Part shown: positions 1-36,286 of the stretch, piece after piece | Layout: each line of letters opens with the position of its first letter | Numbering within the stretch: position 1 is the first letter of the stretch | Origin: Flavobacteriaceae bacterium | GTDB taxonomy: Bacteria; Bacteroidota; Bacteroidia; Flavobacteriales; Flavobacteriaceae | Reading direction: 5' to 3' | Assembly: GCA_013001285.1 (NCBI GenBank) | Contig: JABDMU010000039.1 | Coordinates: 1 to 36,286, forward strand | Length of the DNA stretch: 36,286 nucleotides | The notes under the pieces: model-generated | Database searches by the model: none | Seen by the model: the letters and a program-made list of their open reading frames with translations, nothing else | What the model was told of the DNA's origin: nothing | Position numbers and translations under genes: made by a program

Positions 1-17
1 CGCAGTGACGTTAATAT

Positions 18-96
18 GTCATTCTGAGCAGAGCGAAGAATCTCTGGTAATTACAAGAATAAAGATTCTTCAGTCGTTTTACTCCTTCAGAATGAC
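18..96. repeat. Nested palindromic repeat, type A, copy 1
   Basis: A 79-base element with a perfect 10-base outer stem (GTCATTCTGA at 18-27 pairs with TCAGAATGAC at 87-96) and a perfect inner stem (AAGAATCT with AGATTCTT). It would fold as a hairpin within a hairpin. A second copy of exactly the same length lies at 315-393. Confidence 0.85.
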
Positions 97-105
97 AAGA
101 GAATT

Positions 106-210
106 GTCATTCCTATCCTGAGACTGCGGGCGAAGTACCGAGAACTCAACGGGACAAGGACATCTCGATACAATTTTACTCATCACATTCGCAAAATCAC
201 TCGATGTGAC
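106..210. repeat. Nested palindromic repeat, type B, copy 1
   Basis: Opens with GTCA and closes with TGAC. The inner stem that is perfect in the third copy (GTATCGAGA with TCTCGATAC) carries one substitution here (GTACCGAGA). Related copies are at 403-507 and 1568-1681. Confidence 0.75.
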
Positions 211-220
211 GGTTGGATTC

Positions 221-306
221 GTCATTCTGAGCAGAGCGAAGAATCTAATTGATTAAACCGAAAACATTCAGAAAGACTGCCGCGGCCTTACAGGCCTCGC
301 AGTGAC
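221..306. repeat. Chimeric repeat: left end type A, right end type C
   Basis: Bases 221-246 match the left arm of the type A element (GTCATTCTGAGCAGAGCG and onward). The right arm (GACTGCCGCGGCCTTACAGG and onward to CTCGCAGTGAC) matches the right arm of type C at 1811-1898. The two halves cannot pair well with each other, which suggests recombination between related elements. Confidence 0.75.
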
Positions 307-314
307 GTTAATAT

Positions 315-393
315 GTCATTCTGAGCAGAGCGAAGAATCTCTCAGCAAAAGAAGAATAAAGATTCTTCAGTCGTTTTACTCCTTCAGAATGAC
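315..393. repeat. Nested palindromic repeat, type A, copy 2
   Basis: Same 79-base length and same outer and inner stems as 18-96. The loop differs, while both stems are kept intact. Confidence 0.85.
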
Positions 394-402
394 ACGAGAA
401 TT

Positions 403-507
403 GTCATTCCTATCCTGAGACTGCGGGTGAAGTATCGAGAACTCAACGGGACAAGGACATCTTGATACAATTTGGCTCATTGCATTCGTAATATCACTCG
501 ATGTGAC
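403..507. repeat. Nested palindromic repeat, type B, copy 2
   Basis: Copy of 106-210 at the 297-base offset. The left inner arm is GTATCGAGA, and the right arm is TCTTGATAC with one change. It ends CACTCGATGTGAC like the other copies. Confidence 0.75.
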
Positions 508-596
508 TCTAGGAATAGCAAAAAAACAAATCCTATAGTCTTGAAATTTAGGAGAATAAAGATAAATCTGTATTTTAGTTGAAAATTAAAAACATC

Positions 597-782
597 ATGA
601 GCTTCAATAAAAAATTGGGGACTGCCAATCTCTTAATGCTTATCCTCTGCGCGATCATTATCACGCTTGCCGAATATTTGTTCCTTTCGGGTGATCAATT
701 GCATGGTATCTTTATAGGAATGTGGGCACCTATGTTAATCGGATTGATGATCTTCTTTAAACTCGTCGACAATGGAAAGTAA
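597..782 (+). CDS. Small two-helix membrane protein, unknown function
   Basis: A 61-residue protein starting MSFNKKLGTANLLM. Residues about 8-30 form one hydrophobic segment and about 37-56 a second, with a short polar loop (SGDQLHG) between. I chose the ATG at 597; a TTG at 579 would add six residues but is a weaker start. The 3' end overlaps the start of the next tiny gene by 11 bases, suggesting coupled translation. I do not recognise the family. It could be a subunit or modulator of a membrane complex, but nothing here shows which. No shadow of a larger gene explains the frame. Confidence 0.6.
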   Translation: MSFNKKLGTANLLMLILCAIIITLAEYLFLSGDQLHGIFIGMWAPMLIGLMIFFKLVDNGK

Positions 783-879
783 TAGCATCGTTTTTTGGTT
801 TTCTATAGTTGTTACGGTATGTGTCGTCATCTGGGCCATCTATGTCATACGTGTGTATGATAATATTGGAAGGAAATAG
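772..879 (+). CDS. 35-residue single-helix membrane protein
   Basis: Encodes 35 residues beginning MESNSIVFWF, with one strongly hydrophobic helix (about residues 6-27) and a basic C-terminus (ending NIGRK). The ATG lies inside the last codons of the upstream small gene, an overlap of 11 bases in another frame, so the two look like a translationally coupled pair. The family is not recognised. Support is the overlap, the clean membrane-helix composition and the lack of any competing gene on either strand. Confidence 0.5.
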   Translation: MESNSIVFWFSIVVTVCVVIWAIYVIRVYDNIGRK

Positions 880-974
880 GTCAACGCCTAAGATCATCGG
901 ATAAATTGGCAACATAATGGTAAAATATACGTTAAACTGAAATATTTCCTAATTTAGTAGAAACGATTCATCTT

Positions 975-1565
975 ATGAAATCCTTTTCCCTCACCCTCCT
1001 GTTCATCTGTTCTATGAGTATAAGTGTATTTGCTCAAGACGATGCCCTCAGCGGCACTGCCGAAGCCTTGTTCCGATCGGCTAACAGCACCCTCACCAAT
1101 GCCGAAAAAAATCAGATCGCTACACTTAGCGGTTTCGAACTTACCGACAACGAAGAGCTATGGTATCGTACTACATATGAAAAGGAAGCGAATATCCCAT
1201 TTAATGTCCGTTTGTATACGCTAGACCTCACCAATGATGGGGTTGAAGAAATTGGGATTATCTATGGTCCGCAAACAGGATCGGGAAAAAAAGGCCTGGC
1301 CTCACTCCTCTTTGTAAAAAATCCTGAGGGGCAATTTCAATTAAGTATTGATACACCTGGGGAATTCTTTTTTATCAATTTGAATAATATGGTTTTTCCT
1401 GATGTTCTGGTCAAAAGTGAGAGCTTCGAATTACCGATCTATCGTTGGGATGGCGCTCAGTATAATGAGCATAAATTACTGGCTCGTAAAAAACTGAAAC
1501 GCCTTAATACGACCTCAATGTCGCAGGCTAGTAATAGGTATGTCGCAAATTTGATGCGGGAGTAA
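975..1565 (+). CDS. Exported protein of unknown function
   Basis: A 196-residue protein with a clear Sec signal peptide (MKSFSLTLLFICSMSISVFA, cleavage before QDD). It is therefore periplasmic or outer-surface. Around residues 84-92 is a DLTNDGVEE stretch that resembles the Asp-rich calcium-binding loops of FG-GAP/VCBS-type repeats (DxNxDGxxE), but only one such loop is visible, so this is not a propeller by itself. The rest is predicted beta-rich, and a YRWDG motif near residue 156 also recalls beta-propeller blades. No catalytic motif is recognised. It stands alone between the small membrane genes and a repeat block. Confidence 0.8.
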   Translation: MKSFSLTLLFICSMSISVFAQDDALSGTAEALFRSANSTLTNAEKNQIATLSGFELTDNEELWYRTTYEKEANIPFNVRLYTLDLTNDGVEEIGIIYGPQTGSGKKGLASLLFVKNPEGQFQLSIDTPGEFFFINLNNMVFPDVLVKSESFELPIYRWDGAQYNEHKLLARKKLKRLNTTSMSQASNRYVANLMRE

Positions 1566-1567
1566 TG

Positions 1568-1681
1568 GCGTCAGTTCGAGTTGAGCCCAAGGACTTGGGT
1601 GAAGTATCGAGAACTCAACGGGACAAGGACATCTCGATACAATTTGGCTCATTGCATTCGCAAAATCACTCGATGTGACGC
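1568..1681. repeat. Nested palindromic repeat, type B, copy 3
   Basis: Starts three bases after the exported-protein stop. The outer stem GCGTCA (1568-1573) pairs with TGACGC (1676-1681), extended after a mismatch by TCGAGT with ACTCGA. The inner stem GTATCGAGA with TCTCGATAC is perfect. Its position right after a stop codon would let it act as a transcription terminator or mRNA end protector. Confidence 0.8.
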
Positions 1682-1689
1682 TTGTATTC

Positions 1690-1773
1690 GTCATTCCGAA
1701 TGCGGTGAAGGAATCTATTTGATTACGTGAAACATTCTTAAGACTGCCGCGGCCTTGCAGGCCTCGCAGTGAC
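1690..1773. repeat. Chimeric repeat with type C right end
   Basis: The left arm is a GTCATTCCGAATGCGGTGAA variant. The right arm is the type C arm ending CTCGCAGTGAC. It is the second chimera of this kind (compare 221-306). Part of it is copied again at 2017-2074, where nine bases (one of two nearby GCAG-bounded units) are missing. Confidence 0.7.
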
Positions 1774-1810
1774 GATCGGTTTGTCGTTCCGAACGAAATG
1801 ATGGTCTGTT

Positions 1811-1898
1811 GTCATTGCGAGAAGCGTAGTAACGCGGCAATCTCAGCGCAGGTACATAATGAGAAAGACTGCCGCGGCCTTGCAGGCCTCGCAGTGAC
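1811..1898. repeat. Nested palindromic repeat, type C, copy 1
   Basis: An 88-base element. Outer stem GTCATTGCGAG (1811-1821) pairs with CTCGCAGTGAC (1888-1898) with one wobble. Inner stem CGCGGCAAT (1833-1841) pairs with ACTGCCGCG (1868-1876) with one mismatch. It has the same nested layout as types A and B but a different sequence. Confidence 0.85.
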
Positions 1899-1916
1899 GT
1901 ATCCATAAAAAGCAAG

Positions 1917-1937
1917 ATGCTGGATCAAGTCCAGCAT
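1917..1937. repeat. Short perfect hairpin repeat
   Basis: ATGCTGGA pairs perfectly with TCCAGCAT around the loop TCAAG, followed by GAC. It resembles a short palindrome type common between genes in several bacterial phyla. Confidence 0.75.
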
Positions 1938-1972
1938 GACAAACTAATACTCATACGGTTCCTTGAACTGTC

Positions 1973-1993
1973 ACCCTGAACTTGATTCAGGGT
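1973..1993. repeat. Short perfect hairpin repeat
   Basis: ACCCTGAA pairs perfectly with TTCAGGGT around the loop CTTGA. The loop is the reverse complement of the loop at 1925-1929, so the two hairpins are of the same design in opposite orientation. Confidence 0.75.
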
Positions 1994-2109
1994 CTTTACA
2001 ATCGTAGGAAAGAAAGGAATCTATTTGATAATACGGGAAACATTCTTAAGACTGCCGCGGCCTTGCAGTGACGATCGGTTTGTCGTTCCGAACGAAATGA
2101 TGGTCTGTT

Positions 2110-2197
2110 GTCATTGCGAGAAGCGTAGCGACGCGGCAATCTCAACGCAGGTACATAATGAGAAAGACTGCCGCGGCCTTGCAGGCCTCGCAGTGAC
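2110..2197. repeat. Nested palindromic repeat, type C, copy 2
   Basis: Same 88-base length and same nested stems as 1811-1898. It ends 17 bases beyond the stop codon of the minus-strand ccsBA gene, so it lies in that gene's 3' untranslated region. Confidence 0.85.
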
Positions 2198-2214
2198 GGT
2201 CACAATGATAATAT

Positions 2215-5200
2215 CTACTTCTTATAAAATTTCTTGTACTTTCGGTATGAAAAGAATCCTAATAAGGCGATCACCACAGCCGCAATGGCAATGATATTCA
2301 CACTCGCGATCTGTTGCCCGGACTGATACGAATGCAATCCTGAGAGATAAAAATTCACGCCGAAATAGGTGAAGATGATAAACGAAAAACACCAAATGCT
2401 ACTCAAATTAAACCACCAGCGTCCGCGTAGGCCCGGGATCAATCGCATGTGAATCACAAAAGCATACATCATAATAGATATCAATGCCCAGGTTTCTTTT
2501 GGGTCCCAGCCCCAATAGCGTCCCCAACTTTCATTGGCCCACATACCGCCTAAAAAGTTACCTATGGTGAGCATGACCAGTCCAACGGTCAAAGCCATTT
2601 CATTCACTGTTGTCAGCTCCTTAATATTGAGATCCATTTTTGCTTTATTCTTCGAATTGGTCAGGATCATCAGGATCAAAACTACCGTTCCCAGGATCAT
2701 CCCTAAGGCAAATGGTCCGTAACTACCAACAATCACAGCAACGTGTATCATCAACCAATAGGAATTCAAAACAGGCTGCAAATTGGCAATAGATGGATCC
2801 ATCCAATTCCAATGGGCGATCATCAGGATCATCGCAACTACAAAAGCCGTAGAAGCCATGGTTAATGCGCTTTTCCTTCCAAAGAGCAATCCGAATAGCA
2901 TGGTGGCCCAAGCCACATAGATCATCGATTCATAAGCATCAGACCATGGTGCATGTCCTGAAATATACCAGCGTGCAATTAAACCAGCTGTATGCAAAAC
3001 AAATAGGCCGACAATGATGACCTGAAAGAACTTAACAACGCCATTCACATATTTGCTTCTATCATTAAAGATCTGAATGATTAGCATGATGAACATCAAG
3101 GTTCCAGCATACATATACCAACTGAAGAGCTTTTTGAAAATATCATATTTGTTATAAAGGATCTCGGCATTGACCTTCTCGTCGCTGAGCATGACCTCTG
3201 AACCCAACTTCTCCTGAGTTCTTTTTATCGCATCTAATAATTTATCGGCTTCAGAATAGTCGCCCGAGCTTTTGGCATTGTTCAAATTAATGAGATAGGC
3301 ATTGAATCCTGTATTTATAAAATTGCCATACAGCGAATCTTCCAATTTATAATTCCCTTCTCGATATTCAATTGGCGACACCCAAGTGTTATTATCATCA
3401 TTAGGAATTGGGAACAGCTTTAGTGAGCGTCCTTCAATGGTATTGTATAATAAATTAACGCGCTGGTCTGTTTCTTTAAATTCTTTCTGTATAGCTGTTG
3501 GCACCTGTGTTTTATAAGCGTCCTCTAAATAAGGTCCGAGTTTATAACTGCCATTCCCAGTAAAGAAATCGGCTAGGGTTGCATATTTTCTGGACTTATC
3601 TATGCCGATAAGATTTCGAATGGTATCGGCTTTTTTAGCTTTTAAATATATGATCGGAACGTTGTACCAGAGGATCGGACTTTCTTGCATTGACAAAAAG
3701 ATCTGATCGGCGTTAAAGCCTTCGTAACTATCGTATTTACTGAGCTTCCGAAGCAACTCGGATGCATAGGTATTAATAGGTTTCATGCGCCCATCAAAAT
3801 CCTGAATCACCAGCCTGCCTAGTTTGGCTGCTTCAGCTTCCGAAGTGATGTGTACCGATAAAATGGAATCCACTTGCTGCTTCGACGGTAAGTTTCGCGA
3901 ATGACTTTCGGTTTGTGCCGTTAAGCCTAAGCTAAACAACAGTACGACCGCTGTTAGTGCAGCCTTTTTCGCCTTTACCTTTTTCAGATAATTTCTGAGA
4001 TCATCAAAACGTGTGTTCTTTGCAAATAGGATCGCCATCAATCCGAAATACAATAAGAAATAGCCTAAATAGGTAATTCGAGTTCCCCAGGCATCGTGGT
4101 TGACCGAAAGGATGGTCCCCTTTTCATCGGGATCAAAACTGGCTTGAAAAAATTTGTAGCCACCATGATTTAAGATGTTGTTCATATAGATATGGAAATC
4201 GAAGTCACCAGCTTCCTCGTCGAATACCGTGACCTTACTTTCATAAGACGAATAGGAGTTTTCAGTACCCGGATAACGTTCGGCGATAAAATCGTTGAGC
4301 TTAATACTGAAGGGCAATTCAAGCACTTTCGAACCGTATTTAAAAGCGAAATCCAAGCCACCGATCTTGACCTGCTTAAAGGCATTGTTGCTACCCTTTC
4401 CACCTAAAAGTTTCACTTCTTCAAATGCATCACCAGCACGCACATGTAAGATGACGGCATCTTCATCGCTTTTTAGCAACTCCGATTTCTTAACAATATC
4501 GAATTTACCTTTTACAACGGGTTTGGGAAAAACCAAGGTTTGATTTCCAATCACATAACGCGACCGTAAAGCCAAGGGCTGAATGCTATCTTTGACCAAT
4601 ATCCCTTGTTGTCCGGTTGCCATGGTCATATATTCCCCTTGAAATGGCGATTCAATGGTCAATGTGCTATCGGTAAAGCTGATGTTTACGGCACCTTCGG
4701 TGTATTTGTTTAACGCGTATAAAACGTTGTGAATGTTCTCGATCTGACCTTCCTTTAGGAAGTGATTATGTGGAGCTCCCGATCCTGCTTCAACGATCTT
4801 TAAATAGTTGTCGCCTTCTTCATCTGGAACAATATCTTCTTCCGCGCCAGCGATAAAATCAACAAGCTCTATAGAAATAGGGATCTTATTATAATCAGTT
4901 CGCACCTTAAAATGATTCTCCATACGAGGCGAGAAATCGACCTCATCAAAACGCACACGGCGTTGGACCTTACCATCGATCTCAAAAGAGCCATCGATAT
5001 AAGTGGTGAGATAAGTTTTATCAGAAAGGAATGTCTTTTCGGTTGCGCCTTCACGAATGGCCATGATACCTTCGTAGCCAATATAGCGTGTGACAAAAGC
5101 ACCCAGAAGAATAAAAATAAAGGCCAGATGCAAGGTCAGTGTGGCCCACTTCTCTTTTTTATACAATCGGAATCTAAAAATATTTCCAACGAAATTGACC

Positions 5201-5385
5201 ACGAACATGCCCATAATGGCTTCAAACCACCAGGCGTTATAGATCATATTTCGTGTGTAAGGGGTTGGCGAGGTATCCTGTCCAGCATCTAAAAAAGTAC
5301 CGATGATCATGGCTGCCGCAAAGGCAATGAACAAAAGTGCAGTGAGTCTGGTTGAAAAAAGGATGTTGGCAATTTTCTTTTGCAT
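2215..5385 (-). CDS. ccsBA: Cytochrome c synthase CcsBA (fused ResB/CcsB and CcsA), system II
   Basis: A 1056-residue membrane protein that exports haem and attaches it to apocytochrome c CxxCH motifs on the periplasmic side. The N-terminal ResB part (about 1-460) begins with several membrane helices; the histidine in TLHLAF (about residue 86) fits the conserved membrane haem ligand. After a helix near 475 comes a periplasmic domain, then the CcsA part (about 735-1056) with the tryptophan-rich haem-binding motif WGRYWGWDPKETW near 945-960 and histidines in SGHAPW (about 811), LMIHVA (about 879) and VIHMRL. The full-length fusion is the form known from Bacteroidota and Campylobacterota. It starts at a single ATG 40 bases after a TAACTTTG promoter element. 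The stop codon lies against a type C palindromic repeat. Partner thiol-reduction genes are not in the window. Confidence 0.95.
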   Translation of the reverse strand: MQKKIANILFSTRLTALLFIAFAAAMIIGTFLDAGQDTSPTPYTRNMIYNAWWFEAIMGMFVVNFVGNIFRFRLYKKEKWATLTLHLAFIFILLGAFVTRYIGYEGIMAIREGATEKTFLSDKTYLTTYIDGSFEIDGKVQRRVRFDEVDFSPRMENHFKVRTDYNKIPISIELVDFIAGAEEDIVPDEEGDNYLKIVEAGSGAPHNHFLKEGQIENIHNVLYALNKYTEGAVNISFTDSTLTIESPFQGEYMTMATGQQGILVKDSIQPLALRSRYVIGNQTLVFPKPVVKGKFDIVKKSELLKSDEDAVILHVRAGDAFEEVKLLGGKGSNNAFKQVKIGGLDFAFKYGSKVLELPFSIKLNDFIAERYPGTENSYSSYESKVTVFDEEAGDFDFHIYMNNILNHGGYKFFQASFDPDEKGTILSVNHDAWGTRITYLGYFLLYFGLMAILFAKNTRFDDLRNYLKKVKAKKAALTAVVLLFSLGLTAQTESHSRNLPSKQQVDSILSVHITSEAEAAKLGRLVIQDFDGRMKPINTYASELLRKLSKYDSYEGFNADQIFLSMQESPILWYNVPIIYLKAKKADTIRNLIGIDKSRKYATLADFFTGNGSYKLGPYLEDAYKTQVPTAIQKEFKETDQRVNLLYNTIEGRSLKLFPIPNDDNNTWVSPIEYREGNYKLEDSLYGNFINTGFNAYLINLNNAKSSGDYSEADKLLDAIKRTQEKLGSEVMLSDEKVNAEILYNKYDIFKKLFSWYMYAGTLMFIMLIIQIFNDRSKYVNGVVKFFQVIIVGLFVLHTAGLIARWYISGHAPWSDAYESMIYVAWATMLFGLLFGRKSALTMASTAFVVAMILMIAHWNWMDPSIANLQPVLNSYWLMIHVAVIVGSYGPFALGMILGTVVLILMILTNSKNKAKMDLNIKELTTVNEMALTVGLVMLTIGNFLGGMWANESWGRYWGWDPKETWALISIMMYAFVIHMRLIPGLRGRWWFNLSSIWCFSFIIFTYFGVNFYLSGLHSYQSGQQIASVNIIAIAAVVIALLGFFSYRKYKKFYKK

Positions 5386-5424
5386 GCTAAAAAAACGTCA
5401 TTTGTGATGGACGTATACGGAGCG

Positions 5425-5432
5425 CAAAGTTA
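5425..5432 (-). promoter_or_regulatory. -7 promoter element for ccsBA
   Basis: Read on the minus strand the bases are TAACTTTG followed by C, matching the Bacteroidota -7 consensus TAnnTTTG. It lies 39 bases before the ccsBA start. No clear -33 TTG is seen at the usual distance. Confidence 0.55.
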
Positions 5433-5485
5433 ACCATTTTAGTTTGTTTTATTAACAGGAAATATTCCGAAATGTTTGTTAATTT

Positions 5486-5869
5486 CTAAGAGCGTGCTTC
5501 AAAAATTTTCAAGTACAGAAAGGTGCTCATTTTTCGGGCGCGGTTCTTGGCCATTTGTGCGCGTTCACCTTCAAAAAGTTGGTCAACTGTTTCATACCAC
5601 AGATTCATCCATTGCCCAAAATGCTCCTGACCCATCGTGTTGCCATGCTCTTGATCGACCTTGACATGCGCTTTTAGCGGATCGCCATAATATTTGGTTT
5701 TTAAGAACAGGCTCGATTCCCAGAAGGTGGTAAGCCGTTCTAAATGTTCATCCCAATCTTCGATCCCAGAAAAAAACGGCGCCAGAAGTACATCTGATCT
5801 TACCTTATTATAAAAAGTAGACACTAAAAAATGAATGTCTTCGCGCGAAGTGATGTCTTTTTTTTCCAT
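5486..5869 (-). CDS. Group III truncated haemoglobin
   Basis: A 127-residue single-domain globin, the usual length for group III (TrHbP-type). Landmarks fit: Phe19-Tyr20 at the B10 region, PFF at 31-33, a helix with W50, a likely proximal His68 in LKAHVKVD, and W87 in HFGQWMNLW at the G-helix position typical of group III. Members bind O2, NO or similar ligands; the in vivo role is poorly settled. It lies 100 bases upstream of ccsBA on the same strand, but ccsBA has its own promoter element, so co-transcription is possible rather than shown. The promoter element TATCTTTG ends six bases before the ATG, giving almost no leader. Confidence 0.88.
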   Translation of the reverse strand: MEKKDITSREDIHFLVSTFYNKVRSDVLLAPFFSGIEDWDEHLERLTTFWESSLFLKTKYYGDPLKAHVKVDQEHGNTMGQEHFGQWMNLWYETVDQLFEGERAQMAKNRARKMSTFLYLKIFEARS

Positions 5870-5875
5870 TGTTTA

Positions 5876-5883
5876 CAAAGATA
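5876..5883 (-). promoter_or_regulatory. -7 promoter element for the globin gene
   Basis: On the minus strand this reads TATCTTTG, an exact TAnnTTTG match. Only six bases separate it from the ATG. It is divergent to the plus-strand element at 5918-5925. Confidence 0.55.
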
Positions 5884-5917
5884 CCTAAGATGGTTTTCAT
5901 ATCATAGATTACTTACT

Positions 5918-5925
5918 TATTTTTG
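5918..5925 (+). promoter_or_regulatory. -7 promoter element for the DUF2520 operon
   Basis: TATTTTTG followed by C matches TAnnTTTG. It ends four bases before the ATG at 5930, which would place the transcript start on or next to the start codon. Confidence 0.5.
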
Positions 5926-5929
5926 CATA

Positions 5930-6697
5930 ATGATTTCGGTGGTACTTCTTGGTGCAGGTAATGTTGCAACGCATTTATTTAAAGCTTTCAATAAAGCTGA
6001 ACAAGTGACTGTAAAACAATGGTTTAATAGAACTGTTAAGCCATTACAGCCTTATAAGAACGAAGTCGAGATCACCAATGACATTCAGGCTTTAAAAGAA
6101 GTCAATCTGTATATTCTTGCGGTGAGTGATGATGCGGTTGCCGAACTTTCGGAAGCCCTGCCTTTTAGCGACAGATTTGTGGTGCATACCTCGGGTTCGG
6201 TGAACGTGCATGACCTCGATAAGAAACATCGTCGCGGTGTTCTTTATCCCTTGCAAACCTTTTCAAAAGATGTGGATATGGATTTCAAAAATGTGCCTTT
6301 CTGCATTGAAGCTTTAGACAAAAAAGACCTTCCTTTGCTTAAATATGTGGCCAATGCTGTTGGGAGTCCGCATTATAAAATCAACACTGAACAACGTCAA
6401 ATACTGCATTTATCGGCTGTTTTTATTAATAATTTCACCAATCAATTATATCGCATTGCCCACGAAATTACCGATGAAAAAAATATTGATTTTGATATTC
6501 TAAAACCTCTTATCTTAGAAACGGCAAAAAAAGTACAGGAAGTTTCGCCATATATGGCACAAACCGGACCTGCAAAACGCTATGACAAAAAGACCATCAA
6601 AAAGCATTTAAAGCTAATCGAAAATGACTTGTATAAAGAAATTTACGACATGCTAACCAAATCGATTCAAAAAACCCATGGGAGAAAAAAGTTATAA
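5930..6697 (+). CDS. Rossmann-fold and DUF2520 domain protein
   Basis: A 255-residue cytosolic protein. The N-terminus MISVVLLGAGNVATHLFKAF is a Rossmann nucleotide-binding fold with the GxGxxxxxL pattern; residues about 130-255 form the all-helical DUF2520 domain. The architecture resembles NADP-dependent ketopantoate or pyrroline-carboxylate reductases, but the substrate is unknown. I chose the ATG at 5930 because the glycine motif normally sits at the extreme N-terminus; an upstream extension to 5831 would run back into the globin gene. It is first in an overlapping operon with kdsC, ubiA and maf: its stop lies 20 bases inside kdsC. Confidence 0.85.
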   Translation: MISVVLLGAGNVATHLFKAFNKAEQVTVKQWFNRTVKPLQPYKNEVEITNDIQALKEVNLYILAVSDDAVAELSEALPFSDRFVVHTSGSVNVHDLDKKHRRGVLYPLQTFSKDVDMDFKNVPFCIEALDKKDLPLLKYVANAVGSPHYKINTEQRQILHLSAVFINNFTNQLYRIAHEITDEKNIDFDILKPLILETAKKVQEVSPYMAQTGPAKRYDKKTIKKHLKLIENDLYKEIYDMLTKSIQKTHGRKKL

Positions 6698-7208
6698 GGA
6701 ATACCTCAACAAAATAAACACTTTTGTGTTTGACGTAGATGGCGTGCTCACCGATGGCACCGTCATCGTAACCACAAATGGCGATATGTTAAGACGTATG
6801 AACATAAAAGATGGTTATGCACTAAAAGTTGCTGTAGATGCCGGTTACAAGGTATGTATCATTTCGGGGGGTAGTAATGAAGGCGTGCGCTCAAGGTTAA
6901 ACGGGCTTGGCCTCACAGACATTTATCTAGGCGTTAGCGATAAGGTGGATCAATTGGAAGCCTATTGTGAAGATAACAATATTAAGCACGATAAGATCTT
7001 ATATATGGGCGACGATATTCCAGATCTGCATGTCATGCAAACTGTGGCCTTGCCTTGTTGTCCGCAAGATGCCGCCCCAGAGATCAAATCGATATGCCAA
7101 TATGTATCCCACAAAAATGGTGGTAAAGGTGCTGTTCGTGATGTCATTGAGCAGGTTCTGAAAGTTCAAGGAAAGTGGATTCAAAACTTCGATGCTAAAT
7201 ATGATTGA
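6678..7208 (+). CDS. kdsC: KDO-8-phosphate phosphatase family HAD hydrolase
   Basis: A 176-residue HAD-superfamily enzyme of the C0 (capless) type, which works as a tetramer. Motif I is FVFDVDGVLTDG with nucleophile Asp19 and Asp21; motif II is IISGG at 61-65; motif III is Lys89 in SDK; motif IV is GDDIPD at 111-116. The expected reaction is dephosphorylation of 3-deoxy-manno-octulosonate 8-phosphate for lipopolysaccharide core synthesis. The length and motif spacing match KdsC. It overlaps the DUF2520 gene by 20 bases and ubiA by 17, so expression is coupled. The related N-acylneuraminate phosphatase activity cannot be excluded from sequence. Confidence 0.88.
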   Translation: MGEKSYKEYLNKINTFVFDVDGVLTDGTVIVTTNGDMLRRMNIKDGYALKVAVDAGYKVCIISGGSNEGVRSRLNGLGLTDIYLGVSDKVDQLEAYCEDNNIKHDKILYMGDDIPDLHVMQTVALPCCPQDAAPEIKSICQYVSHKNGGKGAVRDVIEQVLKVQGKWIQNFDAKYD

Positions 7209-8118
7209 TTTTCTAAATCTCATCCGCTGGAAAAATCTCTTGATCCTTGCTATCACACAAGTTCTTATTAAATATGCACTGCTAGAACCCTTTAATGTTA
7301 CGGTAACCCTTAATGGTTTTGGTTTTTCCTTACTGGTTTTAGCAACTGTTTGCATCGCAGCAGCAGGCTATGTGATCAATGATGTTTATGATATTGAAAC
7401 CGATACTATAAACAATCCGAGCAAGGTGATTGTTGGTAAAAAGATCTCAGAAAAAAATGCCAACTACATCTTTATTTTTCTCACCATATTTGGTGTAGGT
7501 CTCGGCTTTTACTTATCCAATCTTGTAGGTCATAGTGGCTTTGCGGCCTTATTTGTTGCAGTTTCGGCTTTGCTTTATGTGTATGCGTCCTCCCTTAAAA
7601 AAATGATCCTCATCGGAAATATTGTAATTTCTATCCTGGTTGCTATTTCGATCATCATGGTTGGTGTTTTTGAATTATTACCTACGGTAACTGCCGACAA
7701 TCAAGACACACAAGTCACCTTTTTTAAGATCATATTAGATTATGCCCTATTCGGATTTGTCATTAATTTCATTCGTGAGATCGCAAAAGATATTGAAGAT
7801 ATTGATGGCGACTTCAATTCTGGAGCGCGAACTTTACCTATTATTATCGGAAGAGAACGTGCTGGAAAAGTCGTCTTCGCACTTCTATTTGTGCCTTTAA
7901 TTGGTATCATTTATTATGTGACCACCTATTTATATAAGCATCAGATCGCCATTATTTATTTTCTGGTCTTGGTAGTGGCCCCACTTATTTATTTATGTGT
8001 AAAAAGTTATTCGGCCGAAACCAAAAAAGACTGGCGACACATCTCAAACATTCTTAAACTGGTGATGTTGACTGGTATTTTGTCGATGGTACTCTATAAA
8101 TACATCCTTCTCGCTTAA
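7192..8118 (+). CDS. UbiA-family prenyltransferase
   Basis: A 308-residue membrane protein with about eight to nine helices. The two Asp-rich, magnesium-prenyl-diphosphate motifs are clear: NDVYDIETD at 63-71 and the KDIEDIDGD region near 199-207, followed by GARTLP. Flavobacterial members of this subgroup are commonly annotated as geranylgeranylglycerol-phosphate geranylgeranyltransferase-like; whether this one makes an ether lipid, a quinone precursor or something else is not determined here. Start choice is ATG at 7192 or ATG at 7201; both overlap the end of kdsC. It is third in the operon, and its stop codon overlaps the maf start (TAATG). Confidence 0.85.
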   Translation: MLNMIDFLNLIRWKNLLILAITQVLIKYALLEPFNVTVTLNGFGFSLLVLATVCIAAAGYVINDVYDIETDTINNPSKVIVGKKISEKNANYIFIFLTIFGVGLGFYLSNLVGHSGFAALFVAVSALLYVYASSLKKMILIGNIVISILVAISIIMVGVFELLPTVTADNQDTQVTFFKIILDYALFGFVINFIREIAKDIEDIDGDFNSGARTLPIIIGRERAGKVVFALLFVPLIGIIYYVTTYLYKHQIAIIYFLVLVVAPLIYLCVKSYSAETKKDWRHISNILKLVMLTGILSMVLYKYILLA

Positions 8119-8708
8119 TGCTTTCTGAAAAAATAAAACCATACAACCTTATCCTTGCTTCAGGTTCGCCAAGGCGACAGCAGTTACTGAACGATCTCGG
8201 ATTGGATTTTGAAATTCGATTAAAACCGGTTGTCGAAGAATATCCCGATAGGCTCAGGCATTTTGAGATCAGCGACTATCTGGCACAGTTAAAATCATTA
8301 GCCTTTGAAGCCGAGTTGAAGCCTAATGATATTTTAATCACCTCAGATACCATTGTATGGCATAAGGATCGCGCGATTGGAAAACCCATATCGAAAGAAA
8401 ATGCATTTGCCATGATCAAATCATTAAGTGGTGATGTGCATGAAGTCATTACTTCTATTTGTTTTAAGACCACGACCTATCAGAAAACAGTAAATACCAT
8501 TACCAAAGTCCATTTTGCTGAATTGACCGATGACGAGATCGCTCATTATCTCGATAACTATGAGTTTATGGATAAGGCTGGCGCTTATGGAATTCAGGAT
8601 TGGATCGGTTTGGTGGCCGTGACCCATTTAGAAGGCTCTTATTTGAACGTCATGGGTTTCCCTATTCATCTTGTTTATAAAACGTTAAATGACATCGTAA
8701 GCCGTTAA
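8118..8708 (+). CDS. maf: Maf-family nucleoside triphosphate pyrophosphatase
   Basis: A 196-residue cytosolic enzyme of the Maf/HAM1-like fold that hydrolyses non-canonical or excess pyrimidine nucleotides (dTTP, UTP and modified forms) to monophosphates. The N-terminal signature LILASGSPRRQQLL at 11-24 and the SDTIVW and GKPIS motifs near 75-94 are present, as is the acidic AGAYGIQD stretch near 151-158. The length is normal for the family. It is the last gene of the overlapping operon: its ATG shares a base with the ubiA stop. A new promoter element follows at 8717. Confidence 0.9.
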   Translation: MLSEKIKPYNLILASGSPRRQQLLNDLGLDFEIRLKPVVEEYPDRLRHFEISDYLAQLKSLAFEAELKPNDILITSDTIVWHKDRAIGKPISKENAFAMIKSLSGDVHEVITSICFKTTTYQKTVNTITKVHFAELTDDEIAHYLDNYEFMDKAGAYGIQDWIGLVAVTHLEGSYLNVMGFPIHLVYKTLNDIVSR

Positions 8709-8716
8709 ATGCTTCG

Positions 8717-8724
8717 TATTTTTG
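8717..8724 (+). promoter_or_regulatory. -7 promoter element for the lipoprotein gene
   Basis: TATTTTTG followed by CAG, an exact TAnnTTTG match nine bases after the maf stop and ten bases before the first ATG of the lipoprotein. Confidence 0.5.
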
Positions 8725-8734
8725 CAGCGTTAAA

Positions 8735-9673
8735 ATGAAAAATATGAAAGCTTTAAATCTTACTTTGTCTCGATATGGCTTCTTATTGGGCCTTGCCTTT
8801 GCTATAACATCTTGTGATCAAACGCAAACGCCTGAAATGGCCAGCAATTTAGAAAACAGTCCAGAGTACGCCGAAGCGAACGAACCTAGTCAAGCCTTCA
8901 AAGACTATTGGTATGCTGGTGTAGCTGAGATCACTTCTTTTGAATTAGAACAAGCACGTTACGGTGAATTACGTAATGGAAATGCGGTGCTCATCTATGT
9001 CACCGAAGATTTTCGTCCTGAGGCTCAGGTTAAAGCAGACCGATCTTATGCCGATAATATCTCTGTACTCAAACTGAATGCCACAAAAACATTCAATACA
9101 GGTATTTATCCCTATTCAATAATGCAAAGCACCTTCTACCCTGTTTCAAATGATCAGCATGCCTTAAAAGTTAGCAGTTCTATTCAAGAATGGTGTGGAC
9201 ATGTCTATTCGCAATTGAACAATCGCGACCAGTTTGAGATCGATTCTCACTCCTATTTTGAAAGTGAAGCCGATGCTGATTTTAAATTAGATAAAGCAAT
9301 TTTAGAAAATGAAATTTGGACGCAATTACGGATTGATCCTGCATCCTTACCGCAAGGTGACATGATGATCATTCCCTCCCTAGAGTTTATTCGACTCAGA
9401 CATATTGAACTCAAGGCATACAAGGCCATTGCCACACTTTCGGAAGGAATATATACCTTAGACTATCCAAACTTGGACAGAAGCCTTTCAATTTCTTTTA
9501 AAACCGAATTCCCTTATGAAATTCAAGGTTGGACCGAAACATTTAAAAGCGGATTTGGTCCAAATGCCAAGACAATGACAACCACAGCAAAAAAGCTTGA
9601 AAGCATCACATCAGCCTATTGGAGCAAAAATTCTAATGCCGATGAAGGCCTTAGAAAAACCCTCGGTTTATAA
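8735..9673 (+). CDS. Conserved flavobacterial lipoprotein (maf neighbour)
   Basis: A 312-residue lipoprotein; the lipobox AITSC places the modified cysteine at residue 27 (24 if the second ATG at 8744 is used). The mature part begins with a low-complexity acidic linker and then a conserved globular region with YWYAGVAEITSFELEQARYG, a VTEDF stretch and a QEWCGH motif. No enzyme signature is recognised. Proteins of this kind in Flavobacteriaceae often carry the database name septum formation inhibitor Maf, which I believe is copied from the neighbouring true maf gene: there is no Maf signature here. It has its own promoter element. Confidence 0.8.
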   Translation: MKNMKALNLTLSRYGFLLGLAFAITSCDQTQTPEMASNLENSPEYAEANEPSQAFKDYWYAGVAEITSFELEQARYGELRNGNAVLIYVTEDFRPEAQVKADRSYADNISVLKLNATKTFNTGIYPYSIMQSTFYPVSNDQHALKVSSSIQEWCGHVYSQLNNRDQFEIDSHSYFESEADADFKLDKAILENEIWTQLRIDPASLPQGDMMIIPSLEFIRLRHIELKAYKAIATLSEGIYTLDYPNLDRSLSISFKTEFPYEIQGWTETFKSGFGPNAKTMTTTAKKLESITSAYWSKNSNADEGLRKTLGL

Positions 9674-9696
9674 TATTTTAATCCGACAGACTATCT

Positions 9697-9704
9697 TATC
9701 TTTG
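9697..9704 (+). promoter_or_regulatory. -7 promoter element for the MscS-like gene
   Basis: TATCTTTG followed by CAC is a textbook TAnnTTTG element, 24 bases before the ATG at 9729, leaving room for the AAAGGAAAG ribosome-binding region. Confidence 0.6.
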
Positions 9705-9728
9705 CACTCTTAAAGGAAAGAACGCATT

Positions 9729-10268
9729 ATGCTGAAATTTATTAACACGCATCAGGAAGAATTAATAACCAGCCTTATTGTATTGGTGGTATTGATTTTA
9801 GCCTACCATGTATTTAAGTTTTCCATCAATAAAATTGGAAAAAAGAACGATATTAATATTCAACGTTCCAATCTTATCAGTCGTTATGTTGGATTTACTT
9901 TATTTTTTATTGGCTTACTCATAGAAGCTTTTGTTTTTGGTGCTGACTTTGGCGATATCGGCTTGGTATTTTCCTCAGTATTTGCGGTCATTGGTATTGC
10001 ACTTTTCGCTATTTGGTCTATTTTAAGTAATATCACTTCGGGTGTGATCATGTTCTTTTCGTTTCCATATAAGGTTGGCGATAAAATAAAGATCCATGAT
10101 AAAGACTTTCCCATTGAAGCAATAGTCGAAGACATACGTGCCTTTCATTTGCATCTTAGACTAGATAATGGTGATCTGGTCACCTATCCGAATAACCTCA
10201 TACTTCAAAAAGCGGTTACTCTAGTAGAAAAAGATGCCATAGACAGTTTTGAGATCTTAGACCGTTAG
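9729..10268 (+). CDS. Small MscS-type mechanosensitive channel
   Basis: A 179-residue protein. Hydrophobic segments at about 11-30, 50-70 and 75-105 are followed by a short beta domain (FSFPYKVGDKIKIHDKD onward), which is the MscS pore-lining helix and following beta domain. The Ala/Gly-rich packing of the third helix is only partly kept. It is much shorter than E. coli MscS (286 residues): it lacks most of the large C-terminal vestibule. Family function is release of solutes under membrane tension; this reduced form may be a regulator or signalling module instead. It is preceded by a strong promoter element and an AAAGGAAAG stretch. Confidence 0.82.
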   Translation: MLKFINTHQEELITSLIVLVVLILAYHVFKFSINKIGKKNDINIQRSNLISRYVGFTLFFIGLLIEAFVFGADFGDIGLVFSSVFAVIGIALFAIWSILSNITSGVIMFFSFPYKVGDKIKIHDKDFPIEAIVEDIRAFHLHLRLDNGDLVTYPNNLILQKAVTLVEKDAIDSFEILDR

Positions 10269-10296
10269 ACGTTAAAGAAACATTAAAAATCGTATG

Positions 10297-10322
10297 TTGG
10301 CTAGCTAACTTTTATATATTTG
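10297..10322 (+). promoter_or_regulatory. Promoter for the PIG-L operon
   Basis: TTG at 10297-10299 and TATATTTG at 10315-10322 are separated by 15 bases, slightly shorter than the usual 17-23. It is 22 bases upstream of the ATG at 10345. Confidence 0.5.
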
Positions 10323-10344
10323 GGTTGAAGCTAACATATAAACC

Positions 10345-12873
10345 ATGCGAAAACCAATACTTCTCGTTTTAGTCTTTCTTTTTTCTTTTCACCATACTCA
10401 GGCTCAAGAACCCAAAAAATTAAATGCCTCAGCCATTCATGATGCCATTCAGAAATTAAATTTTCTAGGCTCTGTATTATATGTCGCAGCACATCCAGAT
10501 GATGAAAACACAAGACTGATCTCTTATATGTCTAATCAGGTCAAAGCACGAACAGCTTATCTGTCGATGACGCGAGGCGATGGCGGACAAAACCTTATCG
10601 GACCAGAAATCCGAGAGCTTTTAGGAGTCATCAGAACACAAGAATTACTAGCTGCCCGTGGCATTGATGGTGGCGAGCAACTGTTTACACGCGCCAATGA
10701 TTTTGGCTATTCGAAACATCCTGATGAAACCCTTGAAATTTGGGATAAGGATGAAGTCTTGAGCGATGTGGTTTGGGCCATTAGAAAATTCAAGCCAGAC
10801 GTTATCATCAATAGATTTGATCATAGAACACCGGGAACCAATCACGGCCATCATACTAGTTCTGCCATGTTGAGCATGGAAGCTTTCGATCTTGTGAATG
10901 ATGCGAGCGTTTATCCAGATCAGTTAAACTTGGTAGATACATGGCAACCCAAACGCCTTTTCTTTAATACATCTTGGTGGTTTTATGGCAGTCAGGAGAA
11001 TTTTGAAAAAGCCGATAAAAGCAACATGCTCAATTTTGATGTTGGTGTGTATTATCCTTCAAAAGGGATGTCAAATAATGAGATCGCATCGTTGGCGAGT
11101 AGTCAGCATTTATGTCAGGGCTTCGGTCGCGTTTCCACACGTGGCTCGCAATCGGAGTACGTCGAATTTTTAAAAGGCGAATTCCCTGAAAACAAAGACA
11201 ATATATTTGATGGCATAGACACGTCCTGGAAACGCGTAAAAGGTGGCGCTGCTATTGGAGACCTTCTAAATAAGATAGAAACGAATTTTAATTTTAGAGA
11301 TCCGGCTTCGCATATACCAGACCTTTTAAAAGCGCTTAAATTGGTGAACGCCTTAGATAATACGCACTGGAAAGCGGTGAAATCGAAAGAATTAAAATCG
11401 ATCATTGAAGCATGTGCCGGACTGTATTTAGAAGTGAGTGCAGATAAGCCAACTACGAGTCCTGGGAGTTCAATCAAGTTGAGTATTGAAGCGCTTAACC
11501 GAAGCGAAATACCTATTGAATTGCTTGATTATAAAGTTTCAGTTGAAGCTGCAAATCGCGTTAAAAATGAGCCCTTATTAGCTAACCAACGACAAATACT
11601 TACTGACTCTGTTCAGATTCCGAAGTATTGGAAAACAACAGCGCCGTATTGGCTAGAGAAAAAAGGGACTTTAGGCATGTATCATGTCGAAAAGCAAGAA
11701 TTGATCGGGGAACCTGAAACACCAAGGACAGTTACCGTCAGTTTTAACCTCTTGATGAATGGTGAACCGTTAGAGATCACAAAAGATGTTGTGTATCGTT
11801 ATTCAAAACCAGATAAAGGCGAATTATACAGACCCTTTGAGATCATTCCTGAGGCCTCAGCTCGTTTAAAAGACGACGTTTATATTTTTGAGACTGGCGC
11901 TCAGAAAGATATTGAGGTCATAGTAAAAGCTGGACGTGATCAACTTTCAGGCTTTGTTCAGATGGCGTATCCAAATGGTTGGAACGTGTATCCTGAAAAG
12001 CAGAAAATTGAGATCGCCAATAAGGATGAAGAACAGGTTCTTGTGTTTACGGTCATTCCGCCAAAAGATCAAAGTGAAGGTTTGATTTCACCAATGGTGA
12101 ATGTCAATGGCGAATTTTATACACGCGAATTGGTGGAGATCGATTATGCCCATATTCCTTTTCAAACCGTCTTAATGCCAAGCGAAAGTAAAGTCGTGCG
12201 TTTAGATATCAAGAAAAAAGGTGAGAATATAGGGTATATTGAAGGTGCCGGAGATGTGGTTCCAGAGAGCTTGCAACATATCGGCTATAATGTGGTAAAA
12301 CTAAAACCAGAAGAAATCAATGCTGATAACCTGTCGCGATTTGATGCTGTAGTTGTTGGTATTCGTGCTTATAATATATTGGATGATATGAAATTCAAGC
12401 AACAAACACTTTTTGATTTTGTTGAAGCAGGTGGCAATATGATCGTGCAATACAATACGAGCAGACGCTTAAAAGTTGATGACTTGGCGCCATATGAATT
12501 AAAGTTAGGTCGAGATCGTGTGACCAATGAGCATTCGGAAGTGAAGATCATCGATCCTAAGCATCCTTTAATGAACTATCCTAACAAGATCACTCAAGCC
12601 GACTTTAATGGTTGGGTGCAAGAACGAGGTCTCTATTTTCCAAGTAAATGGGGTCCAGAATTCACGCCTATCCTTTCAATGCATGATAAGGGTGAGACGC
12701 CCAAAGAAGGCAGTCTGCTTGTTGCAAAACATGGTAAGGGCCATTACATTTATACTGGGCTCAGCTTCTTTAGGGAGTTCCCTGCAGGGGTTCCAGGGGC
12801 TTACCGATTGTTCGCGAATATGCTTTCAATAGGCAAAGACAATATTAATCTTGATAAAAAACTAAGCGACTAA
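10345..12873 (+). CDS. Exported PIG-L/LmbE family deacetylase, large fused form
   Basis: An 842-residue protein with a Sec signal peptide (ending HTQAQ near residue 21), so it acts outside the cytoplasm. The N-terminal PIG-L domain (about 40-290) has the zinc motif AAHPDDE (His50, Asp53) and a second histidine cluster NHGHHTSS near 165-172, the ligand set of N-acetylglucosaminyl deacetylases. Middle regions (about 370-620) look like beta-sandwich modules. The C-terminal part (about 635-830) has a glutamine-amidotransferase-like flavodoxin fold (DAVVVGIRAYNI, GGNMIVQYNT). The substrate is unknown; family members deacetylate GlcNAc-containing compounds. It leads a likely operon with a tiny membrane protein, a symporter and a Gfo/Idh oxidoreductase, suggesting uptake and processing of an amino-sugar-like compound. 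Confidence 0.88.
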   Translation: MRKPILLVLVFLFSFHHTQAQEPKKLNASAIHDAIQKLNFLGSVLYVAAHPDDENTRLISYMSNQVKARTAYLSMTRGDGGQNLIGPEIRELLGVIRTQELLAARGIDGGEQLFTRANDFGYSKHPDETLEIWDKDEVLSDVVWAIRKFKPDVIINRFDHRTPGTNHGHHTSSAMLSMEAFDLVNDASVYPDQLNLVDTWQPKRLFFNTSWWFYGSQENFEKADKSNMLNFDVGVYYPSKGMSNNEIASLASSQHLCQGFGRVSTRGSQSEYVEFLKGEFPENKDNIFDGIDTSWKRVKGGAAIGDLLNKIETNFNFRDPASHIPDLLKALKLVNALDNTHWKAVKSKELKSIIEACAGLYLEVSADKPTTSPGSSIKLSIEALNRSEIPIELLDYKVSVEAANRVKNEPLLANQRQILTDSVQIPKYWKTTAPYWLEKKGTLGMYHVEKQELIGEPETPRTVTVSFNLLMNGEPLEITKDVVYRYSKPDKGELYRPFEIIPEASARLKDDVYIFETGAQKDIEVIVKAGRDQLSGFVQMAYPNGWNVYPEKQKIEIANKDEEQVLVFTVIPPKDQSEGLISPMVNVNGEFYTRELVEIDYAHIPFQTVLMPSESKVVRLDIKKKGENIGYIEGAGDVVPESLQHIGYNVVKLKPEEINADNLSRFDAVVVGIRAYNILDDMKFKQQTLFDFVEAGGNMIVQYNTSRRLKVDDLAPYELKLGRDRVTNEHSEVKIIDPKHPLMNYPNKITQADFNGWVQERGLYFPSKWGPEFTPILSMHDKGETPKEGSLLVAKHGKGHYIYTGLSFFREFPAGVPGAYRLFANMLSIGKDNINLDKKLSD

Positions 12874-12874
12874 C

Positions 12875-12985
12875 ATGGAAGACCAACCTGTAAAGCCACG
12901 ATGGGAAAAAATGTATACTATCGTTCTTGTGGCCAATGCCATTTATATCATTCTTTTTTATTTAATAACCACATCATTCTCCTAG
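12875..12985 (+). CDS. 36-residue membrane protein next to the symporter
   Basis: Begins one base after the PIG-L stop and ends one base before the symporter ATG. The sequence MEDQPVKPRWEKMYTIV has a basic, Trp-containing cytosolic start, followed by one hydrophobic helix (about 14-33). The perfect fit between two larger genes of an operon argues that it is real. I infer a small accessory subunit of the sodium:solute symporter, as some SSS transporters have short membrane partners; the homology itself is not shown. Confidence 0.65.
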   Translation: MEDQPVKPRWEKMYTIVLVANAIYIILFYLITTSFS

Positions 12986-12986
12986 T

Positions 12987-14675
12987 ATGCAGATAGAAGA
13001 TTGGATCGTTCTAGGGGTTACCTTATTAAGTATAGTTCTTTACGGAACCTGGAAAACACGTGGCAGTAAAAATGTACAGGATTATTTACGCGGTGGTAAT
13101 CAAGCCCAATGGTGGACCATCGGATTATCGGTAATGGCTACACAAGCAAGTGCCATCACGTTTTTATCGACACCCGGACAGGCCTTTCATGACGGAATGG
13201 GTTTTGTACAGTTCTATTTTGGTGTACCCATTGCCATGGTGGTGATCTGTTTGGTTTTTATTCCCTTATATCACCGACTGAAAGTCTACACAGCCTATGA
13301 GTTTTTAGAAAGTCGATTTGACCTTAAGACCAGAAGTCTGACGGCTATTCTGTTTTTAATTCAGCGCGGTCTGGCGGCAGGTATCACTATTTTTGCGCCT
13401 TCTATTATTTTGTCGGCCGTATTAGGTTGGAATCTGACATTGTTGAATATTATCATCGGGGTATTGGTTATCATATATACTGTATCTGGAGGTACTAAGG
13501 CGGTAAGTGTGACCCAAAAGCATCAAATGGCAGTGATCTTCACTGGCATGTTCATTGCTTTCTTTTTGATCATTAGCTATTTGCCTGATGGCATTACCTT
13601 TCAGAAGGCTTTAGATATAGCAGGAGCTAGTGGAAAAATGCAAGTATTGGACTTTTCATTCAATTTAGAAAATAGGTATACCGTTTGGAGCGGACTTATT
13701 GGCGGTTCCTTTTTAGCCCTCTCCTATTTTGGTACAGATCAAAGTCAGGTGCAGCGCTATCTTTCGGGAAGATCTGTAAAAGAAATGCGATTAGGCATGC
13801 TTTTTAACGGACTCTTAAAAGTGCCGATGCAATTCTTCATCCTTTTGGTTGGGATCATGGTATTTGTTTTTTATCAATTTGAAGCATCACCATTAAATTT
13901 CAATCCCTTAGCAACTGAAGCCGTTGAAAATTCGAAGTATGTTGATGAATTTCAAGAACTGAAATCTGACCAGACCAAGTTGTTTGAAGACAAGCAAACC
14001 TATATAACAAATTACCTCGCTTCGGGTAAACAGGAAGATGCCGATAAAATAGCTCTGGCCAACAATGAAGATCGACAACTACGAGATGAAGCAAAAGCGC
14101 TGATAGCTAAAGTTGCAGAAGAAAATGACGAGAAAATTGAAACAAACGACAAAGATTATGTGTTCATACATTTCATTTTAAACAATTTACCAAAAGGGCT
14201 CATCGGATTACTTTTGGCTGTTATTTTAAGTGCTGCCATGTCCAGTACGGCCAGTGAATTGAATGCCTTAGCTTCAACCACAGCCATGGATCTTTACAAG
14301 CGTAATAAGGTTGGTATATCTGAAGAAAAAATGCTGGCCGTAAGTAAATGGTTTACTTTGGGCTGGGGTATTTTAGCCATATTAATAGCTTGCATCGCCC
14401 ACTTGGCCGACAACTTAATTCAGCTCGTTAATATTATTGGATCTATATTTTATGGAAATGTATTAGGTATATTTTTATTGGCGTTCTTCTTTAAATTTGT
14501 AAAGGCGAATGCCGTGTTTGTAGCTGCACTCATCACTCAGGTCATTGTTATCATTGGCTGGTGGTTTGATTGGATGCCATTTCTCTGGCTTAATTTCTTT
14601 GGCTGTGTTGTGGTAATGGTTATTGCTATGAGTATACAATCGGTAACTCGAAATAATGAACCCGTCAAATCCTAA
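12987..14675 (+). CDS. Sodium:solute symporter (SSS family)
   Basis: A 562-residue inner-membrane transporter with about 13 helices. SSS features include the N-terminal RGGNQAQWWTIGLSVMATQASAITF region, GGTKAVSVTQ near 170-180 (the family's inverted-repeat region), and the conserved SAAMSSTASELNALAS stretch near 410-425 with the sodium-site serines. It probably moves a sugar, sugar acid or similar organic compound with Na+; the substrate cannot be read from sequence. Unusual is a highly charged stretch at about 297-387, between two membrane helices, rich in Lys, Glu, Asp and Gln and predicted helical. The gene overlaps the following oxidoreductase by 20 bases and follows the 36-residue membrane protein by one base. 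Confidence 0.92.
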   Translation: MQIEDWIVLGVTLLSIVLYGTWKTRGSKNVQDYLRGGNQAQWWTIGLSVMATQASAITFLSTPGQAFHDGMGFVQFYFGVPIAMVVICLVFIPLYHRLKVYTAYEFLESRFDLKTRSLTAILFLIQRGLAAGITIFAPSIILSAVLGWNLTLLNIIIGVLVIIYTVSGGTKAVSVTQKHQMAVIFTGMFIAFFLIISYLPDGITFQKALDIAGASGKMQVLDFSFNLENRYTVWSGLIGGSFLALSYFGTDQSQVQRYLSGRSVKEMRLGMLFNGLLKVPMQFFILLVGIMVFVFYQFEASPLNFNPLATEAVENSKYVDEFQELKSDQTKLFEDKQTYITNYLASGKQEDADKIALANNEDRQLRDEAKALIAKVAEENDEKIETNDKDYVFIHFILNNLPKGLIGLLLAVILSAAMSSTASELNALASTTAMDLYKRNKVGISEEKMLAVSKWFTLGWGILAILIACIAHLADNLIQLVNIIGSIFYGNVLGIFLLAFFFKFVKANAVFVAALITQVIVIIGWWFDWMPFLWLNFFGCVVVMVIAMSIQSVTRNNEPVKS

Positions 14676-15639
14676 AGTAATCTATTGGGGCATAATTGGT
14701 CTTGGAAAAATTGCACATAAATTTGCCGAAGACCTCTTAACTCTTGATCATGCCCAATTGTATGCAGTAGCTTCTCGTGATCTGAATAAGGCAAACAACT
14801 TTAAAGTTAATTACAAAGCACAAAAAGCCTATGGTAATTATGAAGATCTCGCAAAAGATCCCGCCATTGATGCCGTTTACATTGCAACACCACATAGTTT
14901 CCATAAAGCGCATACAACGCTTTGTTTAACCCATAAAAAAGCGGTTTTATGTGAAAAGCCCTTTGCGATGAATTTGAATGAAGTTGAAGAGATGATAGAA
15001 TGTGCAAAAGCTAATGGCACCTTATTAATGGAAGCCTTATGGACCTATTTCTTGCCGCATTACCGCTATTTACTTAACACAATTCAAAATCGAACCTTTG
15101 GTTTATTACAGCGTATTGAAGCAGATTTCGGATTTCATCCGACCTATGATCTAAATTCACGTGTGTTTAATAAATCTTTGGGAGGCGGTAGCCTATTAGA
15201 TATTGGCATATATCCCATTTTCGTTGCCTTGAGTACTTTAGGAAAGCCAGAAGATATAGAAGCTACTGCAACCTTTTTTGAAAATGAGGTGGATTCATCC
15301 TGTTCAATGCGCTTTTATTATAATAAGGATTTGAAGGCGCGGTTAAATTGTACCTTTTTAAAAGAAACGCCTACTGAAGCCATTTTCTATTTTGAGAATG
15401 CTATTATTCAACTCAATTCCAGATTTCATGAGCCAACAACAATCACGATCAAAAATGATGAAGGTGAAAAGACCTTAGATTTTAATTGCACTACCAATGG
15501 ATATGCTTATGAAATTGCTCATTTTAATCAATTGATAAGAGATCAAAAAACCGAAAGCGATCTCATGACCTTTAATTTCAGTAAAACATTGATAAAGACG
15601 CTTGATCAGGTGAGAGAAACAATCGGACTAACCTATTAA
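14656..15639 (+). CDS. Gfo/Idh/MocA family oxidoreductase
   Basis: A 327-residue NAD(P)-dependent cytosolic dehydrogenase. The N-terminal Rossmann fold begins WGIIGLGKIAHKF; the family motif CEKPFAMN is near 97-104; the C-terminal alpha/beta substrate domain includes GGGSLLDIGIYP near 176-187, as in dihydrodiol or glucose-fructose oxidoreductase-like members. Length is normal. Substrates are usually sugars or cyclitols. Its start lies inside the end of the symporter gene, so it is almost certainly co-expressed with transport and with the upstream PIG-L deacetylase; oxidation of the imported sugar is a reasonable guess. A hairpin terminator follows at 15656. Confidence 0.9.
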   Translation: MNPSNPKVIYWGIIGLGKIAHKFAEDLLTLDHAQLYAVASRDLNKANNFKVNYKAQKAYGNYEDLAKDPAIDAVYIATPHSFHKAHTTLCLTHKKAVLCEKPFAMNLNEVEEMIECAKANGTLLMEALWTYFLPHYRYLLNTIQNRTFGLLQRIEADFGFHPTYDLNSRVFNKSLGGGSLLDIGIYPIFVALSTLGKPEDIEATATFFENEVDSSCSMRFYYNKDLKARLNCTFLKETPTEAIFYFENAIIQLNSRFHEPTTITIKNDEGEKTLDFNCTTNGYAYEIAHFNQLIRDQKTESDLMTFNFSKTLIKTLDQVRETIGLTY

Positions 15640-15649
15640 ATAAGGCCAT

Positions 15650-15679
15650 AAAAAAAGCGTGCAACTACAGTTACACGCT
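15650..15679 (-). terminator. Terminator for the DUF2911 gene, possibly bidirectional
   Basis: AGCGTG (15656-15661) pairs with CACGCT (15674-15679), with three more internal pairs (AAC with GTT). On the minus strand the stem is followed by a run of T residues. It lies between the convergent Gfo/Idh and DUF2911 genes. Confidence 0.7.
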
Positions 15680-15725
15680 CTTATATTCATAGCAATCGCT
15701 ACTAATCAAATTAATAACGATAAGC

Positions 15726-16568
15726 TTATTGCGCCCATTCTGCGAGCGAATCTTTATTCATTTTTACATAATCAGCGTTGCCCGCTTCTTCTGCAGCAGC
15801 AAGAGATTTTTTGGCCAATGCGATCGCACCCATTTTATCGCCGGCAGCAGCGTAGATCAACGACTGTTGTCTCAGTTGCCAGAATCTAGGCTCTTTGTTC
15901 ATGGCCATAGCTTTGTCAATCCATTTCTTAGCTTGAGCAGCATCTTTACCTTCAGCAAGGTAATAGGTTGCAGCGGCATAATATTCGCCGAAACCTGGAC
16001 CAGCCATTGCTTTATCAATTGAAGCCATTACAGAAGCATCAGTTGGCACTTTAAAAGTTACCCCTACATAAGATTTCTCCCATAGAAAACCAATAACAGC
16101 TGAACTGCTTGTTAGGTCATCAAAGGAAATCGTAAACGTTTCAATATTCATTTCTACCGGATCAACCTGAGCAGTTACCCTTGCGGCAACTTTGGTTTCA
16201 TCAAGTTCAGCAGGCGCTCCACCTCCAGCATGGTCGGTATAGAAAATAACCTCCCATGTATCAGCTTGAGGAATAGTAAAAATAGCATAACTTCCTGCCT
16301 TAAGCGTTGTTTCTCCTACAACCACATCGTCACTAAATGTGATTTTCGTACGCGCGTTGGCTCCAGTTCTCCATATTTTACCATAAGGAACAAGGCCACC
16401 AAAGATAGTTCTTCCACGCATGTTTGGACGAGAATATTCAATAGACACATCTGTTAAACCAACCTTTTGTTCAACTTTAGCAGCTGGACTTGGTGCAGGT
16501 GTCTCAATTTGTGCATTTACAGAAAAAGAAAATGTAAATACAAGTAATAATAAAAGTACTTTTTTCAT
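15726..16568 (-). CDS. DUF2911 domain exported protein
   Basis: A 280-residue protein with a signal peptide (MKKVLLLLLVFTFSFSVNA, cleavage before Q). Residues about 35-165 form the DUF2911 domain, with the characteristic SIEYSRPNMRGRTIFG and PYGKIWRTGANARTKI motifs and a GSYAIFTIP strand. The C-terminal third (about 190-280) is helical and alanine-rich with repeated Ala-Lys-Lys patterns like TPR or Sel1 helices. The function of the domain is unknown; these proteins are abundant in Bacteroidota envelopes. The Ala-rich C-terminus and the good start context suggest a well-expressed protein. It is a single gene ending at its own terminator. Confidence 0.88.
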   Translation of the reverse strand: MKKVLLLLLVFTFSFSVNAQIETPAPSPAAKVEQKVGLTDVSIEYSRPNMRGRTIFGGLVPYGKIWRTGANARTKITFSDDVVVGETTLKAGSYAIFTIPQADTWEVIFYTDHAGGGAPAELDETKVAARVTAQVDPVEMNIETFTISFDDLTSSSAVIGFLWEKSYVGVTFKVPTDASVMASIDKAMAGPGFGEYYAAATYYLAEGKDAAQAKKWIDKAMAMNKEPRFWQLRQQSLIYAAAGDKMGAIALAKKSLAAAEEAGNADYVKMNKDSLAEWAQ

Positions 16569-16779
16569 TGTTGTTTAGAATTATTGATGATTAATATTTA
16601 GCGACGTAAAGTTACTCATTAGACGGTCTATAGCATGTTAACAAAAACTTAAATTAAGAGCGTAATTATTTATCCTGGTTTAAGGTTATGAAAACACATA
16701 TCGCAACATTTTAGATATGCAATCTGTAGAAAATGCTAAAAAATGGTCGATAAATTTCATGATCATTATCTCTTTTTAT

Positions 16780-16831
16780 GTTAAATTTTGTTTAACTTTT
16801 TAATATAATTATTAAACATTATGTATCTTTG
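16780..16831 (+). promoter_or_regulatory. Operator-promoter of the first photolyase-cluster operon
   Basis: A perfect inverted repeat GTTAAA-ttttg-TTTAAC (16780-16796) is followed by TTAAACA (16812-16818) and the -7 element TATCTTTG (16824-16831). TGTTTAA (16789-16795) and TTAAACA form a second inverted pair separated by 16 bases. The promoter at 21855-21906 has the same parts at the same spacing. No -33 TTG is present at 17-23 bases from the -7 element, which hints at activator dependence. Confidence 0.7.
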
Positions 16832-16849
16832 ACCTTTAAAAGATGACTA

Positions 16850-17500
16850 ATGACAAAAAAGAAAAAATTATCAAGTTCAGACCTCATAGATTTTTATATG
16901 GCTTATGTTCTAGAGCATAATGAGCCTCCAAAATCTGTATATAATTTTGCAAAGGATAACGGCTTCGATGAAATTGAGTTTTATCAATATTTCGCAAGTT
17001 TTGAAGCGCTGGAGCAATCTGTTTTTAAGGCATTTTTCGACAATACACATGCTATACTCGAAAAAAATGAGGACTATATTATGTTCGATGCGAAAAACAA
17101 ACTGTTGAGTTTTTATTTCACCTTCTTTGAGAATTTAACCGCCAACAGAAGCTATGTAGTTTATGCCTTAAAGGATAATTTAAAAGGTCTCAAAAAATTA
17201 AGAGCATTATCTCAATTGAAACAACGCTTCACTGCATACATTAAACATTTGGATATAAAGACCTTAGATCTTAAGCAAGAAAAATTAATGAAAGTTCAAA
17301 ATAGGGCTCTCGAAGAATCGGCTTGGTTACAATTATTAGTAACCATCAAGTTTTGGTTAGATGACAGCTCCCCTTCATTTGAAAAAACAGATATTTTCAT
17401 CGAAAAATCGCTGAATACCAGTTTCGATTTGCTCGATACAAAACCGCTTCATAGCATTATGGATCTGGGTAAATTTCTATTTAAAGAAAAAATGCACTAA
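16850..17500 (+). CDS. TetR/AcrR-like transcriptional regulator
   Basis: A 216-residue all-helical protein. Residues about 10-60 form a TetR-type DNA-binding domain: the recognition region SVYNFAKDNGFDEIEFYQYF resembles the classic helix-turn-helix ending with the Y-x-Y/H-F motif. The rest is a ligand or dimer domain of the TetR C-terminal kind, with no identifiable ligand. The first helix is basic (MTKKKKLSSSD). It is the first gene of the cluster, five bases before the ABC1 kinase, and probably controls its own operon; whether it binds the GTTAAA/TTTAAC operator just upstream is inference. Sequence divergence is high, so it may have a non-repressor role. Confidence 0.78.
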   Translation: MTKKKKLSSSDLIDFYMAYVLEHNEPPKSVYNFAKDNGFDEIEFYQYFASFEALEQSVFKAFFDNTHAILEKNEDYIMFDAKNKLLSFYFTFFENLTANRSYVVYALKDNLKGLKKLRALSQLKQRFTAYIKHLDIKTLDLKQEKLMKVQNRALEESAWLQLLVTIKFWLDDSSPSFEKTDIFIEKSLNTSFDLLDTKPLHSIMDLGKFLFKEKMH

Positions 17501-17505
17501 CACTA

Positions 17506-18816
17506 ATGAAGACCATAGACACAATTCCCACGACCAAACTTCAACGCGCCACCAAACTTGTTCAAACAGGAGCTAAAGTTGGTGTTAATTATTTGAAGTA
17601 TTATGGCGACAAACTCGTCAGTAATGAAGAGGAAGCAAAAGGTCGGCTTAATCAAAATAATGCTGAAGATATCTATGATGGTTTAAAACAATTAAAAGGA
17701 AGTGCGCTAAAAGTGGCCCAAATGCTAAGTATGGAAAAGAGCATTTTACCCAAAGCCTACGTCGAAAAATTTTCATTAGCACAATTTTCGGTACCCCCTT
17801 TATCGCCTCCACTTGTTATAAAAACATTTAAAAAATATTTTGGTAAACATCCAAACGAACTTTTTGATACTTTCAATGCAACTTCGGTAAATGCGGCCAG
17901 TATCGGTCAGGTACATCAAGCATTTAAGAATGGGCAAAAATTAGCTGTGAAAATTCAATATCCTGGAGTTGCAGAAAGTATCTCTTCAGATCTAACCATG
18001 GTCAAACCAATTGCCATAAAAATGTTTAATATTAAAGGTAAAGATTCGGATAAATATTTTCAAGAAGTGGAAAATAAATTGATCGAAGAAACCGACTACC
18101 TTTTGGAGATCGATCAAAGTACTGCTGTAGTTGATGCATGCCAGCATATCCCGAACTTAATATTTCCTCAGTATTATAAATCCCTTTCTTCCGAACGTAT
18201 CATTACCATGGATTGGATGCAAGGCGAACACCTTTCGGAATTTACAGCTCACAATACCAATGAAGCTTTGGCCACTAAAATCGGACAAGCCTTATGGGAT
18301 TTTTATATGTATCAGATGCATGTGCTTAGAAAAGTTCATGCCGATCCGCATCCAGGTAATTTTTTGATTTCTGAAGATGATAAACTTGTTGCTATCGATT
18401 TTGGATGCATGAAAGAAGTGCCTTCCGAATTTTACAAACCTTATTTTGAATTGGCAAAGAAAGAGAACATTAATAATCCTGAGATTTTTAAGGCTAAAAT
18501 GTTTGAATTAGAAATTTTGAGAGACGAAGATACACCTGAAGAACAACAATTTTTTACGGCCTTATTCCATGAAATGCTAAGTCTGTTTACGCAGCCATTT
18601 CATTCGGAATCATTCGATTTTTCAGATGCCTCATTTTTCGGAAAAATTGCAGAACTGGGTGAAAAATATAGTAAGAGCACAGAATTGAGGAAAATGAACG
18701 GCAATCGAGGTTCTAAACATTTTATATACATTAACAGAACCTTTTTTGGTCTTTATAATTTAATGTTCGACCTTAAAGCAAAAAATGTCAAGATCGATCA
18801 TTTCAAATCATTTTGA
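17506..18816 (+). CDS. ABC1/UbiB (AarF) family atypical kinase
   Basis: A 436-residue protein-kinase-like fold. Visible motifs: KVAQML near 66-71, in place of the family's KxGQ; the alanine-rich nucleotide loop NAASIGQVHQA near 127-137; the Lys of LAVKIQYPG near 148; the catalytic HADPHPGN near 280-287; and the metal-binding DFG (AIDFG) near 301. ABC1 proteins act as ATPases or kinases in isoprenoid lipid and quinone homeostasis; the actual substrate is unknown. No C-terminal membrane helices of the UbiB type are obvious. It follows the TetR gene by five bases and is followed after 29 bases by the SDR-DUF2867 gene, so it is part of the photolyase-cluster operon. Confidence 0.88.
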   Translation: MKTIDTIPTTKLQRATKLVQTGAKVGVNYLKYYGDKLVSNEEEAKGRLNQNNAEDIYDGLKQLKGSALKVAQMLSMEKSILPKAYVEKFSLAQFSVPPLSPPLVIKTFKKYFGKHPNELFDTFNATSVNAASIGQVHQAFKNGQKLAVKIQYPGVAESISSDLTMVKPIAIKMFNIKGKDSDKYFQEVENKLIEETDYLLEIDQSTAVVDACQHIPNLIFPQYYKSLSSERIITMDWMQGEHLSEFTAHNTNEALATKIGQALWDFYMYQMHVLRKVHADPHPGNFLISEDDKLVAIDFGCMKEVPSEFYKPYFELAKKENINNPEIFKAKMFELEILRDEDTPEEQQFFTALFHEMLSLFTQPFHSESFDFSDASFFGKIAELGEKYSKSTELRKMNGNRGSKHFIYINRTFFGLYNLMFDLKAKNVKIDHFKSF

Positions 18817-18845
18817 GTTGAAATCGCTCAATTGAATTAATCCTT

Positions 18846-20270
18846 ATGAAAATACTGGTCACAGGTGCCACCGGATATATTGGCAAAAGACTTATACCCA
18901 TTTTACTCGATCGAGGACATACTGTTGTCTGCGCTGTGCGAGGTAAATTACGGCTAGAAAATTTTTATGCCAATGAACCTAAGGTCAGTGTCGTTGAGGC
19001 TGATTTCCTGGATCCTGATAGCCTTGAGAATATTCCCAAAGATATTGACGCTGCTTATTATTTAATTCATTCCATGTCTAATTCGGTAAGCAAGTTTCAT
19101 CAAATGGAGGAAGATTGTGCACAGAATTTTAAGGACTATATAGAATCAACCCAAGTTAAGCAAGTCATCTATTTAAGTGGAATTACGAACGACAGCAAAT
19201 TATCAAAGCATTTACATTCACGAAAAAACGTAGAAATAACCCTTGAATCTGAACATTATGCCCTTACTGTTTTTAAGGCTGGTATTATTGTGGGTTCAGG
19301 CAGTTCTTCTTTTGAAATCATAAGAGATTTGGTAGAAAAACTACCGGTCATGATCGCTCCAAAATGGTTAAATACAAAGACACAGCCACTTGGTGTTCGC
19401 GACGTACTCGCCTATTTAAGTAAAGCTGTAGGAAGAGAAGAACTCTACAATAAATCCTATGACATTTTTGGCCCAGAAGTACTCACCTATAAGGACATGT
19501 TGTTACAGTTTGCCGAATGCAGGAAGTTAAAACGATACATTATTACTGTTCCGGTCATGACTCCGAAATTGTCAAGCTATTGGTTGTATTTTGTAACCTC
19601 GACTTCCTTTAAATTAGCCCAGACATTGGTCAATAGTATGGGTATTGAAATTATTGGAAAACCAAGTGATATCAATACTATTTTAGAGGTTTCACCAAGC
19701 ACCTACAAGGAAGCCGTTAAACTGGCTTTCGTCAAGATAAAACAAAACAGTATTGTTTCAAGCTGGAAGGATTCTTACGTGAGTGGTCGCTCGAAAAAAC
19801 GGGTTTCTACAAAATACATCAAGATACCAAAATATGGATGTTTTAAAGATGTGAAAGAACGTCCAGTGCTGAGTGAAGAACGTACACTTGAGAAAATTTG
19901 GTCCATTGGAGGTACTAACGGTTGGTATTACGGAACGACATTTTGGAGAATTAGAGGATTTTTAGATAAGCTGGTTGGTGGTACAGGCTTGCGTAGAGGC
20001 CGAACAAATCAAACCAGCATCAATGCCGGTGATGCCTTAGATTTCTGGCGCGTTTTGCTTGCCGATAAAGATGACAAACGCTTACTTCTTTTTGCTGAAA
20101 TGAAGTTACCTGGAGAGGCCTGGCTGGAATTTCGAGTGGCTGATGGCAAAATCTATCAACAGGCCGTTTTTAGACCAAGAGGCCTTGCGGGACGCCTCTA
20201 TTGGTATAGCGTTTTACCCTTTCACGGCTTGATCTTCAATGGGATGATCAATAAATTGGCTAATGCCTAA
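18846..20270 (+). CDS. Atypical SDR (NmrA-like) fused to DUF2867
   Basis: A 474-residue two-domain protein. The N-terminal part (about 1-290) is an NAD(P)-binding Rossmann fold with the GATGYIGKRLIP motif of atypical or extended SDRs and no classic YxxxK site. The C-terminal part (about 320-474) is the DUF2867 domain, with EKIWSIGGTNGWYYG, FWRIRGFLDKLVGG and FRPRGLAGRLYWY. DUF2867 resembles START/SRPBCC lipid-binding folds, so it may hold a hydrophobic ligand for the reductase. The reaction is unknown. Such genes often lie next to photolyase or cryptochrome genes, as here: the cryptochrome-like gene begins 27 bases later. Confidence 0.85.
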   Translation: MKILVTGATGYIGKRLIPILLDRGHTVVCAVRGKLRLENFYANEPKVSVVEADFLDPDSLENIPKDIDAAYYLIHSMSNSVSKFHQMEEDCAQNFKDYIESTQVKQVIYLSGITNDSKLSKHLHSRKNVEITLESEHYALTVFKAGIIVGSGSSSFEIIRDLVEKLPVMIAPKWLNTKTQPLGVRDVLAYLSKAVGREELYNKSYDIFGPEVLTYKDMLLQFAECRKLKRYIITVPVMTPKLSSYWLYFVTSTSFKLAQTLVNSMGIEIIGKPSDINTILEVSPSTYKEAVKLAFVKIKQNSIVSSWKDSYVSGRSKKRVSTKYIKIPKYGCFKDVKERPVLSEERTLEKIWSIGGTNGWYYGTTFWRIRGFLDKLVGGTGLRRGRTNQTSINAGDALDFWRVLLADKDDKRLLLFAEMKLPGEAWLEFRVADGKIYQQAVFRPRGLAGRLYWYSVLPFHGLIFNGMINKLANA

Positions 20271-20297
20271 GGCTCACTTCAAACGCAATACAACACC

Positions 20298-21773
20298 ATG
20301 AAAACTGCTACCATCCTTTTTCCGAATCAATTATTCAAAAATGCGGAAATCTTGGACGAAAGCAACAATATTTACCTTGTTGAAGAATATCTGTTTTTTA
20401 AACTCTACAAATTTCATAAACAAAAAATAGCATTTCATCGTGCAAGCATGAAATGTTATGCTGATCGCTTGAACAATCAAGATAAAAAAGTGATCTATAT
20501 CGATGCCGAAGATGAATTAAGCGATATACGGAACCTAATTCCTAAACTGATTGCTGATGGCTACAGAAGCTTGAATATAATTGATCCAATTGACAATTGG
20601 TTAGAAAAGCATATCCGTTCGGTTGCTGAAAATGTTGAAATAAACTGGTTTGAAAATCCCCTATTTATTAATGCAAAGGATGATTTAAAACCTTTTTTTA
20701 AAAGCTCGAAAAAGAAATTCTATCAAACTAGTTTTTACAAGCAACAACGAAAGGATAGAAACATTTTAATGACTGCTGATGGTCCTGAAGGTGGCGATTG
20801 GACCTACGACAAAGAGAATCGCAAGAAATATCCAAAGGATAAAAAACCGCCGGAAATAGAATTTCCAAAAATCACTTCCTATCACGAAGAGGCAACGGAT
20901 TATGTTGAAGCATACTTTGAAGACAATTATGGTGAAATAAACTCAACTATGGTTTATCCAATTGATCATGAATCGGCAAAGGCTTGGTTTGATCAATTCC
21001 TAGAAAGGCGATTTCATGACTTCGGTGCTTACGAAGATGCTATTCTACAAGATGAAATTATTTTAAATCACAGTGTGCTATCACCATTGATCAATGTTGG
21101 GCTCCTTGACCCTATGGCGGTCATCAAGACGGCTATCAAATATGCTAAAGATAACGAAGTTCCTATAAATTCTACCGAAGGTTTTGTCAGGCAAATTCTG
21201 GGTTGGCGGGAATTTATTAGGGGGATTTATATCGTAAAAGGAACGGAAGAACGCACAAAGAATTTTTGGAATTTTTCACGAGCCATTCCCAAATCATTTT
21301 ATGATGGTACAACTGGTATTCAACCTATTGATGATGTCATCAAAAAAGTTTTAAAAACGGGCTATGCGCATCATATCGAACGCTTGATGATCTTAGGAAA
21401 TTTTATGATGTTATGCGAATTCAATCCTAAGGAGGTTTATCAGTGGTTTATGGAACTCTTTATCGATGCTTATGATTGGGTCATGGTGCCCAATGTGTAT
21501 GGCATGAGTTTATATGCCGATGGTGGTCTGATGTCAACAAAACCCTATATAAGCAGTAGCAATTACATCATGAAAATGAGTGATTATTCTGAAGGCGATT
21601 GGCAGGAGATCTGGGACGGCATGTTCTGGAATTTTATGGATAAGCATCGCGATTTCTTTTCGAAAAATCCTCGTTTGAGCATGCTTATTGGAAATTTCGA
21701 TAAAATGGATAAAACTAAGCAAGAACGCCATTTGAAAAATGCAACTGAATTCTTCAAAACCCTTGATGAATAA
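20298..21773 (+). CDS. Cryptochrome/photolyase-related protein lacking Fe-S cysteines
   Basis: A 491-residue flavoprotein of the prokaryotic (6-4) photolyase/CryB (FeS-BCP) family, to judge by the N-terminal antenna-domain start ATILFPNQLF, ILGWREFIRGIY near 300-311, AHHIERLM at 357-364 with the repair-type double histidine, and PNVYGMSLYADGG near 398-410. FAD should bind in the C-terminal helical domain. The usual four Fe-S cysteines are all absent: the segment that normally carries three of them reads MSDYSEGDWQEIWDGMFWNF (427-446) and the earlier site reads GIQPIDDVI. The whole protein has only Cys53 and Cys373. The shortened, ordered substitution suggests an adapted clade rather than decay. 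It is last in the first operon. Confidence 0.88.
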   Translation: MKTATILFPNQLFKNAEILDESNNIYLVEEYLFFKLYKFHKQKIAFHRASMKCYADRLNNQDKKVIYIDAEDELSDIRNLIPKLIADGYRSLNIIDPIDNWLEKHIRSVAENVEINWFENPLFINAKDDLKPFFKSSKKKFYQTSFYKQQRKDRNILMTADGPEGGDWTYDKENRKKYPKDKKPPEIEFPKITSYHEEATDYVEAYFEDNYGEINSTMVYPIDHESAKAWFDQFLERRFHDFGAYEDAILQDEIILNHSVLSPLINVGLLDPMAVIKTAIKYAKDNEVPINSTEGFVRQILGWREFIRGIYIVKGTEERTKNFWNFSRAIPKSFYDGTTGIQPIDDVIKKVLKTGYAHHIERLMILGNFMMLCEFNPKEVYQWFMELFIDAYDWVMVPNVYGMSLYADGGLMSTKPYISSSNYIMKMSDYSEGDWQEIWDGMFWNFMDKHRDFFSKNPRLSMLIGNFDKMDKTKQERHLKNATEFFKTLDE

Positions 21774-21854
21774 TGCTTAATAACTAAATATTAGCCTGCG
21801 TTCACCTTTAAAAACATTTAAAAAGTCCACATTATTGTTTCAATATCTTTTAAT

Positions 21855-21906
21855 GTTAAATTTTGTTTAATGTTTGTTTTTTATAATTAAACAATACTTA
21901 TATTTG
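21855..21906 (+). promoter_or_regulatory. Operator-promoter of the second photolyase-cluster operon
   Basis: GTTAAA-ttttg-TTTAAT (21855-21871), TTAAACA (21887-21893) and the -7 element TATATTTG (21899-21906), each at the same distance as in 16780-16831. Unlike that promoter it also has TTTG at 21873-21876, 22 bases from the -7 element. It ends four bases before the GTG start at 21911. Confidence 0.7.
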
Positions 21907-21910
21907 AGTT

Positions 21911-22342
21911 GTGATACTCAATACAACTTATACAAGCAAAGAGCATAAACAACTTATCGCGGATAAAGTGGGAAAAGCATATTCTTTTTTTCAGGCCATA
22001 AAGCGAAAAGGTGTTGGCTCTAAGCGCTTGATCATAGATGATGTGAGTCCGAATCTCACGAATGTTTTGAATACCGTTGCTGATATTAATTATGCCAATA
22101 TTGAATTGCGCCCAAAAGGTATTTTAGTTCATATTAATAAAGGGCTTCAAACGTTCACTTGGGTCATTCCGTTTTATCAATTGGTACTTTATAAAGCGAA
22201 TGGTTCGAGCATTCATGCTCAAGGCAGGTATATCCATTTTAAAGCCAATCAAACCTTTAAAGAAAATAAGAACTTTCTAGATAAGCTTCTCGACGAAAAA
22301 GTAAAATTTGACGAACGCTATAATTTTCAGTACACGAGATGA
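21911..22342 (+). CDS. Uncharacterised protein, possible PH-like fold
   Basis: A 143-residue soluble protein with GTG as start; no other start codon is close. The N-terminal helix is basic and polar (YTSKEHKQLIADKVGKAY). Residues about 75-115 alternate hydrophobic and polar residues in the way of a small beta barrel (ELRPKGILVHINKGLQTFTW then IPFYQLVLYK), recalling bacterial PH-like domains; this is inference. The C-terminus is helical and charged. I do not recognise a named family. It is the first gene of the second operon, with the TATATTTG element only four bases before the GTG, and it overlaps the DUF2805 gene (ATGA), so the two are made together. Confidence 0.75.
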   Translation: MILNTTYTSKEHKQLIADKVGKAYSFFQAIKRKGVGSKRLIIDDVSPNLTNVLNTVADINYANIELRPKGILVHINKGLQTFTWVIPFYQLVLYKANGSSIHAQGRYIHFKANQTFKENKNFLDKLLDEKVKFDERYNFQYTR

Positions 22343-22611
22343 TCTTAACCGACAGAAACTTAGATAGAATCATAGAAATGGCCTGGGAAGACAGAACACC
22401 CTTTGATGCCATACGTTGGCAATTCAATTTAAAAGAACAAGAGGTCATTGAACTTATGAGAAAGGAATTGAAGCCAAAAAGTTTCAGACTTTGGAGAACT
22501 CGAGTTCAGGGCAGAAAAACGAAACATCAAAAATTACGCGACTTTGGATCCGGACGATTCAAATGTTCACGACAACGCCATATAACACACAACTCAATAT
22601 CAAAACGTTAA
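22339..22611 (+). CDS. DUF2805 (TIGR03643) family protein
   Basis: A 90-residue protein with the family pattern: LDRIIEMAWEDRTPFDAI, then KEQEVIELMRKELKPKSFRLWR and a basic tail VQGRKTKHQKL. The middle looks like a small helix-turn-helix, and the very basic C-terminus (rich in Arg, Lys, His) suggests nucleic-acid binding. The function is unknown. The family is repeatedly found near photolyase and cryptochrome genes. It starts inside the stop codon of the upstream gene (ATGA) and lies 53 bases before folE; a short weak hairpin is the only structure in that gap. Confidence 0.85.
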   Translation: MILTDRNLDRIIEMAWEDRTPFDAIRWQFNLKEQEVIELMRKELKPKSFRLWRTRVQGRKTKHQKLRDFGSGRFKCSRQRHITHNSISKR

Positions 22612-22664
22612 TCGTGCTTTGCTTTAAAATTGAGTCTTTTAAGACAGCACACTAAAAAGAAATT

Positions 22665-23363
22665 ATGAATACAAAAGAATTAATAAAGAAAAAGAAAAAT
22701 GGACATCGCCTAAATGGCTTTTCCATTGATGACATTGGTGATGATCACCTTTTTACAAGTTTAGAAACACCTATGAAAGCAAATGCTTTTAAAATGACTA
22801 ATGACGAAAAGAAAGCTAAAATTGCCATCTTATTTGAAGAAATTATGGAAGTGATTGGCTTAGACTTGACAGACGACTCTCTTAAAGGCACGCCTAATCG
22901 GGTTGCTAAAATGTATATTGATGAGATTTTTTCAGGTCTTGATCCGCGAAATAAACCCAAAATTGCACTTTTCGATAACAAATACCAATACAATCAGATG
23001 CTTGTTGAAAAAAATATAACCTTTTACTCAAATTGTGAACACCACTTTGTTCCAATCATAGGAAAGGCACATATCGCCTACATATCTTCCGGAAAGGTTA
23101 TTGGATTGTCCAAACTAAATCGCATCGTGCAATATTATGCGAAGCGACCACAAGTACAGGAACGCCTAACAAATCAAATTGCCAATGAGCTCAAATCTGC
23201 TTTAGACACCGAAGATGTTGCGGTGATCATTGATGCGAAGCATTTGTGTGTGTCGTCACGTGGTGTGAAAGATGACACTTCGGCAACGGTCACATCGTAT
23301 TATGGTGGAAAATTCCAATCACAAGCAAAAATCACTGAATTACATAACTATATAAACAATTAA
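22665..23363 (+). CDS. folE: GTP cyclohydrolase I
   Basis: A 232-residue enzyme that converts GTP to 7,8-dihydroneopterin triphosphate, the first step toward tetrahydrofolate and other pterins. Zinc ligands Cys124 and His127 (SNCEHHF) and Cys195 (HLCVSSRG) are all present, with the conserved KLNRIVQYYAKRPQVQERLT helix at 150-169. The first 45 residues are a basic, poorly conserved extension. It lies inside the photolyase cluster rather than with folate genes, which suggests that it supplies a pterin for a light-related function (for example an antenna cofactor of photolyase or cryptochrome); a housekeeping folE may exist elsewhere. The next gene begins four bases later. Confidence 0.95.
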   Translation: MNTKELIKKKKNGHRLNGFSIDDIGDDHLFTSLETPMKANAFKMTNDEKKAKIAILFEEIMEVIGLDLTDDSLKGTPNRVAKMYIDEIFSGLDPRNKPKIALFDNKYQYNQMLVEKNITFYSNCEHHFVPIIGKAHIAYISSGKVIGLSKLNRIVQYYAKRPQVQERLTNQIANELKSALDTEDVAVIIDAKHLCVSSRGVKDDTSATVTSYYGGKFQSQAKITELHNYINN

Positions 23364-23367
23364 AATT

Positions 23368-23592
23368 ATGGATCTCATTCACGAAGCAAATATGTTTGAA
23401 AAACAGAAACTTTCATTCAAAACAACAAGTGATCGCATTTTAGCTTCTCGAAAAGCTAAAGCACTAATTCTTGGTTTAAACGAAATCTATAAGCAGAAGA
23501 AAGATGAACAGATCATGGATTTAATGAAGCGACTTACAGTTGTAAAAAGAAAAATAGAAAAGCGTCTAAAAGGGAGACCTCTTGCCGCTTAA
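23368..23592 (+). CDS. Small charged helical protein, unknown
   Basis: A 74-residue soluble protein, almost wholly helical and very basic (about a quarter Lys and Arg), with a coiled-coil-like C-terminal half (MDLMKRLTVVKRKIEKRLKG). No motif is recognised. Its position, four bases after folE and ten before the SDR start, makes it an operon member. A DNA-, RNA- or protein-binding accessory role is possible, but nothing specific can be said. Confidence 0.75.
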   Translation: MDLIHEANMFEKQKLSFKTTSDRILASRKAKALILGLNEIYKQKKDEQIMDLMKRLTVVKRKIEKRLKGRPLAA

Positions 23593-23602
23593 ACACCATA
23601 TT

Positions 23603-24289
23603 ATGAAGAAGAAAGTTATAATTGTTGGGGGAAGTAAAGGTATAGGAAATGCTATTATTAAGGCTTTACTTCCTTCCAGCACTATCGTAAACATCAGTCG
23701 GACAAAACCCGATATTGATGATGCCAATCTGGAACATTTCAATGTTGATGTGTTGAAAGACACCCTGCCTGACATCGATCAAGCAGACACTATTATTTAT
23801 TGTCCGGGAAGCATTAATTTAAAACCGATCTCTCAATTATCATTAGAAGATTTTAAGGACGATTTTGAAATCAATGTCCTTGGTGCCGTAAAAACCATAC
23901 AGAAATATTTACCGGTTATCAAAAAATCCGACAAGGCCTCTATTTTGTTATTTAGTACAGTGGCTTCTAAATTAGGTATGCCATTTCACGCGAGTGTTGC
24001 GACATCAAAATCTGGAATTGAAGGCTTGGTAAAATCATTAGGGGCCGAATTGGCGCCAACTGTAAGAGTGAATGCCATAGCTCCAACAGTGACCGATACA
24101 GATCTGGCTTCAAAGATCTTACGAAACGATAGAATGCGGGATACGATCAAAGATCGGCATCCCTTAAAAAAATTCTTAGATCCAAATGAAGTAGCGCAAT
24201 TAGCAGACTATCTTATTTCAGAGAAAGCATCCTCAATTTCAGGTCAAGTATTTGAAATGGATTGTGGCATAGTATCCTTTAAAATATAA
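23603..24289 (+). CDS. Short-chain dehydrogenase/reductase with missing catalytic Tyr
   Basis: A 228-residue Rossmann-fold protein. The nucleotide motif is GGSKGIGNAI at 9-18, the active-site Ser is Ser118 (FSTVAS), and the Lys of the SDR triad is Lys136. The residue four before it, where the catalytic Tyr belongs, is Val132 (SVATSK). The usual NNAG motif is replaced by CPGS at 67-70. The rest, including VRVNAIAPTVTDTDLA near 155-170 and the C-terminal GQVFEMDCG, is well conserved, so this is a specialised subgroup rather than a decaying gene. ATG at 23603 is chosen over a TTG seven codons upstream. As a folE neighbour it may bind or reduce a pterin; this is inference. Confidence 0.85.
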   Translation: MKKKVIIVGGSKGIGNAIIKALLPSSTIVNISRTKPDIDDANLEHFNVDVLKDTLPDIDQADTIIYCPGSINLKPISQLSLEDFKDDFEINVLGAVKTIQKYLPVIKKSDKASILLFSTVASKLGMPFHASVATSKSGIEGLVKSLGAELAPTVRVNAIAPTVTDTDLASKILRNDRMRDTIKDRHPLKKFLDPNEVAQLADYLISEKASSISGQVFEMDCGIVSFKI

Positions 24290-24306
24290 TTCTAAAAACG
24301 TATCTT

Positions 24307-24483
24307 ATGTTTACAATTTTTAAAAAAACACCAAATAAACAAAAGCTTCAAAAGCAATATTTAAAACTTATGGAGCAATGGCATGAGTTATCAACTCAAA
24401 ACAGGTCTTTAAGTGACCAGAAATATGCTGAAGCGCAGCTGATACTTCAAAAAATTGAAGAGCTGGATATAATAGAAAGATGA
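24307..24483 (+). CDS. Lacal_2735-like small protein
   Basis: A 58-residue protein (MFTIFKKTPNKQKLQKQYLK, then a charged helical segment ending IEELDIIER). It resembles the short proteins named Lacal_2735 family in Flavobacteriaceae; I recall that name from pattern only. The predicted structure is a helical hairpin or coiled coil with an aromatic N-terminal patch that could touch a membrane. It starts 17 bases after the SDR stop and its TGA overlaps the tspO ATG, so it belongs to the operon. It is easily missed because of its length. Confidence 0.75.
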   Translation: MFTIFKKTPNKQKLQKQYLKLMEQWHELSTQNRSLSDQKYAEAQLILQKIEELDIIER

Positions 24484-24944
24484 AACTACTCCGATATTTC
24501 CTCGTTTTCGTCCTTATTAATTTTGGCGGTTTAGCATTGGGATCCTGGTTGATGGATAGTGGCCCAATGACCGATTGGTACAACAATTTAAATCAAGCAC
24601 CCTGGACACCTCCTGGATGGGTATTTGGCGTAGCATGGACCACCATAATGATTTGCTTCTCAATTTATCTAGCGTACTTATTTAAAATAATGAAACAACG
24701 CGAAGTCCTAGGCTTGTTTATTTTGCAGGTGATTTTAAATGTGAGTTGGAATTACATTTTTTTTAATCAACACTGGTTAATATTTGGTTTAGTGACCATT
24801 GCCCTACTCACGGTTTTGATCTTCTATTTCTTTTTCCGATTTAAAAAAGATGAACTCCTAAAATTGAGATTCCTCTTACTGCCTTACATGATATGGTTGC
24901 TTATTGCCACATCTCTAAACGCTTATATTGTGCTTTATAATTGA
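24480..24944 (+). CDS. tspO: TspO/MBR family protein
   Basis: A 154-residue membrane protein with five helices. The family signature after helix 1 is clear: NQAPWTPPGWVFGVAWT near 37-53, then NVSWNYIFF near 82-90 and a C-terminal SLNAYIV. TspO proteins bind porphyrins, sterols and related ligands and, in bacteria such as Rhodobacter, dampen light- and oxygen-regulated pigment gene expression. Here it sits between a small helical protein and an SRPBCC protein in a photolyase operon, consistent with a role in light stress or in handling a photosensitising tetrapyrrole. It overlaps the preceding gene (ATGA) and precedes the next by two bases. Confidence 0.93.
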   Translation: MKLLRYFLVFVLINFGGLALGSWLMDSGPMTDWYNNLNQAPWTPPGWVFGVAWTTIMICFSIYLAYLFKIMKQREVLGLFILQVILNVSWNYIFFNQHWLIFGLVTIALLTVLIFYFFFRFKKDELLKLRFLLLPYMIWLLIATSLNAYIVLYN

Positions 24945-24946
24945 TC

Positions 24947-25414
24947 ATGAAAATATATACCTTACATAAAAAACAAAAACTACCTATTTCAGTAGATGAA
25001 GCCTGGGTGTTTTTATCAGATCCGAAAAATTTAAAGGTGATCACACCTGATTATATGGGTTTTAACATCCAGTCTGGGGCCGATAGACCTATGTATCCAG
25101 GTCAAATCATTCAATACATCGTCACCCCAATTTTAGGTATCAAAACCAAATGGGTCACTGAGATCACTCATGTCAAGGATAAATCTTATTTTGTTGATGA
25201 ACAACGATTTGGCCCCTATGCCTTATGGCATCATAAACACTTTATAAATCCTATTGAAGGTGGTGTTGAAATGGAAGACATTATCGATTATAAATTACCT
25301 CTAGGCTGGATTGGACAAAGTGTTCAACCTTTTCTCGTCAAACCAAAACTTGAAGAGATCTTTAATTACCGAAAAGAGAAATTGGAAGCGCTTTTCGGCA
25401 AATACCATTCGTAA
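24947..25414 (+). CDS. SRPBCC (START/Bet v1-like) ligand-binding protein
   Basis: A 155-residue soluble protein with the helix-grip pattern: KIYTLHKKQKLPISVDEAW, VFLSDPKNLKVITPDYMGF, a long stretch of strands and a C-terminal helix (FNYRKEKLEALFG). The fold holds a hydrophobic ligand in a central cavity; the family includes cyclases, lipid carriers and CoQ10-binding proteins. The ligand is unknown. ATG at 24947 is used; the TTG at 24941 would overlap the tspO stop. Immediately after its stop codon (zero spacing) comes the photolyase GTG, so translation is likely coupled. Neighbours suggest an isoprenoid or pigment ligand. Confidence 0.85.
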   Translation: MKIYTLHKKQKLPISVDEAWVFLSDPKNLKVITPDYMGFNIQSGADRPMYPGQIIQYIVTPILGIKTKWVTEITHVKDKSYFVDEQRFGPYALWHHKHFINPIEGGVEMEDIIDYKLPLGWIGQSVQPFLVKPKLEEIFNYRKEKLEALFGKYHS

Positions 25415-26707
25415 GTGAGTTCAAAAATTTCTATTTTCTGGTTCCGAAGGGATCTCCGATTAAATGATAATCATGGTTTCTATAATGCCTTGAAATCAGA
25501 TAGTCAAGTACTGCCTATTTTTATATTTGATACTACAATACTTTCAGAACTTCCTAAACAAGACCCGCGAGTCACTTTCATCTATGATAACCTTCAGAAA
25601 ATGAGAGATGAACTCAATGGGAGGCTTGCCATATTTAATGGAAAACCCATTGATGTTTTTTCTGAATTAATAGAATCTCATGATATCGATTCCGTTTTTA
25701 CCAATCACGATTATGAACCCTATGCTCGTGAGCGCGATACCGAAATAGCGGCGTTGTTGATATCTAAAAATATCGCGTTTAAGACTTTCAAAGATCAGGT
25801 GATTTTTGAAAAAAATGAAGTCGTCAAAGACGATGGCACGCCTTACAAAGTCTACACACCATATATGAAAAAATGGAAATCCATTTTTCAAAGCAAGTCA
25901 ATGAACACCTACCCATCGGAAACTTTATTAGACAACATAAAGGAAAAAATAGAGTTCCCCAATCTCACCTTAGACGACATCGGATTTGAAAGGTCTGATC
26001 AAAAAATTGCCGATTTTGATGTTTCCTCCAGTATGATCAAGAATTATGAAGCCAAACGCAATTTCCCAGCCGAAGATCATACATCAAGACTTGGGCCTCA
26101 TTTGCGATTTGGAACGGTAAGTATTCGGGAAATGGTTAACAAGGCAATAAATGAAACCAATGAAATATTCTGGCAAGAACTGATATGGCGTGAATTTTTT
26201 ATGCAAATTCTTTGGCATTTCCCACATACTGTTAATAAAAGTTTTAAGCCGAAATATGATCGTATTGAATGGCGAAACAACGAAAAAGAATTTGATTTGT
26301 GGTGCCAAGGAAAAACAGGCTATCCCCTTGTCGATGCTGGAATGCGTCAGTTAAACTCAACCGGTTTCATGCACAATCGGGTGCGCATGCTTGTGGGTAG
26401 TTTTTTATGCAAACATTTACTCATCGATTGGCGCTGGGGCGAGGCCTATTTTGCTGAAAAATTACATGATTATGAGATGGCCAGCAATGTAGGTAACTGG
26501 CAGTGGGTTGCTGGAAGTGGCGTTGATGCGTCACCCTATTTTCGAATTTTTAATCCAACAACCCAAATTAAAAAATTCGATAAAGATCTTGAATACATAA
26601 AAACTTGGGTCCCCGAATTTCAAGAGCTGGACTATACTGAAAAAATTGTAGACCATAAGGAGGCCAGAGAACGCTGTTTAAGGATTTATAAAGAAGCTCT
26701 GAATTAA
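25415..26707 (+). CDS. phr: Class I deoxyribodipyrimidine photolyase
   Basis: A 430-residue flavoenzyme that uses blue light to split cyclobutane pyrimidine dimers. The N-terminal alpha/beta antenna domain starts SSKISIFWFRRDLRLNDNHG. The C-terminal FAD domain has the family signatures GKTGYPLVDAGMRQLN, NVGNWQWVAGSGVDASPYFR and RIFNPTTQ, and tryptophans matching the E. coli electron-transfer triad (in DLWCQG, LLIDWRWG and GNWQWVAG). It begins with GTG directly after the SRPBCC stop. It is the last gene of the second operon. The antenna chromophore (folate or deazaflavin) cannot be fixed from sequence, but a folE gene in the same operon makes a pterin or folate plausible. Confidence 0.95.
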   Translation: MSSKISIFWFRRDLRLNDNHGFYNALKSDSQVLPIFIFDTTILSELPKQDPRVTFIYDNLQKMRDELNGRLAIFNGKPIDVFSELIESHDIDSVFTNHDYEPYARERDTEIAALLISKNIAFKTFKDQVIFEKNEVVKDDGTPYKVYTPYMKKWKSIFQSKSMNTYPSETLLDNIKEKIEFPNLTLDDIGFERSDQKIADFDVSSSMIKNYEAKRNFPAEDHTSRLGPHLRFGTVSIREMVNKAINETNEIFWQELIWREFFMQILWHFPHTVNKSFKPKYDRIEWRNNEKEFDLWCQGKTGYPLVDAGMRQLNSTGFMHNRVRMLVGSFLCKHLLIDWRWGEAYFAEKLHDYEMASNVGNWQWVAGSGVDASPYFRIFNPTTQIKKFDKDLEYIKTWVPEFQELDYTEKIVDHKEARERCLRIYKEALN

Positions 26708-26778
26708 TTCTAACATTTCTTTATGACATTATTTTTTGACTTTTGATTACCTTTAAAAGAACCAATAAAATAAGTCAA

Positions 26779-27165
26779 ATGGAAACACAAGAACTAACGA
26801 AAAACAAAAGCACGCAAGAGGTGGCCAACCAATGGGCACAGATGTGCAGGGAGGGTAAAAACCTAGATTGCATTAACGAACTTTACGCTGAAAACATTGT
26901 GAGCAGAGAAATGCCAGGCTATCCTGAGGAAATTGTATCAGGTAAGGAAAATGTCTGGAATAAATCTAAAAAATGGCTGGATAATGTTGAAGAATATCAT
27001 AAAGGCGAGATAGGTGATCCTATTGTCGCTGGGAATCATTTTACTTCTAAAATGGATTATGATGTTACTTTTAAGGATAGCGGTCGAATGCAAATGAAAG
27101 AACTTGGAGTTTTTGAAGTAAAAGATGGACAAATAGTCAACGAACAATTCTTTTATTCAATGTAA
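26779..27165 (+). CDS. NTF2/SnoaL-like protein
   Basis: A 128-residue soluble protein with the cone-shaped alpha/beta NTF2-like pattern: a long first helix (TQEVANQWAQMCREGKNLDC), INELYAENIVSRE, then strands ending FEVKDGQIVNEQFFY. Many members are enzymes or small-molecule binders; I see no fixed catalytic residues. ATG at 26779 is preferred to a TTG 12 codons upstream. It follows phr by 71 bases with a TACCTTTA element of weak promoter type between, so it may be separately transcribed. A strong terminator follows at 27192. Confidence 0.8.
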   Translation: METQELTKNKSTQEVANQWAQMCREGKNLDCINELYAENIVSREMPGYPEEIVSGKENVWNKSKKWLDNVEEYHKGEIGDPIVAGNHFTSKMDYDVTFKDSGRMQMKELGVFEVKDGQIVNEQFFYSM

Positions 27166-27191
27166 CTCAAAATCCATCCAAATCTAAAAAG

Positions 27192-27224
27192 GCTTCTGAT
27201 CAACATCGATCAGAAGCTTTTTTT
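27192..27224 (+). terminator. Rho-independent terminator after the NTF2-like gene
   Basis: A perfect 10-base stem, GCTTCTGATC with GATCAGAAGC, has a 6-base loop (AACATC) and is followed by seven T residues. Confidence 0.93.
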
Positions 27225-27303
27225 AATACGTCCTGCTCTAGCAAATTTTCAATAATTAATCGCTTAAAAAATTATATCTTTAGGGAAACTTAATTAATCC
27301 ATT

Positions 27304-28746
27304 ATGACAACTAACAAATTATTAGCCTTGGTTTTTAGTCTGACCATCGGCCTTTCCTTTGGACAGAGTAAAATGTCAAAAACGAAAAAGGCGATCATTG
27401 CCTCTGTTGAAAAACATAAAGACAATTTAATAAAGATCAGTGATGAGATTTGGGCCTTGGCTGAAACCGCTTTTGAAGAAAATAAGTCAGCCGAAATTTT
27501 GGCCTCCTATGCTGAAAAACAAGGGTTTACCGTAGAACGTGGCGTGGCAGGAATGCCAACGGCATTCGTAGCTACCTACGGTTCAGGGAAGCCTGTAATA
27601 AGTGTCTTAGGTGAATTTGATGCACTGCCCGGATTATCACAAAAAGCCGAGCCAACAAAAAATCCATTGAATGAAGGTGCAGCTGGTCATGGATGCGGAC
27701 ATAATATGTTTGGTGCGGGTAGTTTAGGTGCTGCCATAGCCATCAAAGAACAAATTGAAAATGGAACCTTTAAAGGCACTGTAAAGTTTATGGGGACGCC
27801 TAGTGAAGAAAAATATTTCGGTAAGATCTGGATGGTACGTGCAGGGCTTTGGGATGACGTCGATGTTAATATCAGTTGGCATCCTTCGGCATCGATAGAA
27901 GCCGATGTACAAAGCTCATTAGCCTTGATCGATTTTAAAATTGAATTCTTCGGACAAGCAGCACATGCATCTGGCGATCCATGGAATGGACGCAGTGCAT
28001 CCGATGCCCTTGAATTGTATACATCTGGAGTTAATTATTATCGTGAGCATGTTAAACCAACGGTTCGTATGCATTATCATATTCAAGACGGTGGACAAGT
28101 AGTGAATGTGGTGCCGGATTATTCAAGATTATGGATGCGTGTTCGAGATACCAAACGCTCTGGCATGTTACCTGTTTATGAGCGTGTTCAAAAAATGGCG
28201 GAAGGTGCAGCCATTCTAGCGAACGTGGATTATAAAGTGTCTTTGATCTCAGGAATATATGAGGTTTTAGTGAATCGTGAAGGTGGAAAGATCATGCAAA
28301 AAAACTTAGAGCTTTTAGGACCGATTACGTATACTCAAGACGAAATGGACTTCGGAAAAGGCATTCAAGCTGCTACCGGAAAAGAACAAGTAGGTATGGA
28401 CTCTGCCATCAAGCCATTAGAAGATACTCGGGAGCATCCAGGTGGTGGTTCTACCGATGTTGGAGATGTTAGTTGGAACGTGGCCAATATCAATTTAGGC
28501 GTCACTACAGCGCCTAAAGACACGCCTTGGCATTCATGGGCCGTTGTTGCATGTGGTGGCATGAGCATAGGTCATAAAGGCATGATCTATTCGTCGAAAG
28601 CGATGGCGATGACCATGGCCGATCTGTTTGAAAATCCGGATTTGGTTGCTAAAGTAAAAGCCGAATATAAAAAACGTAAAGGCGATGAGGTCTATGAAGC
28701 CATGATTCCAGAAGGACCACCACCAATTAATAATAAAGGAAACTAA
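27304..28746 (+). CDS. Exported M20-family amidohydrolase, AbgB-like
   Basis: A 480-residue metallo-hydrolase with a signal peptide (about 1-20, ending LSFGQ), so periplasmic. The core catalytic domain has LGEFDALPGLS near 102-112, GHGCGHNMFGAG near 127-138, the acidic pair in GTPSEEKYFG, and WHPSASIEA near 197-205. A dimerisation lid follows, with QAAHASGDPWNGRSA near 219-233. The late GGGSTDVGDVSWNV motif near 380-393 carries the last metal ligand region. It most resembles AbgB (aminobenzoyl-glutamate hydrolase subunit B), so it probably cleaves an amide of a small aromatic or acyl amino acid. A single-gene transcript, flanked by terminators on both sides. Confidence 0.9.
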   Translation: MTTNKLLALVFSLTIGLSFGQSKMSKTKKAIIASVEKHKDNLIKISDEIWALAETAFEENKSAEILASYAEKQGFTVERGVAGMPTAFVATYGSGKPVISVLGEFDALPGLSQKAEPTKNPLNEGAAGHGCGHNMFGAGSLGAAIAIKEQIENGTFKGTVKFMGTPSEEKYFGKIWMVRAGLWDDVDVNISWHPSASIEADVQSSLALIDFKIEFFGQAAHASGDPWNGRSASDALELYTSGVNYYREHVKPTVRMHYHIQDGGQVVNVVPDYSRLWMRVRDTKRSGMLPVYERVQKMAEGAAILANVDYKVSLISGIYEVLVNREGGKIMQKNLELLGPITYTQDEMDFGKGIQAATGKEQVGMDSAIKPLEDTREHPGGGSTDVGDVSWNVANINLGVTTAPKDTPWHSWAVVACGGMSIGHKGMIYSSKAMAMTMADLFENPDLVAKVKAEYKKRKGDEVYEAMIPEGPPPINNKGN

Positions 28747-28753
28747 AATCTCA

Positions 28754-28790
28754 AAGGCGCTTAACTAAAATAAGTGCCTTATTTTTTTTT
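28754..28790 (+). terminator. Rho-independent terminator after the amidohydrolase
   Basis: AAGGCGCTTA (28754-28763) pairs with TAAGTGCCTT (28771-28780), one G-T wobble, with a 7-base loop and then nine T residues. Confidence 0.85.
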
Positions 28791-28847
28791 CGTATCTTTA
28801 AGACAACCAGGTCAGTGTTAAAATGGAATCATCTAAATTTTTAATAA

Positions 28848-29441
28848 ATGAAGAACCAACTATTAAGTATTATTGTTCTCGCCCTATTGACCTTTACTGC
28901 ATGTAAAAATGCTGAATCTTCTGATGCCACTGCAAACGAAGAAACTACAGAAGTTGAAAAAACTGAGAATGCAGATAACTCTGCTCTTTTCAAAACAAGA
29001 ATGGAGGTGTTACGATCTTATGTCAAAGCACATTCTGCTGAAGACCTTGAAACCTTAAGTTCTTATGTGTCTGATACGCTAAAGTGGAGCCCACCAAGTT
29101 ATAGTGAAAATTCTTGGTTAGGAAAAGAAGAATATATGGCTGCACTTAAGGGCTATCATGACAATTATGATAATATTTCTTATGCCGAAGGTATTATATT
29201 GCCTAACGCAACTGGACCTGGCTATTTTTCTGGAAATGCGTACTCAGCCGATGGAACTGTCAATACTGGTGCTGCTGCAATTCGTTGTTATGGAACTTGG
29301 CATGCGACTCATGTTGAATCTGGAAAGAAAGTAGGCGTTAAATGGTTTGGCGTAGCGTCGTTTAATGATGACAATCAGATTGCAATGATGACAGAATATT
29401 GGGACGTTAATGGGCTTGCTGCTCAAATTGCAGCGGATTAA
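28848..29441 (+). CDS. Lipoprotein with NTF2/SnoaL-like domain
   Basis: A 197-residue lipoprotein: the lipobox LTFTAC puts the lipid on Cys19. A Glu/Thr-rich linker (about 20-45) is followed by an NTF2-like domain at about 48-195 with RMEVLRSYVKAHSAEDLETL, a central WLGKEEYMAALKGYH region and C-terminal strands ending MMTEYWDVNGLAAQ. The fold forms a ligand-holding cone; no catalytic motif is clear. It is the second NTF2-like gene in 3 kb (the first is cytosolic, at 26779), but the two are not close relatives by eye. It ends just before a perfect-palindrome terminator shared with the phnA gene. Confidence 0.85.
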   Translation: MKNQLLSIIVLALLTFTACKNAESSDATANEETTEVEKTENADNSALFKTRMEVLRSYVKAHSAEDLETLSSYVSDTLKWSPPSYSENSWLGKEEYMAALKGYHDNYDNISYAEGIILPNATGPGYFSGNAYSADGTVNTGAAAIRCYGTWHATHVESGKKVGVKWFGVASFNDDNQIAMMTEYWDVNGLAAQIAAD

Positions 29442-29460
29442 TGATAACGCTATGAAACAT

Positions 29461-29488
29461 AAAAGAGGCCGATATCGGCCTCTTTTTT
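29461..29488. terminator. Bidirectional terminator
   Basis: A perfect 26-base palindrome (29461-29486) built on GAGGCCGAT and its complement, with an A run on one side and a T run on the other. It lies between convergent genes and can end transcription from both strands. Confidence 0.92.
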
Positions 29489-29511
29489 ATTCTAAATTTT
29501 AAGGAACAAAA

Positions 29512-30090
29512 TTATAACTTCTTCACATATTGGGTGATGATAACAATATTAATACCATCTACTTTACCTTCAATATATTCAGCGTTATCATGATCTAAAG
29601 AAATTCTTCTCACAGCAGTGCCTTGTTTCGCAATCATACTACTTCCTTTTACTTTCAGGTCTTTTATAAGAACCACTGAGTCTCCAGCTTTCAAAATAAC
29701 ACCATTGCTATCTCTATGAATCACAGCATTTTCGTCTTTTTCGCCTTCACCGGTTTCCTTTGCCCATTCAAAGGTCTCGTCTTCCATATACATCATATCC
29801 AGTAGATCTTGAGGCCAACCCTCCGATCTCAATCTGTGTAACAATCGCCAAGAAAGCACCTGAATGGCTGGAATCGTACTCCAGATGCTGTCGTTTAAAC
29901 AACGCCAATGATTAGCATCCATGGTCTTAGGGTCTTCAATTTGACCTGTACAATTTGAACATAGGTACACGCAATTTTCCAAATTTCTCTCAGAACGTGG
30001 TGCAACCAGATACATGCTCAATCGCTCATCTATTTGGCATAATTCGCATTTTGAATTACTTCGTTTTTGTAATTCTCTTTCTACGCTCAT
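29512..30090 (-). CDS. PhnA/YjdM-like zinc-ribbon protein
   Basis: A 192-residue protein. The N-terminal zinc ribbon has CxxC pairs at Cys15/Cys18 and Cys44/Cys47. The middle (about 60-125) is helical, with a RLLHRLRSEGWPQDLLDMMY stretch. The C-terminal domain (about 128-192) is the SH3-like PhnA domain (SNGVILKAGDSVVLIKDLKV then VKGSSMIAKQGT). Despite the name, there is no evidence here for phosphonate breakdown: no phn genes are nearby. It is the last gene of a minus-strand operon behind DUF4290 and murA, 15 bases after murA. Confidence 0.88.
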   Translation of the reverse strand: MSVERELQKRSNSKCELCQIDERLSMYLVAPRSERNLENCVYLCSNCTGQIEDPKTMDANHWRCLNDSIWSTIPAIQVLSWRLLHRLRSEGWPQDLLDMMYMEDETFEWAKETGEGEKDENAVIHRDSNGVILKAGDSVVLIKDLKVKGSSMIAKQGTAVRRISLDHDNAEYIEGKVDGINIVIITQYVKKL

Positions 30091-30105
30091 AAATTAAATT
30101 GTTAA

Positions 30106-31413
30106 TTAGATTCTTTCGATATGTGCTCCAATGGCACGTAAGCGCTCGTCTATACGTTCATAACCTCTATCGATTTGCTCGATATTATGAATGGTTGAAG
30201 TACCTTCTGCAGATAAAGCTGCAATAAGTAATGAAATACCAGCACGAATATCTGGAGAAGTCATGGTTGTTGCTTTTAAGGTCGACTTAAAATCATGTCC
30301 AATAACCGTCGCACGATGCGGATCACAGAGAATGATCTTCGCGCCCATATCGATTAATTTATCGACAAAGAACAAACGGCTTTCAAACATCTTTTGATGA
30401 ACTAGAACACTTCCTCTAGCTTGGGTTGCTACCACTAATATAATACTTAAAAGATCTGGAGTAAATCCTGGCCAGGGTGCATCTGCAATGGTTAAAATAG
30501 ATCCATCAATAAAACTTTGGATCTCGTAACCATCACTATGTGAAGGAATATGAATATCATCGCCTTGACGTTCAACAGTGATCCCTAATTTTCTGAAAAC
30601 ATCCGGGATCTGTCCGAGGTCGTCCCAACTGACATTTTTTATGGTGAGTTCACTTTTAGTCATTGCTGCCAATCCAATCCAACTACCAATTTCAATCATA
30701 TCTGGTAACATGGTATGGGTGGTTCCGCCTAAACGCTCAACACCTTCAATGTTCAGTAAATTAGAACCGATTCCAGTGATCTTAGCACCCATGCGATTGA
30801 GCATTTTACACAATTGTTGTAAATAAGGTTCACATGCTGCATTGTATATTGAAGTCGTGCCTTTCGCAAAAACAGCAGCCATTACAATATTGGCAGTTCC
30901 AGTTACAGAAGCCTCATCTAATAACATGTAAGTGCCTTGAAGTTCTTCGGCTTCTACACCGTAGAAATGGTCTTCACGATTATATCTAAAAGTTGCTCCT
31001 AATTTGATAAAGCCTTCAAAGTGCGTATCTAATCGTCGGCGTCCAATTTTATCACCACCCGGCTTCGGAATGTATCCCTTACCAAAGCGTCCTAACAAAG
31101 GGCCAACGATCATAATAGATCCTCTTAGTCCGCGACCATCTTCTTTAAATGCTTCAGATTGCAGATAATCAATATTGACCTCATCGGCCTGAAATGAATA
31201 TGAGCCTTGGCTGAGCTTTTCAATTTTTACGCCTAACTTTTTAAGTAAGGATATGAGTTTATTAATATCAACAATATCTGGAATATTATGTATTGTGATC
31301 TTTTCTGGAGTGAGCAAAACAGCACATAAAATTTGCAGCGCTTCATTTTTTGCACCCTGTGGTTGGATCTCGCCCTTTAGCTGATGTCCGCCCTCAATTT
31401 TAAATGTCTTCAT
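30106..31413 (-). CDS. murA: UDP-N-acetylglucosamine enolpyruvyl transferase, Asp-type active site
   Basis: A 435-residue enzyme for the first committed step of peptidoglycan synthesis (phosphoenolpyruvate plus UDP-GlcNAc). Lys22-Asn23 (GAKNEAL), LLGRFG near 106-111 and the general-base region PGFTPDLLS near 313-321 are in place. In the loop that normally holds the catalytic cysteine, KPGGDKIGRRRLD, the Cys is Asp121. The same Cys-to-Asp change in M. tuberculosis and Chlamydia MurA makes the enzyme insensitive to fosfomycin. The length is close to the typical 420. It follows the DUF4290 gene by 21 bases and precedes phnA by 15; the operon order DUF4290-murA is common in Flavobacteriaceae. Confidence 0.95.
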   Translation of the reverse strand: MKTFKIEGGHQLKGEIQPQGAKNEALQILCAVLLTPEKITIHNIPDIVDINKLISLLKKLGVKIEKLSQGSYSFQADEVNIDYLQSEAFKEDGRGLRGSIMIVGPLLGRFGKGYIPKPGGDKIGRRRLDTHFEGFIKLGATFRYNREDHFYGVEAEELQGTYMLLDEASVTGTANIVMAAVFAKGTTSIYNAACEPYLQQLCKMLNRMGAKITGIGSNLLNIEGVERLGGTTHTMLPDMIEIGSWIGLAAMTKSELTIKNVSWDDLGQIPDVFRKLGITVERQGDDIHIPSHSDGYEIQSFIDGSILTIADAPWPGFTPDLLSIILVVATQARGSVLVHQKMFESRLFFVDKLIDMGAKIILCDPHRATVIGHDFKSTLKATTMTSPDIRAGISLLIAALSAEGTSTIHNIEQIDRGYERIDERLRAIGAHIERI

Positions 31414-31434
31414 TCAGTATAAAAATATTGAAGA

Positions 31435-32070
31435 TTAATATCTTTTGCGGCCGCGATTACTTCCTTTTTTAGATTTTTTATGAGAACTGTGCTTACTTTT
31501 AGTTCTTAATAAATTAGAAGAATCTGCAAGTGATTCATCGGTTCCTTTTAAATTTATCTCACCATCGGAAAGTTCAAAAAGATGCTGAAATATAACACCA
31601 TCTTCAACTGTATCCTTATTCCAATTCAAGAAACATTTCTTCATATGATTGGCTATAGTGAAATTCAAAGCTTCTTTCATATCTCCATCCTCCCAGGTTC
31701 TGGCAACATCTATCATGGTTTTGATATTGTTTCCATAGAAGCGGTACTTCGGATGGTTTTGTGGATATTTCAACGGTTTTGGTCTGGCTTGTAATTCTTC
31801 CTTAGATGGCAGCTCGTATGGTGAATCTGCATCGAGTTTAAAATCAGACATTATAAACAATTGATCCCATAGTTTGTGCTGAAAATCAGGGACATCCCTC
31901 AAATGAGGCTGTAAATTCCCCATAACATCAATTATAGCTTTTGAGATCTTATTCCGTTCTTCTTTGGTCTCTCTTGTGGTTGCATAATTGATCATCTTCT
32001 GCAAATGTCTTCCATATTCAGGAATGATCAATTGTTCGCGTTCTGTGTTGTATTCTAGATTATCTATCAA
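31435..32070 (-). CDS. DUF4290 domain protein
   Basis: A 211-residue cytosolic protein. The first 175 residues are the helical DUF4290 region, with YNTEREQLIIPEYGRHLQKM near 7-26 and KYPQNHPKYRFYGNNIKTMI near 99-118. The last 30 residues are a disordered, strongly basic tail (Lys, Arg, Ser, His-rich, ending NRGRKRY) that could bind RNA or DNA. The function is unknown; it is a conserved partner of murA in this lineage. First gene of the operon. Confidence 0.88.
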   Translation of the reverse strand: MIDNLEYNTEREQLIIPEYGRHLQKMINYATTRETKEERNKISKAIIDVMGNLQPHLRDVPDFQHKLWDQLFIMSDFKLDADSPYELPSKEELQARPKPLKYPQNHPKYRFYGNNIKTMIDVARTWEDGDMKEALNFTIANHMKKCFLNWNKDTVEDGVIFQHLFELSDGEINLKGTDESLADSSNLLRTKSKHSSHKKSKKGSNRGRKRY

Positions 32071-32141
32071 AATAAATTATTATGAAGTGTTTTTGTTGAA
32101 GTGTTTGATATAGGCGCAAAGTACAAAATAATTATAAAACC

Positions 32142-32435
32142 TTATAATGAAATAACACCCTCGACATTATCACTTACTTCTATATACTTTGAAATGACAG
32201 CATCTGGATCTTTCATGACCACATTAATTGAAACACTTGTGTAGGTGCCTTTTTTAGATTCAGTTGTATTTATTACAGCTCCTGAATGGTTAAATATAGA
32301 TTCGATCGTGGTGATCTTTTCTGCATCGGTTTTAACAATGAATTTATATAAATAGGTGGCAGGCCAAGTTGTAGATTCTTGAAGTTGCTCCTTTAGTTTT
32401 TTATAAAATTCGTCAGCTTTTTTCTTATCGCTCAT
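32142..32435 (-). CDS. DUF493 (YbeD-like) protein
   Basis: A 97-residue protein with the ferredoxin-like ACT-type fold of DUF493: TWPATYLYKFIVKTD near 18-32, then a helix and strands ending YTSVSINVVMKDPDAVISKY. Members such as E. coli YbeD are thought to be small regulatory domains; the ligand is unknown. It has its own promoter element (TATCTTTG on the minus strand, 32457-32464). It lies divergent to the AAA ATPase gene and 71 bases upstream of the DUF4290 operon on the same strand, in which I see no terminator. Confidence 0.85.
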   Translation of the reverse strand: MSDKKKADEFYKKLKEQLQESTTWPATYLYKFIVKTDAEKITTIESIFNHSGAVINTTESKKGTYTSVSINVVMKDPDAVISKYIEVSDNVEGVISL

Positions 32436-32456
32436 CGCATTAATTTAAAAGAACTG

Positions 32457-32464
32457 CAAAGATA
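32457..32464 (-). promoter_or_regulatory. -7 promoter element for the DUF493 gene
   Basis: On the minus strand this reads TATCTTTG followed by CAG, an exact TAnnTTTG match 21 bases before the ATG. Confidence 0.6.
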
Positions 32465-32528
32465 CAGTTATCTGTTATTTTTTATTTCCTTTTTTATTAC
32501 GAATTTTACAGCTAAAATCGTACCGCAT

Positions 32529-33071
32529 TTGAATTCTAAACGAATTGTCATAACTGGAGGTCCCGGAACAGGTAAAACCTCAATTATAAACGAACTCATA
32601 AAAAGAAATTTTTCATGTCTTGAAGAGATCTCCAGACAAGTCACCTTAGATGCCAAAAAAAAAGGCATTTCACAATTGTTCTTAACCGATCCACTACTTT
32701 TTAGTGATCTGCTTTTAGAAGGTCGAACCAAACAGTTTCAACAAGCCGGGAACTATCGCGAACCATATGTGTTTATTGACCGAGGTATCCCCGATGTATT
32801 GGCTTATATGGATTATATTGGAACCAAATATCCTCAACGTTATGATGAGGCGTGTAAAAACCACAAATATGATCATGTATTTATTTTAGCGCCTTGGCAG
32901 GAGATCTATGTTAGCGATAATGAACGCTACGAGAGTTTTGACCAGGCCATAGAAATTCATGAGCACTTATTAAACACCTATTCAAGATTTGACTATGAAC
33001 TCCATGATGTCCCATTTGGTTCTGTTGAAGATCGAACAGATTTTATTTTAAAAATAGCTGAATCATTATAA
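32529..33071 (+). CDS. AAA-type (NadR/Ttd14-like) ATPase
   Basis: A 180-residue P-loop protein. Walker A is ITGGPGTGKTS at 8-18 and the Walker B-like strand is YVFIDRGIPDVLAYMDYIG near 75-93; QEIYVSDNERYESFDQA near 119-135 resembles lid or substrate-binding regions of small nucleotide kinases of the AAA_28 group (NadR-like ribosylnicotinamide kinase domains). It may phosphorylate a nucleoside or small molecule; no partner domain is present. The best start is TTG at 32529, since no ATG precedes the Walker motif. Its last base is the first base of the recQ start (TAATG). Confidence 0.85.
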   Translation: MNSKRIVITGGPGTGKTSIINELIKRNFSCLEEISRQVTLDAKKKGISQLFLTDPLLFSDLLLEGRTKQFQQAGNYREPYVFIDRGIPDVLAYMDYIGTKYPQRYDEACKNHKYDHVFILAPWQEIYVSDNERYESFDQAIEIHEHLLNTYSRFDYELHDVPFGSVEDRTDFILKIAESL

Positions 33072-34969
33072 TGCAACTGCCGATTCAAATATTAGAACAT
33101 TACTGGAATTATACCAGCTTCCGTTCAGACCAAGAGGAGATCATTGAAGCCGTATTGAACAATGATGACTGTCTTGCCTTACTACCAACTAGTGGTGGTA
33201 AATCGATTTGTTTTCAAGTTCCAGCCATGATCAAGGAAGGCATTTGTATTGTAGTCTCACCATTGATCGCCCTCATGAAAGATCAGGTTGCATCCTTAAA
33301 GGAAAAAGGCATAAAGGCTATGGCCCTAACAAGCGAATATTCATTTGCCGATATTGATGTCATGTTAGACAATTGCATCTATGGTAATTATAAGTTCCTG
33401 TATTTATCTCCTGAACGTCTCAGCCAAGATCTAGTACAAGGACGCATTAGGCAAATGAATGTGAATCTCATAGCAGTTGATGAAGCACATTGTATCAGTC
33501 AATGGGGAAATGATTTCCGTCCAGCTTATAAGAACATCGCTACATTAAGAGAACTTCATCCACAAGTGAATTGTATTGCTTTAACAGCGACCGCGACCAA
33601 AAGAGTAGTAAAGGATATTGTGGAGTCTTTAGATTTTATAGATCCAAAAATATTCAAACAGTCTTTTTTTAGGTCAAATTTGGCTTATATGGTTCTTGAG
33701 GAAGAAGATAAAAATTACCGCATTGAACAAATTCTAAAAAAGCAAAAAGGATCGGCCATAATTTATGTTAGAAATAGAAAAAGTACAGTTCAGATGAATA
33801 ATTATCTGGAATCTAAAGGATTTTCAAGTACTTATTATCATGGTGGATTAACATCGAAAGAGAAATCGAAGCATTTTGATTTATGGAAATCAAATCGAAA
33901 CCAGGTCATGGTAGCTACCAATGCATTTGGCATGGGCATAGATAAACCAGATGTAAAGACCGTTATTCATATCAACCTTCCGGAAAATATTGAAAGTTAC
34001 TTTCAAGAAGCTGGTCGGGCTGGGCGAAATAACGAAAAGGCCTTTTCTATAATTTTGGTTAATAAAGGAGACGAATTACATGTCAAACAACAATTTTTAA
34101 GCGTATTACCATCGGTTGATCAAATAAAAGATGTCTATAGAAAGCTGAGTAACTATTTTCAAATTTCCTATGGGGAAGGCGAATTTACTGTGCACGATTT
34201 TAATTTTGGTCATTTTTGTAAGGTCTATCAGTTTAATACCTTAATTGCTTTCAACGCTCTACAACATTTAGATAGAACAAGTGTCATTAAGCTTAGCAAA
34301 GAATTCAGAAATAAAACTTCGGCTCAAGTCATCGTTAATAACCCACAACTGTTTGCCTATCTTGAACGTCATCCCAAAACTCAGCTTGTTTTGAAGTCCA
34401 TCTTAAGAACTTATGGTGGTATTTTTGATTATGAAACACCATTAAACACGCGATTAATTGCTGACAAGGCATCTTGTGATGAAGACGAAGTCATTCAAGT
34501 GCTTCAACAGCTTGAAAAAGACGAATTGATTTCCCTACAATTGAAAATATCAGATGCACAAATCATTTTCTTACAACCCAGAGAGGATGATAAAACCATC
34601 AACCGAATTTCAAAAATTATTGAACAACAAAACAAATTGAAACAGGATCATGTTCAAGCTGTTATCAATTATGTAAATAATGATAAAATCTGTAAAAGTA
34701 TCCAGCTTTTAGAGTATTTTGGAGAAACTAATATTAATGTTTGTGGCATCTGTTCGGTTTGCATAAATCACAAGTCAGGAGCGTCACCGATTGATAATAA
34801 AATGATCATTCAAGAGATTCATCAACTATTAAAAAAACATAGTTTATCCTCACGTGCAATTTCGGAACAATCGAAATATGAGGAAGCAAAAGTCCAGGAA
34901 GTCCTTAAAATTATGCTCGAACGAGAATTGATACAATTAACCGAATTCAACACTTATCAAATAAAATAA
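33071..34969 (+). CDS. recQ: ATP-dependent DNA helicase RecQ
   Basis: A 632-residue superfamily 2 helicase that unwinds DNA 3' to 5' in repair and fork restart. Walker A TSGGKS is at 40-45, DEAH at 137-140, motif III region LTATAT near 171-176, and motif VI QEAGRAGRNN near 314-323. The RecQ zinc site is complete: Cys541, Cys558, Cys561 and Cys564. The winged-helix region after it is short, and no HRDC domain is evident, so the protein is shorter at the C-terminus than E. coli RecQ in domain content. It overlaps the AAA ATPase stop by one base and fmt follows after one base. Confidence 0.93.
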   Translation: MQLPIQILEHYWNYTSFRSDQEEIIEAVLNNDDCLALLPTSGGKSICFQVPAMIKEGICIVVSPLIALMKDQVASLKEKGIKAMALTSEYSFADIDVMLDNCIYGNYKFLYLSPERLSQDLVQGRIRQMNVNLIAVDEAHCISQWGNDFRPAYKNIATLRELHPQVNCIALTATATKRVVKDIVESLDFIDPKIFKQSFFRSNLAYMVLEEEDKNYRIEQILKKQKGSAIIYVRNRKSTVQMNNYLESKGFSSTYYHGGLTSKEKSKHFDLWKSNRNQVMVATNAFGMGIDKPDVKTVIHINLPENIESYFQEAGRAGRNNEKAFSIILVNKGDELHVKQQFLSVLPSVDQIKDVYRKLSNYFQISYGEGEFTVHDFNFGHFCKVYQFNTLIAFNALQHLDRTSVIKLSKEFRNKTSAQVIVNNPQLFAYLERHPKTQLVLKSILRTYGGIFDYETPLNTRLIADKASCDEDEVIQVLQQLEKDELISLQLKISDAQIIFLQPREDDKTINRISKIIEQQNKLKQDHVQAVINYVNNDKICKSIQLLEYFGETNINVCGICSVCINHKSGASPIDNKMIIQEIHQLLKKHSLSSRAISEQSKYEEAKVQEVLKIMLERELIQLTEFNTYQIK

Positions 34970-34970
34970 T

Positions 34971-35921
34971 ATGTCCAGAAGTCTACGCATCCTTTTTATG
35001 GGTACTCCTGATTTTGCGGTGTCAAGCTTGCAGAGTTTGTATACAAACAACTATGACATAGTTGCTGTGGTCACAGCTCCAGATAGACCTGCAGGCCGGG
35101 GACAAAAATTAAAAGAATCGCCAGTAAAAGTTTATGCAAAGCGCAAAGGCTTAACCGTTTTACAGCCTGAGCGACTCAAGAATGAACGATTTATTCTCGC
35201 CATTAAGGCCTTAGATCCAAACGTTCAAGTTGTTGTTGCATTTAGAATGCTACCCCAAATGGTATGGAACATCCCAGAATATGGGACATTTAATTTACAT
35301 GCTTCGCTACTACCCGATTACAGAGGAGCTGCTCCAATTAATTGGGCCATAATAAATGGTGAAACAAAAACCGGAGTTACCACCTTCTTTATTGATGAAA
35401 AAATTGATACTGGTGAAATAATCTTTCAGAAGGAAACCGAAATATCTTCCGAAGATACAGCAGGAAGTCTACATGATAAACTCATGGTTTTAGGAAGTGA
35501 CCTCGTTTTGAAAACGATAAGACATATCGAAACAAATGAAATTCAAACAACGAAGCAGTCTGATAAATTAGCCATTAATCCTGCTCCAAAATTAAATAGG
35601 GATAATTGTAAAATAGATTGGAACGACACCATCGTTGATATTTATAATAAAATCCGTGGCTTATCTCCTTATCCAGTTGCATGGAGCGAAATGCAAAATG
35701 GACAAGAACGGATTTCTGTAAAAATTTATAGTGCAATCATGCATTTAGAAACCCATGATGAATCGCCTGGAACCTTAAAAATAAGTAAAAACGAAATGTT
35801 AGTGGCGGTCAAAAAAGGATACCTTAAACTCCTAGAAATTCAATTGCCTGGAAAACGAAGAATGGATATCAAATCATTGCTCAACGGATTTTCATTTCAT
35901 AAAGATGTAAAAATGCTCTAA
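34971..35921 (+). CDS. fmt: Methionyl-tRNA formyltransferase
   Basis: A 316-residue enzyme that formylates initiator Met-tRNA using 10-formyl-tetrahydrofolate. The N-terminal domain starts LRILFMGTPDFAVSSL. The catalytic residues Asn108, His110 and Asp146 sit in GTFNLHASLLPDYRGAAPIN and EKIDTGEI. The C-terminal OB-fold domain (about 208-316) contains KIRGLSPYPVAWSEM. Length and motifs are normal. It starts one base after the recQ stop. The HU gene follows 195 bases later, the order expected in Flavobacteriaceae. Confidence 0.95.
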   Translation: MSRSLRILFMGTPDFAVSSLQSLYTNNYDIVAVVTAPDRPAGRGQKLKESPVKVYAKRKGLTVLQPERLKNERFILAIKALDPNVQVVVAFRMLPQMVWNIPEYGTFNLHASLLPDYRGAAPINWAIINGETKTGVTTFFIDEKIDTGEIIFQKETEISSEDTAGSLHDKLMVLGSDLVLKTIRHIETNEIQTTKQSDKLAINPAPKLNRDNCKIDWNDTIVDIYNKIRGLSPYPVAWSEMQNGQERISVKIYSAIMHLETHDESPGTLKISKNEMLVAVKKGYLKLLEIQLPGKRRMDIKSLLNGFSFHKDVKML

Positions 35922-36027
35922 ACCCTTATATTCAGTACTATTTCTTAAAAATTTTATGAAAAAACAGTGCCTTTATTAACAATTGCTCCAAGTTATCAAC
36001 AAATACGCCCATTTCCCTTGCTATTAC

Positions 36028-36057
36028 TTGCGTGAACGGATAATACGTATAATTTTG
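36028..36057 (+). promoter_or_regulatory. Promoter for the HU gene
   Basis: TTG at 36028-36030 and TAATTTTG at 36050-36057 are separated by 19 bases, an excellent match to the Bacteroidota -33/-7 pattern. The start codon lies 59 bases downstream, after an A-rich leader. Confidence 0.7.
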
Positions 36058-36116
36058 TAAGTGGAATTAACTAGAAAAAAGTTAACCCAAATTAATAATC
36101 ATTAAAATTTAAATTT

Positions 36117-36286
36117 ATGAACAAAACAGATTTAATCAATGGTATGGCAGAAAATGCTTGAATTACTAAAGCAGCTGCTAAGAAAGCATTAGACTCTATG
36201 CTAATTGATATTGAAGGAGCATTACAAAAAGGAAAAAGAGTTTCTTTGGTAGGATTTGGATCTTTTTCAGTTTCTAGAAGAGCTGC
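36117..36286 (+). pseudogene. hup: HU-family DNA-binding protein gene with in-frame TGA, 3' end outside the window
   Basis: The frame starts MNKTDLINGMAENA and continues after a TGA codon as ITKAAAKKALDSML, IDIEGALQKGKRVS and LVGFGSFSVSRRA, which is a normal HU protein. Codon 15 (36159-36161) is TGA where HU proteins have Gly; GGA to TGA is one base change. The rest of the visible frame is intact and conserved. The promoter upstream is strong and the position after fmt is conserved, so this was, or is, a real HU gene. A sequencing error, a recent nonsense mutation or (less likely) recoding would explain it. The only ATG downstream is at 36198, which would drop most of the first helical region. 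HU would bend and compact DNA. Confidence 0.8.

Follow-up and report, generated by a model that had tools for sequence, protein, structure and literature searches.

The CGTC-tagged REPs, a superfamily defined by Di Nocera, De Gregorio and Rocco in 2013 (PMC3733652), are presented in the available text of that paper as short repeats that are widespread in bacteria, with dRS3 as their members in Neisseria. The closing statement of the paper holds that these repeats apparently have no dedicated transposase, and the words "GIY" and "homing" are absent from its main text. The locus compared here with the described systems lies on contig JABDMU010000039.1 of a Flavobacteriaceae bacterium (the window, meaning the whole analysed stretch of 36,286 nucleotides) and is probably a cluster, low in copy number, of REP units with CGTC/TGTC tags belonging to a mobile cassette system. 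In this GIY-YIG/REP system a small standalone GIY-YIG nuclease probably takes the place that the tyrosine transposase RAYT holds in GTAG-REP systems.

The basic unit of the window combines a (C/T)GTC tag with a short stem that starts A..T and often has GA on both sides; an inner hairpin belongs to it as well, together with a short tail. The original prediction had described a family of nested double palindromes; the hairpins are real, but each such element consists of two units placed head to head, so that the basic unit is half of the element described. Type A pairs lie at 18-96 (units 18-41 on the plus and 65-96 on the minus strand) and 315-393 (315-338 plus, 362-393 minus), and type C pairs at 1811-1898 (1811-1841 plus, 1868-1898 minus) and 2110-2197 (2110-2140 plus, 2167-2197 minus), in agreement with the predicted positions and lengths of 79 and 88 nucleotides. 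That lengths are fixed in types A and C holds as measured but is no independent evidence, because these copies are parts of local duplications (1-217/298-514 with 91% identity and a spacing of 297, and 1760-1899/2059-2198 with 97% identity and a spacing of 299). The 2110-2197 pair is intergenic, between the convergent ORFs 975-1565 (plus) and 2215-5385 (minus). For type B, the proposed outer stem is present in the copy placed at 1568-1681, which more precisely spans 1570-1679 (units 1570-1615 plus, 1629-1679 minus) and is the only one of the B copies whose outer stem is complementary; the copies at 106-210 and 403-507 share only the GTCA/TGAC bases of the outer tag. In the former, the right unit with arm ACATC (160-210, minus) has a left partner (106-159) without a complementary arm, and in the latter the right unit (457-507, minus) is degenerate, with an AGTC tag and AA replacing GA. 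The claim that stem sequences differ entirely between types was overstated, as GTCATT..GA..AATCT is common to the left units of types A and C. Two mixed head-to-head pairs had been overlooked, one at 221-306 (A-type unit 221-244 plus, C-type unit 276-306 minus) and one at 1690-1773 (GTCATTCCGA.. unit 1690-1714 plus, C-type unit 1743-1773 minus), together with two units with an 8-bp stem, TGTCATGCTGGACTTGATCCAGCAT at 1917-1940 (minus) and TGTCACCCTGAACTTGATTCAGGGT at 1970-1993 (plus). The former has the stem and loop format given for CGTC families in the available text of PMC3733652, and the latter faces a shortened C-type unit, CGTCACTGCAAGGCCGCGGCAGT, at 2051-2072 (minus), forming a more loosely spaced pair at 1970-2072. 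Because mixed pairs exist and the outer stem is missing from two of the B copies, the nested double palindrome was set aside as the functional unit, and the single tagged hairpin is more likely to fill this role.

Folding as single-stranded DNA, compared with dinucleotide shuffles, gave z values of -3.3 and -3.2 for the A pairs (18-96, 315-393), -2.3 and -2.8 for the C pairs (1811-1898, 2110-2197) and -4.0 for the B copy at 1568-1681, while 106-210 (-1.15) and 403-507 (+0.78) were not unusual. A strict unit finder located 19 units within positions 1-2250 and 2 in the remaining 34 kb, and in 30 dinucleotide shuffles of the whole window it returned a mean of 4.0 and a maximum of 10. The finder requires GTCA, and the tags of the 19 units were CGTC or TGTC in 18 and AGTC in 1. 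A search of the window DNA against plasmids gave no match, and a text search with the unit letters returned, in the literature text available, only papers on other subjects. With all four stem pairs left free, the unit pattern was sparse in the family (10 of 149 genomes), and a scan of GTDB was therefore used. Of the matches listed in that scan, 133 of 158 form all four pairs, so the stems are compensated, contrary to the uncompensated stem changes that would have counted against the original prediction.

The units are also found outside this locus, in other genomes and, in small number, on other contigs of the source genome, contrary to a restriction that would have counted against the original prediction. 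A covariance-model search of the source genome gave 12 unit matches on contigs C16 and C64, with one looser match on C33 and two 8-bp-stem units on C84; that the units of this genome lie mainly on two contigs counts against the mobile-cassette reading. Between units of the window's type C, on a contig other than the window's, sits a GIY-YIG gene of about 100 amino acids (G000:C64:80165-80461, minus strand). The prediction of REP/BIME-like elements moved by an enzyme encoded elsewhere was therefore close, since the units fit the CGTC-tagged REP superfamily and a nuclease gene on another contig is bracketed by the same units. The enzyme does not look like the REP-associated tyrosine transposase for which a search had been suggested, as no PF01797 match at E ≤ 0.001, and thus no Y1/RAYT candidate by this search, was present in the genome.

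To follow this gene across the Flavobacteriaceae, loci were collected by protein search alone, 30 being returned by the search and 60 being regions from further places listed, roughly in order of E-value. These 90 loci hold 98 GIY-YIG genes, of which 96 have at least 150 bp per side (2 of 98 were excluded for short flanks) and 93 are distinct. Among these matches, units lie within 300 bp on both sides of 51 genes, on one side of 14 and on neither side of 28; in dinucleotide-shuffled flanks of the same genes, units occurred on both sides in 2 of 1920 cases and on any side in 115 of 1920. The 28 genes without a strict-finder unit count against the mobile-cassette reading, and some of those read by eye (L233, L241, L245, L248) show untagged hairpins or none. 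Background windows of 300 bp contained a unit in 13 of 749 cases. The 3' flank of ccsBA, the window's own locus, contained a strict unit in 1 of 29 cases in other genomes, the remaining 28 lacking one, with neighbors at no more than 79% protein identity, a divergence too great to define an insertion junction for the window's locus. UvrC carries the same domain as the small GIY-YIG nucleases. For UvrC, 15 ORFs recognized by eye from printed N termini among 20 loci gave none with units on both sides and 2 with units on one side, and the 7 ORFs recognized by a script motif gave 6 with none and 1 one-sided. The linkage of GIY-YIG genes to units is strong, and no report of a GIY-YIG–REP link was found in the literature text that was searched.

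The same arrangement is seen in other phyla, in a set of 30 loci from the search and 40 fetched regions (4 of 73 genes dropped for short flanks) from 50 genomes selected for holding the unit. Close GIY-YIG homologs (n = 45) have units on both sides in 25 cases, on one side in 11 and on neither in 9, and more distant small GIY-YIG genes (n = 24), separated from the former by an HMM cut-off of 1e-24 chosen after seeing the data, have 0, 2 and 22, respectively, with the strict finder. Reading by eye of six of the nine unit-less close homologs revealed variant units on both sides in four and on one side in L315 and L341, and two of the distant loci (L320, L323) likewise have variant units on both sides. 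Among named records, 12 of the 33 with a hit were examined, and the strict finder placed units on both sides in 8, on one side in 2 and on neither in 2, the bracketed loci belonging to Azospirillum, Sphingobium, Shinella, Rhizobium, Planktothrix and Neisseria. Two of these records (L408 and L412) are near-identical. The downstream strict hit of L404 is a chance one, yet imperfect variants are present there; L405 has units on both sides by eye, and L410 has none. Across 317 units flanking GIY-YIG genes, in which the overlap of loci L242 and L273 causes a few to be counted twice, the base preceding GTC is T in 192, C in 93, G in 17 and A in 15, and the stem is 8 bp in 95 and 9 bp in 1 (96 in total) or 5 bp before the first mismatch in 202. 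Both formats occur in the window, the 8-bp stem at 1917-1940 and 1970-1993 and the 5-bp stem, again counted up to the first mismatch, in types A, B and C, and type B arms are found in none of the 317. Pairs within 150 bp at 119 loci are mostly head to head (+- 51, -+ 15, ++ 7, -- 3), with a smaller excess for pairs within 60 bp in arrays near GIY-YIG genes (+- 73, -+ 57, ++ 20, -- 19).

Nuclease lineage and unit type correspond in the Flavobacteriaceae, where the unit class equals that of the protein's nearest neighbor for 53 of 61 genes (mean 21.2 and maximum 38 in 5000 shuffles), some classes being hand-assigned after seeing the data and the stem/loop-parity classes being mechanical. Outside this family the match is weak (27 of 34; shuffled mean 23.3, maximum 31), and the correspondence could be a by-product of gene and flanks travelling together. 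At the level of genomes, 22 of 149 hold one unit type in at least 3 copies, and all 22 have a GIY-YIG match, compared with 102 of 149 overall (p = 1.1e-4), counting any match to the source genome's own protein rather than the matching lineage. At 10 or more copies the GIY-YIG match is present in 12 of 12 (p = 0.0085).

Presence and absence of the cassette can be compared directly at two orthologous sites, as is expected for a transposable element, with the direction of change not polarized. The sufB-sufC spacing is 617 bp with the cassette in Azospirillum lipoferum 4B versus 91, 87, 129 and 55 bp without it in four other Azospirillum, the sequence flanking the cassette being diverged. At the fnrL-response regulator locus of Sphingobium plasmids, the cassette is present in 7 and absent in 4, and the gene-less site, read in 3 of the 4, holds one palindrome in two plasmids and none in one. 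For a Rhizobium site (CIAT894), no clean empty site was found among the matches listed.

The protein itself belongs to the GIY-YIG superfamily, having the GIY..YIG domain with catalytic Arg and Glu. Three proteins scanned match PF01541 (E 1.9e-17 for the source genome's own copy, 1.3e-11 and 2.6e-16), which is the sole domain reported, with no NUMOD domain in any of the three, and NCBIfam gave one sub-threshold match, to a group I intron endonuclease. In an alignment of 95 proteins (own numbering), Tyr-18, Gly-20, Arg-28, His-32 and Lys-69 are invariant and Glu-65 is 99% conserved. The profile's best PDB hits are the UPF0213 proteins 1zg2 (E 9.2e-12) and 1ywl (E 4.2e-7), and its match to I-TevI (1mk0) is weak (E 0.16).

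The small GIY-YIG nuclease is the best candidate for the missing enzyme of the CGTC-tagged REPs. A complete cassette consists of one or more units, often as head-to-head pairs, followed by the GIY-YIG gene and again one or more units, and the source genome carries one on contig C64. In single-stranded or extruded DNA each unit is predicted to fold into a hairpin whose foot carries the (C/T)GTC tag in unpaired form. There the nuclease, rather than a host system, would act as driver by recognizing hairpin and tag and nicking the DNA at the tag or close to it. Copies of a unit, of a pair or of an entire cassette may then arise through repair or replication, either at new sites or inside arrays. 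In a wider form of this proposal, toward which we lean, Slx1-like standalone GIY-YIG proteins filed as repair enzymes would largely be the dedicated enzymes of a second, RAYT-independent REP superfamily across many phyla. Structure-guided nicking of tagged hairpins would spread the cassette and its non-autonomous pairs, including Neisseria dRS3 and alphaproteobacterial CGTC REPs, and in Sphingobium recombination inside units would reduce a cassette to one palindrome, or convert one palindrome to a cassette. The question of the enzyme of the CGTC-tagged REPs thereby becomes directly testable with a protein of about 100 amino acids and a hairpin of about 30 nucleotides, and one nuclease family has such repeats on both flanks from Flavobacteria to Neisseria, rhizobia and a cyanobacterium. 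If the proposal is true, many "repair" GIY-YIG genes move to mobile DNA, and there is a second, chemically unrelated route to making REPs.

An unlikely but possible alternative is that the GIY-YIG gene is a homing-type parasite landing in pre-existing REP units that spread by another route. Classic homing endonucleases are found among the GIY-YIG nucleases and IS elements are reported to target REPs, according to the available text of PMC1564403 and PMC1525189, respectively, and the gene-less Sphingobium sites in TomTYG64 and TomTYG74 consist of one symmetric palindrome. However, the gene is accompanied by full units on either side, whereas a split target would leave one half on each; the copy number of units also goes together with the presence of GIY-YIG (22 of 22), and no other mobilizer was found. 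It is very unlikely that the standalone protein is a housekeeping Slx1-like nuclease processing REP cruciforms, with repeats that are inert or used by the host. A 2006 phylogenomic study does place the standalone proteins of bacteria in one group with Slx1 and restates a predicted role in DNA repair (PMC1564403, text available in part), and the best PDB hits are the same UPF0213 proteins, but the distribution is patchy, with matches in 102 of 149 genomes and as many as 8 in one genome, and broken and tandem copies occur. The cassette moreover is present in some close plasmids and absent from others, and the gene is linked to units and not to one fixed locus. That the elements are mainly RNA hairpins, acting as terminators or mRNA stabilizers and spread by recombination alone, has slight probability and is not exclusive of the nuclease-driven reading; the 1568-2197 cluster lies between convergent ORFs and published REPs are mostly downstream of genes in the available text of PMC3733652, but it would be left unexplained why, across phyla, units bracket one nuclease family.

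RAYT/IS200 as mobilizer was rejected after PF01797 searches of the source genome and the family and after RAYT-like flanks were read and scored. Y1/RAYT-like places in the family, namely all 37 in the 32 regions examined with wider flanks, have units on both sides in 0, on one side in 4 (within 630 bp) and none in 33, with a true unit on one side of L061. Recognized RAYT-like ORFs (17 of 18 motif finds in the 32 regions, the IS200-type ORF of L070 being left out) have flanking units in 0 of 17, and 23 of the best 30 PF01797 control loci, those judged long enough, gave none with units on both sides and 1 one-sided. At several of nine RAYT loci read, the hairpin is another one, namely CCGCTACCGCACGA..TCGTGTGGTA or a close variant of it, and PF01797 is matched in 12 of the 22 genomes with at least 3 copies (p = 0.083) and in 8 of 12 with at least 10 (p = 0.042, a nominal enrichment). 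That a RAYT/TnpA-REP tyrosine transposase moves or moved the units is thus extremely unlikely, even though RAYTs are held to mobilize GTAG-type REPs (PMC3733652, PMC6006769, in the text available) and the nominal enrichment and the one-sided L061 unit are in its favor, as the source genome has no PF01797 match, 10 of the 22 genomes lack one, none of the 37 places is bracketed and several RAYT loci have their own hairpin.

Compared with known systems, the unit-bracketed nuclease shares with I-TevI-type homing endonucleases the catalytic fold and, in our reading, a mobile lifestyle, but differs in having PF01541 alone reported in the three proteins, hairpin repeats on its flanks and only a weak match to 1mk0. 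With the Slx1-like/UPF0213 standalone proteins it shares a single domain of about 100 amino acids and the profile matches to 1zg2 and 1ywl, whereas strict units seldom flank the more distant small GIY-YIG genes in the same genomes (0 on both sides and 2 one-sided of 24). The REPtron (REP with RAYT/TnpA-REP) resembles it in an enzyme gene bracketed by tagged hairpins, in the match of type and lineage and in dispersed pairs (REPINs/BIMEs); in contrast, RAYT has an HUH tyrosine fold and a GTAG tag, and here the fold is the unrelated GIY-YIG, the tag is CGTC/TGTC and movement is what we infer. None of the 37 Y1/RAYT-like places of the family is bracketed by the repeats, and the tags are mainly (C/T)GTC, not GTAG/GTGG. 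With the CGTC-tagged REPs the units share the CGTC/TGTC tag, the AT-starting stem, a short tail (CCA or similar), the mostly head-to-head arrangement and the intergenic position, and carriers named in the available text of PMC3733652 (A. lipoferum, S. meliloti, Neisseria) have units beside GIY-YIG genes. The published stems of 8-9 bp with loops of 4-5 nt in that text differ from window types A, B and C, in which the stem has 5 bp, a GA/GA internal step is mostly present and the inner hairpin varies. An unpaired CGTC (or TGTC/CCTC) tag at the hairpin foot and the predominance of head-to-head pairs, both features of these REPs, are present. The 2013 statement of no dedicated enzyme gene does not apply here, as GIY-YIG genes are bracketed by units; this bracketing contradicts that negative statement and leaves the membership of the repeats in the superfamily intact.

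The strict finder (GTC followed by a five-base arm starting with A, the arm's perfect reverse complement 9–60 nt further on, then C) located 19 units in window positions 1–2250 and 2 in the remainder, and 30 dinucleotide shuffles of the window gave a mean of 4.0 strict units with a maximum of 10. Units of types A and C have the layout [C/T]GTC-A-N4-GA-(inner hairpin)-N4'-T-CTC or similar, and the GA also occurs on the 3' side in type A units and in three of four type B units. The nested double palindromes of the original prediction are pairs of such units with their tags outward, but the single unit is suggested to be what matters, since mixed pairs occur at 221–306 and 1690–1773 and, more loosely, at 1970–2072, type B copies exist with a non-complementary left arm, and units with an 8-bp stem lie at 1917–1940 and 1970–1993. 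The like-sized copies sit in local duplications. There are two of these, at 1–514 and 1760–2198, with spacings of 297 and 299 bp, respectively, and different content. Window base 1 falls within the repeat cluster, and because the contig (C16, one of 88 in the 2.88-Mb draft genome) starts inside the first duplication, the assembly probably broke at the repeats. A covariance model placed 12 units in this genome, every one of them on C16 or C64. Besides these matches, C33 has a single looser A-type match and C84 a pair of units with 8-bp stems, so the elements reach beyond the window cluster, although the covariance-model units are confined to two contigs.

Stem changes are compensated and so do not refute the predicted selection on structure. 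A scan of GTDB species genomes, with a pattern in which tag, inner core and first stem pair were fixed and four stem pairs could vary, returned at least 119 stretches, and the 80 listed include, by record title, Bacteroidota, Chloroflexi, Acidobacteria, Nitrospirae, Planctomycetes, Omnitrophota, Firmicutes, Verrucomicrobia, and Proteobacteria. Among the matches in this set, all four free pairs are formed in 133 of 158 and at least three in 155 of 158, and 16 of 28 distinct arm combinations form all four pairs, compared with 5.0 when partners are shuffled. The window arms ATTGC/GCAAT and ACTGC/GCAGT are compensated likewise.

A REP-associated tyrosine transposase (RAYT; PF01797, Y1 class), the mobilizing enzyme that the original prediction proposed to search for, was rejected as the partner, the draft genome having no PF01797 match and none of 37 Y1-like places being bracketed by units. 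With the strict finder, units flanked both sides of 0/17 recognized RAYT-like ORFs and of 0/23 strong Y1 loci (one side in 1/23), and scoring every one of the 37 Y1-like places of the regions examined, at 630 bp per side, gave 0 both, 4 one, and 33 none; one of the four one-sided places (L061) has a true unit. PF01797 matches occur in 58 of the 149 Flavobacteriaceae genomes, and several of nine Group-5-like RAYT loci in this family (L040, L043, L045, L047–L051, and L054) are flanked by a different type of hairpin, CCGCTACCGCACGA..TCGTGTGGTA or something similar, which may be what PMC6006769 terms "atypical structures" in its subclass 2.6.

The units instead bracket a small nuclease gene. Between units (at most 250 bp per side), the at least 119 GTDB loci contain 11 ORFs of at least 70 aa, two of which, in separate records, encode ~100-aa GIY-YIG nucleases. 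A phmmer search over the ORFs of all collected loci gave three such proteins, all bracketed by units, the third being the draft genome's own (G000:C64:80165-80461), whose nearest intact units have 0 and 1 mismatches to the window's type C right unit. Searching the family with this protein alone gave matches in 102 of 149 genomes; among the matches listed, the 93 distinct genes whose flanks are long enough divide into 51 with units on both sides, 14 with units on one side, and 28 with none. Shuffled flanks gave units on both sides in 2/1920, and units were present in 13/749 background windows and at 1/29 ccsBA control genes. Some of the unit-free genes read have tag-less or altered hairpins, and some have none. 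At L278 (G018), three consecutive GIY-YIG copies, one of them full and the other two truncated, are separated from each other by units and form a tandem array of decaying cassettes. The type B units (window 106–210, 403–507, and 1570–1679; locus L072, 13028–13136) have long inner parts and arms AGTTC and ACATC and recur on C64. Their arms are absent among 317 GIY-flanking units, and they may have another partner.

Copy number was compared with both enzymes. At least three copies of one unit type occur in 22/149 genomes, all 22 with a GIY-YIG match (p = 1.1e-4) and 12 with PF01797 (p = 0.083), and the 47 genomes without a GIY-YIG match hold at most 2 copies. Genomes with 10 or more copies show nominal enrichment of both enzymes (GIY-YIG 12/12, p = 0.0085; PF01797 8/12, p = 0.042). 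The nearest protein neighbor shares the same mechanical unit class in 53/61 cases in Flavobacteriaceae (shuffled mean 21.2, maximum 38), with a weak signal in other phyla (27/34; shuffled mean 23.3, maximum 31).

The 50 genomes behind the GTDB scan loci, picked because they hold the unit, were searched with PF01541; of 69 small GIY-YIG genes scored, 25 have units on both sides, 13 on one side, and 31 on neither. With a cut-off chosen after the list was known, these divide into 45 close homologues (25 both, 11 one, 9 none) and 24 distant genes (0 both, 2 one, 22 none). Six of the 9 unmatched close homologues were read, and variant units lie on both sides in four and on one side in two. Among 15 UvrC controls recognized by eye in such genomes, none had units on both sides and two had them on one. 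Two distant, UPF0213-like genes (L320 and L323) have, by eye, variant units (GTCATGCTGAGG.. and CTCATCCTGAGC..) on both sides, so the partnership may extend past the close subfamily.

Thirty-three PLSDB records matched, and the strict finder, applied to 12, gave 8 both, 2 one, and 2 none. In Azospirillum lipoferum 4B, sufB and sufC enclose the cassette, which has CGTCATCCCCGCGAAGGCGGGGATCCA on either side. CGTC units with stems of at least 8 bp are found on both sides in Shinella, Rhizobium CIAT894, and two near-identical Sphingobium records, and upstream in S. meliloti, which has imperfect variants downstream. Novosphingobium pNL2 has a CGTCG variant on either side, both missed by the strict finder, Planktothrix has A-like units on either side, Spirosoma and Photobacterium have units on one side, and Rhizobium K1/93 has none. 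N. gonorrhoeae has CGTCATTCCCGCGCAGGCGGGAATC, which we take to be the dRS3 repeat. In Planktothrix agardhii plasmid p1 (L407) the cassette lies, per annotation, between an MmeI-type restriction gene and DISARM drmA. Two records labeled as plasmids (L404 and L406) are chromosome-sized (3.7 and 2.2 Mb).

The cassette varies in presence between relatives. Where the cassette is present, sufB and sufC lie 617 bp apart; in four relatives the distance is 91, 87, 129, and 55 bp. The fnrL locus of Sphingobium has the cassette in seven plasmids and lacks it in four. Of three cassette-less fnrL plasmids read, two (L419 and L420) hold one symmetric, double-tagged palindrome and the third none. The left part of this palindrome equals the left unit and its right part the right unit of TomMM7A, with two base differences in one plasmid. 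Such a palindrome, made from the outer parts of both units, is what loss at a short repeat internal to the units would be expected to leave, and the fnrL sequences look as if the cassette had been gained or lost through recombination within its units. The nuclease is a minimal GIY-YIG protein, close to UPF0213/Slx1-like proteins (compare PMC1564403). Most likely, it would recognize the tagged hairpin and nick its foot, with copying to follow, and the window cluster would then consist of non-autonomous units next to a low-copy cassette.

No GIY-YIG link to these repeats appeared among the papers listed, up to 40 per search, by full-text searches of an open-access library, and "GIY" is absent from the main text of PMC3733652 and from the 2025 RepRanger paper. 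According to PMC3733652 (Di Nocera et al. 2013), CGTC-tagged REPs are known from five phyla, Bacteroidetes included, comprise Neisseria CGTC-1 (dRS3), and have no association with transposase genes, a dedicated one apparently missing; they carry a CGTC or TGTC tag, AT-starting stems of 8–9 bp, and CCA-like tails, and form head-to-head pairs. The reading as REP/BIME-like elements is close: tag, pairing, and arrangement of the window units fit this superfamily, although the outer stem of types A, B, and C is shorter than that of CGTC-tagged REPs.
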